Shown piece by piece: positions 1 through 64,000 of a stretch of 64,000 nt of DNA. Every line of letters begins with the position of its first letter. The stretch's first letter is position 1. Both the position numbers and the translations under genes were made by a program. The notes under the pieces were generated by a model. It was not told the DNA's origin. It did not search any database and saw only the letters and a program-made list of their open reading frames with translations. The stretch comes from Antedon mediterranea (Eukaryota; Echinodermata; Crinoidea; Comatulida; Antedonidae): the NCBI RefSeq assembly GCF_964355755.1, contig NC_092677.1, positions 11,802,601 to 11,866,600 of the forward strand, in the 5' to 3' direction.

Positions 1-108
1 TTCCGTTTTATTTCGTCTATTATGTAGGCCTAACCGTACTATATCCTGCCATTGTAATAAATGAACTACAGTACTATATTAGCACTTTTTGCGTTCCATA
101 CTTTTTAA

Positions 109-190
109 AGGCCGAGTTGACGGATTAGTTTTTGGCCGAGTTGACTTGAGGCCGACTTGACTTTGGCCGAGACGGTTTAGGGCCGAGTTG
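109..190. repeat. Cluster of GGCCGAGTTGAC-type short repeats
   Basis: The 12-mer GGCCGAGTTGAC or close variants occurs about five times in 82 bp, separated by 8-20 bp. It lies in an intron of the TMEM147 gene or just upstream of the exons seen here. No coding potential or known element end was recognised. Confidence 0.5.
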
Positions 191-334
191 ACCTGCACCC
201 GTTTAAAGTTTATATTTACATTTCTTATTTTTATTGTCAAAAGCATCAAGACATTTTGCATAAAGTGCAGTACTATATTTAGCTCAAATTATTATTAATA
301 AATAATAATGCTTTTGCTAATTTTTACTCTCCAG

Positions 335-929
335 ATTCAACATATTTCAACTGCCATTTTGGTTTGGCTTTGGAGTCGTAGCGATCTTAATAAATCTGTT
401 CGTCCCGCTGTATTGACGTTACTCTGTATAGTCTGCTACAAACCAGTAATCGTAGAGTAAGTAAAACTCCAAAATCATGAATATTGTTCAGTTCATATTG
501 CACACAATAAACAAACCAAAATAGAAATGCTTAAAATAACCAGCATTTAGTGTGTATATCCAGCTGGACTCTATCTACCCTCTCAAACTACAAAAGTGTG
601 ATGTGCCCAAATATGGTAATGATATGCTTAAATATGGTAGTGATATGACATTTATGTCCACATATGGGCACATCATATTTTTTTGTTCCATAAAGTTCGA
701 TAGTGTACAGTATACAGTGCTTTAGAATATGATTATTAAAACTTGCTGAATAGGCAGTGTTAAGTGGGTTTTTTTTAATATTTTTTTTTTCAGGGTTCTC
801 GTTTTTGCCACTGGTCTAGGCCCATGGACACTGCTGCTCGTCAAGGCTCTCTTCACCATCTGTATGGGACTTGTGACCATTAAATTCTACATTGGACTCA
901 CTCAATCTCCTGTTAACTCTCATCACTAG
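335..929 (+). CDS. TMEM147: TMEM147 (transmembrane protein 147), last two coding exons
   Basis: Two exons, 335-456 and 794-929, follow AG acceptors; the first ends at a GTAAGT donor and the second ends at TAG 927-929. They join in frame (codon GA|G split by the intron) to about 85 residues. The text matches the C-terminus of TMEM147 as I know it: a segment like AILVWLWSRSDLNKSVRPAV corresponds to the human stretch around VW..TRYDL..TFRPAVL, and the tail has two hydrophobic helices. TMEM147 is a seven-pass ER membrane protein that associates with the translocon/BOS complex and with Nicalin-Nomo. The 5' exons lie to the left of the window. The intron carries a MITE (562-710). Identification rests on recalled similarity, not on a search. 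Confidence 0.86.
562..710. mobile_element. Palindromic MITE, family M1 (diverged copy)
   Basis: This intronic element matches the family seen ten times in the window: imperfect terminal inverted repeats related to GCTCTGTCTACACTATC, with internal ATGTGCCCAAATATGG and TGTCCA.ATATGGGCACAT arms. The ends here are degenerate (GACTCTATCTACCCTCTC and GATAGTGTACAG). Confidence 0.7.
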
Positions 930-1531
930 GTGCTCCTACATTTTAATTCTTTATTTATAAATTAATCAACTTTTTACGATTTGGACGTTTCTATGTTGGG
1001 ACGTCTTGCCAGTATTACATGTACAGCACTGTACTCGGGCGTGTCAGCTGATTAGGTCGAGTTAGGGTGTGGCCTTATATTGACACCATGATTGATCACA
1101 ATTAATTCCATAGTGAGATTGATTAATCAATGTATTGATCTATGGAAGAAAACTGTTGTGTAAAAGTAATAACAGTTCTGTTGAAAATGTACAATGTTTA
1201 ACAAATTTATATTGTGTATTTCAGAATTGTAAAAAATAAGGCATTTTTTTTACTGTAAAAGTATGCAATATTTAGAAGTTATAAATAGTTGTATTTGCAG
1301 AGGTTTTCTTAGTCAAAAGAAAATGCAACTTGTTAAATTCTTTCTTCATTCCCTTTTTCCTTCCTTTGTGTTTTTTTATTGCGATAACCGTTTTAGCAAT
1401 TGTATTTTCCAACAAATTTTGCAGAGATTCTTACTACATACAGTACTATAATATTGTACCATGATCAAATGTATTTTGCACCCATCTAATGTGAAAGTTA
1501 TCCAATGTAATTGCAGAACAGTATAGATTTA

Positions 1532-1537
1532 AATAAA
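1532..1537 (+). terminator. Candidate poly(A) signal for TMEM147
   Basis: AATAAA lies about 600 nt after the TMEM147 stop, before the convergent PCBD gene. Other A-rich variants occur nearby, so the choice is tentative. Confidence 0.4.
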
Positions 1538-1808
1538 CATACTCAGTCTCAAGTCAGAATTTTTTTCCCAAAAACTTTATTTCACCCAGAATCAAAATAA
1601 ATAAAAAGAAATGCTATTCACACTGTAAATTATATGTTTTTACTGTACTTTGTTTTTTGACTTAATAATAACCTTAATATTATACAGTAGTATAAAGTTT
1701 AAATGTGAAAAATAAATGTATTTCACAGTAACGTATAAATAAAAATTGTACCCAAAGATATTATTAACATAGCAAAAATATATATATAGGGATACATGAG
1801 TAATTGTT

Positions 1809-1814
1809 TTTATT
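1809..1814 (-). terminator. Candidate poly(A) signal for the PCBD gene
   Basis: The minus strand reads AATAAA 113 nt downstream of the PCBD stop codon. The position is typical for a short 3' UTR. Confidence 0.45.
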
Positions 1815-1926
1815 CAATTATGTTATGTTGAACTACAGAATAAGCCATCACCTTACGTAATCATGAACGTTATAGGAAATACGACCTTTGACCACTTCTT
1901 TAAAACATGATTGGTTGAGATAGTGT

Positions 1927-2893
1927 TTAATTCACTGATGCAGCTGCTGTTTCCATAAAACTGGCTAGCTTAACGTCATTGTCTGAAAGGCCTCCCACAT
2001 CGTGAGTACTCAAGGTTACGTCCACTTTGTTGTACACGTTAAACCACTCGGGATGATGGTCCATTTTTTCGGCTTGTAACGCAGTACGCGACATAAAACC
2101 GAAGGCCTAATAAAAATAAGTTTGTATCAATCATTATGTTCTTTATCTACTATGGGAAGCAAAGATTATTTTTTAAGAGTCTGCTATGTGGTTTACTGTA
2201 TACCAACCAGTATTACTTTTTATTGTTTAAGTACCATGTTATGTTCTTTAAAAATGGTACCAGTATAAATTAGTCATTTAAAAAAGAGGCTTTTAAAACA
2301 TCTGGTTTGCTAACAATTAATTCCGTTTTAATTGTTGCATTTTAAATTGCAATGTTTTAAACAAAAAATGAAATTTTCTGGTTAGGCAAGTACAGTAGTC
2401 TATACTAGCTACCTGATTGAAATTTTTGAACATAAAGGTTTTTTTAATAGCATCTCTATTTTCTACTTCTGCCCATCCGGCTGCTAGCAAATCTGCCAAC
2501 TTTTGTGTTCGGTCTTCGCCACTCAATTTTACTTTTTTAGCTGAAGACGCCTAAAAAGAGTAGGAAAAATGTATTATTATTAAGAACTATATGTTGGTGC
2601 ATTAGAGAAATTTCTTTAAATAATCAGCCAACAATTTATACACAATTTAATTAAACCAATAATATGTGTAGTACTAGCCTAGGCCTCTGGTTAGGGCGAT
2701 GATGCGTTGTTGCACACAGCTGATGTGCGAGGAGTATAATCGCCGCCCCTACAGGGGGCGTACCTGGGACCAACCAGGTTTGCATTCAATCATTATAATT
2801 TATCGAAGTATCCACATTCATATATTAACAATTAAATGTTAGGCATTCATATGCACTTACCATTCTTGCAAATAACCCTAAAGATGTTCTCAT
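1927..2893 (-). CDS. PCBD2: Pterin-4a-carbinolamine dehydratase (PCBD2-like), complete
   Basis: Three exons on the minus strand, 2861-2893, 2413-2550 and 1927-2106, join in phase 0 to 116 residues ending at TAA 1927-1929. The protein dehydrates 4a-hydroxytetrahydrobiopterin in tetrahydrobiopterin recycling, and vertebrate members also act as HNF1 dimerisation cofactors. Exon 2 gives [16 protein letters not shown] and exon 3 gives [27 protein letters not shown], which carries the catalytic HHPEW motif. Features such as FNQAFGFMSR, AEKM and DVKLA sit closer to PCBD2 than PCBD1, from memory. Exon 1 encodes only [11 protein letters not shown], a basic and hydrophobic leader that could target mitochondria; a second Met at residue 11 would give the short cytosolic form. 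Length fits the family (104-130 aa). Confidence 0.92.
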
Positions 2894-3099
2894 AACACAC
2901 TTTAAGAACAAAGTAAAACTGTATTTTCCGCCCGTCCTATTTTTTTCACCGAATAAATTTCTCACACGCTTCTTATTTTTTTTCTATTGCGCCCTCATTA
3001 GTTTGGAGGAGGGCTGCTGAACTTCGACCTTTATCAACAACAAAAAATGCAAAGTTTTTGTTAAATCATCATCACACGTCAACATTCTAAATAAAAATC
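2894..3099. promoter_or_regulatory. Shared bidirectional promoter region, PCBD / SELENOS
   Basis: The start codons of the divergent PCBD (-) and SELENOS (+) genes are only 206 bp apart, so both 5' UTRs and both core promoters must fit here. No TATA box is obvious. A CTATTGCGCC stretch and T-rich runs are the only visible features. That this is a bidirectional promoter is inferred from geometry. Confidence 0.6.
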
Positions 3100-6000
3100 A
3101 TGGATATGGGCCAGGCTGAAGAGGCTCAAAATATTGAGAATCCAGAAGAACAAGTAACAGTGCAGCACCCAGAAAAATTAGTTAATGAAACACCAGAATC
3201 ATTTGTTAATGGGTTTAATTTAGGTAAGAAAGATCGGTACGGTGTGGTAACGTAGGCTAGGCTATAGGTAGGTAGTACTACTACTACTACTAGTATAGGC
3301 TAGTAAGTATTAGGGAGATATAATTATAACCAAACAGTAGTCTATACTAAGCTCTAGGCCTACTACTAGGCTCTAGTTAGAAAATTTGCCAACAATTACT
3401 AGGCCCTAGACTTAGATATACCTGATCTTTTTAAAAAGAGGTACAATTTAATTTATTATAAAAATGTCAAATGAATATTTATGGATTTATATTACTTATT
3501 AGGAATAGGCCTAGGCTAGGCTTAGTCTTAAATTAGTTAGTAATAGTTAGTAAGTCTAATAATAATATATATAGCCTATAGGCCTTCCTCTAGGCATATA
3601 TTTAATTATTTTTAAAAAGAAATAAAATTATTACAGTTTTCCACCCATGTCGATTTTGAGTTGGTTTGTCTTTTTCTAGACCAACGAAAAAGGCTGGGTA
3701 AATTATAGATATAGCCTAAAAGGAATCTGATTAAATTTTACAATAAAATGGCCAGATTTTTTTCGCATCTTCAATAATACAGTTTTAAAATAGAATACCA
3801 AATTATCAATTATAATTATTTATATTTATATGTACGGTATATCCTATTTCAGTGACTGAAATTGTTGTAAGCTATGGATGGTACGTCATATTAGCGGTTG
3901 TTGTCATTTTTTACCTGCGACACAGGTTTAGATCCAACATCTCACAGTTGATGAAAGAAAAAAGTGACCGGGATTATTACAAAAAATATGGTAGGTGGTC
4001 TGTGGTCATGTTTCTATTTTTTTAAATAATTCGAAACGGACATGATTTAAACTCAGGATTTGCCTACTAAATACTATTCCAGGATTCAACTTAAGAATTA
4101 TTTCATCATATTTAGCATTTCATTCTAATGAGATAACCCTTTAGAACAATATAAATTAACATTTTTTAACATGATTTTGTTCTATATAACTGTTTCAAGT
4201 TTCAATTGTGGATCAAATTTGTATTTTTTGTTTAGATACTAAAACTGCTCTTGCACGTCAGGAGGGAAGACAGCAAGCCTTAATGAGAATGCAGGAAGAA
4301 AATGATATCAAGGCAAAGGAACTCTGTGAGAGAGAAATGCAGGTAGCTAAAAAACAATTTGTAACTTTGCTATGGAAAAATAGGGCCCGCAGTTTTTAAA
4401 TGACACTATTTTTCAAACGTCTAGAGAAAAAAAGTAACATGAACAAAAATGGGGTTTTAAACCAATTTTATTCAATAATCAACCCGGAGAGGAGATATGC
4501 ACCACTGGGAGATATGGCTTATGCCTGTGTATCGTATCATGATAACTACTAATTCCCCTATATGAAAGGTGGTGCACTGTATCTCATCTGTTACACCCCT
4601 ACGATCCTCTAGGTCATAGGACAACTAGTACTAGAACTATTCAATAAAACAAAAGGCAATCGGTACATACAGTCACAATCAAACGAGAAAATAGAATCCA
4701 ATAAAACTAGCCAAAACAAAAGGGTCATAGCAATTCACATAAAGAAATATATTGTATATCCTCTGATATAATCCCAACCCCCTAGAACACGAAATTGGGC
4801 TCTTCTGGGACTACACCCGGGGAAAGAAAGATTAGTAAGCATTTCTTGTAAAAAATGGCTCGAGAGATGCCTACATCCAGATCCAAACTCAATACTGGGA
4901 CTACACCTGGGGATATGCATGTTTGTGAAAAGACATCAAGTTGGAGAGGCATTAGAACCAAACAGTTTAATAATTCTTTTTATCTTTAAAAATACTGTAC
5001 TGCTATAAACCCCTAAATTGTGGCATCTGGGATTTATTTTTGCTTAAATTAATGACAATTGTTTTATAGAAAGAAGAGGAGAAAAAATTGCAAAGGATAG
5101 AAGAATGGGAGAACCATAAACAAGGGAAAGCCTACCGCTCCAAGCATTACCAACCAAAAGTAAGTTTGATTAAAAATGTTCATCTGTTTTTGGAAATTCA
5201 TAAATTATTAATTCTTTTAAAAAAATAAAAAATTAGCGAAACTAACCTGCTTGACAGTTTCGGACAGCTTTTCCTGCTTGGACAGCTTTTAGTTAGACAG
5301 AATTGGCCCCTAGAGGTCAATCTGTTTAATGACATATTTGTCGTTTCTTCTGAAGAAGTTGTCCAGGCACGATAGCGAAACTATCAAGCAGGTTAGTTTC
5401 GTTTTTTGTTTATTCAAAAAGGAATTAATAATTCAAAAGTTTTGTTTACCTTGTTTAGGGCTGTTTTTGTGATTTTGTTTCATTTACTTAAATTGCGATT
5501 ATTTATCAAAACTTATAAACCGTACAGAAATTATTTGTCGTTTTTAAACCTTGTTTAGGAAGAAGAACCAGTTTCGACGAGTCAAGAAAAGAAACCTAAG
5601 CCTAAATCAACATTCCGGCCTGATGGTAAAAACATAATACTGTATTTAAACCATTTCCTCTCTCAGTTACCTTCAAAAATTTATTTGACAAAATGTTGGG
5701 AAAATATTTATTTTTTAAAAACCTTATAAAATAAATTTATTTTTAGATAATTGGAATCACCAAATAGAAACTGTTCACATTATTTTTCATACAATATAAA
5801 AAATATTAAAATTTGAATATGAAAATTTGCTTGAATGAAATTAAGATGATACGGAGGAGTAATTTAACAACTTAAGCTCTGTCTACACTATGTGCCCATA
5901 TATGGAAATGATGATGATGTCATATTACTACCATATTTGGCCATATCACTACTATATTAGGGCACATGACACTTTTTTTGTCAAACTTGTTTGATAGTGT

Positions 6001-6220
6001 AGCTTTCGTGGCCACTGTTGTGCACATGGCTAGTAATTTTACATTAAATCAACCCAGTTACTGAACGTATCCTTCAGTAGTTGTTTATTATTGATAAGAA
6101 AAACTATTTATCATTCATTTCCGATTGTTTTTAATTTCAGATTACAATCCTTTAATGGGCATTGCACGCAGCAATGGTTTTCGACCTCGTCAAAGGTCAA
6201 GCCGAGGCGGATGAGGTTAA
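3100..6220 (+). CDS. SELENOS: Selenoprotein S (VIMP), complete, UGA read as selenocysteine
   Basis: Six exons, 3100-3223, 3853-3990, 4236-4342, 5070-5159, 5559-5625 and 6141-6220, join in one frame of 202 codons. SELENOS is a single-pass ER membrane protein that links p97/VCP and Derlins in ER-associated degradation. Residues about 42-65 (SYGWYVILAVVVIFYLRHRF) form the membrane helix; a charged coiled coil follows (ALARQEGRQQALMRMQEEN, then EEEKKLQRIEEWE), then a GKAYR..KHYQPK linker and DYNPLMG near the end, as in the human protein. The last codons read GGA-TGA-GGT-TAA: UGA 6212-6214 is selenocysteine 200 of 201, matching the penultimate Sec of vertebrate SELENOS. Stopping at the UGA would remove only two residues. 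The start is the first ATG after the shared promoter. Introns hold two MITEs. Confidence 0.95.
5202..5434. mobile_element. MITE with ~60-bp terminal inverted repeats in SELENOS intron 4
   Basis: The arms 5202-5263 and 5371-5434 are near-perfect reverse complements. Both include GAAACTAACCTGCTTGA and an outer TTATTAATTC block. The centre is unique and non-coding. This is a non-autonomous DNA transposon; the superfamily is not determined because the target duplication merges with the AT-rich ends. Confidence 0.8.
5873..6006. mobile_element. Palindromic MITE, family M1, in SELENOS intron 5
   Basis: It starts TTAAGCTCTGTCTACACTA and ends TTGATAGTGTAGCTTTCG, with the family's inner palindrome of GTGCCCATATATGG and TAGGGCACATGACAC. 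It lies 134 bp upstream of the last coding exon. Confidence 0.8.
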
Positions 6221-6221
6221 A

Positions 6222-6338
6222 GTATGCAAGTTAAATGCTAATGAGAGAAGACGCTGTTTGATTTCAGATCTGCAAGTCTTTGTATATTTCCCAAGCTGAG
6301 ATTAAACCAATGGTCTTGCTCTCTTTTAACTTGCATAC
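6222..6338 (+). promoter_or_regulatory. Long hairpin immediately after the SELENOS stop codon
   Basis: The 14-mer GTATGCAAGTTAAA at 6222-6235 has an exact reverse complement at 6325-6338. Inside it, GAGAGAAGAC (about 6244-6253) can pair with GTCTTGCTCTC (about 6313-6323) with one bulge. The stem starts 8 nt after the Sec UGA and 2 nt after the TAA. Human SELENOS mRNA has been described with a stem-loop near the UGA that influences recoding, so a similar role is possible here. It lacks a SECIS core, so it is not the SECIS. Confidence 0.6.
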
Positions 6339-6354
6339 ATTAAAATTGAAACAC

Positions 6355-6988
6355 TTAAAGCCCCATTCCCTACGTTTTTTAGATCTAATTTAAGATCACA
6401 AACTATATTTAATGTAAAAATAATACTATATGGTCCTATTGCGATAACTTTTTTCGTCTTTAAACGGTTAAAAATGTGGAAAATAAATCGATTTTAATAA
6501 TTATAGCGGCCCGCTATAAATCCCAAAATGCATTGCGCGCGGATTGATATTTTTGTTTTTCACCTGTAATTCGCCCACTTTTCGATCGATCGTGAAGCCA
6601 AAACAAATGGAAGACTCCTAACTTTTCAGCGAAAATACCGGGTTTTCCCCAATATTTATCAACGGAGTCTGGCAAAAATAGAAAGACAATTAATGCAGCA
6701 ACTATACAACGTCAGGCTAGGTATATAGCTAGCGTACGATGTTTGTACGTTACCGATGTTTACCAGCTAGGCCTACAAAACTAAGCCTAGCTAGGCTAGG
6801 CCTGAGACCGTCCACGAGAGGTCGATCGCCGCGAGCTACTTAGGTAGTGCATTGTTTCTCACTTTTTATCATAATTTACCATAAAACGTACATTTAAGAC
6901 AAGGAATGACATGGTTTAATGTTTTTAAAGTGATATATATGTATTATTTTCCAAAAAACGTCCAAAATTGCAGGGAAGGGGTCTTTAA
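6355..6988. mobile_element. TTAA-flanked MITE, family M2, copy 1 (in SELENOS 3' UTR)
   Basis: The element is bounded by TTAA at 6355-6358 and 6985-6988. Its ends are inverted repeats (AGCCCCATTCCCTACG against GCAGGGAAGGGGTCT). It shares about 560 bp with the copy at 8818-9381, including GGTCCTATTGCGATAAC and a GCGGCCCGCTATAAATCCC block. It has about 70 bp near 6550-6620 that copy 2 lacks. A TTAA duplication suggests piggyBac-like mobilisation; a TA duplication with one base more of inverted repeat cannot be excluded. Confidence 0.8.
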
Positions 6989-7214
6989 GAGATAGATTTC
7001 ATTTGTAACACCTTGTTATATCCAGAACTAAACACAGGAACAATTTATGTATCTTTATTCTTCAACATCATGCTATGATCTCTACTGCTCTCAACCACTA
7101 CTCTTGTTCCCCTCTTGCATAATATCCACAACTAAGCACAAGAAACACACTGTATTAATAATAAACAATGTACAGTATTTATCTTTATTGGTCACTCTCT
7201 AAACTTATGCTGAG

Positions 7215-8326
7215 CAGTGGCGGATCTAGGATCTAACGAGGGGGGGTGGCCACGAAAGTGGCAAACGAGGTGCGTAGCACCGAGCGGGGGAGGGTTTGGG
7301 AGGGGGTGTCCCCCTCCCGAGGCTCCGAAAATTTTTGAAAAAATAGATGCTTACACACTGTTTAATAGGCTAGAGAAACTGTTTCCATCACACTTAATAA
7401 CAAATATTACATAATGTAAATTTAAATACATCCTTCCTAAATACTGTACGGATCTTTTTCGACGAACTAATAATAAACTTTGATCGAAAAACCTTCAAAC
7501 AAAATGAACATTTGGTAATGCGGTACTCCGAAAATGCCTCGATAGAGTGCATGTGTTGTGTACCGTGTTTTGGTGGTCTGTTAACCTCAGAGATATATAC
7601 CCTACAGCCGGGTGAATAACTCAATGTAATTTGGTATACAATGATCGCAGTAATCGCCGTGTCTATAACACAAATCAAAAAACGCCAAATACGCCACATA
7701 CTTTTTTCGGCCGTCCCGTGTACATACAAGACATTTCATGTTTATTTTATGCCTATAAAATAATAAAAGAACACCATGTTTCTCGTTTATTTTTATCGTT
7801 TATACTGCATACCATAATATTATACAAAAAACTTTCATGCGCGAGAAAAAAGTTCCCGATATTACACTCCACTCAGGGGTGTAAATATACCACGCTAACG
7901 CTTGTGCACACACGGACCAGGGCGGCGGAAATTAACTGCAATGGAAAATGGTGTATTTTGGAGAGTGATGACGTCAGCATTCACACGAGGAGCGAGCTTG
8001 ACAACGTGACGCTGGTAGTTTTAGGAGTGCGTGTGTTTTGAAAATGGGTATTTTCCAAAGATTGTAAATCGTGTTTTCTTTTTAAACTCTTGAATTCATA
8101 ATAGTAATTGAACTCTTAGCTCTTTCACTGTGTAGGCCTATTTACACACAACTATTAATGCTAACCCTAGCTCTAGTAGGGCCTAGCTAGGCCTACTCTT
8201 CTTAATTAAAAGATTAATCCACGTCTAGCGACGGTCAATCGCGATTAGGTTGCATCTTTTTTTTTTTTTTTGAGAATTAAGGGGGGTGGCTAGCCACCCT
8301 ATTCACCCCCCCTAGATCCGCCACTG
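7215..8326. mobile_element. hAT-like non-autonomous transposon (CAGTGGCGGATCTAGG ends)
   Basis: The ends CAGTGGCGGATCTAGG at 7215 and its reverse complement ending at 8326 form terminal inverted repeats with a G/C-rich run inside (GAGGGGGGGTGGCC and GGGTGGCTAGCCACCC). The CAGNG start is typical of hAT elements. No clear 8-bp target duplication is visible. No transposase is encoded; an open frame at 7631-8041 shows no domain. It sits between the SELENOS stop and its SECIS. Confidence 0.65.
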
Positions 8327-8680
8327 CTGACCTCTACCGCCCTCAACCTTTACTCTTCTTCCTTTCTTACTTATTCACTACTGAATATATCAATTTCAAT
8401 ACAGTATTCATTGCCGATACTCTATACTTGTATACTGCCCTCATCTGTTAGGTGTTTCAAATTGTTTTTTTGGTAAACTGACTCAATTTTGTCCTTACAA
8501 AACTGCATCAATATACATCAATTTTATTATAACTAGTCACTTTAACACTACAATTTGTTTTGTTGTCATTTTTAATTGTTTTTTTTAAATTTCCTTTTTA
8601 TTGCAGTATTCTATGTTTTTTCTCTTTTAATAGTAATAATTAAAATAATCTAGTTTTGTAAGGACGAGATGTTAGTCTAA

Positions 8681-8725
8681 ATGAAGCGTATCATGTAAAT
8701 AGATGTTACTAACATGTTATGCTGA
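8681..8725 (+). promoter_or_regulatory. SECIS element of SELENOS (type II)
   Basis: The core is ATGA 8681-8684 and TGA 8723-8725. Between them, 8686-8696 (GCGTATCATGT) pairs with 8712-8722 (ACATGTTATGC) over 11 positions with one G-U and one U-U mismatch. An AAA bulge at 8697-8699 follows, then a 3-bp mini-helix (TAG 8700-8702 with CTA 8709-8711) closing a 6-nt loop. The spacing of 12 nt from ATGA to the unpaired AA fits the eukaryotic SECIS consensus, and the mini-helix makes it type II. The helix below the core is less clear. It recruits SBP2 and directs selenocysteine insertion at UGA 6212. Confidence 0.85.
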
Positions 8726-8759
8726 GGAAAGCTTGCCAGAATCCAATAATATTATTTAT

Positions 8760-8765
8760 AATAAA
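8760..8765 (+). terminator. Poly(A) signal of SELENOS
   Basis: AATAAA lies 35 nt after the SECIS core and before the next transposon copy. It would place the SELENOS 3' end near 8780 and give a 3' UTR of about 2.56 kb if unspliced. Confidence 0.6.
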
Positions 8766-8817
8766 TTATAATTCAGTTTAACCTTGTGTCGTTCTTTAAT
8801 TTAAATAACCAGTTACG

Positions 8818-9381
8818 TTAAAGACACCTTCCCTACATTTTTTAGATCTATTTTAAGATCACAAACTATATTTAATCTAAAAATAATACTATATGGTCCT
8901 ATTGCGATAACTTTTTTCGTCTTTAAATGGTTAAAAATGTGAAAAATAGGTCGATTCTAATAATTATATAGCGGCCCGCTATAAATCCCAAAATGCATTG
9001 CGCGCGGATTGATAACTTTTCAGCGAAAATACCAGGTTTTCCCCAATTTGTATCAACGAAGTCTGGCAAAAAAAGAAAGACAATTAATGCAGCAACTATA
9101 GAACGTCAGGCTATGTATATAGCTAGTGTACGATGTTCGTACGTTACCAATGTTTACCAGCTAGGCCTACAAAACTAAGCCTAGCTAGGCTAGGCCTAAA
9201 GACCGTCCACGAGAGGTCTGTCGCCGCGAGCTACCTAGGTAGTGCATTGTTTCTCACTTTTTATCATAATTTACCATAAAACGGAGATTTAAGACAAGGA
9301 ATGACCTGGTTTAATGTTTTAAAGTAATATATATGTATTATTTTTACAAAACGTCACAAATTGTAGGGAAGGTGTCTTTAA
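8818..9381. mobile_element. TTAA-flanked MITE, family M2, copy 2
   Basis: It is bounded by TTAA 8818-8821 and 9378-9381, with near-perfect inverted ends: AGACACCTTCCCTACA against TGTAGGGAAGGTGTCT. It is in the same orientation as copy 1 (6355-6988) and lacks about 70 internal bp present there. It lies just downstream of the SELENOS poly(A) signal. Confidence 0.85.
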
Positions 9382-9455
9382 CAAAGTGAAAGGTTTGAAA
9401 TTTGGCAATTTTTTGAAGTATTGCCGAAATATAAAAATATGTTGAGGTAAGATAA

Positions 9456-10830
9456 CAAAACATATATCATATCAAGAAATGCATAGAAAAACATATATCA
9501 TATCAAGAAATGAATAAGAAAACATATATCATATCAAGAAATGCTTAATAAAACATATATTATATCATATCAAGAAATGAATAAGAAAACATATATCATA
9601 TCAAGAAATGCTTAATAAAACATATATCATATCATATCAAGAAATGAATAAGAAAACATATATCATATCAAGAAATGCTTAATAAAACATATATCAAGAA
9701 ATGCATAAGAAAACATATATCATATCAAGAAATGCATAAGAAAACATAATATATCAAGAAATGAATAAGAAAACATATTATATCAAGAAATGCATAAGAA
9801 AACATATATCATATCAAGAAATGCATAAGAAAACATAATATCATATCAATAAATGCATAAGAAAACATAATATATCAAGAAATGAATAAGAAAACATATT
9901 ATATCAAGAAATGAATAAGAAAACATATTATATCAAGAAATGAATAAGAAAACATATATCATATCAAGAAATGCATAAGAAAACATATATCATATCAAGA
10001 AATGCATAAGAAAACATATATCATATCAAGAAATGCATAAGAAAACATATATCATATCAAGAAATGCATAAGAAAACATATATCATATCAAGAAATGCAT
10101 AAGAAAACATATCATATCAAGAAATACATAAGGAAACATATATCATATCAAGAAATGCATAAGAAAACATATATTATATCAAGAAATGCATAAGAAAACA
10201 TATAGCATATCAAGAAATGCATAAGAAAACATATATTATATCAAGAAATGCATAAGAAAACATATATCATATCAAGAAATACATAAGAAAACATATAGCA
10301 TATCAAGAAATGCATAGAAAAACATATATCATATCATATCAAGAAATGAATAAGAAAACATATAGCATATCAAGAAATGCATAAGAAAACATATAGCATA
10401 TCAAGAAATGCATAAGAAAACATATAGCATATCAAGAAATGCATAAGAAAACATATAGCATATCTAGAAATGCATAAGAAAACATATATCATATCATATC
10501 AAGAAATGAATAAGAAAACATATAGCATATCAAGAAATGCATAAGAAAACATATAGCATATCAAGAAATGCATAAGAAAACATATAGCATATCTAGAAAT
10601 GCATAAGAAAACATATAGCATATCAAGAAATGCATAAGAAAACATATAGCATATCTAGAAATGCATACGAAAACATATATCAAGAAATGCATAAGAAAAC
10701 ATATAGCATATCAAGAAATGCATAAGAAAACATATAGCATATCAAGAAATGCATAAGAAAACATATAGCATATCTAGAAACATTAAGGAATATAAGGTAA
10801 TATATCAAGAAATATGTAAGAAAATACAAT
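9456..10830. repeat. ~31-bp AT-rich satellite array
   Basis: About 45 tandem copies of a unit made of CATATATCATATC joined to AAGAAATGCATAAGAAAA. Variants are patterned: ATATC versus ATAGC, GCATAAG versus GAATAAG, and some units have an extra ATATCAT. The array decays after 10790. No spacers or open frames occur. Confidence 0.95.
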
Positions 10831-10856
10831 CACTATATCATATTAATTAAATATAG

Positions 10857-12640
10857 AAAACCGACCGACCGACATAGTGAGCTGTAGTGTCGCTTGCGTT
10901 TGCACGCGACTAAAAAATTACACAGAAAACAATCAGTATCTGCATAAATAAAACAATTAATTTATCAAAATGAGTAAACATTGGCTAATTTTTGAAAAGA
11001 AAAACCTAGAAAAGAAAATCAATATTATATTATAAAACATTAGCATAATTGTATCAAAACCTAGACAAACAGTCAATACTTATCCCCAAAATATTACAAT
11101 ATATTTATCAAACTAGCTAGGACAAAATTCAACATATGTAACCATTATAAAGTGTGTACGATAAAGCATTTTGTATATTTTGAGGGAAAAAAGGAAATGA
11201 TAAATATTTATTTAACTAGAAAAACTTTCAATATATTTATAAAAATAAAACTTTTTTGGGGGAAAACAAAACCCTAGAAAACCAAAAGGAAATGTGTTGC
11301 TGAAACGCCTCAAAAGAGCATGCTAGCCTAGGCTAAAAATGTTTAAAAGGGGATAACCTGATTGGCAGCAGCTAGCTATCAGTGAAGAAGGCAATAGGAA
11401 ATATGCACCTGATTCAAAAGGTTTTCCTTTGAATAATACAAAGAAAAAAACCACTGATAACAGGTTCCAAGAAAATGTTAAAATATTGGAAGTCATGTGT
11501 CCAGAAGGGTTAATATTTGGATGGACTGGTCATTGACCTCCATGGACCAGTCGCCAATTAGCCAATACCCCACTTGAAAATAAGCACATGGAATGTGCGA
11601 ACTTTGATTTTAAAAAGAGTAAAAGAAAATGTGCAGATGGCTAATGGAGATGAATAGAGATCATTTAAATATATTGATACAAGATTAACAAAAACTGGTG
11701 ATATTGGCTTAACATTTAATGAATATAAATTGATAAATTCTTAAAGTGAAAAACAAGAAAATGCTATATATGCAAAAAACGTTATTGAAATTAAATATAA
11801 AAGACTTATGACAAGAATTGAGCCATTTCTGTCAATAGAGTGGATTACATGCCAACAGGAGTGATGAGGGAGATGTAGATAGAGTCTATGAAAAGAAATA
11901 GACGATTTACTGGATTACTATAAAAAAGAAAATGGAACTTGGACAAAAAATGGGCAGAGGAGATAAATTAATGACATTTGCTAATAATTATAAGTTTGTA
12001 ATTTGCAAAATGGTTTTGCAAGGAAGAACAATTTATAGAGAGATACAAGAATGCAGTAACAAAATGCCATAGCTATCCTGGGGCTGATGTTGGTTCAGAC
12101 CACAGCATTGTTTCTATTATGATGAAGGATATTAAAAAAGAAGTGGAAACTTGAAGTCCTGGAGTTCGATGCCACTCAACAGGAAATTAGAATGCAAATA
12201 GATAAAAGACTAAAAACTGAAGGAACATGAAATAATGAAGAAAGTATAACAGTGCAATTAAGCATATCAATTATGCCAAAGGCTAGAAGCCAAAAATCCC
12301 ATGGATTACTGAAGAGATGATTTTTTTTACATATGGATGAGAGAAGGAAATGGTAAAATAAAACCAATTATCAAAGTCTTAACAGCTATGATAAATAACT
12401 GACAAGGTAAAGGAAGACTGGATTTCAGTAGAAAGTGTAAGGAAATTGATCAATAGAAAAAAGTTGCTAAAGCAATTAGGAGAAACAACAATATGGTTAA
12501 AATCAAAGATATGATTGAAAACAATCGTCCTGACACAAGCTTTGCTTTTTTGGTGACGCCACCATTTTGGAAATAAATGTTGATTTTGATTGATTGATTG
12601 AAACCTACAAAGATGTGAGAAACACAGACTGCAAGTATCA
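10857..12640 (+). mobile_element. Decayed RTE-like non-LTR retrotransposon (LINE)
   Basis: The region begins with a repeat-like CCGACCGACCGACATAG segment. Near 11585 the plus strand reads STWNVRTL, the usual start of an RTE-type apurinic endonuclease. Near 12075-12110 it reads GADVGSDHSIVSI, matching the conserved PGAD.GSDH motif at the end of that domain. Between and after these the frame is broken by many stops and frameshifts. The end has a TGATTGATTGATTG tail, as in RTE 3' ends. No intact reverse transcriptase remains. The 5' boundary is uncertain. Confidence 0.65.
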
Positions 12641-12764
12641 TTAAACATACTTCTATACTTTCGAAATAAAACACAGAGCAATGAATTTATTCAATTAAAA
12701 AAAAACTGATTAGCTAATGATATTGAAAATATCATACAAAATTGTAACAAAAAACCATTTTAAT

Positions 12765-13560
12765 TTGATAATAATAATGTACTATTAGTCTACTTACAGT
12801 TTAGCATGCAGTGTAATATCCTGTAATCCTGTTGCAGTAAGCCGATGATTTCTCTGTTGATCCGAGTGGCACTCACCAGTCCTAATACCTATATAAGAAT
12901 GCTGGAGAAGACATAGTATAACAATGCAATACTTGTCTTGTCTGCAATCTGTAGGCCTACAGTGGAAACATCTGAAAAGAGTGCTTGGGGGAAGAGGTAC
13001 ACATAATTAATACTATAATACTCACAGTTTTTGCAATCCTGAAATCTGATATTAATATCTCCAATGAGCTCCATTCTTCTGTTAATCTCTCTGACTTGCC
13101 CTGTTGATCCAAGTAGCACAAAAAGAAACCTATACCAAGACCTAAAAAGAAAGCTTCAGGAAAACAAATACTAGATCAATGCACTTTATACTTACAGTAC
13201 CTTGCAATGTCTACCACACTTATTCTGAATACATCCCCATTTCTAATTGAATATGGCATTGGTACAGCAACACATCTGCTGGAGAGTGCTAGGTAAAGAA
13301 ATACTGTAGTTATGACTGTACACATCATTACCTGTGATTGGTACCCAACTTTAAATGACAAGTTGCCATGTAGCATATTGGTTGTCTTCTCATGGTTAGC
13401 CATCGCAATTCTTCAGGACTCCTACCACCTTGATATGAGTGACACAAACACCTATATCATCAAGATCTAATACAGATACTGGAGAAGAAACAAATAGTAA
13501 AATAATGCACATTTATAACTTACCTTACTCGATACTTACCATAAACCAATAAACACCTCA
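12765..13560 (-). other. Three diverged repeated blocks, unrecognised
   Basis: On the minus strand three segments near 13090-13150, 13030-13090 and 12800-12895 resemble each other (GTTGATCCRAGTRGCAC and similar on the plus strand), each next to ACTTACAG-like sites. They could be diverged exon duplicates or a repeat. Open frames of 75-76 codons (12889-13119, 13176-13403) match no family that I know. No function is claimed. Confidence 0.25.
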
Positions 13561-14127
13561 TTTATGTACAGTCTGCTCTGGCATTAGTACTTCATAAAAA
13601 AAAAAAGAGGAATAACATTTTCAAAAAATATTTTCAGTTCCTTGTTTTATTAGTCTTACTTGGACGCTGTCATACAAACTCAAACATCTAGTCCAGAAGC
13701 AACAAACAAAGAAAAACACACATCTCGGTCGGAACACACCGATGCCAATCTGAAATGATAAAAGTATCGTTCCCACAGAGGGTATACATATATACATATT
13801 TTTTTGTGATTATTAAAATTGAGAAAGGCATCAGCAAATGGTTTTTATTGTTACAAAAGTTTGGAAATTAGTTAATTGAAGATGATGCCTAAATACAAAT
13901 ACTACCACTCCTGCCACTCTCCAACTCACTTTTACATTGTAATCTAAATTAACTACCTAGACTAATTGAAGTAATTTATTTAGTTAAAATTGTAGTAAAA
14001 TCCTAACAATCCTACGCACAATATAATCAACACTGTCCTCAAATTGTATTTACTGACAGTTCACAATATTTATAGTCACCGAAATAAAATGTTAAACCTA
14101 TAATTTAACATTTAAAATTAAAAATTA

Positions 14128-16700
14128 AAACCGTAGACACATTTTTCAATATTTTTTTATTCTCATTGTATTGTGATAATGTATTGAAATAAAGACAAAG
14201 ACACATTTTTCAATATTTATTTATTCTCATTGTATTGTGATGATGTATTAAAATAAACACACAGACACATTTTTCAATGATATTTATTTATTCTCATTGT
14301 ATTTTGATGATGTATTGAAATAAACACACAGACACATTTTTCAATATTTATTTATTCTCAATATATTGTGATGATGTATTAAAATAAACACACAGACACC
14401 TTTTTCAATATTTATTTATTCTCAATATATTGTGATGATGTATTGAAATAAACACACAGACACATTTTTCAATATTTATTTATTCTCAATATATTGTGAT
14501 GATGCATTAAAATAAACACACAAGACACCTTTTTCAATATTTATTTATTCTCAATATATTGTGATGATGTATTGAAATAAACACACAGACACATTTTTCA
14601 ATATTTATTTATTCTCAATATATTGTGATGATGTATTAAAATAAACACACAGACACCTTTTTCAATATTTATTTATTCTCAATATATTGTGATGATGTAT
14701 TGAAAAAAACACAGACACAATTTTCAAGTTTTGTGAATGAGGAACTAAATTTATCTTCATTTGTAAATATATAAAAAACATTTACTTTGAAATTAATTGA
14801 ACCGTTTCGGCTAACATCAAATAAATAGAACTTAATTCTCAATATATTTTGATGATGTATTGAAATAAACACACAGACACATTCAATATTTATTTATTCT
14901 CATTGTATTGTGATGATGTATTGAAATAAACACACAAACACATTTTTCAATATTTATTAATTCTCAATATATTTTGATAATGTATTGAAATAAACCACAG
15001 ACACATTTTTCAATATTTATTAATTCTCAATATATTTATTTTCATGATGTATTGAAATAAACACACAAAACACATTTTTCAATATTTATTTATTCTTAAT
15101 GTTTTGTGATCATGTATTCAAATAAACACACAGACACATTTTTCAATATTTATTTATTATCAATGTTTTGTGAATGATGTATTGAAATAAACAGACAAAC
15201 ACATTTTTCAATATTTATTTATTCTCAATATATTGTGATGATGTATTGAAATAAACACACAGACACATTTTTCAATATTTATTTATTCTCATTGTATTGT
15301 GATGATGTATTGAAATAAACACACAGACACATTTTTCAATATTTATTTATTCTCAGTATATTGTGATGATGTATTGAAATAAACACACAGACACATTTTT
15401 AAATATTTATTTATTATCAATGGTTTGTGAATGATGTATATAAATAAAACACAGAAACATTTTTCAATATTTATTTATTCTCAGTATATTGTGATGATTT
15501 ATTGAAATAAACACACAGACACCTTTTTCAATATTTATTAATTCTCAATATATTTTGATGATGTATTGAAATAAACACACAGACACATTTTTCAATATTT
15601 ATTTATTATCAATGGTTTGTGAATGATGTATATAAATAAAACACAGAAACATTTTTCAATATTTATTTATTCTCAGTATATTGTGATGATGTATTGAAAT
15701 AAACACACAGACACATTTTTTTCAATATTTATTTATTGTCAATGTTTTGTGAATGATGTATTGAAATAAACACACAGACACATTTTTCAATATATATTTA
15801 TTCTCAATGTATTGTGATGATGTATTGAAATAAACACACAGACACATTTTTCAATATTTATTTATTCTCAATGTTTTGTGAATGATGTATTGAAATAAAC
15901 ACAGACACATTCTTCAATATTTATTTTGTTAAATGTTTTGTGAATGAGTAAGTATATTTATTGTCATTTGTAAATATATAAAAAAAACATTTACTTTGAA
16001 ATTAATTGAACCGTTTCGGCTAACAACAAATAAATACAACTTAAACTACATGGTGAAACTATCCCCCACCGGACACCATTCCGGTATTTCGAGGTTTCGG
16101 GAAAGTACAAACCTAATGTAAACATGCGTCATTGAAATAAACACACACAAACACATTTTTCAGTATTTATTTATTCCCAATGTATTGTGATGATGTATTG
16201 AAATAAACACACAGACACATTTTTCAATATTTATTTATTCTCCATATATCTTGATGATTTATTGAAATAAACATACAGACACATTTTTCAATATTTATTT
16301 ATTCTCAATATATTTTGATGATGTATTGAAATAAACACAGACACATTTTGAAATATTTATTTATTCTCAATGTATTGTGATGATGTATTGAAATAAACAC
16401 ACAGACACATTTTGAAATATTTTTTTATTATCAATATATTTTGATGATGTATTGAAATAAACACACAGACACATTGTTCAATATTTGTTTATTCTTAATG
16501 TATTGGGATGATGTATTGAAATAAACACACAGACACATTTTCCAATATTTATTTATTCTCAATGTTTTGTGATGATGTATTGAAATAAACACACAGACAC
16601 ATTTTTCAATATTTATTTATTCTCAATATATTTTGATAATGTATTGAAATAAACACACAGACACATTTTGAAATATTTATTTATTTTCAATGTATTGTGA
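14128..16700. repeat. ~64-bp AT-rich satellite array with interspersed inserts
   Basis: About 38 copies of a ~64-bp unit: CACACAGACACATTTTTC, AATATTTATTTATTCTCA, then ATATTGTGATGATGTATTG and AAATAA. Two inserts of about 100-150 bp at 14730-14845 and 15930-16080 share AATTGAACCGTTTCGGCTAAC and interrupt the array in the same way, so they mark a higher-order or older repeat structure. No genes are present. Confidence 0.93.
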
Positions 16701-18000
16701 ATTTTTTTTTTGTGGAGGGTCGAGGGATAAAAATGAAAAAAATAAATAAAAATTGTAATCATAACTGAATGAAACACCAGGAAAAACCATCTCCAGAACA
16801 TGAACAAAAAAAACATCTAGGCCGGAAGCTGTAAAAGTGTCTTCACAGGGACAGGATAGCCATAGACCATCAAACCTGAAAGATAGTACCAGCTGAATGT
16901 AATGCTTTAATAATATTAATATTCAAATAACAAAATATTATATTCACATTGTTAGATGCAAGACTCCTGTTTAGAAAAACATAATACAGAATTCCAGTTG
17001 CCAGTGTTCACTGCACAGCAGTAAAATAATAATTCAGATAGGGTATAACATAACATTATGGTGGTAGGATTCAGGTCGCTCTAAATTAAATTAATTTTCT
17101 CCGTTTTAAAACACAGTAAAGAAAATACATGGAAAGGCAGGAAGGAACCTTACAGTATTTGGGAAAACTACAGTATAGCTTCAGCTCAATTATTTACAAT
17201 GTATCTATAAATGATGTTTCAGGATGTTAGACAATAGGTCTTTTGTTATTTAAACTTTGACCCTTGGCTTGTGCTACTTAATTAGTTGTTGTTTTATATT
17301 TTATTCATTGGACTTGATAATGACCCCATGATGGAGTCGAAACGTCGTTCTCTTTTAAGTGTTATTTTTATATTATGTTTCAGAAAGTGTTGCTAAAATG
17401 ATAACAAAATAATCTTATAAATTTCACTGGAATGGAAAAAAAGAAAAAATAAAAAGGAAAAAATTAATTGGTAAAATAGTTAATGGTGGCATTAATATGT
17501 CTGATTTTTCTATTCAAGTAAAAGCTTTCAAAATCTCATGGGTAAAAGTAAAAAAAAATTTTTTTAAAAAGCATGTAAAATGGAAAATATTTCCTTTGTA
17601 GTACATAAATAAGATATGAAATGAATTTATGGTATTGAACATGTCAAATTTGAATAATAATAATAAGTGCAGTTATTTTTTAAATAAGATGCCTTTATTT
17701 TATTCACATGTAATAAACTGTTGTGCAAATGTTAAGCATAATGTAACATCATGTAATGATGTTATGCAAGAAAACCTGTGAGGAAATAAGGAAATTGTAT
17801 GAAAAACTAAGCTTTTTTAATAAAATAAATGATTTAGTCAAAATCTATAGACATATGCACCCAGCTGAAATTCTGTTACAGTTATTTAAAACTTTTTAAA
17901 GAAATATTTTAATGATGAGTTGTATAATTTATATTTATTGATATGGGAAACTTAACATATAAAAAAGAAATGTATGTATATTATATATTATAAAATTAAT
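16700..18000. other. AT-rich intergenic DNA, no gene seen
   Basis: Nothing coding was recognised. The only structured item is the hammerhead-like motif at 17311-17352, listed separately. Confidence 0.5.
17311..17352 (+). ncRNA. Possible hammerhead-ribozyme relic (Penelope-type element)
   Basis: The segment holds TTGATAATGAC, then CCCATGATGGAG, then GTCGAAACGTCG. It resembles a hammerhead core CTGATGA / stem II / GAAAC, with GAC pairing to GTC and CC to GG in stem II. Two core positions differ from the active consensus (CT to TT and GA to AA), so it is probably inactive. Such motifs mark Penelope-like retroelements in many animals. The assignment is tentative. Confidence 0.35.
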
Positions 18001-18004
18001 TTTC

Positions 18005-18062
18005 AGAATATCACTCAGGTGGTTCAAAATTAATGTTTGCCACCTGTGGTGTTGTATTATAT
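18005..18062 (+). repeat. Divergent copy of the hairpin found in the tRNA array
   Basis: After a TTTTCAG, the sequence ATATCACTCAGGTGG, a loop with AAAATTAATGTTTG, and CCACCTGTGGTG form a hairpin. It aligns with the hairpin in the 364-bp units at 35.9-37.0 kb (ACATCACCGGGCGG, loop with GAATTAATGTTC, GCCTGATGTG). The loop core AATTAATGTT is kept while both arms change. Confidence 0.55.
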
Positions 18063-19470
18063 ACTGTAAATGCAAAAACAAAATAAGAGAAACAAGAACG
18101 GATTGATTACAAAGAAATGTTTATTCAAAATAAGTATATAGCAAAATTATGAAGTGAATCTCACAAAAGAGAAAAATAAAAAGTTATATTTTCATTAAAG
18201 ATAATGAAAATCAACAAAAAAATTCCATGCGTTTAATTAACAAATATACGTCTGTCCTTGATACTCTACTGTTCTGGGCAGTCACATTATCGTACACTAC
18301 CCACCGTCAACCATGTGACCGTGTGACGTAGACGTACGCTCGCCTCGTGCTTTAGTTGGTGAGTGGCGATTTGAGTGGCTTTCAACATAACAAAATAATT
18401 CATACCTACCTGAATAACTTATCAATACAAATTATACGTAATAAAATACATTTAATTGATATTTATTAATTATTTTATTCAAAGTTTCAACAACCGTATG
18501 CCTATACAAAACACAAATAGGGTACGTAAAATAAATATCAGCGAAAACAAAATCTGGAAACATGGCGAGTCATGGCGGCATGTGTGTCGTACTGACTGGT
18601 TTACTTTCTTTAAAAATTATCTGAAACTCTATTTTTAACTAACAAAATTAGGACGATCTGAATTTGGAATTGGATCATAAATGAATGCAAACAATGTGTA
18701 AATCAATTGATTATCGGGATAATAATATCAGCGAATACTGAATAATTGTTTAATTATTTTAATTATTTTTCTTTGTAATTTGTTCTGAACACACCAAGTT
18801 CAGTGTGTTGAGTTCTTCTCGAACCGTAAGCCCCGCGCCCGGATGGTGCCAACGGCATGGCTTCGGGAACCACATCAAACTAAAACTTGATTTCGGATTG
18901 TACTTTAGTGTTTTAGTGAAATAAATTATTAGCTATTATTCTTGGTTGTTCTTCAGTACAGCTGATGCAATATTTACGTTCGATTTGCGTATATTTTCGA
19001 AACAAAACATCTAAACTTACCTGCATCTCACTTCGCCTCTCGTGCTGTCTAAGTAGTCTGAGACGGTAGGACAGAACCCGTATGTTAGATTGTCTGGGTT
19101 CTTTCCCGCTATCTATTTTTTTTCAATAACCTTTGAACTTGTTTAAAAATATAATATACAACAATAAATATGTTAAGCCCTCACTAATTTATCCCACCTT
19201 TTGTACGCCAATATTTGTACATAACATGGTTAACCGTACGAGTCAGTAGTGGTAACAATTTAATATGTTCTAATTTAATTTATACTATTTCTCAATGTAC
19301 TTTCTAGATACAATGTATTCATTCGGACTACTGTAATTCTAAGCTTGGTGGTCCGTCCAAAAAAGTTTGAGCCCGTTAAACTATAGGGGGCTCACTCGTA
19401 AGTATTAAAAATAAAAAGTTAGTTAGTCATCTATGGAACGCCGTTTACGCAACATTTCGATGATATGAAT
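18063..19470. other. Non-coding stretch with a small CpG-rich patch
   Basis: No gene was identified. Two patches stand out against the AT-rich background: 18250-18370 (several ACGT and CG sites) and 18785-18895 (GTAAGCCCCGCGCCCGG). Either could be a promoter or first exon of an unseen transcript; no supporting exon was found. Confidence 0.3.
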
Positions 19471-19479
19471 TTTAAGTGA

Positions 19480-19665
19480 ATGAAATGCATCGATATGAAT
19501 TGAATGGCGCGATATATGAATGAAATGTTTTGAATTGAATGCTTTGAATTGAATGTTTTGAATTAAAGGTTTTGAATGAAATTTTTTGAATGAAATGTTT
19601 TGAATGAAATTTTTGAATGAAATGTTTTGAATGAAATGTTCTGAATTGAATGTTTTGAATAATAA
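19480..19665. repeat. TTTTGAATGAAAT-type minisatellite
   Basis: Tandem 13-16 bp units of GAATGAAATGTTTT and GAATTGAATGTTTT. Open frames across it on the minus strand are low-complexity artefacts. Confidence 0.85.
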
Positions 19666-19844
19666 TAATAGTATTTTTAAAAGTGTATATTTTGGCCATT
19701 TAAAAAAAAATCCCTGTATGGGAAATGGCAAAATTTCGTCTTTTTTAAAATAAATAGTTACTATAGGTCTATAAGATGATAATAAAGCAATATATAGCAA
19801 TATTATTACATAATAATAGTATTTTAAATGTGTGTTTTTAAATT

Positions 19845-20075
19845 TAAATTATTATGCGATAAAACTGCTCTATGTGATCATATATTGCTTTATCATCATC
19901 TTATAGTACCGTAGACACTAGTTTTGTCGAATAATAGTAGGGATTTTTTCACAAAATGGCTAAAATATCAAGTTTTTAAAAATCAATTATTATGCGATAA
20001 AACTGCTATATATGATCATATATTGCTTTATCATCATCTTATAGTACGATAGACACCAGTTTTGTCGAAAAATAA
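19845..20075. repeat. Two direct copies of a ~125-bp repeat
   Basis: The block with TTATGCGATAAAACTGCT and CATATATTGCTTTATCATCA occurs at about 19850-19940 and 19985-20070. The junction TTTTGTCGAAAAATAAAAGG at 20058 leads straight into the 284-bp satellite, so this is probably its degenerate flank. Confidence 0.7.
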
Positions 20076-23000
20076 AAGGGTCGAAAATTTGCCATATTTG
20101 AAAAAAACCACTATATGGTTATTATAGCTCAATTGACATGCGCAGAACCCATTATTCGGCTCTGCGCATGTTTATTATGCAATAGTAACCATTTACGTCA
20201 AAAAATAAAAGGGTCGAAAATTGGCCATTTCTCGAAAATTTTCCTGTACTATAGTACAGGGATTTAACAAAAAATGGCAAATTTTCGACCTTTTTATTTT
20301 TCGATAAAACTGGTTACTATAGCACAATTAACATGCGCAGAACCCATTAGTCGCCTCTGGGCATGTTTATTATGTTATAGTAACCATTTATGTCAAAACT
20401 GGTTACCGTAGCACAATTGACAGGCGCATAACCCATTATTCGTCTCTGCGCATGTTTATTATGCAATAGTTTATTTATTTATTTATTTATTTATTTATTT
20501 CCTTTATTGCATCAAGTAAGAAGCAGTGATGAAGTTGACATAAATATAATAGTAAATATGTAAACACATAGTATAACACAGTCCAAACAAGTAATACTAA
20601 AATAAATTATAGTCCACAAATCAGTCTTTCAATGGCCATAATAGTACATCCAGTAACACAAACCAATAGGGGTTCACAATTTGCTTATCATAACTCAGTT
20701 ACTGATCATTCACCAATCATTGAAAACTCCGTGGAAAGTAATTAAGTTTTTTGTGCGTTGTGTCCGGACTTTGGGGAGGGTGAACGATCTAACGCGTCGG
20801 AGCTGATGGTTGTGTGTGGGAGGTTTAGGTAAGTAACCATTTATGTCAAAAAATAAAAGGGTCGAAAATCGGCCATTTTTCGAAAATTTCCCTGTACTAT
20901 AGTACAGGGATTTTCCACAAAATGGCAAATTTTCGACCTTTTTATTTTTCAATAAAACTGGTTACTATAGCAAAATTGATATGTGCAGAACCCATTATTC
21001 GCCTCTGCGCATGTTTATTATGTTATAGTAACCATTTATGTCAAAACTGGTTACTATCGCACAATTGACATGCGCAGAACCCATTATTCGTCTCTGCGCA
21101 TGTTTATTATGCAATAGTAACCATTTATGTCAAAAAATAAAAGGGTCGAAAATCGGCCATTTTTCGAAAATTTCCCTGTACTGTACAGGGATTTTCCAAA
21201 AAATGGTAAATTTTCGACCTTTTTATTTTCCGATAAAACTGGTTACTATAGGACAATTAACATGCGCAGAACCCATTAGTCGCCTCTGGGCATGTTTATT
21301 ATGTTATAGTAACCATTTATGTCAAAACTGGTTACTATCGCACAATTGACATGCGCAGAATCCATTATTCGACTCTGCGCATGTTTATTATGCAATAGTA
21401 ACCATTTATGTCAAAACTAGTTACTATCGCAAAATTGACATGCGCAGAACCCATTATTCGACTCTGCGCATGTTTATTATGCAATAGTAACCATTTACGT
21501 CAAAAAATAAAAGGGTCGAAAATCGGCCATTTTTCGCAAATTTCCCTGTACTATAGTACAGGGATTTTTCAAAAAATAGCAAATTTTCGACCTTTCTATT
21601 TTTCGATAAAACTGGTTACTATAGCACAATTAACATGCGCAGAACCCATTATTCGTCTCTGCGCATGTTTATTATGCAATAGTTACCATTTATGTCAAAA
21701 AATAAAAGGGTCGAAAATCAGCCATTTTTCGAATATTTCCCTGTACTATAGTACAGGGATTTTCCAAAAAATTGTAAATTTTCGACCTTATTATTTTCCG
21801 ATAAAACTGGTTACTATAGGACAATTAACAAGCGCAGAACCCATTAGTCGCCTCTGGGCATGTTTATTATGCTATAGTAACCATTTATGTCAAAACTGGT
21901 TACTATAGCACAATTGACATGCACAGAACCCATTATTCGTCTCTGCGCACGTTTATTATGCAATAGTAACCATTTATGTCAAAAAATAAAAGGGTCGAAA
22001 ATCGGCCATTTTTCGAAAATTTCTCTGTACTATAGTACAGGGATTTTTCAAAAAATTGTAAATTTTCGACCTTTCTATTTTTCGATAAAACTGGTTACTA
22101 TAGCACAATTAACATGCGCAGAACCCATTATTCGCCTCTGCGCATGTTTATTATGCTATAGTAACCATTTATGTCAAAACTGGTTACTATCGCACAATTG
22201 ACATGCGCAGAACCCATTATTCGTCTCTGCGCATGTTTATTATGCAATAGTAACAATTTATGTCAAAAAATAAAAGGGTCGAAAATCGGCCATTTTTCGA
22301 AAATTTCCCTGTACTATAGTACAGGGATTTTCCAAAAAATGGTAAATTTTCGACCTTTTTATTTTCCGATAAAACTGGTTACTATAGCACAATTAACATG
22401 CGCAGAACCCATTATTCGCCTCTGCGCATGTTTATTATGCTATAGTAACCATTTATGTCAAAACTGGTTACTATCGCACAATTGACATGCGCAGAACCCA
22501 TTATTCGTCTCTGCGCATGTTTATTATGCAATAGTAACCATTTATGTCAAAAAATAAAAGGGTCGAAAATCGGCCATTTTTCGAAAATTTCTCTGTACTA
22601 TAGTACAGGGATTTTCCAAAAAATGGTAAATTTTCGACCTTTTTATTTTCCGATAAAACTGGTTACTATAGGACAATTAACATGCGCAGAACCCATTAGT
22701 CGCCTCCGGGCATGTTTATTATGTTATAGTAACCATTTATGTCAAAACTGGTTACTATCGCACAATTGACATGCGCAGAACCCATTATTCGTCTCTGCGC
22801 ATCTTTATTATGCAATAGTAACCATTTATGTCAAAAAATAAAAGGGTCGAAAATAGGCCATTTTTCGAAAATTTCCCTGTACTATATTACAGGAATTTTC
22901 CAAAAAATTGTAAATTTTCGACCTTTCTATTTTTCGATAAAACTGGTTACTATAGCACAATTAACATGCGCAGAACCCATTAGTCGCCTCTGCGCATGTT

Positions 23001-24530
23001 TATTATGCTATAGTAACCATTATGTCAAAACTGGTTACTATAGCACAATTGACATGCACAGAACCCATTATTCGTCTCTGCGCACGTTTATTATCCAATA
23101 GTAACCATTTATTACAAAAAATAAAAGGGTCGAAAATCGGCCATTTTTCGAAAATTTCCCTATACTATATATAGTACAGGGATTTTTCAAAAAATGGTAA
23201 ATTTTCGACCTTTCTATTTTTCGATAAAACTGGTTACTATAGCACAATTAACATGCGCAGAACCCATTATTCGCCTCTGCGCATGTTTATTATGCTATAG
23301 TAACCATTTATGTCAAAACTGGTTACTATCGCACAATTAACATGCGCAGAACCCATTATTCGCCTCTGCGCATGTTTATTATGCAATAGTAACCATTTAT
23401 GTCAAAAAATATAACGGTCGAAAATCGGCCATTTTTCGAAAATTTCCCTGTACTATATTACAGGGATTTTCCAAAAAATGGTAAATTTTCGACCTTTTTA
23501 TTTTCCGATAAAACTGGTTAATATAAGACAATTAACATGCGCAGAACCCATTAGTCGCCTCTGGGCATGTTTATTATGCTATAGTAACCATTATGTCAAA
23601 ACTGGTTACTATAGCACAATTGACATGCACAGAACCCATTATTCGTCTCTGTGCACGTTTATTATGCAATAGTAACCATTTATGTCAAAAAATAAAAGGG
23701 TCGAAAATCGGCCATTTTTCAAAAATTTCCCTGTACTATAGTACAGGGATTTTTCAAAAAAATGGTAAATTTTCGACCTTTCTATTTTTCGATAAAACTG
23801 GTTACTATAGCACAATTAACATGCGCAGAACTCATTATTCGCCTCTGCGCATGTTTATTATGCTATAGTAACCATTTATGTCAAAACTGGTTACTATCGC
23901 ACAATTGACATGCGCAGAACCCATTATTCGTCTCTGCGCATGTTTATTATGCAATAGTAACCATTTATTACAAAAAATAAAAGGGTCGAAAATCGGCCAT
24001 TTTTTGAAAATTTCCCTGTACTATATTACAGGGATTTTCCAAAAATGGTAAATTTTCGACCTTTTTATTTTCCGATAAAACTGGTTACTATAGGACAATT
24101 AACATGCGCAGGACCCATTAGTCGCCTCTGGGCATGTTTATTATGCTATAGTAACCATTATGTCAAAACTGGTTACTATAGCACAATTGACATGCACAGA
24201 ACCCATTATTCGTCTCTGCGCACGTTTATTATGCAATAGTAACCATTTATGTCAAAAAATAAAAGGGTCGAAAATCGGCCATTTTTCGAAAATTTCTTTG
24301 TACTATAGTACAGGGATTTTTCAAAAAATGGTAAATTTTCGACCTTTCTATTTTTCGATAAAACTGGTTACTATAGCACAATTAACATGCGCAGAACCCA
24401 TTATTCGCCTCTGGGCATGTTTATTATGCTATAGTAACCATTTCTGTCAAAACTGGTTACTATAGCACAATTGACATGCACAGAACCCATTATTCGTCTC
24501 TGCACACGTTTATTATGCAATAGCATGCCT
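20076..24530. repeat. 284-bp satellite made of two palindromes
   Basis: The unit repeats at 284 bp spacing (for example landmarks at 21887, 22171, 22455 and 22739). Each unit has two palindromes. Palindrome A runs from GGTTACTAT through CATGCGCAGA and TCTGCGCATG to ATAGTAACC and occurs twice per unit in two versions. Palindrome B runs from AAATAAAAGGGTCGAAAAT through a CCCTGTACTATAGTACAGGG centre to ATTTTCGACC. A LINE 3' end interrupts the array at 20466-20834. Open frames of about 104 codons recur in every unit but shift frame from unit to unit (284 is not a multiple of 3), so they are not genes. Confidence 0.95.
20466..20834 (-). mobile_element. 5'-truncated LINE (ORF2 C-terminus) inserted in the satellite
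   Basis: The minus strand encodes NHQLRRVRSFTLPKVRTQRT followed by KNLITFHGVFNDW and a stop. This matches the usual last residues of CR1/L2-type reverse transcriptase proteins (L.LPRVRT....IRF.G..WN). A 3' region follows and ends in a (TAAA)n tail, which is TTTATTTATT on the plus strand at 20466-20500. Satellite sequence resumes on both sides (GCAATAGT and AGTAACC). Confidence 0.75.
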
Positions 24531-25194
24531 ACGGTACCATACTGTATTATTTATGGGTATGGAATACACACAAAAATATCAAGTGGCTGCAGGAGACGCA
24601 ACACAGTACCATATTTCCCAACAACATACAGTAACGTTTAAATTTAAATTTAATTTGTATTTTTTTTATATATATAAAATGCAGTAAAATTTACAAAAAT
24701 TCTAATTAGTTTGGAATGCGAACATATGTTGCTGGATGAATATTCTATTACAATGCAATTATTGTATTAATTATGCATTCCATGCACTAACTCGTTAAAA
24801 ATAATATATCAAGGTATATTAAATTGAATATCTGTGATAATTACTAACCAACCTCAACATTTCAGTGAAATGTTAGATACATAGAAGTCAGTGGAATGTG
24901 GAAGCCTAGATATCAGGGGGCGGGAGATCACTCCCTTGCTAACTTGTTCCGAATACTACCCCTAACAAAACTCACTTCTAATGCGCTCAACACTTTAATC
25001 TACAAAATAGTGTTTAATTTTATTCAATACAAATAAATTTCAAGGTGTAGTTTTTCCACAAAGTAATTTTAACAGTAAATAGATTCCTAACATTATTATC
25101 TGTATATTAACAATTATAACAGCAGCACAAGCCTATGTTGAGCATGTACCAGTTACCACTGGGGTATATGGCCACACCCTAGGGTATATGGCCA
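24531..25194. other. AT-rich spacer, no gene seen
   Basis: No coding exon or recognisable element was found between the satellite and the minisatellite. Confidence 0.5.
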
Positions 25195-25385
25195 CACCCT
25201 GGGGTATAACCAGACCCCGAGTTATAACCACACCCCGAGTTATAACTACACCCCGAGTTATAACTACACCCCGAGTTATAACTACATCCCGAGTTATAAC
25301 TACACCCCGAGTTATAACTACACCCCGAGTTATAACCACACCCAGAGTTCTAACCACACCCCGAGTTCTAACCACACCGCGCATT
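25195..25385. repeat. 18-bp minisatellite (CCGAGTTATAACTACACC)
   Basis: About ten tandem copies, preceded by two copies of GGGTATATGGCCACACCCT. The unit is a multiple of three, so both strands stay open (repeated RVITTP on the plus strand). This is an artefact of the period, not a gene. Confidence 0.92.
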
Positions 25386-25399
25386 ATAAGCTCACCCAC

Positions 25400-26608
25400 A
25401 GTGACCCTGGGATAGACTCTACAGTTTTTTTTATGCGATGAAGTACATTATAAGCCAATAAAACCATGGCACTCGCCTGTTAAATCTGATCTTATAATAT
25501 GATAAAGAGAGTGTGTTTATAATCATGTCAGTAATTGTACTATAATTAAATAAAATAAATTATCATTTTTTTAAATAAAATAAATTAAAAAAATACAATT
25601 TATAACAAAAAAAAATGTATTTAAATACTCTACCATATACTGTATAAAAATTATTCAAGTTTATGAAAACATAACTATTGGAAAAACAATAAAAGACAAA
25701 CAAGAAAACATTTTTGCAAAGTAGTCCTAGGACCATAAAAGCCCATTAGCTTAGCTTTGAGCTAATACACCTATAAACAACAGTGGAGTATTCACCATGA
25801 AATGCTACTGTAATATTTATAACATATTGAACTTTTATACAAAAATTACAATACATTGAAAATGCCAATATTTTGTGCAAAAATTTAAAAATTTTCAATA
25901 TTAGAGTATTTAATATCTTAAAAAAAAAATTTAATACAAGGTTCTGATGTCACTCTCAGTAAAAATTAAAACCATGTCTCATTACTACTACAAATATATT
26001 ACAGTATTAGTATGTGTTTTCGATGAAAACAATTCCCTACAAATAAAGTGCCAATTACTAGGTTTTGAGGAACAATAACAAATTTAGTTTCGTGAGAACG
26101 AAGTTTAATAGAAGTCAACTTAGTGTATGTATATTAAAATGTTCTATGTATGCAACTTTAAACCCAAAAAAAGATAAAAATTTCCTTAAAACTAATCCCA
26201 ATTCATGTTATGGCCATCAAAACTAATTCCCATTCATGTGATAGCCATCAATTAAAAACAATCAATCAACCCTGGTTAATGAATATTGGATTTTCAGTAG
26301 GATTAGTGAATAATGATAAAAATAAGAATTCTAATATTTAAATTTGAGATTTAAAACTGTAATAGCAGTTTCTGTACATGATAGTGCACTATATAGTGAT
26401 GAAGACAATTGTCATTAGAAATCATTCTTTTAAACCAATTTGTAAGAAAATAAAATACTACTAACACATTTGAAGTAAAAAAAATCTTCATTCCTGCAAA
26501 AATTTGCTAGGAAATAGCTTTAGCCTTGTGTCATAAATCAAGCTGATTCGTGCAAGAGTGCAGCATCTATCTTTTTTGGCATAGTGCGAATATCTGTACA
26601 TATAAAAC
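25400..26608. other. AT-rich intergenic DNA, no gene seen
   Basis: Downstream of PTPMT1. The right end should include its 3' UTR, but no single poly(A) signal stands out. Confidence 0.5.
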
Positions 26609-26766
26609 CAGTGCCAGATCAAAGATTTTAAACAGGGGGCTCAGAGCCTAAATATGGTGAAATGCATGGCTTAATTTGATTTCCTATCTTTTGCATTACA
26701 ATTTGCCAAATTTAGGGGAGGGACAGGGCCAGTTGCCATCCCCCTGCCCCCTTGGATCTGCCCCTG
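26609..26766. mobile_element. Degenerate hAT-like MITE
   Basis: The ends CAGTGCCAGATCAAAG at 26609 and CTTGGATCTGCCCCTG ending at 26766 are imperfect inverted repeats of the CAGNGGCAGATC type, with GGGGGC and CCCCCTGCCCCC runs inside. It lies in the PTPMT1 3' UTR region, 17 bp past the stop codon. Confidence 0.55.
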
Positions 26767-26782
26767 AAAACAACGATACAAA

Positions 26783-29700
26783 CTAGGACTTCACACTGTC
26801 CTGGTTAATGACATAGGTACTTCTTTCTTCTTCATCCTTCACAGAACTTCGATTCTTTAGTAGTTTTGCCTTTTTCTTCTCCCTCTCTTCTTCCGTCATT
26901 TTTCGGAAAGGTTTGATATGTTTGTCGAAGTATCGGTACATGGCACGGAAATGATGTTCCTTCAAAATGATGTGGGGGCGCTTTGCAATCACAAAATTTT
27001 GAGCATCTTGAGGAGTCCACAGGTTGATCTAACGAAAATAATAAGCGTTAGTTTACATGACGTAAATCTTACTTTTCCGTTATTCTTCTTGTTATACGTT
27101 TTTGTTTGAAAAAACAAGCAACAAATTTTCCTTTAATTATTGTTGTGGTGCACATGCTGTTAAATCAATATAATTACAATAGTCATAATAAATATATTAA
27201 TATATTAAAATAAAAGCAAACATATTTCTTTTGTGTTTTTCAATATTTGTACAGTGGATTGAGAACATATTTATAATGTGCTATATACTGTATATATTAA
27301 GAATTAACTGATATATTATTATATTTTAGAAATAGTGATGTATCATCAGCGTAGAGGAACCTAATAGATGCTGCTACTAAACTGGAATCAATTACAATAG
27401 TCATAATAAATATATTAATATATTAAAATAAAAGCAAACATATTTCTTTTGTGTTTTTCAATATTTGTACAGTGGATTGAGAACATATTTATAATGTGCT
27501 ATATACTGTATATACAGTATTAAGAATTAACTGATATATTATTATATTTTAGAATTAGTGATGTATCATCAGCGTAGAGGAACCTAATAGATGCTGCTAC
27601 TAAACTGGAATCAAAAGGATGTTTAAATAAAAGTTCTTAATAAAAGTTTTTAATATTAAATTATTTGTAAACATGATTTGACATTTGATGTTGTGGTACG
27701 AGTATGGTCTATGAAAATGTTATGACAAATATAGAAACATTATTGTTAGGTAATAATTCATAATTAACACTTTAAAAAAAAAAATATCACCATGCCATTT
27801 TTAAAATTGTACAAATAAAGATAAAAATCATAAACGTTAGTTGAAAAACAAAATTAAATAAACAATGAATTAATTGAAGATGGCAAGATAAGGTAGTCAA
27901 ATGGATGCACCAGTGATATCATTCTCGTACCTGTCCATTACTGTTAAACGTGGCATTTGTTGCTGCTAACTGAAATAAAACACCTACAGTCAATTAATCT
28001 AGTGAAGAATGAGTTCCAGCTACAGTACAGTATGCAGGCTCTTCAACTTTACAATAACCTTTAATCTAGCCTATTTATTAAGAGATAACTACATGTGATT
28101 ACTTTGATTGGAAAAGATTATGGACCAGGTAGAACAAGTGCAGTTAAAAAACCAGACAGATCTGGATAGAAAAATGTGGTCGCCTACTCTCCCTTACGAA
28201 TATTGTTCATGTTTTCTAGGAGAGGGGGAAGGGAAGTAAGTGGAGTGCAAAGTGATTGGGATAGGGAGAGAGTATGGTTGAGATTGTGTGGAGTGGGGAG
28301 GGGATTGAGTGGGGAGGGGATTGAGTGGGGAGGGGATTGAGTGGAAAGAGGGGTGGGTTGGGAATCCTTTATGACCTTTACGAACATCCTGGATCTTAAT
28401 CCTGGTGTCATGAATAAATACATTTTTTACAGTTAGTGGTCCTTCACAAAATGACAATGTTTAGCTACCTTCATCAAATAACAGCATACAAGTGTAGCAC
28501 TGCGTGTACGACCCGCTTTACAATGTACGTAGACAGATTCATCTCGTTCAGCATGTTTCTCAATAAATTCCACCCCCTCTTCCAGAAATTCCATGCTAGG
28601 GGCTTCCGTAAAATCTACGGTTGGTAGGTGCATTTGAGATACTCCAAGCATTTTCCATTCCTAAAACACAAAAAGGAAAACCAATGTACGGTATAAACAA
28701 AAACAGGACAGATTTTCAGCAAATCCAAATATAGTATATGACCTTTTGAATGCTGTCTCACAAACAAATCTTGCTTATGAGAGTTAATTGCTGTCCCCGA
28801 TTAAATAAGTGCCACACTCTTTTATTGGGAGAATGTCGACTAGACTCCATTATGGGGAAAACTACTAAAAGCAATATCCATAAAAGCTCAACTTTAAATA
28901 CCTAAAGCTCTGTCTACACTATCAAATTTTAAAATGTTATGTGCCCATATACTGTATATGGACATGATGATGTCATATCAATACCATATTTAGGTATATC
29001 AGTACCATATTTGGGCACATCACACTGTTTTTTTGTCAAACTAGTTTGATAGTGAAGACAGAGCTTTACATTATTAATAATCTTTTAATTTGAGGAGGCA
29101 TGGTGTTAGAATTTAATTTAAAGTTGTTTAAATGTTACTTACATCAGCGGTTGGCGCATATCTTAATTCATAAGATTCATTCATTGTTATAACCCCTTTC
29201 ACACCTTCCTCTTTTACAAGCTGAAAAGAAAATTCAATTCTGAATTGAGCGATTCATTCATTTTCATCTTTTTATTTCTGAATACCATGATTACATAATA
29301 TATTATTAGCAAAAATGAAGCTTAATCTAAGAAATCATTGTATAGATAACAACAACAAAAAAGAGTTTGAGGTTGTAGATAAGTAGAAAAGGTTTTCAAA
29401 ATGAAAAATATTAAAATAGCCAAGCATAATATAATATTTTTTGGGAGTGTTGAACACTGTTCAAAATGGTTATATAATAATATATTGGATCAATATACAG
29501 TATAGTACTTCCAAATATATGTTTACTTTTAACCGTGGCCTTTCATTTCTTCAGTTCATAAAACTTTTTAGAGACTACTATCTTCTCTGTAATACTAAGG
29601 CATTGCTACTTGTAGTATAATAAAAATGAATACAAAAAGTCAAAATAAATACACTTCAGGTTCAGAATGTATTGAAGATTCCAAGAGTCCAATAATTTAA

Positions 29701-31115
29701 AGGGTTCAGGATCCGATTATTTTCAAGTGGGTATTTTAAATACAAAGGTATGTAGTGTAATCACCCAAATACAAAGAATAATTGATAAGAAATCTAATAC
29801 ACAATGAAAGGCACAAAGTCAACTCATGGACCTATAAATTATTAATTTATATAGGTCCATAGTCAAAATAATATCAAAATCATTTTGGAGTGTATAACCT
29901 GGGTCAAATCATACATAAAGATTTTCCCTACCTCCCACCTCAGCCCCACTCACACTATACAAACATGGATGTTACTTTGCCACACTTTTAAAACATATTT
30001 TGTATTCGTCCTTTTATGATGAACAGTACACTGTAAATTTCTACATTTTTCATGTTGGGGAAAACAAACATTGTTTGTTTTGGTCGTTTCATTTCTTTTT
30101 TCAGTGTTTTACTATAAGAAGGTAAACTTCCCTAAAAAATCTACAATTATAAAGTCCTTTCAGTTTTGAATAATTCTACATAACTAATACTATAGTTCCT
30201 TTTGGAAATTGTTCCGTTCCAGTGAGCTTTTATAAAGAACATTGTCAGCGCTCACAATGGGTAGGGCATGCTCAAGAATACAAACACAGTAGTACACCAA
30301 TAGTCTGCTAGACTGCTAACTAAAACAACATGCTATTATATAGTTTAAATATCAGGCTTCTGTATACCAACTCAGTGATCCATAACATCTAGTTGACATC
30401 CCAGTTTTCAAGCCTTTTTAATTATTAGGTATGCTAACAATTAATTAGTGATCATTTCATGCACACAACAAATAACACAAACTCTATATTAACTTTCTAT
30501 TTTTTAAATGAAGAATTAGAATACTTTTGCAAAATAAAATTTGATATTACTTATTCAACTACTGTAACAGTATTATATTATACTATCTTCCGATATACTA
30601 AGTTGTGATTAGAACAGGGTGAGTAACATGAATAAAGCTAATAATATGCCATTAAAACTATGTACCACAAACTTTTGAGTTATATGTAAAATTTGTTTTA
30701 CTTGGGGTAAATGACCAAATGTGTTCCCTGTAAGGCTGTATTGTGTTAAAACATGGAGGTAAAATAAATGGTTAAAACATATATTTCCCCTTCTTTGCAT
30801 TATGGGATATTGTTCCCTGAATATGGGTGTCCCAAAGGATGGGTCTACTGTATGAAAAAAAGGACTGGGCTTTGTCTACTCTACATAGAGGGTAAAGGTC
30901 ATACAAGATGTCACATATGATGATTCAGAAGGAATGGGAAAGTGAGTTATATTTTCATTTATATAATACCTTACCTTATTGGCATCACTCTCAAATGGTA
31001 AAGCACCTAATACCACAGCTTCTGTTATTCGATCATACCATCGCCGTGAAGAGATTTTACTCATTAAAACATTGTAAAAAAGCGTTGGGTAGAAAAGTGA
31101 TCTTGCAACCGGCAT
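26783..31115 (-). CDS. PTPMT1: PTPMT1 (mitochondrial phosphatidylglycerophosphatase), complete
   Basis: Four phase-0 exons on the minus strand, 30975-31115, 29143-29220, 28469-28660 and 26783-27028, join to 218 residues (human PTPMT1 has about 201). It removes phosphate from phosphatidylglycerophosphate at the inner mitochondrial membrane in cardiolipin synthesis. The N-terminus (LFYPTLFYN, then [18 protein letters not shown]) matches the family signature LFYPTL...WY.RI...VLLGALP. Exon 2 holds [13 protein letters not shown]. Exon 3 holds the dual-specificity phosphatase P-loop HCKAGRTRS with catalytic Cys at residue 120, and the general-acid region TVDFT. Exon 4 has the closing helices ([10 protein letters not shown]) and a lysine-rich tail longer than in mammals. 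Intron 2 carries a MITE, intron 3 a tandem duplication and a possible 39-nt exon. Confidence 0.94.
27173..27613. repeat. ~220-bp tandem duplication in PTPMT1 intron 3
   Basis: Two nearly identical direct copies begin with ATTACAATAGTCATAATAAA at 27173 and 27391 and both end with ACTAAACTGGAATCA. They differ by a CAGTAT insertion and one base, so the duplication is recent. Confidence 0.93.
27931..27969 (-). CDS. PTPMT1: Candidate 39-nt cassette exon of PTPMT1
   Basis: On the minus strand a TTTTATTTCAG acceptor precedes 39 nt encoding [13 protein letters not shown], followed by a GTACGAG donor. It is phase 0 on both sides, like the flanking exons, so inclusion would add 13 residues after residue 137, just past the catalytic P-loop. 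The human protein has no such insert. It may be an alternative exon or chance. Confidence 0.35.
28266..28342. repeat. G-rich minisatellite (GTGGGGAGGGGATTGA)
   Basis: Three to four tandem ~16-18 bp units in PTPMT1 intron 3. Several GGGG tracts lie close together. Confidence 0.85.
28903..29068. mobile_element. Palindromic MITE, family M1, in PTPMT1 intron 2
   Basis: It starts TAAAGCTCTGTCTACACTAT and ends AGTGAAGACAGAGCTTTA, with the family's inner palindrome GTGCCCATATACTG and GGGCACATCACAC. The inverted ends are well preserved and the flanking TA fits a TA target site. Confidence 0.88.
29221..30974 (-). other. PTPMT1 intron 1
   Basis: A 1.75-kb AT-rich intron without recognisable elements. 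Open frames in it match no family. Confidence 0.7.
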
Positions 31116-32516
31116 TTTGACGTGATTTCCTTCTGTGTTATTGTTTGATTACATATGTTCGTGATCAGTTTACGCTTACTATATTAAAATGAAACACAAA
31201 ATCTGAAAAATAAAGGTTTTTGAGATTTCCAAAAATTTAATCCAAAAATACCGTATTTCTACATACATTTTTTTTATTGATATAGCCTAGGCTAGGCCTA
31301 GCCTAGATATACTGTCCTTCAATCTATTATTCTTATATTAAACTTGCATAATATATCATAATAATCCCTAGTATTGCAATTATTTATTAGGCCGCGACTA
31401 CCCACACTCTCCCTCCTATCTGCTAAAATCACTACCAGAGATGTGTTGCAGTGTTCCTTACCTGGCCTATAAACAGTACCCGCCTCCTGAGCTTGATAGG
31501 GCCTAGCCTAGTATTCCAAAGGCAGTATTATAGCCTGGCTGGATATTTAATGTCAACCAGCAGCTCTTTAATTAAAACCACAATTTATGAACGTAACATA
31601 CCAGTCTAATAAATCATTTCCTACTGTGTGTGTTGTATAAAAATAAGGTATTTAACTAAACAAAAATCACCCAGCCCACAACAGAATGAGTCATCTCGCT
31701 AGCTGTTTCGCTCCCCCACACCAGTTCTTCAGGATACTGCCCTCTGTAGTTTATTTGAACGTTTTTTGTCACATCAAATTGGATTTCATTCAAAAGTTTC
31801 GCACCTACAGTTTCTAGTATTCAAAATTTAAGTTTCACTGCCAAAACTGTAGCAATCGTTAAATGTATTAACTTTAAATATACAGATCATACAGTCTTCA
31901 CCACAACATGAATATATTTATCTTGGAGACTTAGTGGGTTCCACAAATCAATTTGCCCCACAAATCAATTTGCCGCACAAATGAGATTACATTTGTACCT
32001 AATTGTCATGTATCTTCTTTAAGTTACTTCACCCAATAACACTCAAAAGAAACAAAATCATTTCATAAAATACACTAACCGATTTAATTACTAAACCCTG
32101 ATTTATTTGTCAGAACTTGTCAGAACCTTTTTTTAGTGACAATACAAAACACATTTTTTTACGGATTTTTTTATTGATAAAAATTGAATTTCCAATTCAC
32201 TTTCAATCATGCATGATCATGTTATTAATTAAATACACTAACCCACACCTGTTCAATTATTTATAACAGATTTCCAATTTATTTATTCGAATAAATACAT
32301 AACATTTCAGAAACCAACTTAAAAATATATCATCTATATATAACAGAAGGAATATACTATATTACAATTCTAAATTTTGTTAAAACACTTGATAGAATTA
32401 AATTTTGTGTAAGAAAAGGCCAAGGAGTAGGCCTACACACTGACTTGTTATGTTAAAAATCATTTTTACAGTTTAAGGGGAAATTAATATTATTGTTTCG
32501 GAAATATTATTAATAT
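31116..32516. other. Intergenic region between PTPMT1 and the mosaic gene
   Basis: It should hold the PTPMT1 promoter (right after 31115) and the 3' UTR of the mosaic gene (left of 32517). A TAGCCTAGGCTAGGCCTAGC run near 31284-31304 is locally palindromic. Several TTTATT sites around 32280 would serve as minus-strand AATAAA signals. Confidence 0.5.
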
Positions 32517-34946
32517 TTATATAACAGGACAATCATATTTATTAATACATGTGGAGTTATGAAGTAACATTCCAGCTGAACAAACACATCCTGGAACACA
32601 TTTTTTATGTATACAGCTATCGGCAATATTTTGATTTTCACAAGTTGATTGACAAGGAGAAGCACACTCATCGTAATGCATACCCTCAGGACAAGATATT
32701 GCTATAAATACAAACAAATTATTAATTAATAAAATAATCAATTAAAAAGAAATCACCACACAAACTATAACAAACACACAGAGTACATACAAATTGCATA
32801 TGTTGATGATCTTAGTATATGAACATCATTCATTTGTAGGGCCTATTATATTTAAGCAAATGGCAAGGATAACTATAGGCTTACGTAATTCATAATTCAT
32901 TTCCTCTCCTTCTCAAAAAGAGAAATCTTTTAAAGCTCTGTCTACACTATCAAACAAAATGTGATGTGCTCATATATGGACATGATGATGTCCCTGCCAT
33001 ATTTGGGCATATCACTACCATATTTTGACACATCACACTTTTTTTTTTTTCAAACTAGTTTGATAGTGTAGACAAAGCTTTAGACAAACATAAACCAAGA
33101 CGCTCTACATAAACATAGTATCAAACATTAAGTATGGGAGTGACATCTGATGGGATTTGAACCCATGACTTTGGGATAAATGATTACATAACAATAACAT
33201 GTCAATTGAATAGATAAGAAGATGCAAAAACAAAGTGTATTTACAAAGCGCTATAAAGCAACGCAAAGTACTGTATTGCGTAATCACAATTGGGAACCGA
33301 CGACGCAATAGTGCTGCAAACATCGCAGGTTTGATTTCACGCAGGCGGGGGAAAACACAATTATTGGAAGCGCATTTTCTTACGTTGAGTTAGGTTGCGT
33401 TACGGTGCATCGCTGGTGGGAACCAAGCTTAAAAGTTTGATATTTTAAAATGACTTACTACACAGATCTGTTGATCTCCAGTTTAATACAACACCCTTTC
33501 TATGTGCTTCATGGGCATAGACTTCTAAAATATCACACAAGCACATTTCTTGTGTTGGACAGGCACACATATCATTTAAACAGGCATTGAAATACGGATC
33601 TGGATCAATTATTGCGTGTGCTGGTTTAAATATTTCACCCTGTGAAAATAATTATAAGTGTATTAAAACAAAGGAGGGGCTACAAATATTAACTGTAGGT
33701 AAAATAAGGACTTTTTTGATATAATAATAATAATAATAATATTTATTTGGCATGTCATCAAGTACAACCTTGCCAGGAGCAAGCAATAGGCATGGGCCTG
33801 AACAGTTTTAAAACTGCTCTTGCTCCAACGTTAACACTATCATTTATAAACAAAGATAGAAAATTAGTTTAGCAAGTTAGCAATTCAATTAACCATGTGT
33901 TAACATATATTACCTTGAGAACACTACACTCTGTACGAGCTTTCATCTCGACGTGTCCTGTTGCTTTGGCGCATGACTCCAACTTGTGATCTTCCCGAAT
34001 CAAGCACTCGGGGGACTCTCCAACAATGAACATGTTCTTGAAAGTAGATTCTGTTTCTGTCAAATTTCCATTCACACTCCTGTGGTAAGAATAAGAATTT
34101 ATAATTATACATTCCCCCATGTTGGTACAGATTGAACCTTTAAATCATGCTTAGCATCAACATGAATACCAAACTTAAGCTGTGTCTACACTGTGATATG
34201 CCAAAATATGGTTGTGATATGACATCATCATGTCCATATATGGGCATATCACATTTTCGTCACATTAACTTTGGTGTAGACAGAGCTTTAGCATCAACAT
34301 GAATACCAAGGCAGAGTGATATATATGTGTAAGAACCTACCTAAAATCATCACTAGGATCATTGTTGTAATTTCCACATAATCCACAGAGTTGATCTTTC
34401 CATGACATGTCAACTGATACCTCTGCCATGTGACGGCCATCCCATGAAAGAGTGATGCCCAGGCTAGAGTGTACAACCACCAATAAACCTACAAATAGTA
34501 ATGATGTAATGTAGTGGTGACAGACAAGATTAGGATAACAATTCTGACAATAAATGCTAATTATGATGATAAAGATAATGATACTGAAGGACACTGACAC
34601 AGTACACTAAGCATCGCATCACTGAATTAGTTTCCACTTTATAATTCACACTCACCTAATTTTTGAATACTGAAATATGGTTCCTCAACATATGGCAGAG
34701 TTATTAGACTCTTATCCAGGTGTACTTCCATGTCAGGCAGTAAATCAACAGTCTTATTAAACAACTGGAAGGAGACTAGTTGAGTTCTTGATACTGATGA
34801 TGATACTTTACCATGCACAATCACCTCAAAAGTATTATCTACACAGTCTTTGGCGAGGGTATATGTGCATGGGCCTTGGAAGGTAAGGAATTGGCCATCA
34901 AATGTTCTGTAATGAGGGTCACCAAACACAGTGCAAGTTGCCATTT
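32517..34946 (-). CDS. Mosaic gene, C-terminal VWD-C8-TIL module
   Basis: Exons 34656-34946, 34341-34488, 33914-34079, 33459-33639 and 32517-32701. The VWD domain opens with [14 protein letters not shown], including the GDPH site known for autoproteolytic cleavage in several VWD proteins, and contains the [15 protein letters not shown] signature. The C8 region has spaced cysteines ([18 protein letters not shown]). The TIL domain starts [18 protein letters not shown] and ends INKYDCPVI with a TAA. This order closes kielin, KCP and BMPER. The gene ends right after the TIL domain, as in BMPER. Confidence 0.92.
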
Positions 34947-37022
34947 CTGAATAAAATAAAAGTATTATAAAAAACCACACGATTTAAATGAGACCATTGA
35001 CAGTGGTGTTACGGATATGAGCGCTTACATGCTAAACCCAGGAGCCCCTGAGCTTATGGAGCCCCTGAGCTTATGGAGCCCCTGAGCAGTGCCTAGAGGA
35101 AAAATATGTCATGTCCTGGCATTAAAATATGTCGAAAAATGCTAAAATCGCCTGAGGCCTCCAGCTTATGGTCTCTATGCTACGCCACTAACCATTGAGT
35201 GTTAAAATGAATGAATTATCATTAAGGTGTGTAGACTTACTTGGTGCACATTGATGACAGCATCCATCCTCTGGTAACATGAGCTCCTCATCCTTAAGAA
35301 AAAAACAAAAATTATTATAATTTATTATAAACTACAGACTACTCATGCTATACAGTGTATCATATATCACAAATTAAGGAATTTAAAGCATTACTTAACA
35401 CAGTTTTAGCATAAAAATGGGAAACATATATATATATATATATATATACTTTATCGTTTTGATTTAGCTTTTCACTTTTTTTGTATCTCCATTGAGATCC
35501 AGCCACTGATACCCACAGCATTGTCATTTTGTATCTCCATTGAGATCCAGCCACTGATACCCACAGCATTGTCATTTTGTATCTCCATTGAGATCCAGCC
35601 ACTGATACCCACAGCATTGTCATTTTGTATCTCCATTGAGATCCAGCCACTGATACCCACAGCATTGTCATTTTGTATCTCCATTGAGATCCAGCCACTG
35701 ATACCCACAGCATTGTCATTTCTTTCAGTAATTTGCCTTTGGATTATATATTTTCTACTGTTTGTACCAATTTTTATCTGATTTTGCTGTAATTATGGAG
35801 GGTACTTTGGATAACTTTACTTTATCCAAATTCCTTCACTTAGTAAGTTACACTTTTATCGTTTCAAATTAATTAATTAAATTTCAGTACATCACCGGGC
35901 GGTTTAGAATTAATGTTCATTGCCTGATGTGTTTATATATATAAAAATATCTCTTCGGAGATCCCGCCTCGTGAATAAAAATACTGAAAGATGAGGGCGT
36001 ATCAATTTGATCTCTGGTACGCGTGCGTACAACTGAGGACTAGTGCTGTTCCACCGTACCACGCCGAGAATGTTAAAGAGTCGCTATCCAATCGAGTTTG
36101 AACAATACCATGAAAGCCCCAGTGGTCTAATGGTTAGGACATCTGCATATCAAGCAGGCGGTCCGAGTTCGAGTCTCGGTTGGGGCGACTTTTTCTCATT
36201 CTCACAGATTTCCTCATCTTTATCGTTTCAAATTAATTAATTAAATTTCAGTATATCACCGGGAGGTTTAGAATTAATGTTCATTGCCTGATGTGTTTAT
36301 CTACATAAAAGTATCTCTTCGGAGATCCCGCCTCGTGAATAAAAATACTGAAAGATGAGGGCGTATCAATTTGATCTCTGGTGCGCGTGCGTACAACTGA
36401 GGACTAGTGCTGTTCCACCGTACCACGCCGAGAATGTTAAAGAGTCGCTATCCAATCGAGTTTGAACAATACCATGAAAGCCCCAGTGGTCTAATTGTTA
36501 GGACATCTGCATATCAAGCAGGCGGTCCGAGTTCGAGTCTCGGTTGGGGCGACTTTTTCTCATTCTCACAGATTTCCTCATCTTTATCGTTTCAAATTAA
36601 TTAATTAAATTTCAGTACATCACCGGGCGGTTTAGAATTAATGTTCATTGCCTGATGTGTTTATATATATAAAAGTATCTCTTCGGAGATCCCGCCTCGT
36701 GAACAAAAATACTGAAAAATGAGGGCGTATCAATTTGATCTCTGGTGCGCGTGCGTACAACTGAGGACTAGTGCTGTTCCACCGTACCACGCCGAGAATG
36801 TTAAAGAGTCGCTATCCAATCGAGTTTGAACAATACCATAAAAGCCCCAGTGGTCTAATGGTTAGGACATCTGCATATCAAGCAGGCGGTCCGAGTTCGA
36901 GTCTCGGTTGGGGCGACTTTTTCTCATTCTCACAGATTTCCTCATCTTTATCGTTTCAAATTAATTAATTAAATTTCAGTATATCACCGGGCGGTTTAGA
37001 ATTAATGTTCATTGCCTGATGT

Positions 37023-37067
<45 letters not shown>

Positions 37068-40000
37068 TGTTCTCCATTTACTTTCCTTTTTACTATTTTA
37101 AAATAACTACTGTCATGGACAGTCTCAATGGCATGATCAATCAGGCATGTGATTTATTATTTTCTATCCGCACAGATAACTACTGTAGGTGCAAAATAGA
37201 AAGTGCCTACAGACAACTATAAATTGAATGCACAGGCACTTCACCATACTTATAGCCTCATCCAACATACTAATCTACTGGCTGTTACTCAAAGGATTAT
37301 GTTAGCCAACTGATAAACCATTAGTCAAAAGAAGAGGAGATTAGTAAGGTGGGGTTTTTAGACGAATTATTTAACTTACAGTTGAACAAGCTGTTACTGG
37401 ACACGGTAACAGCTTACAGTTAACAGCACCATCCATGCAGACACATTGTTCACACCCCGTCTTCCAGACTGCATCAGGAGCATAAAACCTATTTGCATGT
37501 GAACATGTTCCATCTAAAATAAATTTAAAATATTACAATTATTATTATATAATGAGATGATGATTATAAAAAAGTTGTGTAAATAAATGCACATGCATGC
37601 TAAGAACACTATTTGAAACTCTGTCTACACTAATTAGTTTGACAAAAAAAGTACAATGTGCCCAAATATGGTAGTGATGAAATTATCCATATATTGGCAG
37701 ACATTTTTTTGTCACATGAATTTTGATAGTGTAGACAGAGCTTGAGTAGGGATCATTTTATAGTGTGGCAATCATAGGAGGTTTCTAGTAAACCATTTTT
37801 GTGTGTCAGCAAGAGAGGTTTTTACCAAGGCATCTAGAGCAACATTCTCCTTCTAGTGTGTATTGTTCTTCCTCATCACAACCTGGAATGGTGCACTGGG
37901 TTCTGGAGCATGTTATGTTTCCTTCCTGCAAAAGAACAACATCATAGATTAGTAGGTAAAGTAGGTTAATATTGTAGAGTGCTTTATCAAAGATTCATAT
38001 ATATATATATAATGTACTTTATTCATACAAAGCACAACAGACTAGATAATAATAACTTGTGTCTCCTAAGTGTCCCTATTGGATTCATTTAAATGCCTTA
38101 AAACAAACATATGTGTACAGAGTATAATATATGAGTGAAAGGAGGTCACAGTAAGTTCATTGAATGACAATGTTGCCACTAAATAGTGCTCATTCTGTCT
38201 ACAATGGGGGTGGGGGAATACTTAACTCTTAATAACATTGTCAATATAGTTTATTAGAGGATTTTTTTTAGAGATCTACTTTTATTTTTTCCTCCATGGT
38301 TTATACCCATGATAAAATACACTTACATTACAGACACAGGTTGTACACACATCAGCAATAGGTTTTACATATTCCTGATCTCTTAGCACTTTATTCTCAA
38401 ATATACAACTTGCCATATCACAGCTTGGACAGCACTGGTCAGGCAAGGTAATCTGGTGTTCTACTGGACAATCGAGTTCTTGGCATTCTTTTGCTTCGCA
38501 TCTCAAACTACCTCTCTGTAAATAAAATATAAACACTATTTATTGCATTTTCAAATCCACCCCCTAACTTTTTGTCTAAAGCATCTTGTGTATATGAATA
38601 TATATAAAGTACATAAATTACTGGTGTCTGTCACACAAAGTCAACTGAAGTTAGTCAATAGCAGCCTGATAACAAATGTGTATGTCTGTATTCACCTATT
38701 GCAACATATTGTGATATACAGTCAACTCTCCCAATACCCAACACTTTTGGGCTGACCAAAAAAAAAAAGTATGGTATTGGGAGAGTTTCTGGTTTCAGAC
38801 AGTCCGTTATTTAGGGAGTCGACTGTACTTACAACGCATGTACAAGTTGTACACATATCTTGTTCAAATGTTTGTCCATTCTGGTAAAACAATCCATTAT
38901 CTTCACAGTCGAATGTCCCTAACACCTGTGTTCCTAAAAATGGAATTTAAATTCAGTTATAATTTTAAAATGCACAAAGATAAAGTCTTTAAAAAATAGA
39001 AAATATATGTTTGATTTAAATTATAGAATGTAAAAGCCATTCTGTACTTACCTGGACACATTGGACAACAAGATGCTCTCTCTACGATCACTTCCTCTGG
39101 TGAACAGGCTATGGCTGGGCACACGATAGGAAGGCACTCCATGGCACCATCCTGACACAAACATTCCATACAGTCTGTGTTGTTAGGCTTAAACACCACA
39201 CCCTCTTGATAAACAACACCATCATGTTCACAGCCTACAGAAAGGAGCATATACAAACTTTAAACAGTGCTATATTGGAAATTAATAAATTCATAAATGA
39301 TGAAGATGAGGAAATCTGTTGGAATAAGATTATTTCTCCAACCCATGTCATATGTTATAGCTTCTTTCATAAGTTGTGTCAACTTGCATAAAAGATCAAT
39401 ATTATGTGTATCTCAACTTTTGTTCCCTAACATTATCAAATTGGTTTCCACTCACCATCACATACTGGACAGCATTGACCATCTTCCGGTAAAGCATTTC
39501 CACACTGGAATGGACATTGCTGCTGTTTACAAATTGTTTCTCCATCCTAGTAATAACAAAATAAAATACCAGATGAAACACCTACTTATAATGTACTTGT
39601 ATAACATTAGCGAGCATACTGTCTCACAAAGGCAGATAGTGTTACTAGTTGTAGCATAGTTGAAGCCGTATAAAGAAAAACTATAAACTTACGACACAAA
39701 TGCATGTTGTACACGGATCATCAGTCTTTGCCCATGTTTGTCCATGCGTGTATTCATTTCCTCCAGTATCTGTACATATTGGACATTGGTGGCAGCATTT
39801 TCCTGGAAGTTGAACAGTTACCGAGCAGCTAATTTCAGGGCATGTCTGCACACTGCATTCAACATTGCCATCCTAGATAATAAAAAAGTATGATTGTGAA
39901 TATATTTTAAAGTTTTATAGTTCAAAATGTTGTTTAATGGTATTATAGTCATTCAAAAGTGTTAATTCTTAACATTTAGTTTGTCTTAAGTACTTTGGTT

Positions 40001-43000
40001 ATACTTACCTGACAAACACACTCTGCGCATGGATCTGATTGTGGGGTAAAAGCCTCATTGTTGTCATACATCATATTTTCAAACATGCACATAGTGCAGT
40101 CAAGACAGCATTGACCTTCGACCTTTACACCATTGGAACAAACTGGTTGTGGACATGGGATTGGTAAGCAGCTGATTATTGTATCCTATGTAAAATAAGA
40201 TGATGTTTCAAGTATGTTACAAAAATATTTATAGGAATAACAAAGGAATGGTGTGGCTGGAGAACTGTGGAACAAGCTAGGGTATAGGACATGTGGACTG
40301 CAGCAAAAAACAGGGGAAGTATGGAGGAGAGAAGAACTAGGTATTCTCCAAGAGGAGAGAAGGAATTAATATGATAATGGCCACTACAAACTTCACTTAT
40401 GGCGATATATGTATAATTTATGAAGGAATACTAAACTAGATCCACCATGGTATACAGTAACATAGAAAATACACATACCAGGCAGGTGCATTCAATGCAG
40501 GAGTCTTCAGGTGTTGTCCAGGACTCTCCAGCTGTCACTTCTGTGCCATCTTCTAGTAAACATTCTGATTCTACAAAATGGAAACAAGGTAGAAATGTTC
40601 ACCCAAATATCTCAAGCAGGCTCATGGCTAGTAAAGGCATATTAAAGTTAAGTTTTCTTGCACAGATTGGATTACATTCAAGAACAAATAAACTGGAGAC
40701 TTACCTGCACAACGAGGGCAGCATTCACCTGGTATTGTCGTTGTGACTTGACAATTCAATACTGGACACCGTTCTCTTTCCAAGCATGTGACTGTTCCTT
40801 TCTGTAGAAAATCAATCAGAATTAGATAATAGTAAAAACTGCCAGTTTGAAGGGGTAAAATTGCATACTTTATATTGTTAATTTATTAACAAAAATGTGG
40901 ACTAAATTGAGGAGTGAAACTTACATTACAACTACACGTCCTACAAGCATCCAATGTGGGGTTAAATATTGAACCATCTTCTATAACCTCTCCTTTGTAC
41001 AGACAATCATGGCATATAGGGCAGCATTCGCCCTTTGGTTGATAAGGATGGGAACAAATGGTATTGCAACTGATTGGTTCGCACACAGAATCTCCATCTA
41101 AGCAGATACACTGGTCACAATGCTCATACACAGATCGGAATTGGTCACCTGTGTGATAGCCTCTTCCAAAGTACAAACAACCTTCATAAAAAGCAAATAA
41201 TAAAGTGATCAAACCAATATATACATCTAGAATCAAATTTACAGTTACAGTATTACACTATAATATCATTTTTATAACAGAACACAATTAGTTTACAAAT
41301 CTAGCACTAGTCAGGATTGAACCCTGGACATTTGGATTGGAAGGCAAGCATGTTAACCACCAAGTTACAGTCCTATTACTTTTTGATTCGCAATACACGT
41401 TATCATGACCCTAGCACATTTTTTAGGAAAAACTGCATCTGAATTGTAACCAAAATTTGGCTGCAGTAGTCCATGATGAATTCCTGGTAAGTGATCTGCT
41501 GATGCGTAGTATATGCAATCCTATAATTTTTCTTTTATATGGCTGTTATTAATTAGTTAATTATAATATTATAAAATGTATATGGAACATACCATTACAG
41601 ACAGGGCAGCATTCGCCTTCTATTTGTACAGGATTATCGCAGGAAATATCACACTGTTGCTTGTTACACTGAATACTGGTGTCATTCTGAAAGAAAGGAG
41701 TTGTAAGACAATTATTGAATACAAATAAATTAAAGATCCCTGCAGCTCCCATTGAAAGCCACAAATATCAAAGTGGAGGTGTAGCTTGGTGGTCAACATG
41801 CTTGCCTTCTAACCCTAAGGTCCAGGTGACCAAATGCCAGGGATGAAACACACAACTGTTCCTACACTCCATCCAATGCCAATGAGACTTACATCATAAG
41901 CATGATATAGTTTATCCATCCTGTAAATGGTGTGTGATGTGCCCAAATATGGCAGTGATGTGCCCAAATATGGTAGTGATATGCCCAAATATGGTAGTGA
42001 TATGACAGCATTATGTCCATATATGGGCACATCACAATAATTTTATTTTTTTGTCACATAAAGTTTGATAATGTAGACAGAGCTTTAGAAATAAATAAAC
42101 ACTCACCATACAGGTACAAGTTGTGCATGGGTCATCTGACCACATTGCTCCAAATCTTCGAAGTCTGCCCTCAGTATCCAAACATCCAGGCAATACATCT
42201 GTACAAGTTGGACAGCACTGACCGGGTAAATGTACTTGACGTCCATTTTCACATGTTAGTGCTGGGCATGTACGTCTACGGCATCGTACAACTCCCTCCT
42301 ATCAATTTAAAGTAAGATTAATTGTTAAAATATAATTGTGTGTAAAATGTATGTACTACAGTATTCTTTATGCTTTACATTTTTTATTTATACTAAGCAA
42401 TTTGGTGTTTTTATTTATTATGATACACAAATATTAAAGAAAAAACCATTATTTTCAATTATAAACCAAATAGACCACCACTAACTCTACAAAGCAGTCT
42501 CCTATCAGGTATGAGCTGAGTGAAAGAAAACCTGCTTTTACAGAAATATTTACATAAATACATTTTTTTAGGGTTATATGTTTAAAGCATTATGATTATT
42601 TTGTATCCCATTTCATTATCATACTTTTTGTATTTGTATTTTATTTTTATATTTATTTGAAAAATGCTGATAAATAAATCAACATACATTGCATGTACAG
42701 ACTGAGCAGTTTCTATCTACAGGATCAAACACCTCTCCATCCTTATATTCAATACCATCGATGAAACAGTTGTCTAAAAATGAAACAATAAAACATGTAA
42801 CCAATAGAACGAATAAAGATTTGTTAAGCACACATATCTACCAAAGTGCTCAATGCATTTGTGGAAACCAAAGAAAAATAAACAAAATAAAAAAAACCAG
42901 CATAACTGCATTCCATATACCAGCAATTTTAAGTGTACCATTATTACCTTTTTAACGGAATATTAAAAACAAGTACAGTATTGTGTAATGCATTGGATGG

Positions 43001-46000
43001 AAACTAATCATTGCATTTACACTTACACAAGCCTGTCATAATTCTACATTTTATATAAGCTTACTTTGGAATATATAGTAACTCCTCTTCTTCACACATA
43101 ATATTATGAATGCAAGTGTAATTAACCTCTCTAAATTTCACTTATGTGAGGTGTTTTTAAAGAAGTGAGGGCCACAATCAATCCGAATTTGCATAATCCA
43201 TAGTTATCGAATACAACAATAAAAACATTAGAATATACATACCATCACATGTAAGGCAGCATTTGCCTTCTGTTGGTTTGCTACATGTAACATTTGGACA
43301 GATTACTTCTGAGCACTCTACATTGCCATCCTGTTAACAAAAAATATTAAATAATATCAGGTAAAAATTATATTTGACTTGATTTTGTGGTAAAATAAAC
43401 TGAAATGAACTTACCATGCAAGAACATTCCCTACATACATCGTCAGGTGGTGAAAATATAGACTTATTTGGTATCAAAATTCCAGTATAAAGACAATCTT
43501 TAAAAACAAACAAAATATTTGTACTTTTCCACCTAGAAGTTGGTAAAACCCACAATTCCAAACTCTATAGTTTGTTCCCCTAATTAAAAGTGGTCAATGA
43601 CACTATTTTTGCTAGAACACCCAGTGCACAACATTCCGTCTAATGTCAGATTATGATGGATTTATTTCACACAAAAACATGTTTGTAATTCTTAAGTTTG
43701 AAGGTCTATCTTACCATTACATTCTGGACAACAGCGTCCAGTCACAGGGTTAGAACATGTTGGTTCTGGACAAACTTGACGATCACAGCGTATTACGCTG
43801 CTGTTACAAGTGCACAATGAGCAAGAGTCTATATCAGGTGACCATGTATCACCATGCTGGTAAGTGTAACCATTCTGATGACATTCTGGAATAACAACAT
43901 TAATGAGTCAAGTGGCTAAGCATAGGCAGGTGCGTGAAAACCCATAGCCACAAAGCGGCACAAGTCATATGCTTTTCTCTACCATAGTTTCAGACATGAA
44001 ACTGGTCCAGTGTAAACATCTGTAGTGTAGGAGGTTAACCTTGGGTAATTATCTTGGTGTACTGAAACTAATATCTCAGCCACTGTTGAATGATGATGAA
44101 TGTACGATGGTAAATGAAAGTTATCTATTATTACATACTTTCCATTTCCATGACCAAACTAAGATTTAACTTACCTAAGTTTTGTTGGCATGGTTTTTGT
44201 TCACAAATTGTTTTACCCAAACTACAATGGCAGGATGTACATGAGTCCATCTCCCAGACTGCATCATGCCTGTAAAGTCTTCCTTCATACAGACAACCTT
44301 TGAATGTACATATACATTGATTATGATTATATAACTTACAAAGTGTATGATCAAATTTATTTATGAAAATAAAATGATAAAAGGTGCTCATACCTTGAGG
44401 TACACATGTCTTATCTCTGAGTTGCATGAGATATCCTGGTCTACAGTAACATGTATAGGATCCAATAGTATTGACACACACCTGATCACAGCCATGCTCA
44501 CCAGCACATTCATCTTTATCTGTAATATTGTAAATAATAATAATAACATTCCATCTTACATGGTACTGTAATACCTAATGGGCGAAGGAAAGTCAGTCAT
44601 CCTAGAACTACTTAGAGAAGGAAAGAAAAGAATTTGGTAGGAAATCTTGGAACAAAGCCAAATGGTTGTCAGAAATAGAGGGAGCTGGAAAAGAGTCTAC
44701 TTCAACCTTTTGGACCACAGGGTCCAAAGAAGATAGATGGTCATGGTGATAACTGACATATTTTCAATAACTAGTCACCTGTACACTCATTGCCAGGTCC
44801 TTGTTCATAACCATCTGTACAGCCGCAGTGGAAGCTGCCTATTGTGTTGACACAGTCACCAGGACAGATCTCAGAGTTTATTAAGCATTCATTGATATCT
44901 GCCACAAATACAAAAAATGACAGTTTAATGATATTGGTTAAAACTAATTTTAACAGAACATAAAAAAGGATGATACTGGCAGACTGTAGGATGGTAGATA
45001 TGATGGGATTAAAGAGTTCAAATCCAGTCTCGTATTTAAGGATTAAAATAACTCTAGACATTAAGACTAGTTTACAATCATCATGTGTCGATTGCCTTCC
45101 ATGAGACTTTCGTATTTGGCAATCTGAATAAAATAAGGGCCAGAAAAAGATGAAGTACCTTCATCACAATATTGACCATTGAATCCTGGTGGACAGGTGC
45201 ACACTCCATCTATACACTTGCTATTGTTCTCACATGCTGGACTACATAGTTCTAAAAGTATACAAAACAATCAAAGAATGATTCAATATCTCCAGTATCA
45301 TCATATACAGAAAAAGGGCAGGATTAATGATGAAAAAAGAAAGGTTTATATTCCAAGATGATGATTATGATCACAATTGAGTGGTAATAATAATGACAAA
45401 ATATCACTGTAAAATATGGTGATAATGTCGACTTAAAGAATGTTGATTGTTCATTATTATATTATTATTGATAAATTGATAATGAAAAAAATGATAATAA
45501 TGGTGATGACAAGATGGTGTTGAAATGAAAATTGTAAAAGATGGTGATGATAGTGTTATTGAATGTACTCACCATGTTCACATGCAAGTCCAGTGTAACC
45601 AAATGGACACAGACAGATGCCTTGTTGACATGTTGCTCCATTCTCACAGTATGGATTACATATGTCATCCTCTATAAAAAGTTAAGAAATAATGATGTTG
45701 CTATATTTACACAATAGTTGATAGGACAAACTCTTACTTGCACTCTTAACTATCACTGTTCTATATATAAGATATTATTGCTAGACTTTAAGAAGGTAAA
45801 TGTGGTCAGTTCGAGCAATGAAGAACATTGACATAGAGTGTAATGTATATCATATTTCTAAAATTAATTAACAGTTACATTATGAATCTCAATAGCCAAA
45901 CAAAAGCTGTGGTAATTTCTATAAGCACTATCTATATAAATAAATAACTTCTTTCAACAAAATGTTACCATACTGACGCACATATACTATTTGAAACCAC

Positions 46001-49000
46001 TTTGCATAGAATTATTCTTTGAGTGAGCTTCAATACCCCAGTATCTCTAGAGTATTATATCTACCCCAATGTGGGCTTGTACTGAGAGGTGGCTTTTATC
46101 TCAGGGTGCGCATATGTACCTACATCAGTAAGGAAACAAACAACCTATAACTATGCTGTCTACTTTACCTGCAAGCTCACAAAGTTCACCATAATATCCT
46201 GGAGGGCAGGTACAAGCTCCATTTTCACATACACCATGATTAGTACACTCCTTAGTACAGAGTAGGCCTAAGATTGTGATTGAAACAGCAAGCGCAAATG
46301 TAATAAAACAAATACATGCAGTAAAACTATAGCTAAAGAATTATTACAAAATTGTACTAGATCTGCTGACTAATTTTACTTCACAAATATGTACATACAT
46401 TGACAATGACATGCAAAAATATAAAAGCAGTTATAATAATCAAGTAATCTAAAACTATTAGATGAGGTACTAAATATTTAAAGCTGGCTATTTTTGGCAA
46501 TAGCAATTGGGGCCAGTCTACAATAACTATCTGCCTAAATTCTTAAATAACAGGAGCATTCTATTTATGACAATGTCCAATCCAGCGTTAGGTCATGTCA
46601 ATTCATTGGGCACATGGGCATGCTTCCTCACTGGCAATCTAACAGGATGCTGAGCTTCAACGATCAAAGGGTGTATCTGTGGCTGTGACACAATCAGTTC
46701 CACGTTCTTCGATGCACAGAATATGTACATAGTACAGTAGTGTTGATAAATGTCGCAGTCCGACATAAGATCAAAGGAATGTTATGAGTTCCTATCTTGT
46801 CAAGGTGAGCTCAGTGTCCTGTTGTTAGATTGCCTTGGTCCAAGCAATGACCAACGACACATCAATGTTGTCATAAATGGAAAGCTCCCTATTTAAACAT
46901 TCCAACAAAATGTGAGTAGCAGTAATGGATGTTGGGGAACCAGAAGTTGATTTCATCAGTGGCAATCTATGATTAGCTCATGTTGTATTAGTTGACAGTG
47001 TTTTTCAACTACTGTGTACTCACCTAGAGAAACAATGCGTATGGTCTTGGTTAGTGGTCCAGCAACACAGGTGTAAGTGCCAACATCTCCTTGGCTAAAT
47101 CCATTTATGACAAGGTTTGTTTCAAAGTCTGTTAGTTGTTCCAAGTATACACGATCATCTTCATCGGCTTTAAACAAATTAAAGTGTAAGAATATACAAA
47201 ATACATTCCTAAAGTCTGTGTATCTTCAGATATGTACACAGAGTTACAACCGTTCTTTGAAGATACCTCTATTTGGAGGGAACACCTATAAGGGGTACTT
47301 TTTGTTTGAACACCACGTCCAAACTCTATAATATTCAGGAGACAGTTTATTGCGTCGCAAAGGTGTCTCCTTAGTAGGGATTGGGTTTACTGTAATTATA
47401 TATTCTACCGCCACTAAACGACAATCATTCAGAATTTAAACAAGCTTGAATTTAAAATGAATACACCTTACCGGTGACTCTAGTAGGTAGGCGACCATTA
47501 GGTCCTATCCAGTAAGGATCGATTGGTGCATCTGGGCCGACTGATTCACAGTTGATCAATGTATTTACTCCTTCCATTAGGACATGCTGGTCATCCGGAA
47601 AGATTACAAGAGCAGCAGTAGTCTCAACTAAATGAAAAGGGAGAAAAATATTAATTTATTTAGTAATAGATAACTCTTTTCACCTGAGAGTTGTACAGTT
47701 GAAAATCACTTTATCTTTAACATGAATTCACAAAGGGTTGGCACTAAAATATATTTCTTTTTATTCCAGTCCATTCAGGCAGCGCTTGTCTGCTTTATAA
47801 TCTCAATTATTACCTCCGCCAAGGAGGTTATGTTTTCACCCCTGTATGTTTGTGTGTGTGTTTGTGTGTGTGTTTGTGTGTTTGTGTGTGTGTCTGTGAA
47901 CAGCCTGGAGGCCACAGTTTTTATCCGATTCTAACCAAATTTGGACACAATGATCTATGCCCAAAAAGCTCGGACGAGTTCGAATTTGAGGGGGAAAGGT
48001 CATAGGTCAAGGTCACAACTAACAAAAAACTATTTTACTGTCTAGAGACCACAGTTTTGATCCGATTCTCACCAAACTTAGCCACAATGATCAATGACAC
48101 ATCATATAATTGTGGTTACATTTTGAAGGGTCAGGGTCAAAGATCAAGGTCCACCAAAAAAAAAAAAAATAAAAAATAAAAAAATTATTAAAAAAAAAAA
48201 AACCCTCAGTGGGGCTTGAACCAGCGACCTCAACTGTGAGAGGCTGGATACATAACCATTACACCACACTGTCATCCACAACTTTGTAGTGTGCAGTTAA
48301 CATATTTACACTTAGAACTAATAAAAAAAAATGTTAAAAAAAAATATTCAGGGGGCATTTTATGTAGAGGAATTTTACAGTAGGCGGAGGTTTGTACTCT
48401 CGGAGTACCCTCTAGTTCTACTTGTATCTCCATTGGAATCCAGCTACTGATACTCACATATTTAGTAACTTGCCTTTGCATAAATAAGTAAATAAATGGA
48501 TTACCTTTCTTCTGACAATAAGAACCCTCATGTGTAGGTGAGCAAATGCACATTCCATTAAAACATGTTCCTCCATTTTCACAGCTTGGTTCACAAACAC
48601 CGTCTTTGAAAAAGATTGAATCAGTTTACAGAAGATTGAATCAGTTTACATAAGATTGAATCAGTTTACATAAGATTGAATCAGTTTACATAAGATTGAA
48701 TCAGTTTACATAAGATTGAATCAGTTTACATAAGATTGAATCAGTTTACATAAGATTGAATCAGTTTACATAAGATTGAATCAGTTTACAAAAGATTGAA
48801 AGAGTTTATATAAGATTGAATCAGTTTACATAAGATTGAATCAGTTTACATAAGATTGAATCAGTTTATATAAGATTGAATCAGTTTACATAAGATTAAA
48901 TTTAGTTTACATACAGCAAAGGGGTAACCTAATGGTTCTGATTGTAATAAAGTTTACCTCTGGCTTTGAAATAGATAAAAATATATATATAATACCAACA

Positions 49001-52000
49001 TTACAGTTTACAAATAGTAGTAGTACAGATATTAATAATGATGATTAATATGATAACAATTAAATGGAGTTTACCAATCAATTCACAGAATTCTCCAAAA
49101 AATCCAGTTGGACAGTAACATCGGCCAAAGCTACAGGTTCCTCCATTTTGACAGGTTTCAGGACAATCAACAACTAAAAAAAACATACATGGTTTTAATA
49201 ATTAGACCACATTCTGTCACTACTATCAAATATTTATTCTGAGCAAGATGAATTTAATAAAGACTTCCTAACCTCTTCTTTGACATGAGATGCCAACATA
49301 TCCAGCTCGGCAGCGACAGATGGAATTTACACAGCGCCCTCCATTCTCACAAGGCAAGCGACACTCTGAAATGCACAAACAGTTTGAAAAAAACTACTCA
49401 GTGAAAAGCTCTAACTGTCCAATTACAAATGTTTCTTACATCTAGCATGTGATTGTACTGTAGATACTGATGGTTAAATAAAAAAAAAAAAAAAACTCAC
49501 CAGATACTTGGCATCTAGAACCACCAAAGCCTGGAGGACAAGTACATTCTCCATTCTCACAATGACCTCCATTGAAGCAATCACACTCTGCTACTGTAAA
49601 ATCAATGACAATTTTAATATGACTATATATAAACAACCCAAGCTATGTAGTTATTGCAGTGTTTTATTGTTACTTCATAATTACACAATTTGAAGTTGCA
49701 TACTTGCAGATTTCGTGGTGAAATATTTATGAACCTTTACACAAACTTATCAGGGTAAAATTTAGTTATACATTCTACTGTAATATACTAATCCTTAACA
49801 CGAAGGTAAAATAAATGATATGATCAACATACCTTTAAGGTCTACTTTAAGTGTTGCTTGTACATTGCCTGATATGCACTGGTAAAAGCCATCGTCACTT
49901 AGTTGAACTTCATTGATAACCAAATTACTAACACTCGATGATCTAACTTCCACACGTACACGTTCAGATCCTGAATATAATTTAAATCAAGTTAAAACTA
50001 CTAAATGTAGTCAAACCATTAAACATTTGTTTTATATTAAGCTGTGCGAATTTGTTTATCTCAAAAAGCAGTATAACATTTTTTCAACCTCAAGTTTTAA
50101 AAAACAAGACAAATACTGAAAGCAAGATTAGGCCCGACTGGATACAATACATAGGCACAAAGATTTTGCATTTTTTCCATAAAGACATTTATTTTTGCAG
50201 GGCCGTTTCTTTCTCTTAATGTAAATTACCTGATGCATATATTGGTTGGCCATCTGGTGCAATCCAACGTGGAGGTTGACTCGACAGAGTCTCATTAGCT
50301 ATGCATGACCACTCCATATACTTGCCCACTTTGAGATCTTCAACTGATTTTATCAAAACACCCATTGGTAATATGCTCTCACATGAAGGTCCGGCAAATC
50401 CAGAGGGACATATGCATGCATCGTCATGGCAGTATCCGCCATTCATACATGAAATTGGACAATCTATAGTTATAAACGGAGCAGTGTAGTAATTTTATTA
50501 GGTGTAGTAATTTAATTGGGTGTAGTAATCAATAACTCATTGTCAGAACTCCAACTAGGATAGTGCTATCCTTTTTTACACTAGGTTGTTATGCTATAAT
50601 CACTGTTACTTAAACAATTAACTTCAACTGTTAAGGCAAAAAAAAACAAGGGATCCTTATGAGTTGGTCCAGTGGCGTAACGACTAGGAGCGCTCACTGC
50701 CTAAACCCAGAGGCCCCAGAGCATAAACAGTCCAATGCCACTACCCAGCGTTGGAGGGCCCCTTGGGAGTGCTAAAACAGGGGCCTTTGCATTATGCCAC
50801 TGAGTTAGTTATACGAAAACCTGAACTGCTTCACTAATATTTTCAAAATATGTTCAGTCTATAGCTTCCCGGATGAGAATAAGAATTTGATTTTCAAACT
50901 TATCAAGTGCAATATTCTGACCAGAACCATAAGATAATGTACAGTATAATACATGCATGCATGTCCATATATAGGAAAATCACATTTGTTGTCACATAAA
51001 GTTTGATAGTGTAGACAGACATTTAGTTAAGATAAAAAGATTGCATTCACAATAAATGCATTCCGTTAAAATGCATCTAAGGGTCATTATTTAAGGGCCA
51101 CTAGCCTAATTCAATTTTTGTTTAAATGCATTCCAGAAAAAATAATAACAATATACTTGAAAAAATTAGAATAAGTTTCAATCACATAGATTAAAAGAAA
51201 TAAGTTCATTCAACAAATAAAATTGTGAATATGCAAACAGGCAGTATGCAAATAAGGGCACAAGAGATTTGCATACAATAAGTACCTGCACTTCTTTTGC
51301 GTCTGTTAGCTGTAGAATATTAAAATTGATATCAGAAACAATAATAACAAATGTATTGATATGAACATATACTGTATCAATTGTTGTTGTTAAGGCTTAA
51401 ATGTTATTATTATAATGTTGTTTTTTTTTAAACCAAAAATATACAAATTATAAAAGAAATAATATATATTATAATAAAAAAATATCATATATTCATTTAA
51501 TAAATTTTATAATTAATGACAATACTATGGCAAACGTAATTTACCTTCGATTTCACATTCTAGGCCACTATAGCCTGGTTGACAATCACAAACACCATTG
51601 ACACACTGTCCAGCATTTTGGCAAGGCTTGGCACACTGCAGTTCTGTGAAATGTAATGATTTTTAACAATCAAATATTCAGGCTATTATTAAAAGTATAG
51701 AATATGTATAGTCCTCCAAAAACATGAAAAATGTAGATTAATAAAAAAATACTTTGAATAGTTTTAAACACTTCTCTAGAAAAAAGAAATATTGTTTTTA
51801 CTAAAAAAAGACAAAATAAACAGTTAAATTCAACCAAAAACCATTTACTTCCAGACAATTTGACTATTTGTTCAGGTAAATATTTTTTTTTCCTCTATTT
51901 ATTTCTTTTATTTTTGGTCATAGTGAATAACTATTATGAGCCACTAAAATGCAATATTTAACACAGACATTAAACAAATGGTTTTTTTTTCAGGGTACAG

Positions 52001-55000
52001 TATATCTTTAAATATTAAAACTTGATACTGAACTAGGCTTAATAAAGATGTATAAATGTACCTGCTACATCTAATGTAAAGACTGTACTCAATTCTTTTG
52101 CAAAACATCGGTACATTCCAGCATCTTCTTGCGTTACTCCATTCATTACGAGTCGAGTTGATACAGCATTGGTTCTCACAATGTAAATACGGTTGTTGCT
52201 CCCAGCTAGAAAATAAAATATGCATATTATTATAATGTTGGTATAGTAAGAAAAAGGGTATTCATTCATTCTCATACATTTGTTTAATGTATTATAATGT
52301 AATAATATAACAATGAATGTCAGGGGTAAGCCACCTCTCATACTTATATGTTACATGCCATAATTTTAATACATAAGATATATTTAGATTACATTATATT
52401 TAATGTATTCAGATCAAGGCCACTGAGCTCGCTTTGCCAAGATAGGAACTCATAACAGTCCTTTGATCTTATGTCTGGCTGCAACAAATACCAACATGTA
52501 CTGTACTATAAACATATTCCCCGCGGCATGCATGTTAAGGGGCATGGAAGTGATCGTGTCATTGCTTTGATCTCCGGAGCTCAGCATCCTGTTAGATTGC
52601 CTTGGTCAGATTGATTACAAACAGAAATATCATTGTTTTGAAAATACATCAATACCTCTTTTGAGAGCAAAAACGTTATTCCCATTTGGATATCTCCAAC
52701 TAGGCCTTTTTGGTGCACCCCTTCCACGTGTCTGGCAAACAACAACCAAATCATCTCCACCACTAGGATTCTTTGTGACATTTGGAGTTACAGTGATAAA
52801 CGTACTACCAACAGCTGAAAAGAAAGAAATGTGTTTATTGATGTGATTTGAGAATAGAAACAATTGTTACCTCCATTTAAGATGCATATAAATGGAACAC
52901 ATGAATATCCATTCTGGACTTATTGTATGTCGGTTGTCTGGTAGTTCAAGTTCAAGTTTATTGTTTCACACAATACAATACAATATGAACAGAAACATAA
53001 ATTTATAATAAATTTTGTGAGGACGCATTAAGCCAATGCTTTAAGTTTGGTCCTCCAGATAAGTAATATATTTAATTATTTAATCTAAGTGAGAGAACAA
53101 AAAACACTTCTTTCTTTCAAATTCTTTCTGTCAAATTGACAAATAAAATTAAACAAAAAGGCACAAAAAAGAAAAAAAAAACAGTCGTAAGGCAATTGTG
53201 AATTACTAATGATCTAAATAGTTTGAAATAAGTGTATTTTGTTTTAAATGAATTTATAATGGTTATTGCTTTTAGATTGAGCGGTAAGTTGTTCCATATA
53301 TAGGATAGGATATCAGTTAAAAAACTTAAATAAACTTACTATATTTCTGACAGAACATTCCAGAATAGTCATCAGTACATATGCATGTTCCATCTTCGCA
53401 AGTACCTCCATTGGTGCATGTGACATCACAAGGACGGTCTAAATTTGACAAAGGTAATGATCAAACTTGACATAAGGGAGATAAGATTGTAAATGTTCAC
53501 CTGGTTTGATAACATTTCAATTGTTAATTTCAGTATATTGTTGAATGTTTGTGAATAATGAAATTATAATTTGTTTATAAGATTGTGAAGTTTGTAATTA
53601 TTTCAGATGTTCTGCTGTGGCAGCCGAAACCCGGACTAAGTTAGTAAGATGTGTGTACTTACCTTGTAATGATACCACCAAGGTGCTGTTGAGGTTGCCA
53701 CTCTCACAAGTGTACACTCCAGAGTCACCCTTGATTACATCCTGTATCACAAGGCGACTGACGGTTGGGGCCATGGCTTCAACATACACATGATCTGTAC
53801 CTATGGCCAATGAATAAATTGTCAATATTTATGTACCACATTACCATTTTTTTCAGAAAGCTAAATATTTTAAAATTGCATTACAGAAGAACTGTGGTCG
53901 TATTATGTCTGATATTTCCCTTAAAAACTATTTCACTAAGACCAATAGATATGGATGAATTTCACATAAAAGTGGTGTTCATTTACTTAGGATAATCTTT
54001 AAAATTCATTTGTTTCTCTCAAGCTCTGTCTACATTATCAAACTTTTTGTGAAAATGTGATGCTCATATACAGAAATGATGATGTCATTTCACTACCATT
54101 TTTCGGCATATCACTGCCATATTTGAGCACATCAAACTTTTTTGTATAGTTTGATAATGTAGACAGACCTTTATGGTAAATAGAGCCAACAAATCTGACT
54201 ATTATGTATCAAAATCATCACAAAGTCTCTTGATTAGACTAAAAAAACAATCTCATTGCTAACCTGGACTGCTTGAAGAAAGTCTTTGTCCATCTGGTCC
54301 ACGCCATAAAATGTTGATGCCATTGTTGCTGTCCCCACCTGTCATCTCACATACATATGAGATGGTCTCACCACTGTAAATGATGTTGCCTTGTTGTGGT
54401 TCAATGGTCATTGATAAGGGATTCACATCTGTAAAACAAATTCAACGTAATATAATAATAATCTTGTTCTTTCTAATTTAAACGTAACCATAAACACTAA
54501 ATTTACACAGACAAGTGGTAACCATAACCGGAAATCTGCGTTCTTGTCCCACGTAGAATCCGTATCTATCCTGAGCGAGTTTCCAGTCTACTCTACGTTT
54601 TGTGTAAATGGTCATAAAAAATAACATAGATTTCATATTTTACTATGTTGTTTAATTTAAATGCTCTCTGATAGACACCAAATATGACTACCTTTGTTGA
54701 ATACAAGTTTTGACCTTTTTAAAAAAAATCATTTATGGCATAATCTTTTTGAGAACTGAGCATTAGTATGCATAATACATTATTGTTACCTTCCACTTCA
54801 CAGAATACACCATGATATCCTAGTGTACATTCACAATACCCATTAAAACAAGTTCCACCATTTTTACAGCCTGGTTGACAATGAATAACTAAAAAGGTGA
54901 AGAAGGAAGCAAGCAAGGAAAGAACGAGGGAAGAGAAGGATAAGTCATTAATGATGTTAATTAATAAAGTTAATATATAATTAAAGGAATGATAACGTTA

Positions 55001-58000
55001 AGGGTAGGAATTAGAAAATATTAGTTGAACTGTAATCTCTAAAAGAGTAATACCTTACAGACATGTTGTATAATATAAGATATAAGATGTACCTTCATTC
55101 TGACAACAGTCAGCAGATTTCCATTCAATGAGTGATTATAGTAATATAAAAGAATATTAATTAGAAAACATTAGTCTATACCAAGAAAATTATCAATCTA
55201 CACTACAGGCATGTTATTTTTTTGTCCTATAATATATGTACCTTGATTCTGACAGAAGTTTCCAAAATAACCTTCTGGACATTCGCATTCACCAACAACA
55301 CATCTACCACCATTAACACATGATGGGCTACATACAAGCACTGATGGAAAGACATTTATAGATATTACAATAGGTTCATTGGATTAACAAGAAATGGATA
55401 TATAATATGATGACATATGTATGGTTTTTTATTTTATACGTATACAAAAGTAAGAAACTCGCCATTTACAGGAAATCATAGTTTATCCATCCGATGCATA
55501 AACTATAATTTATTGTGCTTATAAACTAAGTCTCTTTTGATTTGAGGGAGTGAAGTAGAAAGAGTCTGTTACAACCATAGCACTACGTCAGGATCCTGGA
55601 TTTTGAAATACTCATCTGAGGCTTAGGGAGCAGAGTAAAAAGATTGGTTAGTTACAACCATAGCACTGTGTCAGGATTAAACCTTGTAATTGGGGGAGGC
55701 GGGGGGAACAAGAATGTTAATAGCTCCATTACAAGCATGTTCTTTTTAGGCGTGTTCATTTCATTCACTAATATAGTAGTATTTCTTTGGTCATTACTTA
55801 CATTGAACAACTGTTATGCGGGTAATAGGTCCTGCTTTACATGTATAGAAGCCTTCATCTGATGTCTGCAAACCATTTATTGTTAGCTTTGTCTCTTGCT
55901 CTGACAATTTTGTTATAACAAAATGACTACCTGTATAAACAAAGTTTACATTTTAATTATAAGTTATGTTACACAAACTTACGTCATACATATAATAAAA
56001 AGTTTTCCTTTTTTGTACCTGGAATTGTATTGGAGATAGACCTCTGACTTGGATCAATCCATTGTGGATTTATTATCCCATCTTGACCACTTGCAATGCA
56101 TGTGAATGTTACAGTGTTACCAACTTCTAGTATATCGCCTCTTCCTTTCTCTATTCGTAGATTTCGCAAATTGTCCTCTGCAAGAAATATATTACATGAT
56201 TAGATGCGATCATAAAGTTATTTGTAAATATTAATTTTAAATAAATACTGTATCGTCTTTATTAGTATTCTTGTTACTTACTGTCATGTTGGCAGAGGTC
56301 ACCCTCATACTGTTCAGTGCACAAACATTGACTTCCAAGACATGTACCTCCATTTTCACAAGGTGAAGTCTCATCACATCCAGCAACTGAAACAGAAACA
56401 TTTATATCATGGGCTGGTTTATGATTGATATCATCATGACATATAACACAGTGGTTTTATGGACTTGTAGTCCATTTGTGAAGAATTTAATTTATTCAGA
56501 AAGCTAGTGGCAGAAACAAAACAACTTTGGCACATAATTAAATAGTATGTGTTAATGCTATTTTTTTTTAAATACAATACATGATACAATATCGTGAGTT
56601 AATTTCTTGATTACTCGTAACATTATATAAAATATAGACTATTATGCATTTTACAATTTTAACTGTAAAAATATTAATAGTCTGTTTCCTACCTTTTTCA
56701 TCACAGTATTTGCCAATGTAATGTGGTAAGCAACGGCATATACCACTAACACACGCTCCATTTTGACATAGGTCACGGCAGTTGTCCTCTGTAGATAGTG
56801 AGGTAAATTGAAATTAACAATGCAGAATTTGTAATAAATGTTTAATGATTTCAGACAGTAAACATTTGTATAATTGAATAAAAACATAGGAATATCTATA
56901 GTCTGTCAAAAAGATATTTAGCTGTCAAAAGAGGAAGCGTGCACCCGAAGGACTACCCACAGTGATCTGCCCCTGACTTAGTATTTACGCACAGAACCAT
57001 CAGCGACTTTCTCAGTGTAAACCCTCTCCAGGAGACCTCCACGAAAGAAAGCGTGCACCCCAAGAATTACCCTCTGTGGTCCATCCCCGACTTAGTATGT
57101 AACTAGGAAACGGATACTTACTGACTCTGAGCACATGTGGTGTGCTCTTGTCTCCTGATGTGCACTTAAACAAACCAGCGTCACGTACTTGTATGTCATT
57201 AATCACAAGACGTACAGAACCATCAGCGACTTTCTCAGTGTACACCCTCTCCAGGAGTCCACCAAGAAGTCCAGAACCAATGTCACCTGAGCCAAGCTCT
57301 AATCCTGACCCTCCTTCACCAGATCCTGAAAATTCTAATAAATGTAACAAATACCTGTTAATACAAATTTCTACAATTGTAGTTAGTTATTCAAAATAAT
57401 TGAAATTGATAGACAATATGACTCTCCCAAAAAACTGACTCAAAACCAGACTTTTTTTATGAACGTAAAGTTCCCAAAATTCTTTTTTGCCGTTAAAAAT
57501 AGACTTGGAATACCAGAATTTCTGGCAAACCAGGCATATTAGGCCAGCCCAAAAGTGTCTGTTATTTGGAGAGTATATAATAATAATATAATATAGTATA
57601 CGTACCTTCAGAGCTTTCAATAGCCTTGCCATTGGCATCAGTCCACATGGGAAGTGCTCGTGCACCATCACTTGCTTTGCACAGTAAACTGTAACGGCTG
57701 CCAGGTGTTGGATCTTTTGAAGAACTTGGAGTGATAGTCAATTCAAATGGTTTCTCCACTGGTGGAAAATATTCATTAATATATATGATGAAAATCAGAT
57801 TTAAAAATGTAATCTTTTAGCAAGAATTCTTGGGTATTCGGACTTGAATGTTGTAAGGCCAATTTACACAGAAGAGAGGTAATGGTAAGCGGAAAAAACA
57901 TGTAGCTTGTCCCACATAGAATCTGTATCTATCCGTTGTGTGTAAATGGTCATAAGGAACAACATAGAGTCTATATATTTATTACCGTTACTGCTTGTCT

Positions 58001-61000
58001 GTGTAAATTAGATATATGAGATTAGATATATTTATAATAACCCATATAATCCATTTGACTTGAAAGTTAAGTTGAACTTTTATTGCTACATGGAGAGTAG
58101 ATATAAAATCATGTAACTTACCAACATATGGGAATTCACACTGAGGACCACGGTAGAGTGGAGTACATCTACAGACACCACCATCACAAACACCTCCATT
58201 TTCACATGGTTCATCACAACTGGGGACTAACAAGAACACACCAATTTTGAAAATAAAATATGGTACAGAGAAAATTTCGTAGAGTTACTTAGTGAAGCAT
58301 AAATATATAGGTATGTCTGTGGCTCACACAGATAAGCACAAAATGATCGATGCTGTTATAAAAAAATCCACTCAAAATGTCTTCTACTTACCATAAACCT
58401 TTAAATTATGTCGACGTTCTAAACCACTCGCCTTGCAGACATAAATTGCTTGATCCAATTCCTGGAGTCGTTTAAACCTTAAGATAGACACATATGCACC
58501 TGGCTCTTCTACAATCACTCTTGGATCTAGAAATAAAAAATAAATTGTGACAATATTTCTTGTAATATTACAAGTATTTACATATATATAATATATATGT
58601 ATAATAAATCTAAACGCTTACCAATTGCAAGTCCATTTGATAGGCTCCATGTTGGGTACTGAGGTCGGTTATTTCCTGTGACTTCACAAACTAATGCAAT
58701 GGCATTACCAACAAATGGAGCTGTTCCAATAAAACTGATGTCCATAGAGTATTCATTCACAGCTTGGGATAAATATAAATGATATGATTATGGTTAATTC
58801 AAACTATTGATTTTGTTTCAAAGTGCTTATTATGGCAGGGCCGCTGGCTGCAAACCATAGCCCCTTCAACAGAGGTAAACCTGGCCGTCCAGTGTACTGG
58901 CTCGTGTGCATTAAAAAGAACCCAGTGCAAATTCCGGAAGAGTAGGAGTTACCCCAGTGTACTGATCCAACTAAGCATTTGTTGTTCATGGTAGGTGCTG
59001 CACTGTGGCTAGGTTTGTAGAGCGCCTAATCTAAATTTCCGCAGCTGATTATCTAAAGGCTGAATACACTTACCAATGTTTTCACATCTATCTCCAAAAT
59101 AGCTGTCACTACACTGACATATACCGGATAAACATGTACCTCCATTCAGACACATTGGTTCACATACAGGATCTGTTAAATGTTTTAAAGAATTTTAAAC
59201 TGCTAACTAATTTCATAATAATTAAAGATAGATATTAATAGCATAATGAACAAAAATATCTCACAAATATATCTTTTAAAAAAAATCCACAAAATTACTC
59301 TTTTAAAAAAAATTATTTTTAAATACTTTCATAATTTTAGGTATATTTTGGTGCTTTTTCAGATCAATTGAAATTAAAACATAGTCACTGGTTAACCTTA
59401 AAATAGCATACAAACCTTTCATATTGATGAAGTAGTTAGCTGTAATTGGTCCAGATGAGCAAGTGTAATCACCAGTGTGGTCTGGGTTGAGTCCTGTGAT
59501 GTGTAGCACAGTAGTGGATGCTGATTCTTTCTCAATATACATTCCTTTATATAAAACAGTCATGTTATTATTTTTGTTTTTATGATGATTAAATGCAATT
59601 CAAGTATGTATATATATGCATGTCTTCTACTTTCTTTATACCCTTCGTTTTTATGTAAGCGAGTCAAGCTAATCATGAAACTAACTTGCGTCTATACTAA
59701 TCTGCAAAACATCAAGCATGTTTTCTTACATGACCTGGTTTAAGTTCAGCGCAAATTTCAAGACCAAATGTAATACACTTAAGCTCTGTCTAAGTGTGAT
59801 GTGCCCAAATATGGTAGTGATATGCCCAAATATGGTACATCATTATGTCCATATATGGCCACATCACATGTTTTTATCACATAAAGTTTGATAGTCTAGA
59901 TAGCTTTAAACTATAAAACTATTTCCTGTTTTTTTTCTCAACAAATAATCATGTCATTTATATTTTAGAGATGAGCACAACTAGTCTGAAAATGTATTAC
60001 CATCAGCTTCCGTTTCTTGAATGATGCTACCATATGGGTTGAACCACACAGGTGCTGAACTGCCACCCTCTGCAGTCGTCACACATCTGAAGGTAGCATC
60101 ACTTCCTGTTGTTGGAACAGATTCACTTCCTGGGACAATGTCAACTCTAATTCCAGAGCCATCTGGGTCAGCTGAAATTTTAAAAAATGACATTGATATC
60201 CTTTGAAGTTTCAACATTCTTTAAAATTGAAAAGTATTTGATGAAAAGTTGTAAGGCATGTGGCACAGTGTTTTGGATGTTGGACTACTGATCGTGAGAA
60301 TATCATGTTTCCATATGTTTGATCCAAAAATGCCAGGGGTAATATAATATAAATCTAGGATATTATTATTATTATAAATCATGTACCTTTAAAGTTGCAG
60401 AATTCACCGGAGAAACCATCAATGCATGTGCAGAAACCACCAACGCACTCACCACCATTGGCACATGGTTCTTCACAAATGGCATCAGGATCTACAGAAG
60501 AGAAATTAGTATGGGTTAGGAAGAAACAGAATTTGGTAACTTTGGATTGGTAACACAGTTATAGTACTTATTAAAGAAATTAGTAATGGTTAGGAAGAAC
60601 CAGAAATTGGTAACTTTGGATTGGTAACAAAGTTATAGTGGTTACTGACCTTGTGGAACCAAGTTGATTTCGTTGGTGACCTTGTTAGCCTTGCATGTAT
60701 AAACACCAGCATTAGCTGCTTCCAAGTTGTTAAAGTTTAACCGTATTGTCCGTTTGTTCACTACCTCTGTGTGTATATTTTCATTTGCATCATCTAAAAA
60801 CAAAATTCAGTATAACAAATACATTATCATGTCTTCATCAAGGGTGTATCCAAATTGTAATGCAAAAGATAGGACATCAAAGCTAGCTCAGCCCTTCATT
60901 TCACTATTTTTATGCCCTGGGTGCGATTTTTTTTTTCGTACACAAGTTGGGGACACCATGTGGAAGATAGCCACTACTTCCTAAATATAACTAAATCTAA

Positions 61001-63375
61001 CCCTCTAAATAATCTTTCTCTCTCACTATAAAGTAAAATAAGTAGCTCATGGGAGTCGAACCCCATACATCGACATGTAAAGTCCATAGTCTTATCCACT
61101 CGACTACACAGATAGCTCGACAGAAACCATTGCATTTGTAGTTATCTCAATTCTCAGGTCACACCTTATGGATATGACTAATGAATATTCATGTTTATTT
61201 TGTGACATTTCACGAGGGGTCCCCAACTTATGTACAAAAAGAAATATCGGGTACCCTATTTCAAAATCCTGGATCTACCACTGTTCTTTATTCGTACATA
61301 CAGATGTACAGAGACCTAAAGATGCCTGTGTACACAAACAAGGCGAGTCAAATGGCAGAGCGGCTTTAGGCAGGGGCGCCATTTACCATTTCCTAAAGAG
61401 CCAACATGAGATCAAAGCCAACTCACTCCTAGTCGCTACTCGAATAAGTACTATAAACCCTAGGTCCGGTGTACACAGATCCAAACAAATGAATAAAAAT
61501 TAAAAATGTAAATGTATACAAACCTGAAACAAGTGTTCCATCAGCATGATACCATTTTAGATTCTTTGGTCCTTTGCCTTGAATATCACAAGTGTATCCT
61601 ACTGGTGATCCAATCTCTGGTCGCTGTGGTCCTCTTATTCTCAATTTAAACTTTTTCTCACCTAATAATAAAACATTTATCAGACATGGATGTTTATAGA
61701 AAGGATTTCAAAAGAAAACTGAAAGATGCTGAGGATCTTGGAAAGCCTTAACCGCCAACAGTCTTAGGAGGACATGGCACATGAAGAATAATAGTCTTTA
61801 ATATGTTTAAATCACACCATCACTTTACCTACATGTAGAGAGTTATTAACTTACTTCGAATTTCACAAAGGTTTCCTGAGTATTTTTTAGGGCAGACACA
61901 TTGGTTGTCAGTGCAGACACCCTCATTAAGGCAAGCGAGGCGACAAGGTTGCTCTCCTGAAAATCAAACATCTTCTATTAGGATTTGAGTGGGTCAGTAT
62001 AAAGAAAAAATAGCATTTGAGGCTGAGCAGCAACTGGGAGTTTTAGAGGGCGGTTTATTACCATTTTTTTAAATGAAAAACTGCACAGGTTGCCTCGTCA
62101 AAATGGTCAATACAAATCAATCAAATTATTTGCCTATTGTATTTAATTTTCTATTTTATTTATTTATTAACAACAAACTAATCAACAGTAAAACAGCAGA
62201 ATTATAATGCATTTAGAGAAAATATTTAATAATAAAACACATAAAATTAAGACAATAAAACAAAGTAAAAAACAAAAAAAAAAATTATCTTACTGAATAA
62301 GTCAAGTTTAAAGTTTGTTGCAAATGGGAAGACAATACAGGTGTATAATCCAGCATCACTTTCACTCAGAGAACTTATTGTTAATCTTGTTTCTGTTGAT
62401 GATAGCCTTTCTGAGTACATGTCTTCATTTACACCTAAATAAAAATAAATGTTTGTTTATGTACATTAGAACTTGACTGACAATGCTATTGCAGAGGACT
62501 TAGAAACACCTCGGCCTACAAGTGTCAGATCTCCAATCTAGTAAATCAACAAGGGTACATTATATGATGTAAACTTGTTCACAAGGCTATTATGGAGACC
62601 AGGAAAAATCTCATTATCAAAGGCTACATATGCAACCTCTTTTAACACCACATGAAGGCTAGACCCACACACAATGACATTACAACAAACTTAAAATGGC
62701 CGACAGCCTACCTGGGGTTAGGTCTTGTAATCTTGAGCCATCAGGTGATACCCACACAGGGTCTTTAAACTCACTTTCTTCTGGCACTTCACAGGTGTAA
62801 CTTACTGTAGATCCTTCGCTTGGAACCTGGTCTGGTGGGCCATAAATGCTTACACTAAATGGTCTGCCAACTTAAAAATAAGAAAAATATATCTAAGAAC
62901 ACCATTGATAGTGGCATAGTTGGTTTGTTCACATGGTCCACAGTGTGTTGGACGCTGGACTACTGATTGTGATATTGTGGGTTCGAATCCAATGCTCGTC
63001 ACATTGCTTGTATTCTTAGGCAAGACAATTTACTTACATTTGCCTCTCTCCACCCAGCTATACAAATGGATACCTGGTAAAATCTAGACACAACTTTGCG
63101 CTGATTACTAACAGCATTATTATGGGAGTATGTTTCCTTAGATGTTTGATCCATTTATCCACGTAATTCACAACATTAGGCGCTTTATAAAGCTTATTAT
63201 ATATATAAAACTGTATTGCCAAGCATATATGTACACACTAGTATAAAACTGCTTGTTTCTCACATATACTTACCAGGTACCTGACAAACTTCACCCATGT
63301 ACCCTGGCTCACAAACGCATTTTCCTTCTTTACAGACACCATCATGAAGACAGTTTAGTGTACATGGTGGCTCAG
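32517..63375 (-). CDS. Giant secreted EGF/Ig/VWC/VWD mosaic protein, 5' end outside window
   Basis: Sixty-five minus-strand exons with AG/GT borders join into one open frame of 2865 codons including the TAA at 32517-32519; the first exon seen starts in phase 1, so upstream exons lie beyond 64000. Order from the N-terminus: EGF and Ig domains alternating (10 Ig, each split over two exons, and 19 EGF), two calcium-binding EGFs, 14 VWC modules, then VWD-C8-TIL. The VWC-VWD-TIL end is that of kielin/chordin-like and BMPER proteins, which bind BMPs outside the cell. The EGF-Ig half is not found in those families. The join is firm: the last cbEGF exon and first VWC exon are 96 bp apart and in phase. 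No membrane helix was seen, so a secreted matrix or BMP-binding protein is likely. Domain groups are listed separately. Confidence 0.9.
32931..33082. mobile_element. Palindromic MITE, family M1
   Basis: Starts TAAAGCTCTGTCTACACTAT and ends GATAGTGTAGACAAAGCTTT plus A. Intron of the mosaic gene. One of the best-kept copies. Confidence 0.88.
33143..33200 (-). mobile_element. tRNA-derived SINE fragment (B box only)
   Basis: The minus strand reads AGTCATGGGTTCAAATCCCA, a Pol III B box in a T-arm setting. No matching A box or full tRNA fold was found. Confidence 0.4.
33720..33850. mobile_element. Probable retroelement 3' end with (TAA)n tail
   Basis: A (ATA/TAA)n run at 33721-33742 adjoins a non-repetitive segment (TTTATTTGGCATGTCATCAA) that resembles LINE 3' ends on the minus strand. 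Family not recognised. Confidence 0.35.
34175..34290. mobile_element. Palindromic MITE, family M1
   Basis: Short copy starting TTAAGCTGTGTCTACACTGT and ending GTGTAGACAGAGCTTTA, between VWD exons of the mosaic gene. Confidence 0.85.
35001..35190. mobile_element. hAT-type MITE with 8-bp target duplication
   Basis: The ends CAGTGGTGTTACG and TACGCCACTA are inverted repeats, and ACCATTGA flanks both sides as a perfect 8-bp target duplication, the mark of hAT elements. The same family occurs at 50670-50802. Inside is a short triplication of GAGCCCCTGAGC. Confidence 0.8.
35241..44297 (-). CDS. Mosaic gene, array of 14 VWC (chordin-type CR) modules
   Basis: Exons 44175-44297, 43715-43885, 43415-43497, 43243-43330, 42688-42773, 42107-42298, 41593-41686, 40925-41181, 40705-40801, 40479-40570, 40009-40185, 39693-39872, 39456-39546, 39052-39234, 38833-38933, 38327-38515, 37826-37925, 37380-37513 and 35241-35292. 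Each module shows the VWC pattern: C..G..Y..G..W, a CxxCxC knuckle (for example CTTCTC), then CxxxxC and a closing CCxxC (for example GECCPVC). Most modules are cut by a phase-0 intron right after CxC. The first module lacks the CCxxC end. Tandem VWC modules of chordin and kielin bind BMPs; binding here is inferred. Confidence 0.92.
35479..35720. repeat. 48-bp minisatellite, five copies
   Basis: Five near-identical 48-bp units containing GTATCTCCATTGAGATCCAG and CCACAGCATTGTCATTTT. A diverged single relative lies at 48418-48480 (GTATCTCCATTGGAATCCAG). The unit is a multiple of three, so both strands stay open without being coding. A (TA)n run lies just left at 35426-35450. Confidence 0.92.
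36116..36187 (+). tRNA. tRNA with anticodon AUC, copy 1
   Basis: A full 72-nt cloverleaf: acceptor GCCCCAG with TTGGGGC and discriminator G; D-arm GTCT/GGAC with loop AATGGTTA; anticodon stem TCTGC/GCAGG with loop ATATCAA; a 4-nt variable region; T-arm CCGAG/CTCGG with loop TTCGAGT. TTTTT follows three bases after the end as a Pol III stop. Anticodon AUC would read GAU (Asp), but eukaryotic tRNA-Asp uses GUC. The D-arm and T-arm look more like tRNA-Glu, whose anticodon UUC differs at position 34. Confidence 0.8.
36480..36551 (+). tRNA. tRNA with anticodon AUC, copy 2 (D-loop variant)
   Basis: Identical to copy 1 except that the D-loop reads AATTGTTA instead of AATGGTTA. This removes one of the two conserved guanines that contact the T-loop and lies in the A box, so it may fold or transcribe less well. 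Confidence 0.7.
36844..36915 (+). tRNA. tRNA with anticodon AUC, copy 3
   Basis: Identical over the 72 nt to copy 1, including loop ATATCAA and the TTTTT stop. Confidence 0.8.
37616..37744. mobile_element. Palindromic MITE, family M1
   Basis: Starts AAACTCTGTCTACACTAAT and ends GATAGTGTAGACAGAGCTT. Intron of the mosaic gene between VWC exons. Confidence 0.82.
41281..41375 (-). mobile_element. tRNA-derived SINE head
   Basis: The minus strand reads CTTGGTGGTTAACATGCTTG and later CCAGGGTTCAATCCTGACT, an A-box-like and a B-box motif at tRNA spacing. Related to the element at 41775 on the other strand. Confidence 0.5.
41775..41870 (+). mobile_element. tRNA-derived SINE head
   Basis: GTAGCTTGGTGGTCAACATG followed by CTTGCCTTCTAACC matches the 41281-41375 element in opposite orientation; the B box has decayed. 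Confidence 0.45.
41932..42087. mobile_element. Palindromic MITE, family M1, one end eroded
   Basis: Three tandem copies of an ATGTGCCCAAATATGGTAGTG unit form the left part, and the right end is GATAATGTAGACAGAGCTTT. The left inverted repeat is missing. Confidence 0.75.
44394..49593 (-). CDS. Mosaic gene, EGF cluster, one Ig domain and two calcium-binding EGFs
   Basis: EGF exons 49501-49593, 49273-49365, 49075-49173 and 48505-48603 are followed by an Ig domain in two exons, 47472-47627 and 47024-47167 (ending [10 protein letters not shown]), then EGF exons 46169-46267, 45573-45671 and 45159-45251. Exons 44779-44898 ([20 protein letters not shown]) and 44394-44519 ([19 protein letters not shown]) are calcium-binding EGFs with the D.(N/D)EC and N.(I)GS signature. 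All introns are phase 1, the usual mode for shuffled extracellular modules. Confidence 0.92.
46633..46834. mobile_element. MITE, family M3, copy 1
   Basis: Terminal inverted repeats GGCAATCTAACAGGATGC and TGTTGTTAGATTGCC bound about 200 bp. It matches 52415-52601 in inverse orientation (shared GATAGGAACTCATAACA and CTTTGATCTTATGTC). Confidence 0.75.
47812..48420. mobile_element. Composite repeat with CCTCCGCC ends
   Basis: It begins TTACCTCCGCCAAGGAGGTT and ends GGCGGAGGTTTGTACTCTC plus GGAGTACCCTCTAG, with the inverted CCTCCGCC/GGCGGAGG pair at the ends. It carries a (GT)n run and two related blocks with CCACAGTTTTNATCCGATTC. Elements of this form are common in marine animal genomes; the class is not settled. 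A tRNA-like module lies inside. Confidence 0.65.
48200..48276 (-). mobile_element. tRNA-Glu-like SINE or pseudo-tRNA
   Basis: The minus strand has A box TGGTGTAATGG, an anticodon-arm region CAGCCTCTCACAGTTG and B box TGGTTCAAGCC, then a long T run. The CUC-containing loop recalls tRNA-Glu. The acceptor arms do not pair well, so this is a derived copy. Confidence 0.55.
48611..48905. repeat. 20-bp minisatellite next to an EGF exon
   Basis: About 14-15 copies of AAGATTGAATCAGTTTACAT start 7 bp from the acceptor side of exon 48505-48603. On the transcribed minus strand each unit reads AAACTGATTCAATC, which contains CTGAT, a match to the YTNAY branch-point consensus. Confidence 0.93.
49833..57758 (-). 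CDS. Mosaic gene, central EGF-Ig array
   Basis: Ig 57606-57758 with 57122-57325; EGF 56693-56788; EGF 56282-56386; Ig 56019-56177 with 55802-55930; EGF 55242-55340; EGF 54790-54888; Ig 54264-54428 with 53663-53800; EGF 53340-53438; Ig 52656-52814 with 52062-52205; EGF 51545-51643; a 24-nt microexon 51286-51309; a fused EGF plus Ig exon 50230-50463; and the second Ig half 49833-49970. Ig first halves carry C and a W..PDG turn ([10 protein letters not shown]); second halves carry D.G.Y.C (EDAGMYRC). EGF exons read CxNGGxCxxGxCxCxxGxxGxxC, close to the compact laminin/tenascin-like type. Confidence 0.91.
50670..50802. mobile_element. hAT-type MITE, second copy
   Basis: Ends CAGTGGCGTAACG and ATTATGCCACTG. 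The flanks AGTTGGTC and AGTTAGTT agree at six of eight positions, a decayed 8-bp target duplication. Same family as 35001-35190. Confidence 0.75.
50961..51024. mobile_element. Partial palindromic MITE, family M1
   Basis: Only the right half remains (TGTCCATATATAGG ... GATAGTGTAGACAGACATTT). Confidence 0.65.
51286..51309 (-). CDS. Mosaic gene, 24-nt microexon encoding a furin-type RRKR site
   Basis: On the minus strand an AG acceptor and a GTACTT donor enclose 24 nt in phase 1/1. With the flanking bases they read [13 protein letters not shown] is a canonical proprotein convertase (furin) site. Because the exon is a multiple of three with equal phases, it could be skipped without frame change, so cleavage between EGF 51545-51643 and EGF 50230 onward may be optional. 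Inclusion is inferred from splice sites only. Confidence 0.65.
52415..52601. mobile_element. MITE, family M3, copy 2
   Basis: Inverted relative to 46633-46834; right end CATCCTGTTAGATTGCC, left end eroded (AAGGCCACTGAGCTC). Confidence 0.7.
52948..53315 (-). mobile_element. 5'-truncated LINE (ORF2 C-terminus)
   Basis: On the minus strand near 53300 the text [20 protein letters not shown] appears, the usual ending of CR1/L2-type reverse transcriptase proteins. The 3' region ends near 52950 (TTTATTGTTTCACACAATAC on the plus strand). Intron of the mosaic gene. Confidence 0.7.
54021..54173. mobile_element. Palindromic MITE, family M1
   Basis: Starts AAGCTCTGTCTACATTATC and ends GATAATGTAGACAGACCTTT; one compensating C-to-T change keeps the terminal pairing. 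Confidence 0.83.
55091..55125 (-). pseudogene. Relic of a duplicated EGF exon
   Basis: The stretch GTACCTTCATTCTGACAACA repeats the donor side of exon 55242-55340 (GTACCTTGATTCTGACAGAA) 155 bp away, with similar intron text on the left of both. Homology ends after about 30 bp of exon, so it cannot be a functional EGF exon. Confidence 0.55.
56930..57105 (-). pseudogene. Partial tandem copy of Ig exon 57122-57325
   Basis: Positions about 56993-57045 match part of the exon at about 57210-57265: CAGAACCATCAGCGACTTTC and CTCAGTGTAAACCCTCTCC; on the minus strand this reads [17 protein letters not shown]. The flanks GAAGCGTGCACCC and CCCTGACTTAGTAT recur at 57047-57104. The copy lacks splice borders and the Ig cysteine part. 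Confidence 0.75.
58122..63375 (-). CDS. Mosaic gene, N-terminal-most EGF-Ig repeats in the window
   Basis: EGF 63274-63375; Ig 62712-62870 with 62294-62434; EGF 61855-61956; Ig 61524-61661 with 60650-60793; EGF 60387-60491; Ig 60001-60171 with 59416-59544; EGF 59074-59172; Ig 58622-58762 with 58392-58526; EGF 58122-58226. Here the alternation is strict, one EGF per Ig. The Ig halves end in W.(S/A)PDG-like turns ([16 protein letters not shown]) and open again with D.G.Y.C ([16 protein letters not shown]). The regular three-exon period (EGF, Ig-a, Ig-b) shows growth by tandem duplication of one unit. Signal peptide and start lie beyond the right edge. Confidence 0.91.
58828..59042. mobile_element. 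SINE-like repeat
   Basis: Sequence such as GTGTGCATTAAAAAGAACCC and CCGGAAGAGTAGG followed by TAGAGCGCCTAATC resembles the body and tail of marine tRNA-derived SINEs. No A or B box was found. Confidence 0.4.
59779..59908. mobile_element. Palindromic MITE, family M1
   Basis: Starts TTAAGCTCTGTCTAAGTGTG and ends GATAGTCTAGATAGCTTTA, with two ATGCCCAAATATGG units inside. Confidence 0.8.
60256..60345 (+). mobile_element. tRNA-derived SINE fragment
   Basis: GGATGTTGGACTACTGATCG matches the SINE at 62935; the B box region has decayed. Confidence 0.5.
61020..61116 (-). mobile_element. tRNA-like element with intact A and B boxes
   Basis: The minus strand reads TAGTCGAGTGGATAAG (fits TRGYNNARNGG) and GGGGTTCGACTCCC (B box). 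The spacing is that of a tRNA with a longish variable arm, but the acceptor ends pair poorly. Probably a SINE head or tRNA pseudogene. Confidence 0.5.
62935..63195 (+). mobile_element. tRNA-derived SINE
   Basis: A tRNA-like head with B box GGGTTCGAATCC is followed by a body with GGCAAGACAATTTACTTAC, CTCTCTCCACCCAGC and ATACAAATGGATACCTGG, a body common to SINEs of marine invertebrates. It lies in the intron between exons 63274-63375 and 62712-62870. Confidence 0.65.
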
Positions 63376-64000
63376 CTGATGTTAAATATACAAAGTTAAT
63401 AGCATGATGAATTAACAATTAGATAAATGATACCGATATATGAAAATAGTTTGAGTACATTTTTAGCAAGGTGAAATTAATATACCGTAAAAACTTCAAA
63501 AAGATCAAACAGTGTAGTATTATTAGTATTTAATATTAATATCCATCATTATCATAATACCATTAATATTATATTGATCATATATAGTTTTATGTTGATT
63601 TTCTTGTCATATTCAAGATTTTACGGTATTTAACAAAAACAATAAAAAAAGAAAACACAAATATATAACAGAAAATGTACAGAAAATTTGTGATATTATT
63701 ACAGCGCTGTATTTATTTATAAAGTTTAGCTAAAAAACAACTACTATAATGTTAATAATATAAGTTAAACATAATTTTCATAATATGACTATTCACAAAC
63801 TAAAATAAGATGATTAGTGACTAAAAAACTATATGATAAAAATAACATGCATAATGCTTGAAATTATAAAATGTACGACAATAAATACACCAAATAAGTA
63901 CTTGTAAATTAATATTTTATTGGTTATTGCTATTATGAAATTTAATCTGTATTAAGCTAATTAATACAGATAGAAGTAGTATGTAGTTAAGTTTATTAGT
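63376..64000 (-). other. Intron of the mosaic gene, continuing past the window edge
   Basis: AT-rich, with no exon recognised. The next upstream exon must lie beyond 64000 because exon 63274-63375 begins in phase 1. Confidence 0.6.

Follow-up and report, generated by a model that had tools for sequence, protein, structure and literature searches.

Two DNA transposons lie between the Sec UGA and the SECIS of a SELENOS gene in Antedon mediterranea

Can a UGA codon still direct Sec insertion when two transposons have come to lie between it and its SECIS? The question is raised by a 64,000-nt stretch of the Antedon mediterranea genome (354 Mb), positions 11,802,601 to 11,866,600 of the forward strand of NC_092677.1, which we call the window and whose plus-strand coordinates are used below unless another strand is given. 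A preliminary description of this DNA had drawn attention to the arrangement. The observation is real and was accurately described, and it is ordinary in kind: a SELENOS UTR lengthened by transposons and still inside known limits.

The coding region of the gene runs from 3100 to 6220 in six exons (3100-3223, 3853-3990, 4236-4342, 5070-5159, 5559-5625, and 6141-6220), which splice into a 606-nt reading frame that is open up to the UGA. The protein before the UGA matches Pfam PF06936 (Selenoprotein_S) over residues 38-198 with an E-value of 1.6e-34 and a score of 119.9 against a cut-off of 29.8 bits, in agreement with the original SELENOS call. In the spliced exons the UGA at 6212-6214 is followed in frame by GGT (Gly, 6215-6217) and the stop codon TAA (6218-6220), as the preliminary description had it, and the protein would end in RSSRGG-Sec-Gly. 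The SELENOS family is marked by a penultimate Sec UGA, a Gly codon, a stop, and a SECIS 3′ of them; here all four parts are intact. Judged by its sequence, the locus is most likely a working SELENOS selenoprotein gene into whose product Sec is inserted. Upstream of it, on the minus strand at ~1920-2890, lies a Pterin_4a (pterin-4a-carbinolamine dehydratase) gene (E 2.4e-32, with the translation made by eye). One SELENOS intron holds a strong inverted repeat at ~5241-5426, segments of which are among the more stable folds of the window outside a satellite described below.

The SECIS at 8681-8725 was assessed by our own motif scan, by folding, and by a random-sequence control. Its parts are ATGA, a helix in which 11 of 12 positions pair (one as G-U) and the other is a T-T mismatch, an apical AAATAGATGTTACTA carrying a mini-stem, and GA; it hence has the ATGA and GA core, the helix of ~12 bp, and the AA in the apical loop of a eukaryotic SECIS. 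With a score of 22.3 it was the top of three places reaching at least 15 on both strands of the window. Forty 64-kb random sequences drawn from a Markov-1 model of the window's dinucleotides (2.56 Mb in all, scanned on one strand) yielded 21 places at 15 or above, 10 at 17.8 or above, and none at 22.3 or above, placing the SECIS far above chance. Folded as 48 nt, it was matched in stability by 3 of 200 shuffles (z -2.87); with 86 nt of context its energy was unremarkable (z -0.89; 37 of 200 shuffles), with the helix still present in the predicted fold. The mean pair probability of the helix was 0.89 in the full 2,645-nt last exon and likewise 0.89 when the transposons were left out.

Rfam did not report this SECIS, either at gathering thresholds over the entire window or up to E 10 in 6000-9000, where four weak matches all fell far under their cut-offs; nor was it among the 150 scored of 6,437 candidates when the genome was searched with RF00031. 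We do not take the missing match to exclude a SECIS because RF00031 also placed the SECIS of a Sec GPX gene just under its cut-off (34 bits against 35). The element proposed in the preliminary description is thus upheld by the scan, for which 2.56 Mb of random sequence gave no equal, with the Rfam models silent. Its accompanying poly(A) signal, AATAAA, is indeed 35 nt 3′ of the SECIS, at 8760-8765, and is followed by a GU-rich stretch (read from the sequence). The distance from UGA to SECIS is 2,466 nt, matching the ~2.47 kb given before.

Other parts of the Sec machinery are present in the genome. At least two tRNA-Sec matches exceeded the Rfam cut-off among the 53 scored of 14,012 candidates. 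The GPX gene has an exon reading NVASQ-UGA-GFTVKN and a SECIS 77 nt past the stop of what is presumed to be the same gene, with a scan score of 17.8. A SELENOW-like CxxU gene (188-2491 of locus L031) has a putative SECIS at 2449-2491 of that locus (scan score 15.6), and its UGA would be ~0.9 kb of mRNA away if this SECIS is right and the 3′ UTR unspliced. RF00031 gave three matches in the genome among its 150 scored of 6,437 candidates, one of them the GPX SECIS. Another lies ~0.35 kb beyond a Sep15_SelM exon, and there our scan found nothing at 10 or above, so its sensitivity is limited. The third (L004) is probably false, with no selenoprotein gene seen upstream by eye. A separate observation concerns other tRNA genes: a 364-bp tandem array at 35855-37035 of the window (3.2 copies, 98% matches) carries three, which ARAGORN calls tRNA-Asp with the anticodon ATC, unusual for Asp.

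We then turn to what separates the UGA from the SECIS. The 634-bp TTAA-flanked MITE noted earlier lies at 6355-6988 (plus strand), its length counting both copies of TTAA. Of 1,833 candidates in the genome 40 were scored, and these included 39 other copies with 99-100% identity over nearly the full length. This copy and a second one in the window (see below) both have the terminal inverted repeats and the duplicated TTAA target of a piggyBac-like MITE, a family name that we use provisionally. The second insertion is a non-autonomous DNA transposon of 1,112 bp at 7215-8326 (plus strand) with the ends CAGTGGCGG.../...CCGCCACTG and a longest stop-free stretch of 141 codons. Its best other copies are 99% identical, the remaining long ones at least 90%, and a single short genomic piece 78% (40 scored of 204 candidates). 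A 5-bp direct repeat flanks it, the two sides agreeing exactly in seven of eight other copies examined, and at 4 of 5 bases in the remaining one and in the window copy (CTGAG/CTGAC). The 1.1-kb element of the preliminary description is therefore there, and its label as hAT-like needs amending, since a typical hAT, which the CAGTGG ends recall, makes 8-bp target duplications and is ruled out by the 5-bp ones. Elements with 5-bp duplications and CAGTGG ends presumably belong to a hAT5-like group known from repeat databases, and this family name is also provisional. In their terminal inverted repeats, target duplications, and many near-identical copies, the two insertions resemble TTAA-flanked (piggyBac-like) MITEs and DNA elements with 5-bp duplications.

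Because both are nearly identical to sister copies in the genome, their sequence suggests that the insertions are young, although such similarity is not a date. When they are removed and one copy of each target is kept, the UGA-SECIS distance becomes 719 nt (2,466 - 630 - 1,117), as the earlier estimate of ~0.7 kb had it. The two insertions thus appear to have stretched the gap about threefold.

A further feature, absent from the preliminary account, lies directly 3′ of the UGA: a hairpin at 6217-6343 (plus strand) with 41 pairs and -41.1 kcal/mol, like an SRE or SL1 in position. Its continuous stem begins at 6222, 7 nt past the UGA and at the GT of a candidate splice donor. The segment 6205-6350 folds at -42.1 kcal/mol with a z-score of -3.55, and none of 200 shuffles was equally stable. 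There is accordingly a stable stem-loop a few nucleotides past the UGA, as in a Sec redefinition element or SL1, which stands out less against the whole window, where its GC-corrected z-score was -1.98 and 80 of 1,597 overlapping segments were equal or better. Most of these rivals fall in a palindromic satellite at ~20-25 kb, and the hairpin has one match in the genome. The satellite, at 20832-24523, has a 284-bp unit in 13 strongly palindromic copies (88% matches) and is the site of many of the window's most stable RNA folds.

According to PMC3628699, the stem-loop of human SELENOS starts 9 nt past the UGA, and its removal greatly lowers Sec insertion in vitro; a splice donor lies 8 nt into the UTR, inside the stem; and the selenoprotein mRNA is variant 2, with an unspliced 3′ UTR. 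The Antedon gene is similar to the human one, as described there, in its penultimate Sec, Gly, and stop, in the SECIS in its 3′ UTR, in the stem-loop just past the UGA, and in the donor within the stem. It differs in that the continuous stem starts after 7 nt rather than 9, in that the hairpin spans ~127 nt whereas the human stem-loop lies within the first 50 nt, and in having two transposons in the UTR. The alternative splice of human SELENOS removes the SECIS, whereas the candidate acceptors discussed below are 5′ of it. By analogy with SL1 in human SELENOS, the hairpin probably helps recoding; the two are alike in position, with homology and function putative.

Spacings of the length seen here have been described. 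According to PMC3316567, mammalian UGA-SECIS distances span 207-5,207 nt and average 872 nt, Dio2 having the longest average. The stretched 2,466 nt lies within the range known to work, making the locus a natural example and not a new mechanism. The likeness to Dio2 is in the kilobase spacing; here the length comes from recent-looking transposons, and the distance would be ~0.72 kb were they gone. Among the papers that our literature search covered, we saw none dealing with transposons that separate a UGA from its SECIS.

We consider it probable, and rank first, that an unspliced long 3′ UTR, lengthened by the two transposons, still recodes the UGA. Two non-autonomous DNA transposons would recently have lengthened the SELENOS 3′ UTR, and the last exon would be transcribed across them and left unspliced from 6141 to ~8780. 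The SECIS would recruit SBP2 and EFsec and the UGA would be recoded across ~2.47 kb of mRNA, aided by the hairpin just past it. Transcription across the insertions, the lack of splicing, and recoding are the parts of this account that we infer.

Alternatively, the transposons could lie in a 3′ UTR intron, for example from 6222 to 8606 or 8633, which would bring the SECIS close to the UGA as in SELENOK and SELENOW. A primate-like splice matrix gave poor scores to the true introns of the AT-rich SELENOS gene, and we therefore built reference sets from this genome. The 19 donors and 20 acceptors in them come from the five introns of SELENOS, the two of the Pterin_4a gene, one further exon upstream, which contributed an acceptor alone, and Ras-family genes, which gave 6 junctions from one batch and 6 of 9 from another; of the three left out, one had no convincing donor and two came from the gene of a junction already kept or from a close paralogue of it. 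The donor matrix was pulled toward primate frequencies by shrinkage. Close to the stop, the single plausible donor is aaa/GTATGC at 6222-6223 (plus strand), whose GT comes one base after the stop codon and within the hairpin stem. It is weak: at -0.49 it outscores one of the 19 reference donors and, in a smaller set of 13, none. On the other side, two acceptors of ordinary strength, near the middle of the reference set, would make 8607 or 8634 the first exonic base (plus strand; scores 4.22 and 4.03, with 10 of the 20 reference acceptors above 4.22); they are 74 and 47 nt 5′ of the SECIS.

With splicing from 6222 to 8607 or 8634, the UGA-SECIS spacing would shrink to 81 or 54 nt and the mRNA would no longer have the hairpin. 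In PMC3316567, vertebrate SECIS elements are mostly in the exon that holds the stop, and there are also genes with a split 3′ UTR (SelK, SelW, SelV, SelT, SelH, and TR3): SelK is spliced right at the stop, and the SelW SECIS of mammals is in a separate exon whose start is on average 38 nt from the SECIS core. The Antedon locus resembles them in a possible donor at the stop and in acceptors shortly before the SECIS; in those genes splicing has been shown, whereas here it is only possible. Both a long and a spliced UTR therefore have precedents in these sources. The predicted 81 or 54 nt is below the mammalian minimum of 207 nt, and within the 51-111 nt reported there as the minimum spacing for Dio1.

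That introns tolerate transposons, as is generally known, speaks for splicing, and acceptors placed as before a SelW-like last exon, together with higher-scoring donors elsewhere in the UTR, count against an unspliced one. Such donors are found at 6721 in the MITE (2.72), at 7612 in the second element (2.52), and at 8473 (1.97), and the region's best acceptor, at 8275, is in the second element (7.69); introns other than 6222 to 8607 or 8634 are thus possible. Junctions far 3′ of a stop codon would invite nonsense-mediated decay. Against splicing at 6222, a genome-wide search for a retrocopy of the mature mRNA, made with two segments of the last exon and its flanks (6141-6356 and 8330-8816), found each segment only at its own position, in a search that skips very common words. 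Since the donor is weak, sits in a strong hairpin that its use would destroy, and would leave a spacing below the mammalian range of 207-5,207 nt, we put the unspliced UTR first and regard the intron, second in rank, as rather unlikely. The preliminary description had named the right pair of alternatives, and on these three grounds the sequence leans to the unspliced one.

The coincidence of donor and stem would also allow the hairpin to act as a switch, an idea to which we give little credence: when closed, it would hide the donor at 6222, and the UTR would stay long, retaining the transposons and a hairpin that promotes recoding; when open, the UTR would be spliced just before the SECIS. The open form would lose the hairpin and the transposons and have its SECIS at 54-81 nt. 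One gene would then give two SECIS-bearing mRNAs of very different geometry, and transposons would be free to accumulate in the optional part.

In a third reading, most of the mRNA stops short of the SECIS, its 3′ end lying within the transposons or ahead of them. Hexamers before the distal AATAAA, which also count against a working unspliced UTR, comprise four AATAAA, of which one is in the MITE (6482), two are in the second element (7472, 7762), and one is in neither (7160), and four ATTAAA, at 6301, 6339, 8205, and 8639; the silence of Rfam on the SECIS is a further point against the unspliced-UTR account. In human cells, according to PMC3628699, 5-16% of SELENOS mRNA is without the SECIS. 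The protein would mostly stop at the UGA, and the Sec of SELENOS would be in the process of being lost or be made only from a minor form. Against this, the UGA, Gly codon, stop, and SECIS have been retained, although insertions as recent as these may not yet have caused decay, and the GU-rich stretch follows the distal AATAAA. We judge this reading to be improbable and place it third, after the unspliced long UTR and the intron.

Loss of the SECIS might nonetheless come about by another route. The second MITE copy, at 8818-9381 (plus strand), lies just 3′ of the poly(A) signal in the orientation of the first and has TTAA at both ends; the two are identical at 525 of 560 aligned positions (93.75%), with a longest identical run of 50 bp. 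The SECIS and its poly(A) signal thus lie between two copies in the same orientation. From this arrangement, recombination between them would be expected to delete ~2.46 kb including both, leaving a protein that ends at the UGA, a possible route to Sec loss.

The close match of the two insertions between UGA and SECIS to other copies in the genome makes it probable that they arrived recently, and they may still be polymorphic. Alleles that carry or lack them would form a natural experiment on whether a spacing of 0.72 kb or 2.47 kb makes a difference to Sec insertion in a native gene. Beyond the SECIS, the second MITE copy is followed closely by a 31-bp tandem array (42.9 copies) and, further along, by tandem arrays with a 64-bp unit, the 31-bp and 64-bp arrays together occupying 9452-10780 and 14135-16700 of the window.
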